Below are positions 1 through 46,566 of a stretch of 46,566 nucleotides of DNA, piece by piece (position 1 is the first letter of the stretch; each line of letters starts with the position of its first letter). The translations under genes were made by a program, and so were the position numbers. Under the pieces are notes generated by a model. That model had not been told where the DNA came from. It was given only the letters and a program-made list of their open reading frames with translations, and did not search any database. Source of the stretch: Acidocella aminolytica 101 = DSM 11237 (GTDB lineage Bacteria; Pseudomonadota; Alphaproteobacteria; Acetobacterales; Acetobacteraceae); assembly GCF_900129125.1 (NCBI RefSeq), contig NZ_FQVJ01000007.1, positions 1-46,566 on the forward strand, written 5' to 3'.

Positions 1-860
1 AGGGCGGACCAGGAGCCGACATCTGACCAGCCAAGCGCGGCGGGCACCACGGCGGCCTTTTGGGTTTTCTCGGCGATGGCGTAGTCGATCGAGATATCCG
101 GCGCGGCGCTGAAGGCAGGCGCGTCCAGCCGGATGAAGTCGAGGTCGGTCTTGCGCGCGGCCATTGCGGCGCGCACCGCGGCCAGCACGTCCGGCGCCAG
201 GGTCTGCATCTCCTCCAGAATCACATCCGCGCGGAAAACGAACATGCCGGAATTCCAGAGATAACCGCCTTCCTCCAGCATTGCGCCCGCGCGGGTGGTG
301 TCAGGTTTTTCAATGAAGCGGTCCAGCCGGTAGACGCCGGACAGAGCGTCCAGGGGCGCCCCCTGGGAAATATAGCCATAGCCGGTTTCCGGCGCCGTGG
401 GCTGCATGCCGAACATCACGATATGCCCTGCCTGCGCAGCCTGGGCCGCGGCGCCCAGCGCCTTGTGCAATGCGGGCAGGTCCTGAATTGCGGCGTCCGC
501 AGCCATGATCCACAGCACGGCATGTGGGTTTGCCTCGGCCGCCAGCAAAGCAGCGGCGGCGATGGCGGGGGCTGAATTGCGCCCCACTGGTTCCAGTAAA
601 ATCTGCGGCTCTTGTAGCCCCGCATCACGCAGCTGTTCCGCGACAACAAAGCGATGCTCCTGATTGGCGATGACAATCGGCGCCGTAAAGCCCGGCCCGG
701 CTGCGCGAAGGGCGGTTTCAGCCAGCATCGAGGCGTTGGAGATCAGCGGCCAGAATTGTTTCGGGAAGCTCTTGCGTGAAACTGGCCAGAGCCTGGTGCC
801 CGAACCGCCGCACAAGATAACGGGAACAATTCTTTCCACCGCAGCCTGGTCTGGCATCAT
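1..860 (-). CDS. manC: Mannose-1-phosphate guanylyltransferase, N-terminal part (cut by window edge)
   Basis: This enzyme makes GDP-mannose from mannose-1-phosphate and GTP in the cytoplasm, feeding exopolysaccharide, LPS or capsule synthesis. I read it from the reverse strand: two adjacent ATGs (860 and 857) open a frame that stays open to base 1, about 286 codons. Near the start lies the nucleotidyltransferase signature GGSGTRLWPVSR, then LLEPVGRNSAPAI, FIEKPD and, at the left edge, WSDVGSWSAL, all typical of the ManC/RfbM family. The stop codon and the rest of the protein, including any C-terminal cupin mannose-6-phosphate isomerase domain, lie outside the window, so single- and bifunctional forms cannot be told apart. 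It is divergent from the creatininase-family gene, with 73 bases between the starts. Confidence 0.93.
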   Translation of the reverse strand, partial: MMPDQAAVERIVPVILCGGSGTRLWPVSRKSFPKQFWPLISNASMLAETALRAAGPGFTAPIVIANQEHRFVVAEQLRDAGLQEPQILLEPVGRNSAPAIAAAALLAAEANPHAVLWIMAADAAIQDLPALHKALGAAAQAAQAGHIVMFGMQPTAPETGYGYISQGAPLDALSGVYRLDRFIEKPDTTRAGAMLEEGGYLWNSGMFVFRADVILEEMQTLAPDVLAAVRAAMAARKTDLDFIRLDAPAFSAAPDISIDYAIAEKTQKAAVVPAALGWSDVGSWSA

Positions 861-933
861 ACCCCCATATTTAGTGGGGCTGAGTTAAACCGCGTGCCTG
901 GAAACTGTCCAGCGAGCCGGGCAGAGTAGGCGC

Positions 934-1725
934 ATGACGCAAGATATTTTTCCCGTCCGGTTGCAGGACCTCACCGCGCCGGACTTCGCCGCCCTGCTGA
1001 CTCGCCGCCCGGTGATTTTGTTACCGCTGGGCAGCCATGAGGATCATGGCCCGCATCAGCCGATGGGGGATTTTTTTTTGGCGGATCTATTGGCCGCGCG
1101 AATCGCTGAATGCGCGCGGGCGACCGGAACGCCTTGCCTGGTGGCGCCCGCCTTGCCGTTTGGCGTCGCGGATTATTTCGGCTCCAGCCCTGGCGGGCTG
1201 GCTTTGGCGCCGGAGAGTTTCCGCCGAGTACTAACGGATCTGCTGGATGGGTTGCTACGTCACGGGCTGGACCGGATTGTGATTCTCAACGCCCATGGCG
1301 GCAACGTGCCGGTGGTGCATGAGGTAACGCTGGAGATCAGGCGCCGCCAAAACGTAGTGATCCCGTCTTTTTATCTTTGGAAAATCGCCCGGCAGCTCAT
1401 GGAACGCCGGACCGGCGCAGGGGCGCGATTTGGCCATGGGGCTGAGCCTCTTTTATCGTTGAACATGGCACTGCGGACGGATTGTGTGCAGGCTGGCACG
1501 GCGCCTGTTGAGGGTGGTGACATGCTGGGGCTCACCGTCAAGGATTTCGGCGCGCTGGATTTTGAAGGGCTGACGGTGGAGGCGCCGCTGGAATTCAATG
1601 CCGTTGCCAAACCTGCCATAGAGGCCGCCTGGGCCGAGGGCAGCGCCGCGCTGGGCGACGCCGTCGCAGCGGATCTGGTGGCCGCTGGGGCACGGTTTGT
1701 GGCTCACATCGCCGCACAGAGCTGA
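934..1725 (+). CDS. Creatininase-family amidohydrolase
   Basis: A 263-residue member of the creatininase/creatinine amidohydrolase superfamily, metal-dependent enzymes that open cyclic amides or act on formamides. Family metal and catalytic motifs are visible: GSHEDHGPH (residues 33-41) followed by D46, LNAHGGN (118-124) and GHGAE (167-171). There is no signal peptide, so it should be cytosolic. The family includes creatininase, the riboflavin-pathway formamide hydrolase ArfB and the mycofactocin-type MftE, and sequence alone does not pick a substrate. The coding sequence contains a run of nine T at 1071-1079, read in frame as Asp-Phe-Phe-Leu. It converges on gabT and shares a terminator hairpin with it. 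Upstream it is divergent from manC with no obvious functional link. Confidence 0.85.
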   Translation: MTQDIFPVRLQDLTAPDFAALLTRRPVILLPLGSHEDHGPHQPMGDFFLADLLAARIAECARATGTPCLVAPALPFGVADYFGSSPGGLALAPESFRRVLTDLLDGLLRHGLDRIVILNAHGGNVPVVHEVTLEIRRRQNVVIPSFYLWKIARQLMERRTGAGARFGHGAEPLLSLNMALRTDCVQAGTAPVEGGDMLGLTVKDFGALDFEGLTVEAPLEFNAVAKPAIEAAWAEGSAALGDAVAADLVAAGARFVAHIAAQS

Positions 1726-1732
1726 CGCAAAA

Positions 1733-1760
1733 AAAGCCGCCTTTGTGAAAAGGCGGCTTT
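1733..1760. terminator. Bidirectional intrinsic terminator between creatininase-family gene and gabT
   Basis: Perfect 12-bp inverted repeat AAAGCCGCCTTT / AAAGGCGGCTTT with a 4-base loop (1745-1748). A and T tracts on the two sides allow it to work in both directions. It lies 7 bases after the creatininase-family stop and 17 bases beyond the gabT stop. Confidence 0.9.
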
Positions 1761-1777
1761 CCAGGACCAACGCGCTG

Positions 1778-3052
1778 TTACGCGGTGGCGAGGGAGGCTT
1801 CGAGGATATCCAGCCCTTCATCTAGCAGCTCATCGGAGATGGTGAGCGGCATCAGCAGGCGGATGGCATTGCCGAACACGCCGCAGGAGAGCAGGATCAG
1901 CCCTTTATCCTTCGCCGTGGCCAAAATCTTCTTGGTGGTGTCCGGGTCTGGCTCGCCGGTAGATTTCACCACGTCAAAGGCGATCATGGCGCCCGGGCCA
2001 CGGATGCCGGAGATCGGGTGGGTATCGTTGCGCTGGGAGATGGCTTCCAGCCGCGCCTTCATCTTGGTGCCGATCACATTGGCGCGCTCAACCAGCTTTT
2101 CTTCCTTGATTACGTCCAGCACCGCCAGCGCGGCGGCGCAGGCCAGCGGCGACCCGGCATAGGTGCCGCCGAGGCCGCCCGGCTCGGCGGCGTCCATGAT
2201 CTCGGCCTTGCCGATTACGCCGGAGAGCGGGAACCCGCCCGCCAGAGACTTCGCAACGGTCATGATGTCCGGCTTGATCGCGCTATGCTCGATGGCAAAC
2301 ATCTTGCCGGTGCGGGCAAAGCCGGTCTGCACCTCGTCCACCACCAGGAGAATGCCGTGCTGGTCGCAGATCTTGCGCAGCCCCACCAGCAGTTCCTCTG
2401 GGGCCGGCAGGAAGCCGCCTTCGCCCTGCACGGGCTCGATGGTGATGGCGGCAACGCGCGAGGGCTCAATGTCCGCGCGGAACAGCATTTCGAGATATTT
2501 CAGGGAGTCTTCCACCGTCACGGCGAACTGCTCGTGCGGGAAGGGCACATGGTAGATTTCCGCCGGCATCGGCGCGAATTTCTTCTTGTAAGGCAGCACC
2601 TTACCGGTCATCGCCATGGTGAGCATGGTGCGGCCATGATAACCGCCGGCGAAGGTGATCACGCCGGGACGACCAGTATGGGCGCGGGCAATCTTAATGG
2701 CGTTTTCCAACGCCTCGGCGCCAGTGGTGAAGAAGATGGTCTTGGCCGGGCCTTCGATCGGTGCCAGTGCGTTCAGCTTCTCGGCCAGCTCGATATAGCT
2801 GTCATAGGGCGCCACCTGGAAGCAAGTATGGGTGAAGGCGTCCATCTGCTTCTGCACGGCGGCCATCACCTTCGGGTGGCGGTGGCCGGTGTTCAGCACC
2901 GCGATGCCGCCCGCGAAATCGATATAGCGTTTGCCTTCGATATCCCACAGTTCGGAATTCTCCGCTTTTGCGGCGAATACCGCATGGGCGTTGCCCACGC
3001 CGCGCGGCACAGCCGCCATGCGGCGCGCCATCATTTCGCTATTCGTGCTCAT
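1778..3052 (-). CDS. gabT: 4-aminobutyrate aminotransferase
   Basis: PLP-dependent class III aminotransferase that moves the amino group of GABA (and probably 5-aminovalerate) to 2-oxoglutarate, giving succinate semialdehyde and glutamate. The 424-residue protein follows E. coli GabT closely along its whole length: PRGVG near the start, FAGGIAVLNTGHRHP (47-60), SYHGRT-type loop GGYHGRT (136-142), VVDEVQTG (237-244) and the Schiff-base lysine K268 in TVAKSLAGG. A frame-compatible ATG at 3085 would add 11 residues, but ATG 3052 matches the family start (MSTNSE, compare MNSNKE). No succinate-semialdehyde dehydrogenase gene lies next to it, so the second catabolic step must be encoded elsewhere. 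A plausible promoter lies at 3106-3134. The gene converges on the creatininase-family gene. Confidence 0.95.
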   Translation of the reverse strand: MSTNSEMMARRMAAVPRGVGNAHAVFAAKAENSELWDIEGKRYIDFAGGIAVLNTGHRHPKVMAAVQKQMDAFTHTCFQVAPYDSYIELAEKLNALAPIEGPAKTIFFTTGAEALENAIKIARAHTGRPGVITFAGGYHGRTMLTMAMTGKVLPYKKKFAPMPAEIYHVPFPHEQFAVTVEDSLKYLEMLFRADIEPSRVAAITIEPVQGEGGFLPAPEELLVGLRKICDQHGILLVVDEVQTGFARTGKMFAIEHSAIKPDIMTVAKSLAGGFPLSGVIGKAEIMDAAEPGGLGGTYAGSPLACAAALAVLDVIKEEKLVERANVIGTKMKARLEAISQRNDTHPISGIRGPGAMIAFDVVKSTGEPDPDTTKKILATAKDKGLILLSCGVFGNAIRLLMPLTISDELLDEGLDILEASLATA

Positions 3053-3105
3053 CCTGGTCGCATCTCCATCGCGTGAATCAATCACCGCCTCGCGGTGCGT
3101 TTAAG

Positions 3106-3134
3106 ATTATAAACACAAGGCGCGCGGGTGGCGA
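3106..3134 (-). promoter_or_regulatory. Candidate sigma70-type promoter for gabT
   Basis: On the minus strand, TCGCCA (3134-3129), 17 bases, then a perfect TATAAT (3111-3106). It sits about 54 bases before the gabT start and in the only AT-rich patch of this intergenic region. The -35 is only 4 of 6, so the call rests mostly on the -10. Confidence 0.45.
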
Positions 3135-3185
3135 GTCGATTCGGAGTGGCTTAGCAGGCGGCTGTCGGCTTTTTTTCGAAATCTG

Positions 3186-3431
3186 TCAGGCTCGGGAAAG
3201 GGCAGGGGTATTTTCGATTCTAGACACACGGGCCAGAGGCGGACCGTCCTGGCAGGCAGTGAGGCAGCTTTGCAGCGCGGCCTCGGGTCCGGCGAGCACG
3301 GCTTCCACCGTGCCATCCGTAAGGTTACGGACCCAGCCAGTGAGGCCACGCGCGCGGGCGGTTTGGGCCAGCCAGTCCCGGTAGCCAACACCCTGCACCC
3401 GGCCATGGATGACAAGGTGGCGCGCGATCAC
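3186..3431 (-). CDS. Acylphosphatase, possibly frameshifted at the C-terminus
   Basis: Small cytosolic enzyme hydrolysing carboxyl-phosphate bonds such as those in acetyl- or carbamoyl-phosphate. The 81-residue product has the family signature GRVQGVGYRDW (10-20) with the phosphate-binding Arg18, and GWVRNLTDGTVEAVLAG (32-48) with the catalytic Asn36. Family members usually run to about 90 residues and end in a short strand with a conserved aromatic residue; here the frame stops after VSRIENTPALSRA. The next frame reads IPLPFPEPDRFRKKADS, which looks more like the missing end, so one base may be lost in the A4 run (T4 on the plus strand at 3211-3214). The start ATG overlaps the stop of the ATP12 gene by 4 bases, so the gene is translated as the last member of the asmA operon. 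Confidence 0.85.
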   Translation of the reverse strand: MIARHLVIHGRVQGVGYRDWLAQTARARGLTGWVRNLTDGTVEAVLAGPEAALQSCLTACQDGPPLARVSRIENTPALSRA

Positions 3432-4123
3432 GGGGCAACCAGCCGCAGAAAGCGGATAGCGTCCTCAACCTCCGCGAGGATTTTGCCGCGCTTGAGGGAG
3501 TCCTCCTCGTCCTCGCCCCATTGCTCGGTCTGCCAGAGCTCATCCAGCGAGGCGGCGGCGCAGGCGGTTTCGGGCAGCAGCAGGCCCTCGGCGGTGGCCA
3601 GGCCCAGCACGAAACTGCCCAGTACCGGAATCAGCACCCCCAGCGCCGCCAGCTCATAATCGCTGCGGGCGGCGAGCAGCGAATCGAGCTTGCCCGCCGT
3701 CCAGGGGAGCTGATTCACCGGCATCAGCCCGTTGGTGGTGATGAGGCCGATGCCATGGGCGGAATCCAGCCAGCGCAGCCAGGGGTCCCATTCCTCATGC
3801 TGGCGGGCAACCAGGGTAGGCGGGCTGTCCGCCCGGTAGCAGAGCAGGTCGTTCAACCCATAAGCGGCGAGTTGCGCGATGATCTCTGCCCGGTGCGGGG
3901 CCACGCGCTCCTGTGCGGTGCAGACAAGCTGGGTCAATGGCAGGTCGTTCGGCGAGAACTCGGCTTTCGCCACTGCCCATTCCTGGGCGATGGCCGCGGC
4001 CAGCTTCTTGTACGGCACGGTCATTTCCGCGCCGCTGGGTAGTTTCACCGCGCGGCTGTCCAGCAGAACGCCGTAAAGGCCACCCGTCTCAACCGGGGTT
4101 GCGTTCGACCAAAATCGTTTCAT
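3428..4123 (-). CDS. ATP12-family F1-ATPase assembly chaperone
   Basis: 231-residue ATP12-family protein. In mitochondria ATP12 holds the F1 alpha subunit before assembly with beta; bacterial members are found mainly in alphaproteobacteria and are presumed to do the same. Family features include the N-terminal KRFW, a GVLLDSRAVKLPSG stretch (residues 18-31), AAAIAQEW (42-49), LPLTQLVCTAQERV (61-74), and a DLLCYRA..P..L...Q...WDPWL block in the middle. The sequence ends with the usual acidic/helical tail including EVEDAIRFL. It overlaps asmA upstream and the acylphosphatase gene downstream by 4 bases each, arguing for translational coupling. F1Fo genes themselves are not in this window. Confidence 0.85.
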   Translation of the reverse strand: MKRFWSNATPVETGGLYGVLLDSRAVKLPSGAEMTVPYKKLAAAIAQEWAVAKAEFSPNDLPLTQLVCTAQERVAPHRAEIIAQLAAYGLNDLLCYRADSPPTLVARQHEEWDPWLRWLDSAHGIGLITTNGLMPVNQLPWTAGKLDSLLAARSDYELAALGVLIPVLGSFVLGLATAEGLLLPETACAAASLDELWQTEQWGEDEEDSLKRGKILAEVEDAIRFLRLVAP

Positions 4124-6747
4124 TGCCCAAGAAGTGCTTTCAACAGATCGCGGGGGCCGCTGGCGGGCTGGCTGCTGCTCCCGGAAGTTGAGGTGCCGGT
4201 ACTGCTGGTGCTGGCGGCCGGTGCAGGGGCGGGGCCGGATTGACCCATGCGGGCCAGATTGAGCGCGGCGGGGCAGACATCACCTTGCGTGCTGTTGCTC
4301 CCTGTCAGCGCGCCCGCCACCTTATCCAGCAGCGAATTGCTGCCCAGCGCCTGTTGCAGCGAGCTGCCGCCCAGCCCCACGGCGGCCTGCGACGCGGCGG
4401 CCACGGCGGCTTCCGGGGCCACGCCATAATGCGGCGCCAGGAAGGTGCCGGTGACGGAGACCGGCACGGTGATGTTGCTGCCGCCCACGCGTAGGCGGGG
4501 CTTCAGCACCAGCCCGAGCGTTTCGTCGGCAAAGTTCAGGGTGCCGCCGCCCACCATCAGCAGGCGGCTGGAATCCAGGGCCAGGGCTTTCACCACGCCG
4601 GAGCCGTTATTGGTATCCAACCGCAGGGCCAAGCAGCGCACCGTCACCGGCCCCTGCGAGCCGACGAGATTGGCGGGTAGCCCCGCCGATTGCAGCGCGC
4701 TGCCGAACAGCTTGCCAAGCGCTGCGCCATCCACCACCCCATTGACGCTGGCGAGGCCAAACTGGCCGGTCACGGAGCCCAGAATGGCGGGAAGGGCATT
4801 GCCGTGCGCGGTGGCATTCAGCCGCAGCTGCGCGGTGCCTTTGGCCGCGCCGGGCAGGCCAAAGGCTTCCAACATGGGGTGCAGCGCCAAGGCCGGGGCG
4901 TTGAGCTTCAGCGTCTCGGTGGCGGGGGCCACGCTGGCATCGATGCTGCCTGAGGCCGAGATGGTGCCTCCTGGCGACTGGCCGGTGAACGGGTTGAGGG
5001 TCAGCACCCCGTCTTTGAGCACCAGATGGGCCTGCACGCCGGTATAGGTGGCCTTGTTGTAAATCAGGTTGTTGGCGCTCAGCTCAATATCTGCATTGGC
5101 CTGGCGCAGCAGGGGGAGTGGTAGGGCGATATTGGGTACGGCCTGGGCAGGCTGGGACGCGGCGGGCGCTGGCGCGGCGGCGGATGGTTGCGGCGCGGGC
5201 AGGGCGGCCAGCAGCGCATCCAGATTGGCCTTGGCGATGTTCAGATTCGCTTCCACGTCGGGGGTGGCGCCGAGATTGACCCGCGCATCGCCGCCCAGGC
5301 TCGCATTGTCCATGTTGGCGGTGAGGCTGTTGAACCCGATGGCATGGTCCAGCCCTTGCCCGCCAGGATCAATCAAGGTGGTTTTGACCAGGATATTCTT
5401 CCAGGCTGGCAGCTTGGCGCCGGCAGCGGCGGACAGGCTGGAAAGGTCAGGGATGTTCAGCGTCAGCCCCAGCGCGGCGCCGGTCAGGCGGCGCGGGGTA
5501 GCGATGCCGCCGGTCAGGCTCAGGCTGGCATTGCCCAGGCTCGCGTTGAGACTTTCAGAGAAGCTCGCGGCGGGCGGGTTCTGGGCGGGCAGCAGCGCGG
5601 GCGGAACGAAGGCGCTGGGCGCGGTGAAATCGGCCTGGATCACAAAAGGCGATGTCCCCAGCGCGCCCTTAGCGCTAAATGTGCCGGATTTGGCGAGGCT
5701 GGGCAGATTCAACTCTGCCGACGCCAGGGTCAGCCCGGCCCGTAGGCTGGAAAGATCAGACGCCCCGGCCTTAAGCACGACATTGCTGATCGCGGGCAGC
5801 GCGGTGCCTTGGTCCTTAAGCGTGGCCGTGGCGGTCAAGTCGTGCAAGGCAGGCAGTTTCAGCCCGCCCAGCCAGTCCGCGGGCAGGGCCGCGCCCAGCT
5901 TTTCCAGCGCCGGGATGTTGGTGGTGAGGGTCAGGTCGTACCCGCGGGCATTTTGCGGGCTTTTCACCTGGCCTTGCAGCTTGGCGGTGGCATCGGCGAA
6001 CTTGAAGGCCAGATCAACCGGCCACGGGCCGGTGCTGGCGCCGGTCAGCCCAGCCACGGGGCCGACCACGCCCGCCAGGCTCAATGGCGCATTGCCCAGC
6101 GTCGCGCTGCCGGAGAGATGCAGCGGCGCGCTGATGGAGGCGGCGCGCCCGGCCAGCCGCGTAAGCTGAATGATATACGGTTGCCCGCCGTCATGGGGGC
6201 GTATGATGATCTGCCCGTTCTCCAGCGATACGGATTCGAGCGCAATCTGATAGCCACCCGCGTCGCTGGCGGGGGTGGGTATGGCGGTGCCGGTTTGCGG
6301 CCGTGCGGTGTTGAGCTTCCAGTCCGCCTGCCCGTTAACGTTGCGTTCCAGATACAGCTTCGGTCCGACCAGCTTGAGATCCAGAATATCCAGCTCATGG
6401 CGCAGCAGCGGCAGTAGCGCGATCTGCGCCTGCACTTCATCCAGCGTCAGCAAGCGCGGGTCGGCGAAGCCCGAGGGGTTGGACAGGCTGAGATTGGTGG
6501 CGGCCAAGGTGGGGGTGAGGGAGATTTTCAGCCGGATCGGCCCGCCAATGGTGAGCGTGCGGCCCGTGGCCTTTTGGACGGCGGCAATAATCTGCGGTGC
6601 ATAGGCGTTGGGGTTGAACTGGGCGATAAACACGCCAAGCCCCACCACGGGCACCATGATAATGACCAGAATGGCCAGAAAAATATAGCGCCGCCAGCGC
6701 CGGGGCTGAGGTTTCTGGTGAGAAACGGGTGCTCTGTGCCTGTCCAT
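4120..6747 (-). CDS. AsmA-family inner-membrane-anchored protein
   Basis: 875-residue AsmA-family protein, a group of inner-membrane-anchored periplasmic proteins related to bridge-like lipid transfer proteins and linked to outer-membrane phospholipid homeostasis. A basic N-terminus (RRWRR) precedes one transmembrane helix (about 20-44), then the AsmA domain start (PNAYAPQIIAAVQKATGRTLTI...). The long middle is rich in beta-strand-like repeats of Leu/Ala/Ser. A late block with GGTISASGSID and LNATAHGNALPAILGSVTGQFGL matches the AsmA C-terminal region, followed by a low-complexity Ser/Thr/Pro tail. It is the first gene of the three-gene minus-strand operon with ATP12 and acylphosphatase. The exact AsmA subgroup (AsmA, TamB-like, YicH-like) cannot be assigned by eye. 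Confidence 0.85.
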   Translation of the reverse strand: MDRHRAPVSHQKPQPRRWRRYIFLAILVIIMVPVVGLGVFIAQFNPNAYAPQIIAAVQKATGRTLTIGGPIRLKISLTPTLAATNLSLSNPSGFADPRLLTLDEVQAQIALLPLLRHELDILDLKLVGPKLYLERNVNGQADWKLNTARPQTGTAIPTPASDAGGYQIALESVSLENGQIIIRPHDGGQPYIIQLTRLAGRAASISAPLHLSGSATLGNAPLSLAGVVGPVAGLTGASTGPWPVDLAFKFADATAKLQGQVKSPQNARGYDLTLTTNIPALEKLGAALPADWLGGLKLPALHDLTATATLKDQGTALPAISNVVLKAGASDLSSLRAGLTLASAELNLPSLAKSGTFSAKGALGTSPFVIQADFTAPSAFVPPALLPAQNPPAASFSESLNASLGNASLSLTGGIATPRRLTGAALGLTLNIPDLSSLSAAAGAKLPAWKNILVKTTLIDPGGQGLDHAIGFNSLTANMDNASLGGDARVNLGATPDVEANLNIAKANLDALLAALPAPQPSAAAPAPAASQPAQAVPNIALPLPLLRQANADIELSANNLIYNKATYTGVQAHLVLKDGVLTLNPFTGQSPGGTISASGSIDASVAPATETLKLNAPALALHPMLEAFGLPGAAKGTAQLRLNATAHGNALPAILGSVTGQFGLASVNGVVDGAALGKLFGSALQSAGLPANLVGSQGPVTVRCLALRLDTNNGSGVVKALALDSSRLLMVGGGTLNFADETLGLVLKPRLRVGGSNITVPVSVTGTFLAPHYGVAPEAAVAAASQAAVGLGGSSLQQALGSNSLLDKVAGALTGSNSTQGDVCPAALNLARMGQSGPAPAPAASTSSTGTSTSGSSSQPASGPRDLLKALLGQ

Positions 6748-6791
6748 GCGCAGGAATTAGTCGCTTTTCCGGCAATAGACGAGAGGCAAGC

Positions 6792-6820
6792 TTGTGAAAG
6801 AGCGCAACACGCGCTATGCG
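6792..6820 (+). promoter_or_regulatory. Candidate promoter for tRNA-Leu (and possibly tig)
   Basis: TTGTGA (6792-6797), 17-base spacer, TATGCG (6815-6820), about 26 bases before the mature tRNA 5' end. The -35 is reasonable and the -10 weak. The position is right for a tRNA promoter in the divergent region between asmA and tRNA-Leu. Confidence 0.35.
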
Positions 6821-6846
6821 CCGCGGCTTAAGTTATAGGCCCAGAG

Positions 6847-6931
<85 letters not shown>

Positions 6932-6972
6932 AATGGGACTAAGGTTTTGATTATATTGAGGTTAGTTTGTCC

Positions 6973-8295
6973 ATGCAGGTCACAGAGACGCTCTCCGACG
7001 GCTTGAAGCGCGGCTTCACGGTCGTGGTTCCCGAACCCGAGCTGGCCGCCAAGCGTGAGAAGCGTTTGGCCGAGCTTAGCAAAACCATCCAGATGCCGGG
7101 CTTCCGCCCGGGCAAGGTGCCCATGAACATCGTGCGCAAGCGCTATGGCGAGGCCGTGGCGGCCGAGATCGTCGAGGGCGCGGTGAACGAGGCACACTCC
7201 CAGCTGCTTTCCGAGCGTAATCTGCGCCCGGCCATGCAGCCGAAGCTAGAGATCGTGAAGCCGGGTACCGAATCCGACCTGGAATTCACTGTCGAGATGG
7301 AAATCCTCCCCGAGGTCACCATCCCGGACCTGGCCGATGTGTCCCTCTCCAAGCCCGTCGCTGCTGTAAGCGATGAGAAGCTGGACGAGGCACTGAAGAA
7401 CATCGCCGAGCAGCGCAAGAGCTTCGCCAAGGTTGAGGAAGAGCGCCCCGCCGCCGCCGGTGAGCAGCTGAAGGTGGATTTCGTCGGCAAGATCGACGGC
7501 GTGGCCTTCGAGGGCGGCACGGCTGAGGACGTGGCGCTGGTTGTGGCCGGTCCAGGCTTCATCCCCGGCTTCACCGAGCAGGTTGAGGGCATGAAGGTCG
7601 GTGAGACCAAGATCATTACCGTGACCTTCCCCGAGGATTACGGCGCGAAGGATCTGGCCGGCAAGACCGCCGAGTTCGAGATCACCGCCAAGGAGTTGGC
7701 GGTGGCCGAGGTTCCGGCGATCGATGACGAGCTGGGCAAGGCGGTCGGTCTGGAAGGGCTGGAGCAACTGAAAGAGCGCGTGAAGGAACAGATCGGCAAC
7801 GAATATGCCGGGATGACCCGCTCCAAGCTGAAGCGCGCCCTGCTGGACGTGCTGGCTGACAAGGCGCAGTTCGAGGCGCCGGTCTCCTTGGTGGATGCCG
7901 AGTTCGATGCGATCTGGGGCCAGGTCCAGGCTGAAAAGGAAGCTGGTGAGCAGGACCCCGAAGATGCGGGCAAGGATGAAGAGACGCTGAAGGCTGAGTA
8001 CAAGGCCATCGCTGACCGCCGCGTGCGCCTGGGGCTGCTGGTTGCCGAAATCGGCCGCGCCAACGACGTGCAGGTGACCGACCAGGAACTGCAGCGCGCC
8101 ATGTTCAACGAGGCGATGCGCTATGGGCCTCAGGCCATGCAGGTTGTGGAATTCTTCCGCAAGAACCCGCAGCAGATGGAGCGTTTCCGCGGCCCGATCT
8201 TCGAGGACAAGGTGATCGACCATTTGCTCGGCAGCGTGAAGCAGGACGAGGTTGAGGTTTCCGCCGAAGAGCTGGCCAAAGACCCGGAAGCGTAA
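6973..8295 (+). CDS. tig: Trigger factor
   Basis: Ribosome-associated chaperone and peptidyl-prolyl isomerase that meets nascent chains at the exit tunnel. The 440-residue protein has the N-terminal ribosome-binding domain with the signature PGFRPGKVP (about 43-51, the L23-contact loop), a central FKBP-type domain (about 150-245, including VDFVGKIDGVAFEGG and GFIPGFTEQVEGM) and a long helical C-terminal domain. ATG 6973 gives MQVTET, matching E. coli MQVSVE. The GAGG at 6958-6961 is 11 bases from this ATG but 5 bases from an in-frame TTG at 6967, which would add two residues, so the TTG cannot be excluded. It heads the block tig-clpP-clpX-lon, the standard order in this group. Confidence 0.97.
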   Translation: MQVTETLSDGLKRGFTVVVPEPELAAKREKRLAELSKTIQMPGFRPGKVPMNIVRKRYGEAVAAEIVEGAVNEAHSQLLSERNLRPAMQPKLEIVKPGTESDLEFTVEMEILPEVTIPDLADVSLSKPVAAVSDEKLDEALKNIAEQRKSFAKVEEERPAAAGEQLKVDFVGKIDGVAFEGGTAEDVALVVAGPGFIPGFTEQVEGMKVGETKIITVTFPEDYGAKDLAGKTAEFEITAKELAVAEVPAIDDELGKAVGLEGLEQLKERVKEQIGNEYAGMTRSKLKRALLDVLADKAQFEAPVSLVDAEFDAIWGQVQAEKEAGEQDPEDAGKDEETLKAEYKAIADRRVRLGLLVAEIGRANDVQVTDQELQRAMFNEAMRYGPQAMQVVEFFRKNPQQMERFRGPIFEDKVIDHLLGSVKQDEVEVSAEELAKDPEA

Positions 8296-8303
8296 GAAAT
8301 AGC

Positions 8304-8325
8304 CGCCCTTTGAGAAAAAAGGGCG
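8304..8325 (+). terminator. Hairpin after tig, no T-tract
   Basis: Perfect 8-bp stem CGCCCTTT / AAAGGGCG with a 6-base loop (GAGAAA), 9 bases after the tig stop. No U-run follows, so it is a weak terminator or a 3'-end stabilising hairpin. Confidence 0.45.
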
Positions 8326-8350
8326 CCTCGAAATATCTGAAGTTTGGGCC

Positions 8351-8382
8351 GAAGCCTTGTCTCCGATGGGAGGCAGGGCTTC
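8351..8382 (+). other. Long stable hairpin in the tig-clpP spacer
   Basis: Arms GAAGCCTTGTCTCC (8351-8364) and GGAGGCAGGGCTTC (8369-8382) form a 14-bp stem with two G-U wobbles and a 4-base loop. The wobbles sit so that the RNA hairpin is better than the DNA cruciform on the plus strand. There is no T-tract. It lies 142 bases before clpP, followed by a GGGGCGCCCC palindrome at 8392-8401. Confidence 0.6.
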
Positions 8383-8435
8383 AGCTTTCTGGGGGCGCCC
8401 CTAGACGAAGCGGAAAGATGCTCTAACCTAAACAC

Positions 8436-8510
8436 ATGACGCCGCGTTTTGTCCGCCGCCTGGCCGCTGCTGGCGGGCGGCAAGGCGGGTGCGGCGGTTA
8501 TATGAGATAA
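8436..8510 (+). other. Possible 24-codon leader ORF before clpP
   Basis: ATG at 8436 opens a 24-codon frame (MTPRFVRRLAAAGG..., Arg- and Gly-rich). Its TAA stop (8508-8510) overlaps the AAGGA Shine-Dalgarno of clpP (8509-8513). No strong ribosome-binding site precedes it. The geometry would suit translational coupling, but nothing else supports a real peptide. Confidence 0.2.
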
Positions 8511-8524
8511 AGGATTGAAAATAC

Positions 8525-9193
8525 ATGTGGGATCGGGATCCTGTCGAGGTCTATAATAACAACCTCGTGCCCATGGTCGTGGAGCAGACGGCGCGCGGGG
8601 AGCGCTCCTACGACATCTATTCCCGGCTTCTGAAGGAACGCATCATCTTCCTCACCGGTCAGGTGAATGATGTGGTGTCCTCCCTGCTTTGCGCGCAGTT
8701 GCTGTTCCTCGAGAGCGAGAATCCAAACAAGGAAATCTCCTTCTACATCAACAGCCCTGGCGGTGTGGTGTCGTCCGGCCTCGCGATCTACGACACGATG
8801 CAGTATATCCGCTCGCCGGTGTCCACCGTGTGCTTGGGGCAGGCGGCGTCCATGGGCTCGCTGCTGCTGTGCGCCGGGGCCAAGGGCAAGCGCTTTGCCC
8901 TGCCGAACGCGCGCGTGATGGTGCATCAGCCCTCCGGCGGTGCCCAGGGGCAGGCTACGGATATCGAGATCCAGGCCCGCGAGATCCTGAAGCTGCGCAG
9001 CAAGCTCAACCAGATCTATGTGGATCATACGGGCCAGCCCCTTGAAGCAATTGAGGCGAAGCTCGAGCGCGATACCTATATGTCTGCTGATGAAGCCAAA
9101 GATTTCGGCATCGTGGACGAGGTGGTGAGGTATCAGGCCGAAGCGAGCGCCGTGAAGGGTGACGCGCCGAAGCCCGAAACCAGCGGAAGCTGA
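8525..9193 (+). CDS. clpP: ATP-dependent Clp protease proteolytic subunit
   Basis: 222-residue serine peptidase forming the tetradecameric barrel that degrades proteins unfolded by ClpX or ClpA. The catalytic triad is intact: Ser109 in GQAASMGS, His134 in VMVHQPSGG, and Asp183 in ERDT. The N-terminus [36 protein letters not shown] includes the usual short processed pro-region. The C-terminal tail is Ala/Lys/Glu rich and poorly conserved. AAGGA lies 11 bases before the ATG. A strong terminator follows, so clpX, 228 bases downstream, has its own promoter or depends on read-through. Confidence 0.98.
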
Positions 9194-9223
9194 TCCTGAC
9201 GTTCAGTTTTTCGGCGGTTTCGG

Positions 9224-9261
9224 AAAATCCGGCCTCCTTGCAACGGGATGGCCGGATTTTT
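9224..9261 (+). terminator. Rho-independent terminator after clpP
   Basis: Perfect 11-bp stem AAAATCCGGCC (9224-9234) / GGCCGGATTTT (9250-9260), 15-base loop, running into a T-rich tail and a second T6 at 9265-9270. It begins 30 bases after the clpP stop. Confidence 0.88.
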
Positions 9262-9421
9262 CAGTTTTTTGACGTTCCGCGGTATTAAAAAGACCTTTTC
9301 CGGTCCGGTTTTTGATCTATGGGGCTGAAAACCCTGTATTATTTTGAAAAATGACCGGTGCTTGTGCCCTCTGGCACAGGGGATTAGTCTTTTTTGATAA
9401 GACGCGGGTTGTGGAGTGACT

Positions 9422-10678
9422 ATGACCAGTAAATCGGGCGACACAAAGAATACGCTTTACTGCTCCTTCTGCGGCAAATCGCAGCATGAGGTGCGGAAGC
9501 TCATTGCCGGCCCGACCGTGTTCATTTGCGATGAATGCGTCGAGCTGTGCATGGATATTATCCGCGAGGAGCACAAGACGCACCTCGTGAAAACGCGGGA
9601 TGGGGTGCCCACGCCACGCGAGATATGCAAGGTGCTGGATGATTATGTCATCGGCCAGGGCCATGCCAAGCGCGTGCTCTCGGTGGCGGTGCATAACCAT
9701 TACAAGCGCTTGGCGCACGCGACCAAGAGCAACGATATCGAGATCGCGAAGTCCAACATCATGTTGATCGGGCCCACCGGCTCGGGCAAGACGCTGCTGG
9801 CGCAGACGTTGGCACGGATTCTGGACGTGCCCTTCACCATGGCGGACGCCACCACCCTGACCGAAGCCGGGTATGTGGGGGAGGATGTGGAAAATATCAT
9901 CCTTAAGCTTCTCCAGGCCGCCGACTATAATGTCGAACGCGCCCAGCGTGGAATCGTCTATATCGACGAGGTGGATAAGATTTCCCGCAAGTCGGACAAT
10001 CCCTCCATCACGCGGGATGTTTCGGGTGAAGGCGTGCAGCAGGCCCTGCTGAAGATCATGGAAGGCACCGTGGCCGCCGTGCCGCCGCAGGGTGGGCGCA
10101 AGCACCCGCAGCAGGAATTCCTGCAGGTGGATACCACCAACATTCTGTTCATCTGCGGCGGTGCCTTCGCGGGGCTGGAGAAGATTATCTCCGGCCGCGG
10201 TAAGGGCTCGGGCATTGGCTTCGGGGCTGATGTGCGCTCTCAGGATGAACGCCGCATGGGCGCCATCCTGCGCGAGGTGGAGCCGGAAGATCTGCTGAAA
10301 TTCGGGCTGATCCCTGAATTTATCGGCCGTTTGCCGGTGGTCGCCACGCTGGAAGACCTGGACGAGGCCGCGCTGATTGAGATTCTCACCCAGCCCAAGA
10401 ACGCGCTGGTCAAGCAATATGGCCGACTGTTCGAGATGGAGGGGGTGAAGCTAACCTTCACCGAAGATGCGCTGAAAGTGGTCGCCAACCGCGCCATCAA
10501 GCGCAAAACCGGCGCGCGCGGCCTGCGGTCAATTATGGAGGGCATTTTGCTCGCCACCATGTTCGACCTGCCTGGGTTGGAAGGCGTGTCCGAGGTGGTG
10601 ATCTCTGGCGAGGTGGCCGAAGGCCGAGCCGACCCGCTTTACCTCTATGCTGAGAAGCGTTCGGAAAACGTTTCCTGA
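9422..10678 (+). CDS. clpX: ATP-dependent Clp protease ATP-binding subunit ClpX
   Basis: 418-residue AAA+ unfoldase that feeds tagged substrates to ClpP. The N-terminal zinc-binding domain shows the four cysteines of CSFCGKS and CDECVELC. Walker A GPTGSGKT is at residues 117-124, Walker [11 protein letters not shown] follows, and the ClpP-contact IGF-type loop appears as [10 protein letters not shown]. The C-terminal part ([19 protein letters not shown]... [14 protein letters not shown]) has sensor 2. A GTG at 9416 would add two residues, but TGGAG at 9412-9416 is 5 bases from ATG 9422, which matches the family start. A small TGTGCC-CTCT-GGCACA hairpin (9363-9378) sits in its 5' region. It is followed by a hairpin and lon. 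Confidence 0.98.
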
Positions 10679-10686
10679 CGCTCCGT

Positions 10687-10716
10687 CTGCAAGCCTCCGC
10701 TCATGGGGGCTTGCAG
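10687..10716 (+). terminator. Hairpin between clpX and lon
   Basis: 12-bp stem CTGCAAGCCTCC / GGGGGCTTGCAG (one G-U pair) with a 6-base loop, 8 bases after the clpX stop. No T-tract follows, so termination would be incomplete. The descending arm overlaps a candidate lon promoter. Confidence 0.5.
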
Positions 10717-10739
10717 GGCCTGCCCTGCCTGCCGATATG
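10711..10739 (+). promoter_or_regulatory. Candidate (heat-shock-like) promoter of lon
   Basis: TTGCAG (10711-10716, within CTTGCAG), 17-base spacer, GATATG (10734-10739, within CCGATATGT). This resembles the alphaproteobacterial RpoH pattern CTTG...C-TATNT, and lon is a classic heat-shock gene. It lies 77 bases before the lon start. The match is partial. Confidence 0.35.
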
Positions 10740-10815
10740 TCGTTTGTGGCCGTATAAAACGGCACCTCGCGCTGTGCCTCTAAAGGGCAGCCGGGAGACC
10801 TGAGGAATTTAAATT

Positions 10816-13227
10816 ATGTCAGACGTTACGAAACCCGGATCGCCTACAGAGACTCTTGCGGTACTGCCGCTGCGCGATATCGTGGTGTTTCCGCATATGA
10901 TCGTGCCGCTTTTCGTAGGGCGCGAGAAATCCGTCCGCGCGCTGGAAAGCGTGATGAAAGAGGACAAGCAGATTCTGCTGGTGGCGCAGAAAAACGCGGC
11001 CCAGGATGACCCCGCTGCTGACGACATCTACCGCGTTGGCACCGTGTCCACGATTTTGCAGCTTTTGAAGCTGCCGGACGGCACGGTGAAAGTGCTGGTG
11101 GAAGGGCTGCGCCGGGCGAAAATCACGGATTTCAAAACCTCGGAGGATTTTTTCGAGGTCGAGGCCGAATCCATCGAGGACCGCGACGACGAATCGAAGG
11201 AAGTCGAAGCGCTGGGCCGCACGGTGGTCGCACAGTTTGAGCAGTATATTAAGCTCAACAAGAAAATCGCGCCGGAAGTGCTGGTTTCCGTTAACCAGAT
11301 TGAAAGCCCCTCGAAGCTGGCGGATACGGTAGCCAGCCATTTGGGCCTGAAAATTTCTGAGCGTCAGGAGCTTCTGGAGCTGGACAGCACAGCCGAGCGG
11401 CTGGAGCGCGTGTTCAACCACATGGAAGCTGAGATCGGCGTGCTGCAGGTCGAAAAGAAGATCCGCAACCGCGTGAAGCGGCAGATGGAGAAGACCCAGC
11501 GCGAATATTACCTAAACGAGCAGTTAAAGGCGATCCAAAAGGAGTTGGGCGAAGGCGAGGACGGTAAGGACGAAACCGCCGAGCTGGAAGAAAAGATCAA
11601 GGCCACCAAACTTTCCAAGGAAGCGCGCGAGAAGGCTATGGCGGAGCTGAAGAAGCTGCGCTCCATGAGCCCGATGAGCGCCGAAGCCACGGTTGTGCGG
11701 AATTATCTGGACTGGATCGTCGGCATCCCCTGGAAGAAGCGCAGCAAGGTCAAGAATGACGTGGTTGAGGCGGAAAAAATCCTCGATACCGACCATTTTG
11801 GCCTGGAGAAGATCAAGGAGCGCATCGTCGAATATCTGGCGGTGCAGGCGCGTAGCCCGAAGGTGAAGGGGCCGATTCTCTGCCTCGTTGGTCCGCCTGG
11901 TGTGGGTAAGACGTCGCTGGGTAAGTCCATCGCCAAGGCGACGGGACGGCATTTTGTGCGCATGTCCCTGGGTGGCGTGCGGGATGAAGCCGAGATTCGC
12001 GGCCACCGTCGGACGTATATCGGCTCCATGCCCGGCAAAATCGTTCAGGGTATGAAGAAGGCCAAAACCTCCAACCCGCTCTTCCTGCTGGATGAGATCG
12101 ACAAGCTGGGCGCGGATTGGCGCGGTGACCCTGCCTCCGCCTTGCTGGAGGTGCTGGACCCCGAGCAGAATTCTACCTTCGCGGATCATTACCTGGAGGT
12201 GGATTACGACCTCTCGGATGTAATGTTCGTCACCACCGCCAATAGTCTGCGTATGCCCCAGCCGCTGTTGGACCGAATGGAGATCATCCGCATCCCTGGC
12301 TACACCGAGGATGAGAAGGTGGAGATCGCCAAGCGCCATCTGCTTCCTAAGCAGACCGAGGCGCACGGGCTGAAGAAGGACGAATGGTCCGTCTCCGACG
12401 AGGCGCTGCTGGAGTTGGTGCGGACCTACACCCGCGAGGCTGGCGTGCGTAATCTGGAACGTGAGATCGCGACGCTGGCCCGTAAGGCGGTGAAGGAGAT
12501 TGTCACCGCCAAGGCCAAGAAGGTTGCCATCACCAAGAAGAACCTACAGAAATTCGCGGGTGTGCCGAGATTCCGCTACGGTGAGGCTGAGGCGGAGGAC
12601 ATGGTGGGGGTGGTCACCGGTCTGGCCTGGACCGAGGTTGGCGGTGAAATCCTAACCATCGAGTCGGTGCTGCTGCCCGGCAAGGGCGTGATCAAGCAGA
12701 CCGGCAAGCTTGGTGATGTCATGCAGGAAAGCGTGGCGGCGGCTTATTCTTACATTCGTTCGCGCGCCACGCAGTTCGGCATCAAGCCGCCTTTCTTCGA
12801 CAAGCGGGATATACATGTCCACGTCCCTGAAGGTGCGACTCCGAAGGATGGCCCGTCAGCTGGTATCGCCATGGCCACCTCCATTGTCTCTGCCATCACC
12901 GGCATCCCGATTCGCAGGGATATCGCCATGACCGGCGAAATTACCTTGCGCGGGCGGGTGCTGCCGATTGGCGGTTTGAAAGAGAAGCTGCTGGCGGCGT
13001 TGCGCGCGGGCATCACCACGGTCTTCATTCCCAAGGATAATGAGAAGGATCTCGTTGAAATCCCTGAGAATGTGAAGAAGGGTTTGACCATTCTCCCAGT
13101 CAGCCATGTGGATGAGGTGATCAGCAAGGCGCTGGTTCGCGCGCCGGAGCCAATCCAGTGGGACGACTCGCCTGAAGAGCTGCCTAAAGCACCGGAAGGC
13201 GGCGTTACAGCCTTGTTGCCGCACTAA
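10816..13227 (+). CDS. lon: ATP-dependent protease Lon
   Basis: 803-residue cytosolic homohexameric AAA+ serine protease for damaged and regulatory proteins. Domains in order: N-terminal substrate-binding domain (about 10-200, starting [20 protein letters not shown]), a coiled-coil section (about 200-310), the AAA+ module with Walker A GPPGVGKT (359-366) and Walker B FLLDEIDK, and the C-terminal protease domain with the Ser-Lys dyad S681 in KDGPSAG and K724 in GGLKEKLLA. All catalytic residues are present and the length is normal for LonA. GAGGA at 10802-10806 lies 9 bases before ATG. A strong terminator closes the gene before hup. Confidence 0.98.
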
Positions 13228-13246
13228 GCGGGGCAGGCGTTTGACG

Positions 13247-13287
13247 GGTGGCGCGCAGTTTGGCTATGACCGCGCGCCACCTTTTTT
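13247..13287 (+). terminator. Rho-independent terminator after lon
   Basis: Perfect 10-bp stem GGTGGCGCGC (13247-13256) / GCGCGCCACC (13272-13281), 15-base loop, then six T (13282-13287). It begins 19 bases after the lon stop. Confidence 0.92.
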
Positions 13288-13353
13288 GTGGTCTGCCCGC
13301 TAGGTTTGCGGACAAGCCTGTCACATTCAACCCGACTACAGGGAGTTTTGCCC

Positions 13354-13626
13354 GTGAACAAAAATGATCTGATCGCCGCCGTGGCGGAAGACACTGACCT
13401 CTCCAAGGCCAAGGCCGCCGAGGTGGTGGACGCCGTGTTCGGCGCGATCGAGAAGACGCTGAAGAAGAAGGAAGAGGTCCGCTTGGTTGGGTTTGGCACC
13501 TTCGCCACCACCGAGCGCGAGGCTTCCAAGGGGCGCAACCCCCGTACGGGCGAGGAGATCGACATCCCGGCGTCCACTTCCGTGCGTTTCAAGGCTGGCA
13601 AGACCTTGAAAGACGCTGTGAACTAA
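13354..13626 (+). CDS. hup: HU-family DNA-binding protein
   Basis: 90-residue histone-like protein that bends and compacts DNA as a dimer. It starts [18 protein letters not shown], has the family core [15 protein letters not shown], the DNA-contacting arm signature [10 protein letters not shown] (about 60-69) and ends [12 protein letters not shown]. The start is GTG 13354 with GGAG at 13342-13345. A longer frame back to 13288 begins inside the lon terminator and is not credible. Position between lon and tRNA-Val is the usual one for this group. It has its own terminator. Confidence 0.97.
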
Positions 13627-13640
13627 GACTATCTAGGCTC

Positions 13641-13672
13641 GGAAATGGGCGGTCTCCGTCCATTTCCTTTTT
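13641..13672 (+). terminator. Rho-independent terminator after hup
   Basis: 12-bp stem GGAAATGGGCGG / CCGTCCATTTCC (one G-U pair), 3-base loop (13653-13655), then five T followed by G and six more T. It is placed 14 bases after the HU stop. Confidence 0.93.
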
Positions 13673-13690
13673 GTTTTTTCGTTGTCTTGT

Positions 13691-13765
13691 GGGCGGTTAG
13701 CTCAGCGGTAGAGCGTCTCGTTTACACCGAGAGGGCCGGCGGTTCGAACCCGTCACCGCCCACCA
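13691..13765 (+). tRNA. tRNA-Val (anticodon UAC)
   Basis: 75 bases with encoded CCA. Acceptor GGGCGGT pairs with ACCGCCC. The anticodon arm TCTCG-TTTACAC-CGAGA gives UAC (GUA). D-arm GCTC...GAGC and T-arm CGGCGGTTCGAACCCGTCA-type are present. It starts 18 bases after the hup terminator. Confidence 0.96.
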
Positions 13766-13805
13766 AACTATCCACAGATTATTCAGTAAAGTTAGCGTCC
13801 TGCGC

Positions 13806-13834
13806 TTGACGCTGATCTGAATGCAAAGTAAATC
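13806..13834 (+). promoter_or_regulatory. Candidate sigma70 promoter for tRNA-Asp
   Basis: TTGACG (13806-13811), exact 17-base spacer, TAAATC (13829-13834), placing transcription start about 8 bases before the mature tRNA 5' end. This is a good match in position and sequence, and suggests tRNA-Asp is transcribed independently of tRNA-Val. Confidence 0.6.
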
Positions 13835-13848
13835 GCGCACCACCTTAC

Positions 13849-13925
<77 letters not shown>

Positions 13926-14116
13926 TTCCTTTTTCCCTGAAAAACAAATAGGTTTGGCTGCGGCACGGAGGGTAGTCTCCGCAGTGCTTTGAAGCAGCAT
14001 GGCTGCCCGTTTTGCCGTGGGCTTGACCCGAACCTGTTGCGGTGCGACAGGGGCGGTAATTATTCCATGTGGGGCGGCCGTGCCGGTTGCCCTTGCGCGA
14101 TCAAGGAGATGAGCAA

Positions 14117-14482
14117 GTGCAGCTGAACCTGGCGCAGTACTTCCCAATTCTCATATTTGTCGCCCTGGCCGCTATATTGGGTGTCGCTTTCATCGCTGGC
14201 TCCTTGCTGGCCGGTAAGCAAAAACCCTATGCCGAGAAGCTTTCGGCTTACGAATGCGGTTTTGAGGCGTTTGGTGATACCCGCCGCCGATTCGACGTGC
14301 GCTTTTACCTGGTAGCCATTCTTTTCGTTATCTTTGATGTCGAGGTGGCGTTTCTGTTCCCGTGGGCGGTGTCTCTGGGGCGGATTGGCCTGGTTGGCTT
14401 CTGGTCGATGATGGGCTTCCTGGCGGTGCTCACTGTCGGTTTTATATACGAGTGGAACAAAGGCGCTTTGGATTGGGAGTAA
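14117..14482 (+). CDS. nuoA: NADH-quinone oxidoreductase subunit A
   Basis: 121-residue membrane subunit of complex I with three transmembrane helices, near the quinone pocket. Family hallmarks: [18 protein letters not shown] (the loop with the conserved Cys, homologous to mitochondrial ND3), [23 protein letters not shown] and the C-terminal [12 protein letters not shown] chose GTG 14117 ([10 protein letters not shown]) because AAGGAG at 14103-14108 sits 8 bases ahead; the longer frame from 14069 adds an atypical charged extension. It is the first gene of the 14-gene nuo operon. Confidence 0.96.
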
Positions 14483-14486
14483 AGGC

Positions 14487-15050
14487 ATGACCGCAGCCGC
14501 AAACAGCGCTGACATCGCCTGGAATAATCAGCATCTGCCGCCCGGCGCGGAACAGGATGCGGTGATCAAGGGTATTACCGGCGAACTGGCCGGCAAAGGG
14601 TTTATCGTCGCCAATATCGATAAGGTAGTGAACTGGGCCCGTACCGGCAGTCTCTGGCCGATGACTTTTGGTCTGGCCTGCTGCGCGGTGGAAATGATCC
14701 ACGCTTACATGCCGCGGTATGACCTGGACAGGTTCGGCATTATCCCGCGCTCTTCGCCCCGCCAGTCGGATGTGATGATTGTCGCTGGGACACTGACCAA
14801 TAAAATGGCTCCGGCCTTGCGCACGGTTTATGACCAGATGCCCGAGCCCCGCTGGGTGATTTCCATGGGCAGCTGTGCCAATGGCGGCGGCTATTACCAT
14901 TATTCCTACTCCGTCGTGCGCGGTTGCGACCGCATTGTGCCGGTGGATGTGTATGTGCCCGGCTGCCCGCCCACTGCGGAAGCTTTGGTGTACGGTATCA
15001 TGCAATTGCAGAAGAAGATCCGGCGGACGGGGACGGTGCTGCGTGGCTGA
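14487..15050 (+). CDS. nuoB: NADH-quinone oxidoreductase subunit B
   Basis: 187-residue peripheral subunit (PSST homologue) carrying iron-sulphur cluster N2, the last electron carrier before quinone. Cluster ligands are visible: the adjacent pair Cys65-Cys66 in LACCAVE, Cys130 in MGSCANGG and Cys160 in VPGCPPTAE. It follows nuoA after 4 bases. Its last 8 bases overlap nuoC. Confidence 0.98.
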
Positions 15051-15672
15051 CGAAACCGAAATCCAGGAAGAAATTCCGGCGGCACCCGTTGATGAGGTGT
15101 TGGAGGCGCTGAAGGCGCTGCCGGGCGTGACCGAGGCCAACCGGCAGCTTGATGAAGTTGTGCTGCGGGCCGAACGCGCCAGGGCTCACGCTTTGCTGAA
15201 AACGCTGCGTGACGAGTTCGCGTTTCAGCAGGTCATGGATATTTGCGGCGTTGACTATCCTGAACGTTCGCCGCGCTTTGAGCTGGTTTACAACCTGCTT
15301 TCCGTGACCCGGAACCAGCGTGTGCGCGTGCTGCTGAACACGGACGACGCTACCCCGGTCGAGTCGGCCAGCGATATCTGGCCTTGCGCGGTCTGGTGGG
15401 AGCGCGAAGTATGGGATTTGTTCGGCATCAGCTTCACGGGGCTGGGAGATCATCGTCGTATCCTCAGCGATTACGGGTTCGAGGGGCATCCTCTGCGTAA
15501 GGACTTCCCGCTCACCGGTTATGTCGAGGTCCATTATGACGAGGACAGGAAAACCGTCGTTTACGACAAAGTTAAACTAACACAGGAATTCCGGAATTTC
15601 GATTTCCTTTCGCCTTGGGAGGGGATGACCCTGCTGCCCGGCGATGAGAAAGTGAACAGGAGCCGGTCATGA
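15043..15672 (+). CDS. nuoC: NADH-quinone oxidoreductase subunit C
   Basis: 209-residue 30-kDa subunit of the peripheral arm. The 30K signature is present in [33 protein letters not shown] form, followed by a V-Y-EV-YD-E block. The start is GTG 15043 ([10 protein letters not shown]), inside the last codons of nuoB in another frame; the upstream part of the open frame is antiparallel to nothing but nuoB coding sequence and is not used. nuoC and nuoD are separate genes, as in mitochondria-type complex I, unlike the fused nuoCD of enterics. The last 4 bases overlap nuoD. Confidence 0.95.
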
Positions 15673-16871
15673 GCGAGACCGTACCGACCACCAAAAAGAC
15701 CTTCGAGGTCGATAGCCACACCATCAATTTCGGTCCGCAGCATCCGTCCGCGCATGGTGTGCTGCGTCTGATTCTGGAAATGGAAGGCGAGGTGATCGAG
15801 CGTTGCGACCCGCATATCGGGCTTTTGCATCGCGGTACCGAAAAGCTGATCGAATATAAGAGCTACATGCAGGCGGTGCCGTATTTCGACCGTCTGGATT
15901 ATGTCTCTCCGATGGGCTGCGAACACGCTTTCGCGCTCGCCACCGAGAAGCTGCTGGGCGTGGAAGCGCCGGAGCGTGCTCAGTGGATTCGCGTGATGTT
16001 CGCCGAACTCACCCGCGTGCTGAACCATCTTCTTAATGTGGGCCATTTCGCGCTGGATTGCGGCGCGATTTCGCCGAGCCTCTGGATGTACGAGGAGCGT
16101 GAAAAGCTCCTCGAATTTTATGAGCGGGCATCTGGCGCGCGGTTCCACTCCAATTATTTCCGTCCGGGTGGTGTGGCGAAAGATCTCCCCGCCGGGCTGG
16201 AGCAGGATATCGCGGCCTGGGCCGAGGAATATCCGAAATTCCTCGATGAGATGGAAAACCTCCTCAACGGCAACCGCATCTTCAAGCAGCGACTCGTTGA
16301 TATTGGTGTGATTTCCGCTGAGGATGCGCTGGCCTGGGGTTTCTCCGGCCCGTCTCTGCGCGGCTCCGGCGTGGCATGGGATCTGCGCCGCGCCCAGCCT
16401 TACGATAAATATGCCGAAGTGGAATTCGATGTTCCCGTCGGCAAGCATGGCGATTCATACGACCGCTATCTCGTCCGTATGGCCGAGATGCGCGAGAGCG
16501 TGAAGATCGTGAAGCAGGCGTTGGCGAAGATGAAGCCCGGCCCGATCAAGGTGCAGGACCGCAAAATCACCCCGCCAACCCGCGCCGAGATGAAGCACTC
16601 GATGGAAGCTTTGATTCATCACTTCAAGCTTTATACCGAAGGCTACCACGTTCCCGCAGGGGCAACCTATACGGCCGTGGAAGCGCCGAAGGGCGAGTTT
16701 GCCGTGTATCTGCAATCGGACGGCACCAACCGTCCTTATCGCTGCAAGATACGGGCAACCGGCTTCGCGCATTTGCAGGCGACGGAAAAACTCTGCAAGG
16801 GCCACATGCTGGCCGACATGGTGGCGATTCTCGGATCGCTCGATATTGTTTTTGGTGAGATCGACCGGTGA
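15669..16871 (+). CDS. nuoD: NADH-quinone oxidoreductase subunit D
   Basis: 400-residue 49-kDa subunit, a relative of NiFe hydrogenase large subunits, which with NuoB forms the quinone-binding cavity. Conserved stretches include [15 protein letters not shown] (about 19-33), [27 protein letters not shown] and the C-terminal DIVFGEIDR. The quinone-site His and Tyr (HPSAHG, and [14 protein letters not shown]) are present. AGGAG at 15658-15662 is 6 bases from the ATG. It overlaps nuoC and nuoE by 4 bases each. Confidence 0.98.
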
Positions 16872-17494
16872 GCAGCACACACGCAGAACCGACCAGCTTC
16901 GCTTTTACCGAAGCCAACATGAAGTTGGTGGAAAAAGCGATCAAGAAATATCCCGAAGGCCGCCAGATGAGCGCGGTGAAATCCCTGCTGGACCTGGCCC
17001 AGCGGCAGATGGGGGCGCAAACCGGCTCCGCCTGGTTGCCCCGCGTGGCCATGGACAAGGTGGCCGAGATTCTCGACGTGGCGCCAATCCGCGTTTACGA
17101 GGTAGCGACCTTCTACACGATGTTCAATCTGGAGCCGGTGGGTAAGTTCCATCTCCAGCTCTGCACCACCACGCCCTGCTGGCTGCGTGGTTCGGATGAC
17201 ATCGTCGCCGCCTGCAAAAAAGCCACTGGCATCAAGAAGTTCGGTGAGACCAGCGAGGATGGTCTGTTCACGCTGAAAGAGGTGGAATGCCTCGGCGCCT
17301 GCGTGAACGCGCCGATCCTGCAAGTGAATGACGATTATTTCGAGGACATGAATGCGGAGCGCACCGAGGCGCTGATCGCGGACCTGAAGGCGGGCAAGCC
17401 GTTGCCGCCCGCGGGCTCGCTGGGCGGACGCAAATCCTCCGCGCCGGTGCCTGCCCAGACCTCGCTGCTTTCCAACCCACCTGCCGGGGAATGA
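16868..17494 (+). CDS. nuoE: NADH-quinone oxidoreductase subunit E
   Basis: 208-residue 24-kDa subunit of the NADH-oxidising module, with a thioredoxin-fold [2Fe-2S] site. Ligands: Cys99 and Cys104 in [13 protein letters not shown], Cys141 and Cys145 in [11 protein letters not shown]. The start is GTG 16868, overlapping the nuoD stop as GTGA. A Pro/Ala/Ser-rich C-terminal tail of about 40 residues extends past the core fold, as in other alphaproteobacteria. nuoF follows after 4 bases. Confidence 0.97.
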
Positions 17495-17498
17495 GCCG

Positions 17499-18791
17499 AT
17501 GCTGAACGATTCAGACCGCATCTATCAAAATCTCTACGGTCAGCAGGATTGGCGGCTGGCTGGCGCCCGTGCGCGCGGGGATTGGGACAACACCGCCGCG
17601 ATCATCGCCAAGGGGCGGGACGCGCTGATTGAGGAAATGAAGGCCTCCGGTATGCGCGGGCGGGGAGGCGCTGGCTTCCCCACCGGCCTCAAATGGTCTT
17701 TCATGCCCAAGCAGAGCGACGGGCGACCTCATTATCTGGTCATCAACGCCGACGAGTCCGAGCCCGGCACCTGTAAGGACCGCGACATCATCCGCAATGA
17801 GCCGCATAAGCTCATTGAAGGTGCATTGATCGCCTCGTTCGCGATGGGAGCGAATAAGTCGTTCATCTATATTCGCGGCGAATATTATAACGAAGCACAG
17901 CGCCTCCAGTCGGCCATCGATGAAGCTTATGAAGCAGGACTTCTCGGCAAGAATGCGGCGGGTTCGGGGTGGGATTTTGACCTGATCCTACAGCGCGGTG
18001 CGGGCGCTTATATTTGCGGCGAAGAGTCCGCAATGTTGGAAAGCCTTGAAGGCAAAAAAGGCATGCCGCGCATGAAGCCGCCTTTCCCGGCAGCAATGGG
18101 TCTGTATGGCTGCCCGACCACGGTGAACAACGTGGAAACCATCGCGGGCGTGCCGACCATCATGCGTCGTGGCGGCGCGTGGTTCGCGGGGCTTGGCCGT
18201 CCCAAGAACGCGGGCACCAAGATATTCTGCATCTCCGGCCATGTGAATAATCCCTGCAATGTCGAGGAAGAACTCGGTATCCCGCTGAAGGAACTAATCG
18301 AGAAACATGCGGGAGGCGTGCGTGGCGGCTGGGACAATCTCCAGGCCATCATCCCCGGCGGCGCGTCCTCTCCGGTTCTGAACAAGGCGATGGCCGACAC
18401 GCAGTTGATGGATTTCGACAGTTTGGGCGCGGTCAAGAGCATGATGGGCTCCGGCGCCATTATCGTCATGGATAAATCCGTGGACGTGGTGAAGGCGATC
18501 TGGCGACTTTCAAAGTTCTTCAAGCATGAGAGCTGCGGCCAGTGCACCCCTTGCCGTGAAGGCACGGGCTGGATGATGCGCCAGATGGATCGTATCGTGC
18601 AAAACAAGGCCAGCCTCGCGGATATTCATCTGCTGGAGCAAGTGACCACCCAGGTGGCGGGGCACACGATCTGTGCGTTCGGTGAAGCCTCCTCCTGGCC
18701 GATCCAAGGCATGATGCGCGCCTTCCGGCCGGAGGTGGAGGCGAGGGCAATTGATTATCAACCGCCCGTTCAGGCGCAGGCGGCGGAGTAA
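17499..18791 (+). CDS. nuoF: NADH-quinone oxidoreductase subunit F
   Basis: 430-residue 51-kDa subunit that binds NADH, FMN and a [4Fe-4S] cluster, and starts electron flow. Glycine-rich NADH/FMN loops [13 protein letters not shown] and [13 protein letters not shown] are present, as is [15 protein letters not shown]. Cluster ligands are Cys346, Cys349 and Cys352 in [11 protein letters not shown] and Cys392 in TICAFGEA. The family length is normal. It is located between nuoE and nuoG with 3-4 base gaps. Confidence 0.98.
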
Positions 18792-18794
18792 GTC

Positions 18795-20846
18795 ATGGCA
18801 AAACTCACCATTGATGGCATTGAGGTTGAGGTCCCGAACGGCTCGACCGTAATTCAGGCATGCGAGGCGGCGGGCATCGAAATTCCCCGCTTCTGCTACC
18901 ATGAGCGCCTATCCATCGCGGGCAACTGTCGCATGTGCCTTGTCGAGATCGAGAAGATGCCGCCGAAACCCGTGGCTTCCTGCGGACAGCCGGTGGCGGA
19001 TGGCATGGTGGTCCACACGGATAGCGAGATGGTCCGCAAGGGCCGCCGTGGCGTGATGGAGTTCCTGCTCATCAATCATCCGCTGGATTGCCCGATCTGC
19101 GACCAGGGCGGTGAGTGTGACCTGCAGGACGAGGCCGTGGCCTATGGCCGCGATACTTCGCGTTATGAGGACGACAAGCGCAGCGTCGCGCAACCTGACT
19201 GGGGCCCGCTGGTGCGCACCACCATGACGCGCTGCATCCATTGCACCCGTTGCGTGCGCTTCACCACCGAGGTTGCGGGCACTGCGGAAATTGGCGGTAC
19301 CTTCCGGGGCGAGAGTACCAAGATTAGCACTTATGTCGAAAAGGCTCTGACCTCTGAGCTTTCGGGCAATATCATTGATCTTTGCCCGGTCGGCGCGCTG
19401 ACCTCCAAGCCTTACGCCTTCACCGCGCGCCCCTGGGAGCTGCGCAAGACCGACAGCATCGACGTGCTGGACGCCGTAGGGTCCAATATCCGCATCGATG
19501 CCCGTGGCGCCGAGGTTCTGCGTATCCTGCCGCGCATCAATGACGAGGTGAACGAGGAATGGCTGGGCGATAAATCCCGTTTCTCTGTCGATGGCCTGAA
19601 GCGCCGCCGTCTGGACCGTCCCTGGATCCGCGAAAATGGCAAGCTGCGCCCGGCCAGTTGGGAAGAAGCCTTCGCCGCCATCGCCAATAAGGCAAAGGCA
19701 ACCGCCCCGGCCAAAATGGGCGCGCTGGCTGGTGACCTCGTGGATGTCGAATCCATGCTGGCGCTCAAGGAATTCTTCGCCGCCATGGGTAGCAAGAATA
19801 TTGATTGCCGTATCAACGGCGCAGCTTTCGATGCCTCCAAGCGCGCGTTCTACCTCTTCAACACCACTATCGCGGGCATTGAAGAAGCGGATGCGCTGCT
19901 GATCATCGGCTCCAACCCGCGTCACGAGGCGCCTGTGCTGAATGCCCGTATCCGCAAGCGCTGGCTGGCGGGCGGCTTCAAGGCTGGGGTGATCGGCCAG
20001 CCGGTGGACCTCACCTACAAATACGACCATGTCGGGGAGGGGGCGGATGCGCTCCAGGCGATTCTGGATGGCACGCATCCATTCGCTGAAGTGCTGAAAT
20101 CAGCGCAGAAGCCGATGCTCATTCTCGGCGCCGGGGCGCTGGAACGTCCGGATGGCGCGGCTATTCACACCGCCGCCTGGAAGCTGGCCACTCAATTCAA
20201 CATGCTCACCCCCGAATGGCATGGCTTCAACGTGCTGCATCACGCCGCCGCCCGTGTTGGCGGGCTGGATCTCGGCTTCCTGCCGGGTGAAGGGTCAATG
20301 GACGCGAAGGCGATGCTCTCAGGCGGCGCGGACCTGCTCTGGCTGCTCGGCGTGGATGACGCTGCGGTGCGTAACATCCCGGCCCAGACCTTTGTTGTTT
20401 ACCAGGGCCATCATGGTGATGCCGGTGCCGCCCGCGCGGATATCATCCTGCCGGGGGCTGCCTACACGGAAAAAGACGGTCTGTACGTAAATACCGAAGG
20501 CCGTGTGCAGCAGGCTTATATTGCGGTGAAGCCGCCGGGTGATGCACGTGAGGATTGGCGCATTCTGCGTGCCATCTCCGCTTATATCGGTCATGCGCTG
20601 CCTTACGATACGCTGGAGCAGCTCCGTGCGCATCTGAAGGCTGCTTATCCGGTGTTTGCTGAGGAGTTCCACCGTTTCGCTGGCAACGACCAAGCGGGCC
20701 CCGCCACCGCCGGTCCCCTGAGCAGCGACGCGTTCGCCCCGCTGTTGCCGAACTACTATCAGACGGACGTGATTAGTCGTTCCAGCCCGACCATGGCCGC
20801 CTGTGTTGCCGCCCATAATCCTGCCCTCGCGGAGGCCGCGGAATGA
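18795..20846 (+). CDS. nuoG: NADH-quinone oxidoreductase subunit G
   Basis: 683-residue 75-kDa subunit, the iron-sulphur wire of the peripheral arm. The N-terminal ferredoxin domain has Cys34, Cys45, Cys48 and Cys63; the His-Cys3 cluster has His95, Cys99, Cys102 and Cys108; the next [4Fe-4S] has Cys147, Cys150, Cys153 and Cys197. The remainder is a molybdopterin-oxidoreductase-like domain that no longer binds cofactor in this family. I did not see the extra CxxC-xxx-C N7 ligands found in E. coli, matching the mitochondria-like form. It overlaps nuoH by 4 bases. Confidence 0.97.
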
Positions 20847-21844
20847 GCCCGTTCTGGGATACCAATACCGGAATCGTGATTCTCACGCTTCTCAAAACCT
20901 TGGCGCTGCTTGTGCCTTTGCTGATTGGCGTCGCCTATCTCACCTATTTTGAACGTAAGGTGATGGGCGCCATTCAATCCCGTAAAGGCCCCAATGTGGT
21001 TGGGCCGTTCGGCCTCATGCAGCCTTTTGCCGACGCGCTGAAGATGCTGACCAAGGAAACCATCATCCCCACCGGGGCGGATAAGTTCCTGTTCATCCTG
21101 GCGCCGATGCTCACCTTTGGCCTCGCCATCATCGCCTGGGCGGTGATGCCAGTGAATAACGGCTGGGGCATCGCGGACATTAATGTCGGCGTGCTGTATC
21201 TGTTCGCGGTGTCCTCGTTGGGCGTTTATGGCATCATCATCGCGGGTTGGGCGTCCAATTCTAAATATGCCTTCCTTGGCGCGTTGCGCTCCGCCGCGCA
21301 GATGGTCTCTTACGAAGTCTCCATGGGCTTCGTGATGGTCACGGTGCTGATTTTGGCGGGCAGCCAGAACCTCAACAGCATCGTGCTGGCGCAGAAGCAT
21401 CTCTGGTTCGCGGTGCCGCTTTTCCCGCTTTTCATCATCTTCTTCATCTCAGGTCTCGCGGAAACTAACCGCGCGCCGTTCGACTTGGCGGAAGGTGAAT
21501 CGGAAATCGTGGCGGGCTTCTTCGTTGAGTATAGCTCGATGGCCTTTGGCCTCTTCTTCCTAGGCGAATATGCCAACATGATCCTGATCAGCGGCATGAC
21601 CACCACGCTGTTCCTGGGCGGCTGGCTCTCGCCGGTGCCGTTCCTGCCGTCGGGCGTGCTGTGGTTTATCCTTAAAGTGTTCCTCTGCTTGTTCGTATTC
21701 ATCTGGGTGCGCGCCACACTGCCGCGCCTGCGGTACGATCAGCTGATGGCGCTAGGCTGGAAAGTTTTCCTGCCGATCTCTCTGGTCTATCTCGTCTTGG
21801 TTGCGGGCGTGGTGGAATATTTCGGTTTGCTGCCGGTTGCGTAA
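20843..21844 (+). CDS. nuoH: NADH-quinone oxidoreductase subunit H
   Basis: 333-residue membrane subunit (ND1 homologue) with about eight transmembrane helices, joining the peripheral arm to the membrane arm and lining the quinone tunnel. Family signatures: [23 protein letters not shown]-type first loop, and the acidic loop [15 protein letters not shown]. The C-terminal TM with [17 protein letters not shown] is typical. It overlaps nuoG by 4 bases and precedes nuoI by 12. Confidence 0.98.
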
Positions 21845-21856
21845 GGGAGCAGAATT

Positions 21857-22345
21857 ATGAACAAGGTCCTCCGTTGGACATGGAGCCTCGTGCTGTGGGA
21901 AATTATCTGCGGCCTGGGCATTACCTTGCGCTATTTCTTCCGGCCCAAGGCGACAATTAATTACCCGTTCGAGAAGAACCCCACCTCCGCCCGCTTCAAG
22001 GGTGAGCACGCGCTGCGCCGTTACCCCAACGGTGAGGAACGCTGCATTGCTTGCAAGTTGTGCGAGGCAGTGTGCCCGGCTCAGGCCATCACCATCGAGG
22101 CCGAGCCGCGTGAGGATGGGTCACGGCGCACCACGCGCTACGATATCGACATGACCAAATGCATCTATTGCGCGCTGTGCGAGGAAGCCTGCCCTGTGGA
22201 TGCCATCGTGGAAGGCCCGAACTTCGAGTTCGCTGCCGAAACCCGCGAGGAGCTGATGTATAACAAAGCCAAGCTCTTGGATAACGGCGACCGGTGGGAG
22301 CCGGAATTGGCCAAGCGGCTCGAGCTGGACGCACCGTACCGGTAA
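21857..22345 (+). CDS. nuoI: NADH-quinone oxidoreductase subunit I
   Basis: 162-residue subunit (TYKY homologue) with two [4Fe-4S] clusters, N6a and N6b. Ligand sets [12 protein letters not shown] (Cys63, 66, 69, 73) and [12 protein letters not shown] (Cys102, 105, 108, 112) are complete. The N-terminal amphipathic helix and [18 protein letters not shown] are typical of the alphaproteobacterial/mitochondrial type. It lies between nuoH and nuoJ with gaps of 12 bases each. Confidence 0.98.
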
Positions 22346-22357
22346 GGGCCCGCAAAC

Positions 22358-22999
22358 ATGATCGCAAATCTCGCTTTCTATCTCTTCTCCTTCATCCTGC
22401 TGGCCTCAGCGGTGATGGTGGTGACCAGTCGTAACCCCGTGCATGCGGTGCTGTTCCTCATTCTCGGTTTCGTGAATGCGGCGGTGCTGTTCCTGCTCAC
22501 CGGCGCGGAGTTCCTCGCCTTCATTCTCGCCATTGTTTATGTCGGCGCCGTCGCCGTCATCTTCCTGTTCGTGGTGATGATGCTGGATGTAGATTTCGTG
22601 AAGCTGAATGAAGGCTTCCAGCGTTATGCGCCGGTGGGCGCGCTGGTGGCGCTCATCATGTTCATCGAACTGGTGTTCATCGCCGGGAACTGGGCCATCG
22701 CCCCTGCCGGTTCGGCGGATAGAATGTTTCCCACCCCGGAGCATCTCACCAGCAGTGTGGCGCTGGGCAGCCTGATCTACACATCCTACCTGCCGCTGTT
22801 CCAGCTCTCGGGCATGGTGCTGCTGGTGGCGATGATCGGCGCCATTGTGCTCACCCATCGTGACCGTCAACGCTCCCTGCATCAGAACCTCGCGGCACAG
22901 CACGCTCGTACGCCGGAACAAACCCTGGCGATGGTTCCGGCCAAGCTGGGCGAGGGCGCTTCCTTGCCCCCCAAGCAGACGCAAAAGGAGACGCTGTAA
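22358..22999 (+). CDS. nuoJ: NADH-quinone oxidoreductase subunit J
   Basis: 213-residue membrane subunit (ND6 homologue) with five predicted transmembrane helices. Recognisable pieces: [47 protein letters not shown] (with the conserved pi-bulge glycine/tyrosine region) and [16 protein letters not shown]. The hydrophilic C-terminal tail after a LTHRDR motif is lengthened with Gln/Pro. Its stop overlaps the nuoK start as TAATG. Confidence 0.96.
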
Positions 23000-23307
23000 T
23001 GCTCATCCCGCTGTCGCATTATCTTGTGGTGTCCGCGATGCTGTTGGTTATAGGCATCTTCGGCATCTTCATGAACCGCAAGAATATCATCGTCATCATG
23101 ATGTCGATCGAGCTGATCCTGCTCGCGGCCAACCTCAATTTTGTCGCGTTCTCCGGGGCCCTGCACGATATGGTGGGCCAGGTCTTCACCATGTTCGTGC
23201 TGACCGTCGCAGCGGCTGAATCAGCGATCGGTCTTGCTATCCTGGTCATCTACTTCCGTAATCGCGGCTCGATCGAGGTCGAGGACGTGACGCTGATGAA
23301 GGGCTGA
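22999..23307 (+). CDS. nuoK: NADH-quinone oxidoreductase subunit K
   Basis: 102-residue three-helix membrane subunit (ND4L homologue). Conserved membrane acids lie in [17 protein letters not shown] (Glu of the first half-channel) and [22 protein letters not shown]. The length is standard. The start overlaps nuoJ by one base, and nuoL follows after 2 bases. Confidence 0.98.
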
Positions 23308-23309
23308 AC

Positions 23310-25220
23310 ATGTTCACCTTGATTGCCGTTTTAGCGCCGCTTGTGGGCGCCATTCTCTCGGGTGTCGCGCGGCCCCTCCTGGGCAAGCTGGTTTCCGTCT
23401 GGTCGACGATTGTGTTTATGCTGATCTCCGCTGCGTCGGCCATCATGGCCTATCGTGGCGGGGTGCAGCCGGCCTTGCATATCGCGCATTGGGTGCAGGT
23501 GGGGACTTTCACCTCCAGCTGGACTCTGCGTCAGGACCAGCTCAGCCTGGTCATGCTGGTAATGGTCAGCGTTGTCTCCATGCTTATCCACGTCTATTCC
23601 GTGGGGTACATGGCGCACGACAAGACGCCGCAGCGCTTCATGTCCTATATCTCGTTGTTCACCTTCGCGATGCTGATGCTGGTGACGTCGAATAACCTGC
23701 TCCAGCTGTTCTTCGGCTGGGAAGGCGTGGGTCTCGTCTCCTACCTGCTGATCAATTACTGGTACGACCGCAAAGCCGCCAACGATGCCGCCATCAAGGC
23801 CTTCATAGTCAACCGCGTGGGTGATCTTGCCTTTGCCGTTGGTATCGCGCTGGCTTATTTCACCTTCGGCTCCATCCAGTTCGATGTGATCTTCGCGGGC
23901 GTTTCTAGTCATGTCGGCCAGTATTACACGCTGTTTGGCACGCAGATGCCGGTGCTGGAGGTCATATCCTTCCTGCTCTTCATAGGCGCCATGGGTAAAT
24001 CTGCGCAGATTGTGCTGCATACTTGGCTGGCCGACGCGATGGAAGGCCCCACGCCGATCTCCGCCCTCATCCATGCCGCCACCATGGTCGCGGCCGGTGT
24101 ATTCATGATCGTGCGCATGTCGCCGCTCATCAATGCCGCTCCAGCCGCAATGGGCTTCATCACTTTCGTTGGCGGTACCACGGCGTTCTTCGCGGCCACC
24201 ATCGGCTGCGTACAGAACGACATCAAGCGCGTGATCGCCTACTCCACCTGCTCGCAGCTTGGCTATATGTTCCTGGCGGCGGGGGTTGGCGCCTATCCGG
24301 TGGCGATGTTCCATCTCATCAACCACGCGCTCTTCAAGGCATTGCTCTTCCTCGCGGCCGGGTCTGTGATACATGCCATGTCCGATGAGCAGGACATCCG
24401 CCTGATGGGCGGGCTGGCCGGCAAGCTGCCTTTCACTTGCGCGATGATGCTGATTGGATCCCTGGCGCTGATCGCCATTCCGCCTTTCTCCGGCTATTAC
24501 TCCAAGGATGCGATTTTGGATGCGGCGTTTTCCGCCCATACGCCCATCGCAACCTATGGCTGGGTCTGCGGCACGCTGGGTGCGGGGTTAACGGCATTCT
24601 ACACCTCGCGCCTGTTCTTCCTGGTCTTCACGGGCAAGTCTCGCGCGCCCAAGCATGTGCAGGACCATGTGCATGAAAGCCCATTCGTGATGCTGCTGCC
24701 GCTGCTGGTTCTTGGCATTGGCGCGTTCGCCAGCGGGTTTGTGCTGAAGCCATACTTCATCGGCAGTGAGTTCCAGAGCTTCTGGGGTAACTCCATTAAT
24801 GTCGCGGCCAACTCAACCATGTTCACCATGGACAAGGTCGCCAACTGGGCTGAAAACGCTCCGCTTGCGCTGGCCATCTTCGGCATTCTGGTAGCGGCTC
24901 TGTTCTACCTGCTGGTTCCCGCTCTGCCGGGCCGGCTCTCGCAGAGCTTCTCGCCGGTGTACAAATTCCTGCTCAATAAATGGTATTTCGATGAGATGTA
25001 CGACGCGCTGTTGGTGCGACCGTCCCTCAGGCTCGCGAAATTTGCCTGGCGCTTCGGCGATGAGCAGGTGATCGATGGCGTACCCAAGGGCCTCGCGGCC
25101 CTGACCTCGGACGCCTCGGCTCAGGCGGTGAAGCTGCAAACCGGCTCCATCGCACTCTACGCCTTCATCATGCTGATTGGCCTGGTGGTCTTTGTCAGCC
25201 TCTTTATCTGGGTGCGATGA
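23310..25220 (+). CDS. nuoL: NADH-quinone oxidoreductase subunit L
   Basis: 636-residue antiporter-like proton-pumping subunit at the distal end of the membrane arm (ND5 homologue), about 16 helices including the long lateral helix HL and its anchor at the C-terminus. Hallmarks: LFFGWEGVGLVSYLLINYWYDRK (Glu in helix 5), HTWLADAMEGPTPISALIHAATMVAAGVF split by the usual breaks, CVQNDIKRVIAYSTCSQLGYM, and HLINHALFKALLFLAAGSVIH. Length and motifs are normal. It lies 3 bases before nuoM. Confidence 0.98.
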   Translation: MFTLIAVLAPLVGAILSGVARPLLGKLVSVWSTIVFMLISAASAIMAYRGGVQPALHIAHWVQVGTFTSSWTLRQDQLSLVMLVMVSVVSMLIHVYSVGYMAHDKTPQRFMSYISLFTFAMLMLVTSNNLLQLFFGWEGVGLVSYLLINYWYDRKAANDAAIKAFIVNRVGDLAFAVGIALAYFTFGSIQFDVIFAGVSSHVGQYYTLFGTQMPVLEVISFLLFIGAMGKSAQIVLHTWLADAMEGPTPISALIHAATMVAAGVFMIVRMSPLINAAPAAMGFITFVGGTTAFFAATIGCVQNDIKRVIAYSTCSQLGYMFLAAGVGAYPVAMFHLINHALFKALLFLAAGSVIHAMSDEQDIRLMGGLAGKLPFTCAMMLIGSLALIAIPPFSGYYSKDAILDAAFSAHTPIATYGWVCGTLGAGLTAFYTSRLFFLVFTGKSRAPKHVQDHVHESPFVMLLPLLVLGIGAFASGFVLKPYFIGSEFQSFWGNSINVAANSTMFTMDKVANWAENAPLALAIFGILVAALFYLLVPALPGRLSQSFSPVYKFLLNKWYFDEMYDALLVRPSLRLAKFAWRFGDEQVIDGVPKGLAALTSDASAQAVKLQTGSIALYAFIMLIGLVVFVSLFIWVR

Positions 25221-25223
25221 TCA

Positions 25224-26744
25224 ATGAACCAGCTCGGTTTTCCCATCCTTTCGCTTATCACTTATCTGCCGCTGGTGGGGGCGTTCATTGTCGCCACACT
25301 CAGCGGGGATGATGAAAAAGTGGCCGGTAAGGCGCGCTGCATCGCCTTTATCTTCTCAATCGTCGTGCTGGCACTGGGCGTTTTCGTCTGGACGCAGTTT
25401 AACCCCGCTATCGCGGGCTATCAGTTCGTTGAGGCAGTGCCCTGGCTGTCCGGCATCAATGTCGAATACAGCATGGGGGTTGATGGCATCAGCCTGTTCC
25501 TCATTCTGCTGACGCTGCTGCTGACTCCCATCGCCATTCTCGCCAGCCACGGCATCAAGACCCGCGCGCGTTCCTTCTTCGCTGCCATGCTGCTGCTGGA
25601 GACGATGACGGTCGGCATGTTCGCCGCCACGGATTTCGTGCTTTTCTACATCTTCTTCGAGGCCGTGCTGCTACCGATGTATCTCATCATCGGCGTCTGG
25701 GGCGGTGAGCGGCGCGTTTACGCGGCGGTGAAGTTCTTTGTCTTCACCCTGGCGGGCTCGCTGTTCATGCTGCTGGCCCTGGTCTGGATCTGGCGCCACC
25801 TTGGCACCACCAACATCGCGGTGATGACGCATTCCCACATCTCGCCGGAAGCACAGACCTGGCTGTTCCTGGCCTTCCTCGCGGCCTTTGGTGTGAAGGC
25901 CGCGGTGTGGCCGCTGCATACCTGGTTGCCGGACGCGTATGGAGAGGCGCCGATCCCCGGCACCATCATGCTCGCGGCCGTGCTCTCCAAAATGGGCGCT
26001 TACGGTTTTCTGCGCTTTGCCCTGCCCATGCTGCCTAACGCCTCGGCCATGTTTGAGCCGCTGATGTTCGTGCTCGGTGTGGTGGCGGTCATCTACATTT
26101 CCTATGTTGCCCTGGCGCAGACGGACATGAAGCGCATGATCGCCTATTCCTCCGTCGCGCATATGGGCGTCATTATCATCGGTCTGTTCACCTTCACGGT
26201 AGAAGGGATTGAGGGGGCGTTGTTCCAGATGCTCAGCCACGGTCTGGTGATCGCCGGCCTGTTCATCTGTGCTGGCATCATTACGGCGCGCGGTGAAACG
26301 CTCACGCTGCGCAACCTCGGCAGTCTGGCCATCAATATGCCAGTCTTTGCAGCGGCGCTGCTGTTCTTCACCCTGGCCAATATGGGCCTGCCCGGTACCT
26401 CCGGCTTCATCGGTGAAATCCTGGTGATCGTCGGCGCGCTGAAAGTGAATTTCTGGGTCTCGCTGCTGGGTGGCGCCGGGATGGTGCTGGGGGTGACCTA
26501 CTCCTTGGTACTGGTCCGCGCTGTTTTGTTCGAGAAATACGCCCGCCCGGAGCTGTCCAGGCTGAAAGACCTTACCGGCCGCGAATACGCCATGCTGGTG
26601 CCGCTGGCGGTGCTTGTCATGTGGCTGGGTGTTTACCCCTCCAGCTTCACCCACGCGTTTGATGCGCCCATCGCCGCGATGGTGCAGGCGCACACCGCTG
26701 CCCTCAACCCGCATATCGCGCTGGCCATGGTGACTGCGAAATGA
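25224..26744 (+). CDS. nuoM: NADH-quinone oxidoreductase subunit M
   Basis: 506-residue antiporter-like subunit (ND4 homologue) with 14 predicted helices. Signatures: VLFYIFFEAVLLPMYLIIG with the channel Glu, HTWLPDAYGEAP followed by GTIMLAAVLSKMGAYG, TDMKRMIAYSSVAHMG and MLSHGLVIAGLF. A lysine in the TM region and the expected C-terminal VYPSSF block are present. It overlaps nuoN by 4 bases. Confidence 0.98.
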   Translation: MNQLGFPILSLITYLPLVGAFIVATLSGDDEKVAGKARCIAFIFSIVVLALGVFVWTQFNPAIAGYQFVEAVPWLSGINVEYSMGVDGISLFLILLTLLLTPIAILASHGIKTRARSFFAAMLLLETMTVGMFAATDFVLFYIFFEAVLLPMYLIIGVWGGERRVYAAVKFFVFTLAGSLFMLLALVWIWRHLGTTNIAVMTHSHISPEAQTWLFLAFLAAFGVKAAVWPLHTWLPDAYGEAPIPGTIMLAAVLSKMGAYGFLRFALPMLPNASAMFEPLMFVLGVVAVIYISYVALAQTDMKRMIAYSSVAHMGVIIIGLFTFTVEGIEGALFQMLSHGLVIAGLFICAGIITARGETLTLRNLGSLAINMPVFAAALLFFTLANMGLPGTSGFIGEILVIVGALKVNFWVSLLGGAGMVLGVTYSLVLVRAVLFEKYARPELSRLKDLTGREYAMLVPLAVLVMWLGVYPSSFTHAFDAPIAAMVQAHTAALNPHIALAMVTAK

Positions 26745-28162
26745 CCGATTTCTACGCTCTTCTCCCGTCCCTCGTTTTGGGCGTCGGAGGCATGGTGCTT
26801 TTGCTAGGCGGCGTGCTGAACAAGAAAACAGACACAACCCCGGCCGTCACCTTCGGCGCCGTTGTGCTGCTGCTCATCGCGGCTTTGTTAAACTTGACGG
26901 CGCCGGACGGTATGTTGTTCCACGGCCTGTTCACGACTAGCCTGTTCACCCGTTTCGCGGATACGCTGGTTTATATAGGCGCCATTGCAGCACTCATCCT
27001 CTCGGTGGATTTCAACAAGCGTGAAAAAATAGCGCGTTTTGAATACCCGATCCTGGTGTTGTTCGCGGTGCTGGGCATGATCGCGATGATCTCTGCGTCG
27101 GATATGATGAGCCTTTATCTCGGGTTCGAGTTGCAATCGCTGGCGCTGTATATCTGCGCGGCCCTGGCGCGCGATAACCTACGCTCCACCGAGGCGGGCC
27201 TGAAATATTTCGTCCTCGGCGCGCTTGCGTCCGGCCTGCTGGTTTATGGCATCTCGCTGGTTTATGGCTTCGCGGGCACCACAAGTTTCACCGCGCTGGC
27301 CAATGTGTTCCAGAAGGGCGCTGATACCGGCACCATCGCGGGCGTGGTGTTCGTGCTGGTCGGGCTGGCGTTCAAAGTCTCCGCCGCGCCGTTTCATATG
27401 TGGGCGCCGGATGTGTATGAGGGCGCGCCCACCTCCGTCACGGCCCTGTTCGCCACGGCTCCCAAGGCGGCCGCCATGGCACTGTTTCTCTCGGTCATGG
27501 CGGGTCCCTTCGGCCACCTGACCGACCAGTGGGAGATGCTGATCCAGATCATCGCTGTGCTGTCCATGGTGATTGGCGGTCTGGCCGCCATTGGCCAGAA
27601 CAACATCAAGCGTCTGTTAGCGTATTCCTCCATCAGCCACATGGGCTATGCGCTCATGGGTCTGGCGGTGGGCACGGTCAACGGCATCCAGGCGAGCCTC
27701 GCTTACATCGCCATTTATGTGGTGATGTCCTTCGGTGCTTTTGCCTGCGTGGTGGCGATGCGCCGCAACGGCAAGGCGGTCGAGAATATCGATGACCTCG
27801 CCGGTCTCTCCTCCGAGCGTCCGGGCTTTGCCTTCGCCTTCGCGGTGTTCATGTGGTCCATGGCGGGCATTCCGCCGCTGGCTGGCTTCTTCGCCAAGCT
27901 GTATGTGTTCGCCACAGCCTTGAACGCAGGGTACGACACGCTGACCATCATCGGTATCATCGTCAGCGTTATCAGCGCCTTCTACTATCTGCGCGTGATC
28001 AAGGTTATGTATTTCGACCGTGGTGAACCGCAATTCGACCGCACCTCGGCGGGCGCTGGTTTTGTGATGGTGATTGGCGCGTTGGCGACCATCTTCTTCG
28101 TCGTTGTTCCCGGCCCGCTGATGGCGGTGGCGGGCGAGGCCGCGAAAGCCCTGATGGGTTGA
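26741..28162 (+). CDS. nuoN: NADH-quinone oxidoreductase subunit N
   Basis: 473-residue antiporter-like subunit (ND2 homologue), closing the nuo operon. Signatures: MMSLYLGFELQSLALYICAAL with the channel Glu, STEAGLKYFVLGALASGLLVYG, FHMWAPDVYEGAPTSVTALFATAPKAA split by normal spacing, NNIKRLLAYSSISHMGYALMG and FMWSMAGIPPLAGFFAKLYVF. No accessory gene interrupts the 14-gene cluster. The last bases overlap the TTG start of birA. Confidence 0.98.
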   Translation: MTDFYALLPSLVLGVGGMVLLLGGVLNKKTDTTPAVTFGAVVLLLIAALLNLTAPDGMLFHGLFTTSLFTRFADTLVYIGAIAALILSVDFNKREKIARFEYPILVLFAVLGMIAMISASDMMSLYLGFELQSLALYICAALARDNLRSTEAGLKYFVLGALASGLLVYGISLVYGFAGTTSFTALANVFQKGADTGTIAGVVFVLVGLAFKVSAAPFHMWAPDVYEGAPTSVTALFATAPKAAAMALFLSVMAGPFGHLTDQWEMLIQIIAVLSMVIGGLAAIGQNNIKRLLAYSSISHMGYALMGLAVGTVNGIQASLAYIAIYVVMSFGAFACVVAMRRNGKAVENIDDLAGLSSERPGFAFAFAVFMWSMAGIPPLAGFFAKLYVFATALNAGYDTLTIIGIIVSVISAFYYLRVIKVMYFDRGEPQFDRTSAGAGFVMVIGALATIFFVVVPGPLMAVAGEAAKALMG

Positions 28163-28872
28163 TCGGCTGGCGTCTGGAGCAATATCCCGAACTGGGATCG
28201 ACCTCCGATGAAATCGTACGGCGGGCCAAAGCAGGGGAACCTGCCGGGCTCGCTGTTCTGGCTTTACGGCAGACAGCCGGGCGCGGTTCACGCGGCCGTG
28301 CCTGGACCGCGCCGGAGGGGAATTTAAATCTCTCCATCCTGCTGCGCCCTACCCGCCCAACCGAGGCGGCGGGACTGTTTTCTCTCATCGCCGGCATTGC
28401 GGTGCTGGAGGCGCTGGAAAGCCTGCACGCCCGGCATCTCTCGCTGAAATGGCCGAACGATATTCTCTGTAGCGGCGCCAAGCTGGCGGGAATCCTAATC
28501 GATGCCATGCCCGATGGGCCACGCCTTGACTGGCTTGCCATCGGTATTGGCGTGAATCTGAAAACCGCGCCGGACATTCCCGGCCGCCGCACCGCCGACC
28601 TGGCGGCGCAAGGGCTGCATATCGCCCCGGATGAAGCAGCCCACGCTTTTCTGGCCCGCTTGGCACCCTGGCTGGACGCACCCGCCGCCGAGATTCGCGC
28701 GGCCTGGCTGGCAAAAGCCCACCCGCTCGGCACGCCGATGGAAATTGCCTACACAGGGCACCGTCAGTCAGGGCATTTTGCGGGACTCTCTGAGCATGGC
28801 GAATTGCTGTTGCAGTGCGAAAATCGTATCGAGACCCTCAATACCGGCGAAGTTCTGCTGGCGAACGGATAA
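28159..28872 (+). CDS. birA: Biotin-[acetyl-CoA-carboxylase] ligase, short form
   Basis: 237-residue enzyme that attaches biotin to the carrier protein of acetyl-CoA carboxylase via biotinyl-AMP. The catalytic domain is complete: the adenylate-binding loop GRGSRGRAW (41-49), KWPNDI (97-102) and GIGVNL. It lacks the N-terminal helix-turn-helix of E. coli BirA, so it should not act as the biotin repressor. The start appears to be TTG 28159, overlapping the nuoN stop as TTGA, because no ATG or GTG is available before the conserved [13 protein letters not shown]. The junction implies co-translation with nuoN. coaX follows after 14 bases. Confidence 0.92.
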
Positions 28873-28886
28873 AAGAGGAGGGCGGC

Positions 28887-29696
28887 ATGCTGCTGGTCAT
28901 CGATGCGGGTAATACCAATATCGTGTTCGCCGTGCATGACGGAATGGATTGGCGGGGAAATTGGCGTCTGGCCACCTCCGCTCAACGGACTTCGGATGAA
29001 TATGGCGTCTGGTTGGAGGTTCTGCTTCGCCGCGCCGGAATTCAGGCGCAGGAGATCACCAGCACGGTCATCGGCACGGTGGTGCCGGCGGCACTCTACC
29101 ATCTGCGCCGCCTATGCCGGGAATGGTTCAATGCCGAGCCGCTGGTGGCCCGCGCCTCGTTGGATTGGGGCTTTGACATCAAAACCGCTAACCCGGAAGG
29201 GGTCGGCGCGGACCGCCTGCTAAACGCGTTAGCGGCGCATCACCACTATAAAGGCCCGCTGGTGGTGGTGGATTTTGGGACAGCCACCACCTTCGACGTG
29301 GTTGACGAGACAGGCGCCTATATTGGCGGCATAATTTCTCCTGGGATCAACCTGTCCATCGAGGCCTTGCACCAAGCCGCCGCCCGGCTGCCGCGCATCG
29401 GCATTGGCCGCCCGCAAATGGTGATAGGCAAGGACACTGTGCCCGCCATGCAATCCGGCATTTATTGGGGCTATATCGGGATGATCGAGGGGTTGCTGAC
29501 GCGGATTGAAGGCGAGTTCGGCGCGCCGCTCAAGGCCATCGCTACCGGCGGCTTGGCGCCGCTTTTCGCGGAAGGCACCAGCAAATTCACTGCCATTGAC
29601 CCTGATCTGACATTGGAAGGGTTGCGCCTTCTCGCGGCGCGCAATAAGCCCCCAGCCTTACCGCGCGACCGTGCGCGGTTCCTGGAAACAGACTGA
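28887..29696 (+). CDS. coaX: Type III pantothenate kinase
   Basis: 269-residue cytosolic kinase that starts CoA synthesis by phosphorylating pantothenate; the type III form is not inhibited by CoA and needs a monovalent cation. The ASKHA-fold motifs are present: [15 protein letters not shown] (1-15, phosphate loop and catalytic Asp6), [10 protein letters not shown] with the pantothenate-site Asp, and [14 protein letters not shown]. The ATG 28887 is preceded by GAGGAG at 28875-28880; an upstream in-frame ATG at 28815 would extend into birA. The birA-coaX-rnj order is common in Rhodospirillales. Confidence 0.96.
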
Positions 29697-29722
29697 CACA
29701 GCGCACAGGAGCAAATTCGTTC

Positions 29723-31405
29723 GTGGCTAAATCCAAAGGCAAAACCACCCCCGTCCTTGACGAGGCCGAGGCTGGATTCATCTTCATCCCGCTCGGCGGT
29801 ACGGGCGAGATCGGGATGAATTTCAACCTCTATGGCTGTGATGGCGCGTGGCTGGCCGTGGATTGTGGCATGGGCTTTGCGGGCCCTGAAACGCCCGAGG
29901 CGGAAATTGTCCTGCCAGACCCCGCTTTCATCGCGCAGCAGCGCGAGGATCTGCTGGGGATTGTCATTACCCATGCGCATGAGGACCATATTGGCGGCAT
30001 TGCGAGGCTTTGGCCCCAGCTGCGTTGCCCGGTTTACGCCACCCCCTTCGCCGCCGCCGTGATCCGCCGCAAATTGCAGGAAACCAGCTTCAGTCGCGAG
30101 GTGAAGCTGCACATCATCCCCCCCGGCGGCGCATTCGAGCTAGGCCCTTTCAAGCTGCGCTATATCCGCATGACGCACTCCACCCCGGAGGCGCAGGCGC
30201 TCGCCATCACCACTCATCACGGCACCGTGCTGCATACTGGGGACTGGAAGTTCGACCCCGCCCCGGTGGTGGGGGCTGTGACCGATGAAGCCGCGCTGAA
30301 GGCGCTGGGCGATGAAGGCGTGCTGGCCATCATCTCCGATTCCACCTGCGCCACGGTGGAGGGGCATTCCGGCTCTGAAGCCGACGTGAAGAAAAGCTTT
30401 GAGGCGCTGCTGCCGGACCTCACAGGCCGTGTTGCGGTGACCTGCTTTGCTAGCAATGTGGCGCGTGTGGCCAGCATTATCGCCGCGGCAGAAATTGCCG
30501 GGCGGCATGTGGCGCTGGTGGGGCGAAGCCTAAACACCTACATGGCCGCCGCCCAGGAGGCGGGCTATCTGAAAGATGTGCCAGATTTCGTGCCGGAGGA
30601 AGAAATCGGCGGTATCCCGGACGATAACCTGCTCTTGCTCGTCACCGGCAGCCAGGGCGAGCCGCGCTCCGCCATGGCGCGCATCGCGGCTGATACGCAC
30701 CGTTACGCCGTCCTGGGGGAAGGGGATAAAGCCATCTTCTCCGCCCGCACCATCCCTGGTAATGAGCGCGCCATTTTCGCGGTGCAGGACCAACTCACCA
30801 AGCGCGGCGTGCAGGTGATCGTGGATGGTGACGAGTTCGTGCATGTCTCTGGCCATCCGGCGCGGGAGGAGCTGCGGAAGCTCTACAAGTTGATACGGCC
30901 AAAATTCATCATCCCCACCCACGGTGAATGGCGCCATCTCTCCGCCCAGGCGGCCTTCGCCAAGGAGAACGGCATCAACACTGTTCTGGTCGAGGACGGC
31001 GATGTCGTGCTGTTCGGCGGCAATGGCCCGGCGGTGGTGGATGCTGTGCCCACTGGGCGCCTAGTAGTGGATGGCGACCGGATTGTGCCACTGAAGGGCA
31101 GCGTATTGGCGGCGCGCAAGCGGATGTTGTTCAATGGCGTGGTGGTGGGCAGCTTTGCCGTCAATGCCAAAGGCAAGCTGGTCGGCGCCCCCCGTATTTC
31201 CGCCCCCGGCCTGCTGGAGGAGCTGGACGGTGCCCAGCGCATCGCCTGTGAGCATGAATTCCACGAGCTTCTGGAGGATCTTGCCCCTGCTTTGCGGCAG
31301 GACGAAGCCGCTTTTGCTGAAGCCGCCCGTGCCGGTCTGCGCCGGATTGTTGGTAAACCGCTCGGTAAGCGCCCACTGGTGGAAGTGCATATTCTAACGG
31401 TTTGA
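29723..31405 (+). CDS. rnj: Ribonuclease J
   Basis: 560-residue metallo-beta-lactamase/beta-CASP ribonuclease with 5'-3' exo- and endonuclease activity in mRNA decay and rRNA maturation. The metal-binding motif HAHEDHIGG supplies His84, His86, Asp88 and His89; later metal ligands lie in THSTPE and HTGDWKFD. The beta-CASP region (AVTCFASNVARV... LVGRSLNTYM... VTGSQGEPRSAM... FVHVSGHPAREELRKLYKLI broken by spacers) is complete, as is the C-terminal domain. The start is GTG 29723 with AGGAG upstream (29707-29711). The nearest terminator lies 197 bases beyond the stop. Confidence 0.97.
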   Translation: MAKSKGKTTPVLDEAEAGFIFIPLGGTGEIGMNFNLYGCDGAWLAVDCGMGFAGPETPEAEIVLPDPAFIAQQREDLLGIVITHAHEDHIGGIARLWPQLRCPVYATPFAAAVIRRKLQETSFSREVKLHIIPPGGAFELGPFKLRYIRMTHSTPEAQALAITTHHGTVLHTGDWKFDPAPVVGAVTDEAALKALGDEGVLAIISDSTCATVEGHSGSEADVKKSFEALLPDLTGRVAVTCFASNVARVASIIAAAEIAGRHVALVGRSLNTYMAAAQEAGYLKDVPDFVPEEEIGGIPDDNLLLLVTGSQGEPRSAMARIAADTHRYAVLGEGDKAIFSARTIPGNERAIFAVQDQLTKRGVQVIVDGDEFVHVSGHPAREELRKLYKLIRPKFIIPTHGEWRHLSAQAAFAKENGINTVLVEDGDVVLFGGNGPAVVDAVPTGRLVVDGDRIVPLKGSVLAARKRMLFNGVVVGSFAVNAKGKLVGAPRISAPGLLEELDGAQRIACEHEFHELLEDLAPALRQDEAAFAEAARAGLRRIVGKPLGKRPLVEVHILTV

Positions 31406-31542
31406 CTTAAATATGGTCATTTTCTGGCTTTTTGTATTTTCTTGCGTATTTTTTGGTCAATTTGTGTCTGAAAGGCTAAAAGAAAAGCTTTTTTCCGCGT
31501 GTTTTTTCTCGACGCCTCGCAATGCTGCGGTGCATTATGAAC

Positions 31543-31571
31543 GCAGGATGGAGATTGGTTCTTCATCCTGC
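31543..31571 (+). other. Hairpin in the rnj downstream region
   Basis: Perfect 8-bp stem GCAGGATG (31543-31550) / CATCCTGC (31564-31571) with a 13-base loop. It stands 30 bases before the terminator at 31602. Confidence 0.55.
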
Positions 31572-31601
31572 CGTGTGACTGGCGTTTCCTCCCTGAACTT
31601 G

Positions 31602-31640
31602 GCCCGCCACCCTTTACGGGTTGGCGGGCTTCTTTCTTTT
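31602..31640 (+). terminator. Rho-independent terminator between rnj and acyltransferase gene
   Basis: Stem GCCCGCCA (31602-31609) / TGGCGGGC (31622-31629), extended inward by CCC/GGG with one bulged base, then the T-rich tail TTCTTTCTTTT. It is oriented to stop plus-strand transcripts coming from rnj or from the intergenic stretch. Confidence 0.85.
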
Positions 31641-31719
31641 GGCTGATGGCTATTTCAGGTTTGCATCCCCGGGGCGCTGCTTTAATCCAGCGCCATATTG
31701 ATTTACACCAGGGGCGCCG

Positions 31720-32874
31720 ATGAGCCAGAAGACGGACATTACCGACCTGACAATCTGCCGTTCCGCTTTCGCGGCCTGGGTGTTCCTCTATCATTTGGAT
31801 TTGCATCTGCATTTCTCGGCCTGGCTAGGACCGCTTTCGGGGCTGATCCGGCATGGCTATCTCGGGGTGGATGGGTTCTTCATCCTCTCCGGCCTGATCC
31901 TGATGCATACGCACCGTGAGTTTCATGTTCCAAAAATGGATTGGATAAAGCCAGAGCTAACCTGGCCAGCTCCAAAGGCAATATTCAGCTTCTACGCAAA
32001 GCGTCTCGCGCGCATCTATCCCGTCCATCTGGCGACGCTGCTTATCTTGCTGGCACTGTTGGCGGGGGGCGCGGCCCTGGGGTTAACCCCGTATACGCCA
32101 AAGAGCTTCGGTATGACTACCTTGGTGCAGAATCTGTTTCTGGTTCAGGGCTGGGGCGGGGATCATTTTGGTGCCTGGAATTATCCATCCTGGTCCATCA
32201 GTACGGAGTGGGCCGGATATTTATTATTTCCCTTATTTGCGACGCTCCTCTCTTATTTTATTCGTGAAGTTTCAATCCAGTTGGCTGTCCTCCTGTGGCC
32301 GGTGCTCGGGCTGATCTATTATATCTCGGGAAATACGCTCAATCTCACCTTCTCCGCGGGGCTCATCCGTTTTTTCCCGGAGTTCCTGCTTGGTATCGCA
32401 TCATTCCGTGTTACGACCATCGTGTCGGACTTCGAGTTTGCCCGGCAGCTATTTTTCTGGGCAGGTCTGGGGTTAACCTTCCTTGGCGCGGCATTGTCGG
32501 TGGATGTTCTCGCGGTACTTGGCCTTTGGGGGGTGCTTTTCGCGCTTTATCTCCAGGCTGATTCCGAAAAGCCGCCTGTCTTTGGCCGCCGTCCGGTGCT
32601 GCATTTTCTCGGCCTGCTGTCTTATTGCTTCTATATGAGCTTCGCCACCGCCGAGATGCTCACCGTCCAGGGCTTCCGGCATTTCGGCTGGCAGCCCACC
32701 ACGCATGGCTGGCTGTTCGCTGCCTGCATGACCGGAAGCACCTTTGCCCTCGCCATGCTGTTGCGTGTGCTGGTTGAGCAGCCTTGCCGCAAGCTTGCCA
32801 ATCGCTGGCTCACCCCTCAAGACGCCGTTAAACAAGTGGCGCGAGCCACTGAAAAGCCTCAATCCCTGTTTTAA
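31720..32874 (+). CDS. Acyltransferase 3 family membrane protein
   Basis: 384-residue integral membrane acyltransferase of the OafA/NodX (acyltransferase 3) family, which moves acetyl or other acyl groups onto sugars of surface polysaccharides or other acceptors. About ten transmembrane helices are visible. Family signatures: an early Arg/His helix ([15 protein letters not shown]), [19 protein letters not shown] with the conserved FFxLSGF-type motif, [18 protein letters not shown] and [14 protein letters not shown]. The acceptor is unknown. The first 550 bases of the gene are richer in A and T than neighbouring genes, and it stands between rnj and proS, which are usually closer together in this group, so acquisition by transfer is possible. 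proS follows after only 8 bases, so it probably shares this transcript. Confidence 0.85.
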
Positions 32875-32882
32875 GGTCCCTC

Positions 32883-34175
32883 ATGCGTCTCTCCAAAAGC
32901 CTGATTCCCACCCTCAAGGAAACGCCCGCCGAGGCGCAAATCGCCTCGCACCGGCTGATGCTTCGGGCGGGTATGATCCGCCAGATGGCCTCGGGCATTT
33001 ATGCCTGGCTTCCCACCGGCACCCGCGTGCTTTCCAAGATCGCGCAGATCGTGCGGGAAGAGCAGGACGCCGCCGGGGCGCAGGAAGTGCTGATGCCAAC
33101 AGTCCAGAGTGCCGATCTCTGGCGCGAATCCGGCCGTTACGACGCTTATGGCAAAGAGATGCTGCGCATCATGGACCGTCACGAGCGCGAATTGCTGTTT
33201 GGCCCCACGAACGAGGAAATGATCACTGCGATCATGCGGGATTCCATCAAATCCTACCGTGAACTTCCGCAAATCCCCTATCAGATCCAGTGGAAATTCC
33301 GTGACGAGGTGCGCCCGCGCTTTGGTGTGCTACGCGGCCGCGAGTTTTTGATGAAGGACGCTTATTCCTTCGACCTGGACCGTGACGGCGCCGTGGTGAG
33401 CTACAAGAAAATGATGCTTGCCTATATGCGCACCTTCCAGCGCATAGGCATCACAGCCATTCCTATGCGCGCCGATACCGGGCAGATCGGCGGCGATCTC
33501 AGCCACGAATTCCACGTCCTTGCCCCTACGGGTGAATCCGGCGTGTTTTACGACGCCGCCTTCGAGGCAGGCGATGCCATGACCGCCACGGATATCGACG
33601 CCTTCTACGAACAAATGACCACTATCTACGCCGCCACAGACGAAAAGCACGACACGGCCGCCTGGGACAAAATCCCGGCTGAGCGTAAGCGTGAGGGCAG
33701 GGGTATCGAGGTCGGTCAGATTTTCTATTTCGGCATCAAATACTCGCAAGCGATGAATTTCGCCGTCACCGGCGCGGATGGCCAAAAATTCTTCCCCGAG
33801 ATGGGCTCTTACGGCATCGGCGTCTCCCGCTTGGTCGGCGCCATTATTGAGGCGCGGCATGACGAAGCCGGGATCATCTGGCCGGATGCCATCGCCCCCT
33901 TTAAGGCCGCCATCCTCAATCTGCGCCAGGGCGATGCCACCACGGATGCACTGTGCGAGAAAATCTACGCTAGCTTCGGCAATGATGCGCTTTATGATGA
34001 CCGCGAGGAACGCGCGGGCGCCAAATTCGCGGAGGCTGATCTGATGGGCCATCCCTGGCAGATCATCATCGGCCCGCGCGGTGCCGCCAATGGCATGGTG
34101 GAGCTGAAACGCCGTGCCACGGGCGAGCGGTTCGAACTCCCCGTTAAGGACGCTCTGGCCAAGGTCGGCGCCTGA
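32883..34175 (+). CDS. proS: Prolyl-tRNA synthetase (short alphaproteobacterial type)
   Basis: 430-residue class II aminoacyl-tRNA synthetase charging tRNA-Pro. Motif 2 ([26 protein letters not shown] in pieces), the TNEEM block ([10 protein letters not shown]) and motif 3 ([16 protein letters not shown]) are intact, and the anticodon-binding domain ends the protein ([18 protein letters not shown]). The editing insertion of about 180 residues found in E. coli ProRS is absent, as is usual in alphaproteobacteria, so mischarged Ala-tRNA-Pro must be cleared by a free-standing editing factor. It overlaps the lolC/E start by one base. Confidence 0.97.
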
Positions 34176-35425
34176 TGTTCAATGCCTTCGAGCGGAAGAT
34201 CGCGGCGCGCTATCTGCGTGCCCGGCGCGGCGAGCGCTTTGTCTCCGTCATCGCCATTTTCTCGCTCGTCGGCATCGCGCTTGGCGTTGCCACGCTCATC
34301 ATCGTGATGAGCGTGATGAACGGCTTCCGCCAGGAATTGTTGAGCCAGATTCTTGGGCTGAATGGTGATATCGGCGTCTATGGCGCCGGTGTGCCACTCA
34401 ACAATTACGATGAAATGGCCGCTAAGATCAGAAACATCAAAGGCGTCACCGGTGCGTTCCCCATCTCGCAGGGGGAGGTGCTAATGTCTGGCCCGCAAGG
34501 CGGCGCCACGGGCGGCATTGCGCGCGGCATCACCCCGGCGGGGCTGGAGCAGCTTCCCACCGTTTCCAAACACGTCATCGCGGGCAGCCTCGAAAACCTC
34601 AAAGGCGGGGACAGCATCGCCATTGGCGGCGTGCTGGCGCAGCAATTCAACCTTTCTATCGGTTCACAAATTTCACTGATTTTGCCTCAAGGAAAGGCAA
34701 CGGTCATCGGCACAATCCCATCCATCCAAAGCTTCAAGGTGGTGGCGATCTTTCAGACCGGCATGCAGCAATATGATTCGAGCTTCGTGTTCCTGCCGCT
34801 CCAGGCCGCGCAAACACTGTTTCAGCAAAACGGTACCGCGTCGCAGATTCAGGTTTTTGTCAAAAACCCGGATAACGACACCGCCGTCAAACAGGCCATC
34901 GTGAATGAGTTTCCAAATGTGCCCTTGAACATTCAGGACTGGAAGCAGAACAATAACAGTTTCCTCGCCGCCGTCACGGTGGAGCGGAACGTGATGTTCC
35001 TGATCCTCACGCTCATTATCATCGTCGCCGCGTTCAACGTCATTTCCTCCTTGATCATGATGGTGAAAGACAAAGCCAAGGACATCGCCATTCTGCGCAC
35101 GATGGGGGCGAGTTCCGGCTCGATCATGCGGATCTTCCTGATGGCGGGTGCGTCCGTGGGTGTGCTGGGCACGTTGATCGGGTTTGTGCTGGGCGTGCTG
35201 TTTTGCGAGCATATCAACCAGATTCGGCTGTTCATCCAGGGCCTCACCGGCCAGCAACTTTTCAACCCCACAATTTATTACCTGGAATCCTTGCCCGCGA
35301 AGCTGGACTGGCGCGAGGTCACCGAAGTCATCGTGATGTCGCTCGTGCTGTCGGTGCTCGCCACCATTTACCCAAGCTGGCGCGCCGCGAAGATCGACCC
35401 GGTGGAGACGCTGCGCAGTGAGTGA
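34175..35425 (+). CDS. lolC: Lipoprotein-releasing ABC transporter permease (LolC/E family)
   Basis: 416-residue inner-membrane permease that, with LolD, extracts outer-membrane lipoproteins and hands them to LolA. An N-terminal helix (about 20-45, with [22 protein letters not shown]) is followed by a large periplasmic domain (about 46-270) and three C-terminal helices. The typical LolE/C blocks [23 protein letters not shown] and [24 protein letters not shown] are visible. Only one LolC/E gene lies beside lolD, so I infer a homodimeric permease. It starts at the last base of proS and overlaps lolD by 8 bases. Confidence 0.93.
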
Positions 35426-36092
35426 GTATCTTCTATCCCTGAAAGCCATTTGCCGCACCTATCAGTCCGGCGAAGGCGCGCTCACCGTGCTCAACGGCGC
35501 GGCACTCACGCTGGCTCCAGGTGAGATTGTCGCCCTGGTCGCGCCCTCGGGCTCCGGCAAGTCAACCTTGCTTCATCTGGCGGGGCTGTTGGAAAAGCCG
35601 GATGCGGGCTCGGTGATTATCAACGGTCAGAACGCGGGCGACCTGAATGATACCGGGCGCACCGCCTTGCGCTTGAAGCATGTTGGTTTCGTCTATCAGT
35701 TCCATCATCTGCTGGCTGAGTTCACGGCGCTGGAGAATATCTCCGTCCCGCAAATGATCGCCGGTGTCCCGCAGTCGCGGGCCAATCAACGCTCCTTGGA
35801 ATTGCTGGAGAAATTCGGTCTCGGCCCGCGTGCCTCGCATCTGCCTGGCAAGCTGTCGGGCGGTGAAAAGCAACGCGTCGCCATTGCCCGGGCGCTGGCC
35901 AACAACCCCTCGCTGCTGCTGGCCGATGAGCCAACCGGCAATCTGGACGTGGCCACCGCCAACATCGTGTTCGAGGAACTTCTGCATGTGGTCCGCAGCG
36001 AAAACACCGCCGCGCTAATCGCCACCCATAACCCCGACCTCGCGGCTCGGATGGACCGGCAGATCACGCTGCGCGATGGGCGTTTGGTTTAA
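35418..36092 (+). CDS. lolD: Lipoprotein-releasing ABC transporter ATP-binding protein
   Basis: 224-residue ATPase of the Lol lipoprotein-release complex (MacB/LolD family). Walker [11 protein letters not shown]-loop [10 protein letters not shown], signature LSGGEKQR, Walker [12 protein letters not shown] and the switch His in ATHNPDLA are all present. The start is GTG 35418, 8 bases inside lolC/E, giving [19 protein letters not shown]. It is the last plus-strand gene of this block and converges on the GNAT gene. Confidence 0.96.
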
Positions 36093-36109
36093 GGTAGAGG
36101 CTCCACGCC

Positions 36110-36135
36110 CCCCCCAATTTCAGGCCATTGGGGGG
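36110..36135. terminator. Inverted repeat between lolD and the GNAT gene
   Basis: CCCCCCAAT (36110-36118) / ATTGGGGGG (36127-36135), 9-bp stem with an 8-base loop, inside a run of eight C (36108-36115) and a G-rich partner. It lies 18 bases after the lolD stop and overlaps the reconstructed end of the GNAT gene. There is no T-tract. Confidence 0.45.
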
Positions 36136-36600
36136 AGGGGCTTCACCATCTCGATCCCATAGGCTGAAAATCCAGCCTCGTCATACACGCGCCGCACGCG
36201 TTCATTGTCGACAAAATATTCAGCCTGAGTTGCTTTGCCCCCTGGCGGCGGCAATCTTTTCCACTTCCTCCGTCAAGGCGCGGCCAACGCCTTGCCCGCG
36301 CAAGGCTTCGTCCACGAACAGGTTTGAGATAGGGGCGTAGCTGCGCAAATCTTCCCGCATATAAACATCGTCCATTTCAAAATACATGGACAGATGTTCG
36401 GCAATCCGGCCAGCCTGCTCGGCCACCAGCACGGCGCCGTCTTGTTGCGCTACAGTGTCTAGCGCTTCGGCCAAGCTGTCAGTTGTCCCGGCGAGATCGA
36501 TCCGCCTGTCGCCTGAAATCTCCTGCTCAAACTGGTTCAATGCCCAAAGCTGGGTTTGCAGCGCCTCATGATCTTCCGGTATGGCGGGCCGGATGATCAC
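36120..36600 (-). pseudogene. GNAT-family N-acetyltransferase, frame broken near the 3' end
   Basis: The open frame from ATG 36600 stops at 36220 after 126 codons: it starts MIIRPAIPEDHEALQTQLW and reaches the acetyl-CoA loop LRGQGVGRALTEEVEKIAAARG, then ends QSNSG. The rest of the fold continues in other frames: GAKQLRLNI in one (36241-36215), then VDNERVRRVYDEAGF and IEMVKPLPPMA in another, stopping at 36120-36122. The typical GNAT order (strand, N-R, Y-GF) is restored by adding one G to the G5 run (36238-36242) and one T to the T4 run (minus strand of 36213-36216); a single one-base loss in the G run also reopens the frame but gives a less natural strand. Either decay or homopolymer sequencing error explains it. 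The start overlaps the TAXI gene's stop by 4 bases. Confidence 0.8.
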
Positions 36601-37577
36601 GCCTGTACCGCATCGCGCGGCAGATGATACCCCGCCGCCCGCAGCGCCTTTGCGGCACCGGGATGAAACCGCAGTCCCGCCTCATAAACCGGCTTCACCG
36701 GCTGAGGCTTAGCCGCGTCGCGTACCGCCACGGCGAGCAGATGCCGGTTTTTCAAGGCTGCAGCCGTAATTGCTTCCGCCAGACTGTCCGGCAGAGCCGA
36801 GGTGCCAACGGCCACATTCATCGCCCCCAGGCTGCCCACATCCACTGTCTGCCCCGGGAAGGTGCCCGCATGCAAAATCATCCGCGACAGCCCCGGAATA
36901 AACCGCCCCGCTTGCGCCGCCTCCGCGTCTGAGAAGCCGATCAGCACCAGCTTCCTCCCCATCGCCGCGGCGTTGATGGCTGGCAGAGGCGGCGCGCCGA
37001 TAAACGCGCAGGCGGCCAACTGCCCTTCAAGCATCCGCCGCACTTGCTGCTCGTAATTGCCGGTCTCGATTCGCCCTGGATTGACGCCAATGCTGGTCAG
37101 TATCTGCTTCAACAGTACCGCGCTGCTGGCCCCCGCCGGTCCCACGCCAATCGGCTGCGCGGTCAGTCCGGCCAAATTCGTCACGCCGCTACCCGTCGCG
37201 GCGATAATTTGCAGCACTGAGGGGTAAGTTGGGAACAAAGCCCGGAAGCTGTCCAGTTTCACCCCGGCCGTCCAGTTTGCTGTCCCAGCGCGCGCCTGCG
37301 CCGCCACCGGCACGGAGGCTAGGCCAAGCTGGGCACTTCCTTCTTCGATCAGCAACAGATTGGCACTGGAGCCGCCCGTGGCGCGGTAAGCAATGTCGAT
37401 GCCCGTGGCATGTTTAACCAACTGCCCCCAAGCTGGGCCAAAAATCGCATAGGCGCCGCCCGGTTCCCCGGTGCCCATCACCAGCGCACCGGGCCAAGGG
37501 GCCTGCGCTGCCTGTCCTGCCTTGACTAGCGCCAAGGCCGCCCCAGTTCCAATCAGGCTTCTCCGTGTCAGGCTCAT
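36597..37577 (-). CDS. TAXI-family TRAP-type solute-binding protein
   Basis: 326-residue exported substrate-binding protein of the TAXI group, normally the periplasmic receptor of TRAP transporters for small organic acids or amino acids. The N-terminus MSLTRRSLIGTGAALALVKAGQA looks like a signal peptide and contains an Arg-Arg pair compatible with Tat export; cleavage is likely after AAQA. Core TAXI features: VMGTGEPGGAYAIFGPAWGQLV, YRATGGSSANLLLIEEGSAQLGLAS in pieces and IGVGPAGASSAVLLKQIL. No TRAP membrane subunit is in the window. It overlaps the pip start upstream and the GNAT gene downstream by 4 bases each, which is unusual company. The ligand is unknown. Confidence 0.85.
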   Translation of the reverse strand: MSLTRRSLIGTGAALALVKAGQAAQAPWPGALVMGTGEPGGAYAIFGPAWGQLVKHATGIDIAYRATGGSSANLLLIEEGSAQLGLASVPVAAQARAGTANWTAGVKLDSFRALFPTYPSVLQIIAATGSGVTNLAGLTAQPIGVGPAGASSAVLLKQILTSIGVNPGRIETGNYEQQVRRMLEGQLAACAFIGAPPLPAINAAAMGRKLVLIGFSDAEAAQAGRFIPGLSRMILHAGTFPGQTVDVGSLGAMNVAVGTSALPDSLAEAITAAALKNRHLLAVAVRDAAKPQPVKPVYEAGLRFHPGAAKALRAAGYHLPRDAVQA

Positions 37578-38524
37578 AGCAGCACCCGACTGCGGTCCAG
37601 GGCTGAGAGTAAGGCCATCCGCACCCCTGGTTCAAGTGCTGAATGCCCCGCATCCGGCACCAGGGTCAGGCGCGCACGCGGCCAGGCGGCGGCGAGTTCA
37701 AATGCTGTTTGCGCCGGGCAGATCATGTCGTACCGCCCCTGCACAATCTCCGCCGGAATATCGCGCAGCTTGTCCATATGGGCGAGCAGCCCGCCAGGTG
37801 GCAGAAACAGCTCGTTGCGGAAATAATGCGCCTCGATTCGTGCCAGCCCAATCGCGCTGCGGTCCTGCGCGAATGTGGCCACCGCCTCAAAGCTCGGCAA
37901 CAAGGTGGAGCAGGAGCCCTCATACAAGCTCCAAGCCCGCGCCGCTTCAGTCTGCACGCGTGGGTCTGGGTCGGTCAGGCGAGTGAAATAGGCTTCCAGC
38001 AGGTTGTGCCGCTCTTCACGCGGCAGATAATCTGCAAAAACAGCATGAGCATCCGGGAAGATGCGCTGCATACCGTAGAGAAACCACTCCACTTCCGCAG
38101 CCCTGCCCAGAAAAATGCCGCGCAGCACCGCCCCCGCCACGCGGTCCGAGTGTGCCTGGGCATAGGCCAGCGCCAGGGTTGAGCCCCAGGAGCCGCCAAA
38201 TAGCAGCATCCGCTCAATCCCCAGAAAGGTCCGCAGCGTCTCAATATCCGAGATCAGCTGCGGGGTGTTGTTATTCTCCAGGCTCCCCAGCGGGCGGGAG
38301 CGCCCAGCTCCGCGCTGGTCAAAAATAATCACCCGCCAGATTGCGGGGTCGAAAAACCGCCGATGCACCGCCCCAGCGCCAGCCCCCGGCCCGCCATGCA
38401 GAAATAGCACCGGCTTACCCGCCGGGTTGCCCACCTGCTCCCAATACATCACGTGCCCTTCGGAGAGCGGGAGATAGCCGGACTCGAACGGCCCGATTTC
38501 TGGAAACAGGTCGCCGCGCGGCAT
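37574..38524 (-). CDS. pip: Prolyl iminopeptidase (S33 family)
   Basis: 316-residue alpha/beta-hydrolase that removes N-terminal proline from peptides. The oxyanion region LFLHGGPGAGAG (40-51), FDQRGAGRSRP (68-78), nucleophile elbow GGSWGS with Ser112, acid Asp in QGRYDMICP and His in AGHSALEP are all present in the S33 order. There is no signal peptide. It begins one base after the degT stop and overlaps the TAXI gene by 4 bases. The protein's usual job is cytosolic peptide turnover; a link to TAXI-mediated uptake is only suggested by position. Confidence 0.93.
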   Translation of the reverse strand: MPRGDLFPEIGPFESGYLPLSEGHVMYWEQVGNPAGKPVLFLHGGPGAGAGAVHRRFFDPAIWRVIIFDQRGAGRSRPLGSLENNNTPQLISDIETLRTFLGIERMLLFGGSWGSTLALAYAQAHSDRVAGAVLRGIFLGRAAEVEWFLYGMQRIFPDAHAVFADYLPREERHNLLEAYFTRLTDPDPRVQTEAARAWSLYEGSCSTLLPSFEAVATFAQDRSAIGLARIEAHYFRNELFLPPGGLLAHMDKLRDIPAEIVQGRYDMICPAQTAFELAAAWPRARLTLVPDAGHSALEPGVRMALLSALDRSRVLL

Positions 38525-38525
38525 T

Positions 38526-39674
38526 TTAGCGCCCCAGCGTCTGAATAAGCGTGGCTGCGACGCGCTTGGCCTGTTCGTCGCTCAGGTCAGGATGGATTGG
38601 CAATGCCAGAATCCGCTGGCCCAGCCCCTCCGCCACGGGCAGGCTGGTGCCATCATGGGCGGCTCTGTAAGCGGGCTGCTCATGCAGCGCGCGCGGATAA
38701 TAAACCGCATGGCCAATGCCCGCCGCCGCCAGCGCCGCCTTGGCGGTTTCACGCGTGGCTTCGTCCGGCAGCAGCACGGAATAAACTGCCCAGGCGCTGG
38801 TTGTGCCCGGCATCCGCGTGGGGACCTCCACAACATCCTTCAGCGCCGCATCGTAAATCCGGGCAATCTCCTCGCGCCGGGCCAACTCTGTCTCAAACAC
38901 TTCCAGCTTGGCCAGCAGCACGGCGGCCTGCATCGTATCCAGCCGCCCGTTCATGCCGGTGCGCAGCACCTCATAGCGGGTCGTGCCCTCGCCATGGGTG
39001 CGCAGCGAACGGTAAAGCGCCGCCCGCTCAGCGGATTCGGTGAACAGCGCCCCGCCATCGCCATAAGCCCCCAGCGGTTTGGAGGGAAAGAAGCTAGTCG
39101 CCGTGGCATCCGCCGCCTTGCCCAGGCGCACGTCATCCTGAGCGGCGCCGAAGCTCTGCGCACAATCATCCAGCGTGAACAGCCCCTCGAGTGCGGCAAT
39201 GGTGGTAAGCGCGATCCAGTCGGCGGGTTGACCGAACAGATCCACCCCGATAATCGCGCGCGGCTTCAACGCCCCCGCCTGCTTCACGGCCTTAATCCGG
39301 GCTTCGAGACTGGCGAGATCAATTTGGAAGGTGCGGGGATCAACATCCACGAAGACCGGCGTGGCACCTAGCAAAAGCGGCACCTCGGCGGTGGCGGTGT
39401 AGGTGAAAGCGGGCAGAAACACCGCATCTCCGCGCCCGATATTTTCCGCCATTAACGCAATCTGCAACGCATCCGTGCCGGAGCTCACGCTTACGCAATG
39501 GGCAGCGCCGCAAAAATCCGCCAGCTTGGCTTCTAGCTCGCGCACCTCGGGACCCAGAATATATTGCCCATGTGCCAGCACCGCATCCAGTCTCGCCTTT
39601 AACCCCGGCCCTAATCGTGCCTGCTGCGCTTTGAGGTCGAGAAACGGGATCAGCGGAAAGGTCTCAGCGTTCAT
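38526..39674 (-). CDS. DegT/DnrJ/EryC1/StrS-family sugar aminotransferase
   Basis: 382-residue PLP-dependent aminotransferase acting on keto-sugar nucleotides. The internal aldimine lysine is Lys199 in SFFPSKPLGAYGDGG, preceded by the conserved acid pair LDDCAQSFGA (168-177) and followed by RTHGEGTTRYE and TGMNGRLDTMQAAVLLAKLE, all DegT signatures. The N-terminal PFLDLKAQ and SSGTDAL phosphate loop fit. It directly follows the PglF/CapD-type dehydratase gene (11 bases apart), so the likely sequence is UDP-HexNAc to 4-keto-6-deoxy sugar to 4-amino sugar, as in WlbE/PglE-type pathways. The exact sugar cannot be read from sequence. Confidence 0.92.
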   Translation of the reverse strand: MNAETFPLIPFLDLKAQQARLGPGLKARLDAVLAHGQYILGPEVRELEAKLADFCGAAHCVSVSSGTDALQIALMAENIGRGDAVFLPAFTYTATAEVPLLLGATPVFVDVDPRTFQIDLASLEARIKAVKQAGALKPRAIIGVDLFGQPADWIALTTIAALEGLFTLDDCAQSFGAAQDDVRLGKAADATATSFFPSKPLGAYGDGGALFTESAERAALYRSLRTHGEGTTRYEVLRTGMNGRLDTMQAAVLLAKLEVFETELARREEIARIYDAALKDVVEVPTRMPGTTSAWAVYSVLLPDEATRETAKAALAAAGIGHAVYYPRALHEQPAYRAAHDGTSLPVAEGLGQRILALPIHPDLSDEQAKRVAATLIQTLGR

Positions 39675-39685
39675 GGAGCGGCAGA

Positions 39686-41578
39686 CTACTCTGCCGCGCG
39701 CGGCACGGCGAGACCCGGTGGCGGTAAAAATTCAGGCACCATCCGGTGCAGCAAGGCCATGGCGTAGGCCTCATCGCCGTGGCGGGCACTTTGCGCCAGC
39801 TCCTGCATGGTGGCGTTCACGGCGGCCAGATCCACAAAACGCGGTGTTGCCATGAGAAGCCCTTCATAGCCGGTAGGCACTGGCTGCTCCGCGCCATGAA
39901 ACAATTCTTCAAATAATTTCTCGCCCGGCCGTAGCCCGGTGAATTTGATCTTAATATCCTCATCAGGCTTCAACCCGGCTAGACGGATCATCTGCCGTGC
40001 CAGATCCACGATCTTCACCGGCTCGCCCATATCCAGCACGAAAATCCCGCCATCGGGGATGGCTTCCTCGCCGCAGCCTACGGCGGAGGCCTGCAACACC
40101 AGCCCCACCGCCTCGCGGACGGTCATGAAATAGCGCTGCATGGCCGGGTCGGTCACGGTGAGCGGCCCGCCCTGGGCCAGTTGGCGCCGGAACAGCGGCA
40201 CCACCGACCCGGTTGAGCCCAGCACATTGCCAAACCGCACCGTGACACAGCGCATACCCTGGCGTTTATGCCGCGCCTCCACATCCAGCGCCTGCGCGTA
40301 CATCTCGGCCAGCCGCTTCGATGCTCCCATCACAGAACTCGGGTTCACCGCCTTGTCGGTCGAGATCAGCACCATCAGCTTTGCCCCGGAAGCCGCGGCG
40401 GCATCCGCTACCAACTGCGTGCCGAGCGCATTGGTCCGCAGCCCTTCCAGCTTGTTTGCTTCCACAATCGGCACATGCTTCAGCGCCGCGGCATGGAACA
40501 CCAGCTCCGGCCGGAATGCCTGCGCGATGGCGCGGATATGCGGGGCATTACGCACATCCGCGACAATGGTCTGGCGGGGCAAGGCGGGGGCGAGTTCCTT
40601 GATCTCAAGGTCAATCTGCCAGAGCGCGAATTCCGACGAATCGAGCAGCAGGATCTCAGCCGGGCCAAACCCGGCGATCTGCCGGCACAACTCCGCGCCA
40701 ATGCTTCCGCCCGCGCCGGTTACCATCACCCGCCGCCCCGCGATCATCTTCGCCATCGCCGCATGGTCCAGCCGCACTTGGCGGCGGTTCAGCAAATCCT
40801 CAATGGCAATTGGCAGCAACGCAACCTGCTGGTCGGCGGGCGCCAGTTTGGTGAGGCAGGGGGCGCGCATCACTCTTATGTTCAGCGCATCGGCGGTACG
40901 CATCAGTGCCTGCAGCCGGTCGCCGGTGAAATGCGGCGCGGTGACAATCAGCAAATCCGGCTTCTGGGCCAGCCGGGCGAGCATGGCCTCGGCCTCGTCG
41001 CTGGCGCCCACCACATCCAGCCCTTGCAACCGCCGGCCGATATGTTTTTCAGACAAGGCGATCAGCCCCGTCACTCGGTAGGGTACAATACCCTTCTGCT
41101 GGGCATGGGCGGAGAGAAACAGCTCGGCATTTTCTCCATCGCCCACCAGCAAGGCGGTCTGCGCAGCGCCCTGCACGCCGCGCTTCTGGCGTACCATCCG
41201 GTAAAGCAGCTTGGGCACGGTCAAGGACGCGGTCAAGGTCAGCACCAGAATAAACGGAAAAGCTGGGGAGGGCAGGGAAAAGCCGGCGCCCACCATCAGC
41301 AGCGTTAGCATGATGGTGGTGATAATGGCCGCACTACCGACCAGCACCAAGTCCCGCAGCGAGACATAACGCCAATGTAGACGCGAGAGGCCGAATGGGA
41401 TCCCCAGCAGCCAGATCGCCGCTGCGCCCGCCAGCGGCAAGCTGTTTGGATGTGGCATGGGCGCGGCGGGGTTGGCGAGCCAGAAGCTCGCCCCCACCGC
41501 CAACGCCGCTAGGGCGCCGTCCAAACCAATATTCACCGCCATTCGCATTGGCAAAAGCGGGTTTTCGCTATGGCTCAT
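39686..41578 (-). CDS. PglF/CapD-type membrane nucleoside-diphosphate-sugar dehydratase
   Basis: 630-residue polytopic protein of the FlaA1/PglF/CapD/WbpM group, which converts UDP-GlcNAc-like sugars to 4-keto-6-deoxy forms. Four N-terminal membrane helices (about 12-34, 46-66, 78-100, 104-122) precede a first Rossmann-like domain (about 140-260) and the catalytic SDR domain: TGAGGSIG (287-294), FHAAALKHVPI, STDKAVNPSSVMGASK (406-421) with the Lys of the atypical SMK triad. The C-terminal blocks FGNVLGSTGSVVPLF and RPGEKLFEEL are typical. It forms a pair with the DegT aminotransferase. The start ATG 41578 lies 61 bases after ridA. Confidence 0.92.
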   Translation of the reverse strand: MSHSENPLLPMRMAVNIGLDGALAALAVGASFWLANPAAPMPHPNSLPLAGAAAIWLLGIPFGLSRLHWRYVSLRDLVLVGSAAIITTIMLTLLMVGAGFSLPSPAFPFILVLTLTASLTVPKLLYRMVRQKRGVQGAAQTALLVGDGENAELFLSAHAQQKGIVPYRVTGLIALSEKHIGRRLQGLDVVGASDEAEAMLARLAQKPDLLIVTAPHFTGDRLQALMRTADALNIRVMRAPCLTKLAPADQQVALLPIAIEDLLNRRQVRLDHAAMAKMIAGRRVMVTGAGGSIGAELCRQIAGFGPAEILLLDSSEFALWQIDLEIKELAPALPRQTIVADVRNAPHIRAIAQAFRPELVFHAAALKHVPIVEANKLEGLRTNALGTQLVADAAAASGAKLMVLISTDKAVNPSSVMGASKRLAEMYAQALDVEARHKRQGMRCVTVRFGNVLGSTGSVVPLFRRQLAQGGPLTVTDPAMQRYFMTVREAVGLVLQASAVGCGEEAIPDGGIFVLDMGEPVKIVDLARQMIRLAGLKPDEDIKIKFTGLRPGEKLFEELFHGAEQPVPTGYEGLLMATPRFVDLAAVNATMQELAQSARHGDEAYAMALLHRMVPEFLPPPGLAVPRAAE

Positions 41579-41639
41579 GCCTGACTTATAGCCAGGACAA
41601 AACGGCAGAAAAAAGTGCGATCAGCGTTTTACGCAACAA

Positions 41640-42101
41640 TTAGCCGATATAAAATAGCCCTTCGACCTCAACCGCCGCGTCCAGGGGCAGGGAGGCCACG
41701 CCAACGGTGGAGCGCGCATGGCGTCCAGCCTCGCCAAACACCGTCACCGCGAGGTCCGAGGCACCGTTCATCACCACCGCATGCTGGGTGAAATCCGGCG
41801 TGCAGGAGATAAACCCGCCCAGCCGCACCACCTTGGTAATGCTGTCCAGCCCACCCGGCAGCGCGGCTTGCAACTGCGCCAACACATTAATTAGGCAGAG
41901 CCGCGCGGCGTGCTGGCCTTCTTCAAGCGCCACCGTGGCGCCGAGCTTGCCGGTCACCGCCACCTTGCCCTCCATGGCGGGCAACTGGCCGCTGACCGTC
42001 ACCAGATTGCCCGTGATGCTCACCGGCACATAATTCGCCACGGGGGCCATGGCCTGCGGCAAGGTAATACCCAGATCAGCCAAACGATCGGAAATGCTCA
42101 T
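41640..42101 (-). CDS. RidA family protein (Rid/YjgF)
   Basis: 153-residue RidA/YjgF-family trimeric enamine/imine deaminase type protein. Members hydrolyse reactive 2-aminoacrylate and related enamines formed by PLP enzymes. Features include VSITGNLVTVSGQLP (strand with the substrate-loop), the H-A-RLCLINVLAQLQAAL helix, and the C-terminal ARSTVGVASLPLDAAVEVEG with the conserved substrate-binding Arg (position equivalent to Arg105). It is longer at the N-terminus than E. coli RidA and belongs to the subgroup often annotated as RidA-like with an extended first helix. It lies 3 bases after the NrdJ-like gene, so the two are probably one transcript. Confidence 0.88.
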   Translation of the reverse strand: MSISDRLADLGITLPQAMAPVANYVPVSITGNLVTVSGQLPAMEGKVAVTGKLGATVALEEGQHAARLCLINVLAQLQAALPGGLDSITKVVRLGGFISCTPDFTQHAVVMNGASDLAVTVFGEAGRHARSTVGVASLPLDAAVEVEGLFYIG

Positions 42102-42104
42102 GGA

Positions 42105-43601
42105 TCAGCTCACCAATTTCAAATTACGGCGGCGCTCACGCGGTGCAGGGGCCGGCAGGTCCAGCGGCAGCAGCGGCGCACGCTCGGCGGCACCCTCGCC
42201 CACGCTGTCCGCCTCGTCAATGCTGGCCTGGGCCAGGTTGGTCTGGCCCAGATAATTCACAGCCAGATTGCGGAACACATAATCCAGCATGGAGGTCGCG
42301 GCGGGCACGGCCGGGTCGCCCTCCACCACGCCGGCGGGGCCAAAGCGGGTGAACGTAAAGGCTTCCACGTAATCCGCGAGGTTAACGCCATGCTGGAGCC
42401 CGATGCTAACGGAAATAGCGAACGCATCCATTAGCCCCCGGAAGGCCGAGCCCTCCTTATGCAAGGCGATGAAAATTTCGCCCAGGCGGCCATCTTTATA
42501 TTCACCGGTGGAGAGGAACAGCTTGTGCCCGCCCACGGCCACTTTCTGCGTATAGCCGCTGCGCCGGGCAGGCAGCGTCTCGCGGGTGGATTCGTGGCGC
42601 GGCGCCAGCGGTGCGGCGGGGCGCGCGGGCATCACCGGCACTAACTCGGCCAGTGCATCGTGCATCGCGGCATGGGCGGCGGTGCGCGGCAGCGGGAAAA
42701 TTTCTTCCCCGCCCACCATCCGGGCGAGGGCTCCTTCTGCCGTCAGCCCGCGCGCCGCCAGGGACTGCAAGGCCCAATCGGCCAATTTGCCATCCGCATC
42801 GAGGGCCGACAAAGCCGGGGCGAAATTCACCTGAGCCGCGCCCAGCAGCGCTTCAATCTCGGGTTCGTTCAAAAAGCCCAGCAGCGTTTCGTGGCGCCGC
42901 GCCCCAGCCTGCGCGGCCTCGGTCTGCGCCGCGCGGGCATCCGCGAGCAGGCCGGGCAGGGGGCAGGTTTCCGGCAGTTTCGGCGTGGTGATCTTGTGCC
43001 CGGCGCCGTTCAGCATCCGCGCGGAGGCAGTATCCGCCTCAGCGCCGATAAAGCCCGCCAGCATCACCGCCAGATCCTGGGCTTCCGCCGAGTCGTAGGC
43101 CAAACCCAGCCGCGCCAGCAGCAGGTTGAAGTTTGTGAATCCAAGGCGCAGCCGCGGCTCGCTTGGCGCGGCCAGGGTCAGGGCCGTCACTGCCAGCCGT
43201 ACGTCCCGGCCCAGCGCGACGCTGTCGAACACGCCTGCCTCATCCAAATAAGCGGCGGGGTTAAACACGAAACCCGGCTGCCCGGCGGCACGTTTGCGCC
43301 AGACATTGGCGCTGGGGCTGGCGCGGTGGGTGGCCAGCATCGCGTGCAGCCTGGCGGCGAGTCCGTCCTCTATCCCGGCGGCTTTGGCCCGCGCGGCCAG
43401 CGGAGCGATCCAGCTTTCCGCCGCCTCGGCGATATGCAGCATTCGTTTGCCCGGTAGAATGGCGGCCAGCCCGTCCGCGGCACGTTGACCCCAGGCGGCG
43501 GGAAGGGTCGCCAGCACGAACGGTGCATCAGGATCAGCCGCTGCCTCAAAGGTGGCGAGCTTAATACCGTGCCATGATTTATCGGTTCGGATTTGTGCCA
43601 T
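42105..43601 (-). CDS. Degenerate NrdJ-like protein with TSCPD domain
   Basis: 498 residues, related piecewise to class II (B12-dependent) ribonucleotide reductase NrdJ, normally about 1200 residues. Residues 30-48 ([18 protein letters not shown] region) recall the NrdJ N-terminus. Residues 123-195 ([18 protein letters not shown]..., [21 protein letters not shown], ...[13 protein letters not shown]) recall the core segment that follows the catalytic loop. Residues 343-453 ([70 protein letters not shown]) match the conserved TSCPD end. Between them the active-site cysteines, the N-x-C-x-E loop and the redox CxxC are missing: the only Cys is Cys213. It cannot be a working reductase. RidA follows 3 bases away. 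NrdR-box-like repeats lie 33-80 bases before the start. Confidence 0.8.
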
Positions 43602-43633
43602 GCGCAGAGTTTAAGCCCTGATAAGACTCAATA

Positions 43634-43681
43634 AAAGTGCATCTTGTGGTGAATCTGCCTGTCAGCCACAGAATCTTGTGG
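43634..43681 (-). promoter_or_regulatory. Tandem NrdR-box-like repeats upstream of the NrdJ-like gene
   Basis: CCACAGAATCTTGTGG (43666-43681) is a 16-bp sequence with palindromic ends CCACA/TGTGG and an AT centre, fitting the NrdR consensus acaCwAtATaTwGtgt at most positions. A second copy of its right half, ATCTTGTGG (43641-43649), stands exactly 32 bp away, the usual NrdR tandem spacing, within AAAGTGCATCTTGTGG (43634-43649), whose left half is poor. The downstream edge of the first box also overlaps TGTGGATAG (43677-43685), 8 of 9 to a DnaA box. The sites lie between divergent genes, so either side could be controlled. Confidence 0.6.
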
Positions 43682-43760
43682 ATAGAGTCGTGCAGCCGCG
43701 AAACTCTGCGCCGCAATATCGAGATGGACCATTCGCCCGGCATCTCCTATATCGGAGCGC

Positions 43761-44183
43761 ATGAGCAATGCAGCCCAGACTCCGGCCGCGAGCGGCCCCT
43801 CCGCCAAGGCCCGGCCGCTCGGCCTCACGGGTCTTATCCGTAACCCCGGCCTGTACTTCCTCACGCTGTTCCGTGGCCGCTTTGTCGGCCGGGACGAGGC
43901 AGGGAACCAGTATTTCGAGCGTCCCGGCAAACAGCGTGCGCGCCGCTGGGTAGTTTATGCCGGTGTGCAGGACCCATCCGTGGTGCCCCCCGAATGGCAT
44001 GCTTGGCTGCATCACCTGACCGACGCACCGCTCGCCGCGCCGCGCCGCTCCTGGCAGCGCCCACATTTGCCCAACCTCACAGGCACCGCGCAGAGCTACC
44101 GCCCCTCCGGCCATGATTATAAAGGCGGCCAGCGCGCCCCCGCCTCGGCCGATTATGAATCCTGGACACCGGATCAGACCTGA
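43761..44183 (+). CDS. NDUFA12-family complex I accessory subunit
   Basis: 140-residue homologue of the mitochondrial complex I accessory subunit NDUFA12 (B17.2), which binds on the peripheral arm near the subunits of the N-module/Q-module junction. Recognisable stretches: GRFVGRDEAGNQYFERPGKQRARRWVVYAG, VVPPEWHAWLHHLTDAPL and YRPSGHDYKGG, the classic NDUFA12 order (given here in pieces). In alphaproteobacteria these genes are typically separate from nuo, as here, about 15.6 kb from nuoN. Its stop overlaps the mlaD start by one base, so the product is made from the same message as two envelope genes. Confidence 0.92.
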   Translation: MSNAAQTPAASGPSAKARPLGLTGLIRNPGLYFLTLFRGRFVGRDEAGNQYFERPGKQRARRWVVYAGVQDPSVVPPEWHAWLHHLTDAPLAAPRRSWQRPHLPNLTGTAQSYRPSGHDYKGGQRAPASADYESWTPDQT

Positions 44184-44692
44184 TGGTCCGGCGCGTTCCT
44201 GAGCTGCTCGCCGGCTTCGCCGTCATCATCGTCGCTGCCTTTTTCCTGGTTTACGCGCTGCGTGGCGTGGGTGAGATCAATACGGGCGGATATATGCTGA
44301 AGGCGCAGTTCGGCTCAGTCGGCGGGCTAACTGTCGGCTCTGACGTCAAAATCGGCGGTGTGGTCATCGGGCATGTCGCGTCCGAGGAGCTGAACCCCAC
44401 CACCTATGCCGCGATCGTGAAGCTGGCGATCAACAACAACATCAAGATCCCGACAGACAGCAGCGCCTCCATCACCTCGGACGGTCTGCTCGGCGGGCCA
44501 TATGTTTCCGTTTCACCCGGCGGCTCCAATAATATGCTAAAGCCCGGGGCGAGCTTCCCGGTCACTCAATCCGCGATCAATCTTGAAGATCTGATCGGCA
44601 AGTTCATCTTCTCTATGGGCAACGGGTCCAGCAAGAGTCAAAGCGCTGGTGCTTCGTCCTCCTCCACCAATCCAGCGGCGTTGCCTCAGTAA
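44183..44692 (+). CDS. mlaD: MlaD-type MCE domain protein
   Basis: 169-residue inner-membrane-anchored MCE protein. A single N-terminal helix (about 8-30, LAGFAVIIVAAFFLVYALRG) precedes the MCE domain with YMLKAQFGSVGGLTVGSDVKIGGVVIG and the DGLLGGPYVSVSPGG turn, the signature of MlaD, which forms a hexameric ring in the MlaFEDB phospholipid-transport complex keeping the outer membrane asymmetric. The Ser-rich C-terminal tail is short. The MlaF and MlaE genes are not in the window; the NDUFA12-mlaD-DUF2155 order is a known alphaproteobacterial arrangement. Confidence 0.92.
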   Translation: MVRRVPELLAGFAVIIVAAFFLVYALRGVGEINTGGYMLKAQFGSVGGLTVGSDVKIGGVVIGHVASEELNPTTYAAIVKLAINNNIKIPTDSSASITSDGLLGGPYVSVSPGGSNNMLKPGASFPVTQSAINLEDLIGKFIFSMGNGSSKSQSAGASSSSTNPAALPQ

Positions 44693-45387
44693 TGCGTCTC
44701 TTGCTTCTCGCTTCGGCGGCCAGCTTGCTTGGCGGCGCCGCATTCGCACAAAGCCTGCTGGGCCAAAGCCAGCCCGGTGGGCAGAGCGAGCAACCCGCCA
44801 TTGCCGTGGCGCCGCCGCCCGCCGTGGTGGCGCAGCCCGCGGCTCCGGCGCCGGTGGCTAAGCCCAACCTCGTGGCGCCGCCGCCGGGGCTGGTGGAAAC
44901 CCCGCTGCCGCCGCCCGACGCCAGCCAGAGCGCTATCCCTGCCAATGCTGATAATGGCGGTAGTCAAACCATGCAGTTGCAGGCGGTGTCCCCCTCCGCG
45001 CCCCCAGCCGCCAGCCCCACCGCGCCAGCACCCGGCAGCGTTGCCGCGCCGCCTCCGGTGAATGACGTGCCGCCCACGCCGGACAATGTCTGGGTGCCGG
45101 GCAAAACAGCCACGCTGGGTGTTCTTAATAAAGTAGAGGGCAGCACCCAAACCATAACGATTCCGGTTGGCGGTCAAGCCACGGTCGGGGACCTTACGGT
45201 CAGCGTCCAGGCTTGCGTTGTGCGTCCCCCAAAAGCCCTGCCGGATGCAGCTGTTTTTGTCACCTTGCAACCCAAGGATGATAGCTCGGGTAGCCCGGTT
45301 TACCGTGGCTGGATGGTTCGTTCCGCCCCCGGCGCAACGGACGCTGGGAATGCAGATGAAGCTTTCCGCGTTATTAACTGCTCGTAA
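44692..45387 (+). CDS. DUF2155-domain exported protein
   Basis: 231-residue protein with a signal peptide (MRLLLLASAASLLGGAAFAQ, cleavage after AFA). A long Pro/Ala/Gln-rich linker (about 20-135) follows, probably disordered and spanning the periplasm. The C-terminal DUF2155 domain starts near WVPGKTATLGVLNKVEGSTQTITIPVGG, then GDLTVSVQACVVRP, YRGWMVRSAPG and a final Cys (VINCS). Two or three cysteines in this domain may pair. The function of DUF2155 is not established; it is found almost only in alphaproteobacteria and is often next to complex I accessory and mlaD genes. It starts at the last base of the mlaD stop (TAATG). Confidence 0.85.
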   Translation: MRLLLLASAASLLGGAAFAQSLLGQSQPGGQSEQPAIAVAPPPAVVAQPAAPAPVAKPNLVAPPPGLVETPLPPPDASQSAIPANADNGGSQTMQLQAVSPSAPPAASPTAPAPGSVAAPPPVNDVPPTPDNVWVPGKTATLGVLNKVEGSTQTITIPVGGQATVGDLTVSVQACVVRPPKALPDAAVFVTLQPKDDSSGSPVYRGWMVRSAPGATDAGNADEAFRVINCS

Positions 45388-45418
45388 ATTAGGCGGTGAG
45401 AGCCCGGCTTTTGTGCTA

Positions 45419-45474
45419 AAAATGCAACAGGGCCAGAATGTTATTGTCTCAATTGAATTAGCCCTGTTGATTTT
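45419..45474 (+). other. Hairpin between the DUF2155 gene and ompA-family gene
   Basis: AAAAT-G-CAACAGGGC (45419-45433, one bulged G) pairs with GCCCTGTTGATTTT (45461-45474): 14 bp with a 27-base AT-rich loop. It lies 32 bases after the DUF2155 stop and 60 bases before the next start. It could end the upstream operon or structure the ompA leader. TTGATT at 45467-45472 and TAAATG at 45488-45493 (15-base spacing) are a weak candidate promoter. Confidence 0.5.
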
Positions 45475-45534
45475 CGGTATTCAGGGCTAAATGGTTCGTA
45501 GTTGATTAATTTCACTACTCATTGGAGTTACGAC

Positions 45535-46566
45535 ATGAAGCTGCGTTTAGCTCTTGCCGCTGCCACCTGCCTTGTGCTGCCTCTCGCGGCACACGCGCAG
45601 CCAGTCACCGGCCCTTATGTGAGCCTCGGTTTGGGTACCACGATCGAGAACCCGCTCAACCTGCACTCCAACACCGGCGGCGGGAGCGGCAAGGCGCTGT
45701 TCCGCAATTCCTACTCCGGTGATGCCGCTGTTGGTTATGGCTTCGGTAATGGCTGGCGCGTGGAGTTGAACGGTAACTTCTACCGTAACACCGACCACAA
45801 GATCGATGCTGACGGTGGCGCCCAGCAGCGCGTGACCGGCGGTCTCAACACCTATGGCCCGATGGTCAACGTGTTGTATGACATGAATGTCGGCCTGCCA
45901 ATCTTCCCCTATGTGGGTGCTGGTGTCGGTTATCAGTGGCAGAAGTTCAACAGCTCGATGAACGGCGCTGGCGGCCAGGTCGTCGGCGGCACCAAGGGTA
46001 GCTTCGCATACAACATCATCGGCGGTATTTCCTACCCGCTGTCCTTCGTGCCTGGCCTGTCCGCTACGGCTGAGTATAAGTTCACCCAGCTGACCGCCAG
46101 CCGTAATTACGGCGACATCAAAGTTGGCCAGTCCACCAGCCACACCTTCCTGCTGGGTCTGCGCTATCAGCTGTTCCAGCCCCCGCCGCCGCCTGCTCCT
46201 GCTCCTGCTCCTGCTCCGGTCGCTGCTCCGGCTCCGGCTCCGGCCAAGACCTATCTGGTGTTCTTCGACTGGGATAAGTACAACCTGACCCCGCGCGCGA
46301 CCCAGATCATCGCGCTGGCCGCGTCTGACTCCAAGACCCAGAACGTGACCACCCTGAAGGTGAACGGCTATACTGACACCTCTGGTGCCGCGAAGTACAA
46401 TATGGGCCTGTCCATCAAACGTGCGAAGGCGGTTGCTGCGCAGCTGGTGGCCGATGGCGTTCCCGCTTCGGAGATCGAGATCCACGGCTTCGGTGAAACC
46501 CACCTGCTGGTGCCCACCGGCCCTGGCGTGCGTGAACCGCAGAACCGTCGCGTGGAAATCATTTTC
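45535..46566 (+). CDS. OmpA-family outer-membrane protein (cut by window edge)
   Basis: At least 344 residues, continuing past base 46566. A signal peptide (MKLRLALAAATCLVLPLAAHAQ) precedes an N-terminal eight-strand-like beta-barrel region (about 25-215, with GPYVSLGLGT, VGYGFGNGWRVELNGN, PYVGAGVGYQWQ, LGLRYQLF). A Pro/Ala linker follows (about 217-238), then the OmpA C-terminal peptidoglycan-binding domain: YLVFFDWDKYNLTPRA, KVNGYTDTSGAAKYNMGLSIKRAKAVAAQL in pieces and GFGETHLLVPTGPGVREPQNRRVEI. The barrel anchors in the outer membrane while the periplasmic domain grips the cell wall. The ATG has a GGAG at 45524-45527. Confidence 0.93.
   Translation, partial: MKLRLALAAATCLVLPLAAHAQPVTGPYVSLGLGTTIENPLNLHSNTGGGSGKALFRNSYSGDAAVGYGFGNGWRVELNGNFYRNTDHKIDADGGAQQRVTGGLNTYGPMVNVLYDMNVGLPIFPYVGAGVGYQWQKFNSSMNGAGGQVVGGTKGSFAYNIIGGISYPLSFVPGLSATAEYKFTQLTASRNYGDIKVGQSTSHTFLLGLRYQLFQPPPPPAPAPAPAPVAAPAPAPAKTYLVFFDWDKYNLTPRATQIIALAASDSKTQNVTTLKVNGYTDTSGAAKYNMGLSIKRAKAVAAQLVADGVPASEIEIHGFGETHLLVPTGPGVREPQNRRVEIIF
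46194..46246 (+). repeat. In-frame hexanucleotide repeats encoding an Ala-Pro linker
   Basis: Tandem GCTCCT/GCTCCG units (about eight copies, one interrupted by GTCGCT) encode the Ala-Pro linker between the barrel and the peptidoglycan-binding domain of the OmpA-family protein. Copy number changes would lengthen or shorten the linker without shifting the frame. Confidence 0.8.

Follow-up and report, generated by a model that had tools for sequence, protein, structure and literature searches.

A reduced, apparently non-catalytic NrdJ retained at the ancestral nrdJ locus in Acetobacteraceae

In a 46,566-nucleotide stretch of DNA from Acidocella aminolytica 101 = DSM 11237 (contig NZ_FQVJ01000007.1; the whole stretch is called the window here), we identified a gene, termed the orphan, that appears to be an ancestral alphaproteobacterial long nrdJ eroded in place, of which a half-barrel remnant and the TSCPD domain have been kept. 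Judged from the sequence and its comparisons, this identity is very probable. The earlier note had placed the gene correctly at positions 42105..43601, and its strand is the minus strand, as the plus-strand reading contains stops. The gene and its parts are as follows:

42105..43601, minus strand: pseudo-NrdJ gene (the orphan), 498 amino acids plus stop, a putative active-site-less derivative of a long class II ribonucleotide reductase (RNR)
43257..43601, minus strand: N-terminal piece, residues ~1-115, weakly collinear with NrdJ 52-68 and 149-171
42597..43265, minus strand: degenerate second half of the RNR barrel, residues ~113-335, from Pfam, AlphaFold, Foldseek and profile-profile comparison
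42168..42572, minus strand: TSCPD domain, with 57-62% identity to 14 long NrdJs aligned with the TSCPD domain
42108..42176, minus strand: orphan-specific conserved C-terminal tail, P-L-L-P ... R-R-R-x-L-K-L-V-S, replacing the NrdJ cysteine tail

The reading frame is intact and codon use is normal, as had been noted, with a third-position GC content of 0.77 for the orphan compared with 0.69-0.78 in the six neighbours measured. The protein matched the NCBIfam model PRK07562 (B12-dependent RNR) with E 2.5e-63 and 214 bits, which is far under the curated cut-off of 1737 for this full-length model, and Pfam TSCPD (PF12637) with E 1.3e-9 and 38.7 bits, above the gathering cut-off of 22.8. Residues 153-196 gave a sub-threshold match to the RNR-barrel model (E 0.018), and at E<=0.01 the TSCPD model was matched by 33/33 aligned orphan homologs and the barrel model by 18/33. 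Profile-profile comparison (hhalign) with 31 long NrdJs placed orphan residues 113-479 on NrdJ columns 503-1116 in one collinear alignment (probability 100%, E 7e-68), and residues 1-335 alone, which precede TSCPD, also aligned with the long NrdJs (probability 98.3%, E 2.5e-14). The N-terminal pieces 31-47 and 83-105 fell on NrdJ 52-68 and 149-171, respectively; they were collinear, each match being weak (probability <10%). The AlphaFold model of the orphan had pLDDT block means of 82-97 over residues ~11-330 and a value of 74.8 for the whole model, and the top-ranked Foldseek match was 7b9q, the class II RNR of R. sphaeroides (TM-score 0.32, E 2.8e-8). The resemblance of the orphan to NrdJ is far beyond chance. 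NrdJ ancestry with the pieces in NrdJ order, as claimed before, is borne out by the collinear profile alignment, the PRK07562 match and the Foldseek ranking, the N-terminal pieces being individually weak. An unrelated fold in the middle of the protein, which the earlier note had singled out for checking, was rejected by the profile-profile alignment of the barrel remnant and by Foldseek.

The TSCPD domain was modelled with pLDDT block means of 82-95. A fold search with this predicted structure returned ISCU chains within the top 50 as weak matches (E 0.55-0.8), with no hit whatever at E<=0.001, and weakly supports an IscU-like fold for the modelled domain. The C-terminal end had been described as nearly intact; this stood for the TSCPD domain and failed for the NrdJ cysteine tail after it, which is gone. 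The tail motif found in its place (R-R-x-L-K-L-V type) occurred in 44/45 full-length orphan homologs, a set made up of the window and the 44 loci left, out of 48 found, after exclusion of the fragment loci L068 and L070-L072. The nearest species-named relative among the loci found was Acidocella facilis (81%).

We investigated the catalytic elements of NrdJ in the profile alignment. NrdJ region ~172-500 is absent from the orphan and region ~705-820 is largely unmatched, leaving the ten-stranded barrel incomplete. Within region ~172-500 lie what we take to be the first redox cysteine, the specificity site, the N-P-C-S-E loop and the second redox cysteine. The regions of both active-site redox cysteines, C199 and C487 (L153 numbering), are deleted. 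The N-x-C-x-E loop was found in 0/45 orphan homologs versus 31/31 long NrdJs (as N-P-C-x-E), and C-x-x-C within the last 60 residues was found in 0/45 orphan homologs, compared with a C-terminal C-x-x-C in 31/31 long NrdJs. Among the 26 long NrdJs in alignment A2, the catalytic cysteines and the loop did not vary. The internal deletion and the loss of catalytic residues recognised earlier are thus confirmed, the redox-cysteine regions, the radical loop and the cysteine tail all being absent, and these results indicate that the orphan is, by prediction, a catalytically dead pseudoenzyme. Its single cysteine, at position 213, was rejected as a functional residue: the position is cysteine in 10/33 aligned rows, and 6/45 homologs are cysteine-free. 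We attach no particular significance to it.

The genes on either side of the orphan bear on its origin:

43761..45387, plus strand: divergent genes that we take to be NDUFA12, MlaD and DUF2155, which anchor the synteny of nrdJ loci in Alphaproteobacteria and were tested for conservation
41640..42101, minus strand: downstream RidA/YjgF-family gene, 3 bp from the orphan stop

The orphan had been thought to be a paralogue, made by duplication of nrdJ. A search of its own genome (99% complete) gave no second match to the orphan protein at E<=10, and no long NrdJ was found there. The RNR-barrel genes of this genome are a short NrdJ (798-codon frame), which scored just 113 bits against the long-NrdJ model, NrdA (649 codons) and the orphan remnant; the genome also contains the class I small subunit (NrdB). 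Outside the family Acetobacteraceae, NDUFA12 and MlaD were near and divergent from nrdJ in 16/23 long-nrdJ loci, with DUF2155 following in 11/16. The 7/23 loci without NDUFA12 comprised one on a 5.8-kb contig and six with 14-19 kb in view, which are real exceptions. Since the orphan occupies the NDUFA12 locus and no long NrdJ was found in its genome, the ancestral nrdJ was probably reduced in place, and the orphan as a duplicate of a resident nrdJ was rejected.

A long NrdJ scoring over the curated model cut-off was detected in 1/120 family genomes versus 84/142 genomes sampled across the class, so the proposed binding and regulation of NrdJ by the orphan cannot be a general rule where the long type is concerned. 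In one genome of genus g78 (G113), the orphan is beside NDUFA12 and a full long NrdJ, not beside NDUFA12, is located ~26 kb away. This long NrdJ groups with NrdJ of another family (support 100/91) and looks regained. All five g78 genomes inspected (G113, G189, G275, G237 and G306) have the orphan adjoining NDUFA12. With an orphan, an apparently regained long NrdJ and no class I small subunit match, G113 (L132/L133) is a possible case of a swap back to class II RNR.

The RidA/YjgF gene and the orphan are probably in the same transcription unit. The remnant has a RidA gene adjoining it in seven family loci (L220-L224, L230 and L231) and also in two genomes of other families (G044 and G467), and this arrangement, together with the orphan-specific C-terminal tail, would fit a neofunctionalised protein unrelated to dNTPs, in which NrdJ parts are reused, perhaps with the RidA-family protein. 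However, a RidA homolog is also present on 6/23 loci with an intact long nrdJ in other families, at distances of 0.2 to ~6 kb, and the RidA-nrdJ neighbourhood may therefore predate the loss of catalysis. We regard this explanation as doubtful, and the promoter evidence below bears on it in both directions.

We next consider the spread of the orphan in the family. Matches were found in 272/299 family genomes, 239/250 good ones and 94/102 genera, counts in which the 272 matches include partial ones and one G113 match is the long NrdJ. Sixteen family genomes with no or weak matches were chosen for inspection, and 12 of them had an NDUFA12 match. In six of these 12, belonging to genera g70 and g121, a half-barrel remnant adjoined NDUFA12; five of the six loci could be read through and showed no TSCPD, whereas a contig end truncates the other. 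No remnant was seen beside NDUFA12 in four g87 genomes, nor on the short contig of G110, and in G146 the contig ends. The four g87 genomes and G126 showed no orphan, and the two of these five that were tested for NrdB were both positive, suggesting that the orphan is dispensable there. A locus in a record titled Nitrosovibrio (L064) carried a typical Acetobacteraceae-type orphan and is probably a mis-binned metagenome contig.

Selection was estimated by the Nei-Gojobori method for 16 pairs. The orphan dN/dS was 0.067-0.189 overall, with overall dS up to 1.03; the barrel part gave 0.087-0.255, and TSCPD, in most pairs the lowest of the three orphan parts, gave 0-0.139. These values point to purifying selection on the orphan. 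The earlier impression that the gene looks selected rather than decaying is upheld by the family survey and by a dN/dS well below 1 in 16/16 pairs. A slowly decaying relic without function would account for the deletion of whole barrel halves and for the failure to find the orphan in g87 and G126, but the open frames across the family, the dN/dS values and promoter boxes that are conserved while most of the spacer between them varies make it very improbable. TSCPD as the sole reason for retention was rejected as a general rule, g70, g121 and G461, a genome of another family, having kept the barrel without TSCPD.

Two NrdR-box-like sites were identified upstream of the orphan:

43666..43681, minus strand: NrdR-box-like palindrome 1, 16 bp, upstream of the orphan
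43634..43649, minus strand: NrdR-box-like site 2, after a 16-bp spacer (32 bp start to start), a poor palindrome

All 45 full-length homologs of one set had the box pair upstream, at a distance of 32 bp in 43 promoters and of 31 bp in the remaining 2. In these 45 promoters, box 1 matched its consensus at 12-16/16 positions (44/45 at >=14) and box 2 at 10-15, and most of the inter-box spacer was far less conserved than the boxes. An nrdR gene is present. According to PMC12051234, NrdR sites are paired 16-bp palindromes with spacers usually of 15-16 bp, which the orphan box spacing fits. A genome-wide search with box 1 returned one exact site and two with 2 mismatches, with no clear regulon, and at <=3 mismatches it returned 22 sites versus 18 for the reversed-pattern control. 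For the long-nrdJ promoters, the short nrdJ and nrdA of the orphan's genome and the more distant loci, scoring was based on what we take to be the general NrdR consensus. Thirty-two long-nrdJ promoter extracts (29 genomes) reached or exceeded the score that marks the top 2% of their shuffled versions, the control being base shuffles of the same extracts and not real unrelated promoters. The orphan's own genome has one good box and no strong second box at nrdA, and none at the short nrdJ. Five TSCPD-less g70/g121 loci still had box pairs scoring above shuffles.

In Acidocella and many of its relatives, the orphan has kept an nrdJ-type promoter that carries two NrdR-like boxes. Such boxes did not prove to be a family-wide feature: at G100 and G085, two family loci that are more distant, the scores were no better than those of shuffles. 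In g78, a clear box pair was found just in G189, the boxes being degenerate in 4/5 loci, and among the seven reduced NrdJ loci outside the family the pair was present in G407 alone and absent in 6/7. NrdR control is therefore not a constant companion of the reduced gene. That the boxes are not universal is in keeping with a new role unrelated to dNTPs, whereas a link to dNTPs is favoured by their persistence in many relatives.

Outside the family, the NDUFA12 locus is occupied by an NrdJ derivative with no functional active site in seven genomes from six families:

Family f9 (G044): 282-codon frame with TSCPD and part of the tail
Family f98 (G465 and G573): frames of 278 and 280 codons with TSCPD and no barrel
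Family f100 (G467): 667 codons
Family f146 (G549): 812 codons
Family f40 (G407; L205, 7426-11112): nearly full length, P-S-A-D-G-G replacing N-P-C-S-E, TSCPD intact, no C-terminal cysteine pair
Family f94 (G461; L206, 7694-10570): 959 codons, N-S-F-A-E replacing N-P-C-S-E, no TSCPD and no cysteine tail

The N-x-C-x-E loop was found in 0/7 of these derivatives, and C-x-x-C near the end was kept in G044 and G549. No TSCPD was found in the 18-kb locus of G461, nor was this genome among the TSCPD matches listed. The G407 frame would easily be mis-annotated as an active B12-dependent RNR. The TSCPD region is also encoded by 17 viral contigs (L232-L248), which are 51-61% identical to the query in their best segments.

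A TSCPD tree (57 rows, 133 columns), in which long branches are present, had three changes in its best topology, and a single origin of all reduced rows as one clade was not rejected (AU p 0.193). The latter result would be compatible with a single ancient loss common to all reduced lineages instead of repeated losses. That explanation is quite improbable given the three changes in the best tree and the different architectures, which include TSCPD only, half barrel plus TSCPD, a nearly full-length dead barrel, and barrel without TSCPD; moreover, a single loss would presumably require many separate regains of a functional long NrdJ at this one locus.

The class I small subunit was found in 7/7 dead-NrdJ genomes outside the family, 9/11 family genomes and 0/6 long-NrdJ genomes, counts that refer to chosen genomes and are uncorrected for kinship. 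The family genomes without it were G113 and the 82%-complete G110, and two of the nine with it (G122 and G126) have no orphan. This co-occurrence, together with the NrdR-like promoter in 45/45 homologs of one set, could mean that the orphan specifically regulates the class I RNR or docks onto it, tuning NrdA/NrdB in place of its old role in NrdJ. Such a partnership would have an analogue in Pseudomonas aeruginosa NrdJb, which, in the account given in PMC4520616, binds NrdJa in trans. A further analogy may lie in the IscU-like domain that NrdJb holds according to PMC9669993, section 2.4 of which calls the domain that separates barrel from zinc finger in long class II RNRs IscU-like and states that it had no reported role; we equate this domain with TSCPD by position, a name that does not appear in that section. 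Against this, the recorded role of NrdJb is thiol exchange, and the NrdJb-type dithiol-exchange cysteines are absent from the orphan, which has one non-conserved cysteine. In addition, G113 retains the orphan alongside a long NrdJ with no NrdB match, so the orphan is not simply an NrdAB partner. A role confined to regulating NrdAB is weakened by this genome, and we consider a dedicated class I partner unlikely.

The mechanism that we propose, tentatively and with the chances somewhat against it, is that the orphan is an NrdR-controlled, stoichiometric scaffold or regulator in dNTP homeostasis. Once dNTP synthesis had passed to the class I RNR (NrdAB), selection on NrdJ catalysis would have been released, while a second, non-catalytic function of NrdJ would have stayed under selection. 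NrdR would control the orphan jointly with the RNR genes, and the protein would act stoichiometrically on a partner that need not be NrdA or NrdB, docking as a rule through TSCPD and, as a second module, through the half-barrel. It counts against this mechanism that TSCPD is not always the part kept, the barrel being retained in g70, g121 and G461. So do the G113 orphan with no NrdB match beside it, the patchy presence of NrdR-like boxes and the genomes that manage with no orphan at all. More broadly, catalysis has apparently been lost alongside a class I RNR while gene, locus, frame and often promoter were kept, and we therefore argue that NrdJ may carry a selected non-catalytic function. The general proposition is that alphaproteobacterial NrdJ has such a second function, for which a dead reductase has been kept at its locus where a class I RNR assumed catalysis, both in Acetobacteraceae and on repeated occasions in other families, working in dNTP homeostasis and in many cases still under NrdR; we hold this to be nearly an even call.

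RNRs are regarded as enzymes whose parts serve nucleotide reduction, and a dead NrdJ under apparent selection across a family would say that a part of it matters without catalysis. Acetobacteraceae offer a clean handle on this part, which could be deleted there without touching dNTP synthesis. For genes annotated as "vitamin B12-dependent ribonucleotide reductase", the active site should be checked before dependence on B12 is assumed. Literature searches of titles and abstract starts yielded nothing on a pseudoenzyme form of bacterial NrdJ, on what TSCPD does or on an NrdR box in Alphaproteobacteria; judged by title, none of the Acetobacteraceae RNR papers listed dealt with this subject, and the Gluconobacter nrdJ/RNR papers were unrelated. 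The parts are known; what appears undescribed in the literature searched is the conservation of a dead form, its origin in place and its repeated appearance.

Herpesvirus R1 homologs are RNR large subunits that have lost catalysis and taken other roles. Unlike the orphan, they are viral and, as we understand it, of the class I type, and we know of no relation between them and TSCPD or NrdR. The orphan resembles the long alphaproteobacterial NrdJ (PRK07562/NF005736; R. sphaeroides 7b9p/7b9q) in its collinear homology, its locus, its TSCPD domain and, in many relatives, its NrdR-type promoter. It differs from long NrdJ in being without the catalytic and redox cysteines, the first half-barrel, the specificity site and the zinc-finger tail, and in its length of 498 versus ~1220 amino acids. 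P. aeruginosa NrdJb, a subunit of a split class II RNR, likewise has the domain that we equate with TSCPD, described as IscU-like in PMC9669993, on a chain apart from the catalytic barrel. Unlike NrdJb, the orphan is without the cysteine-bearing zinc-finger part for thiol exchange and carries a half-barrel instead.
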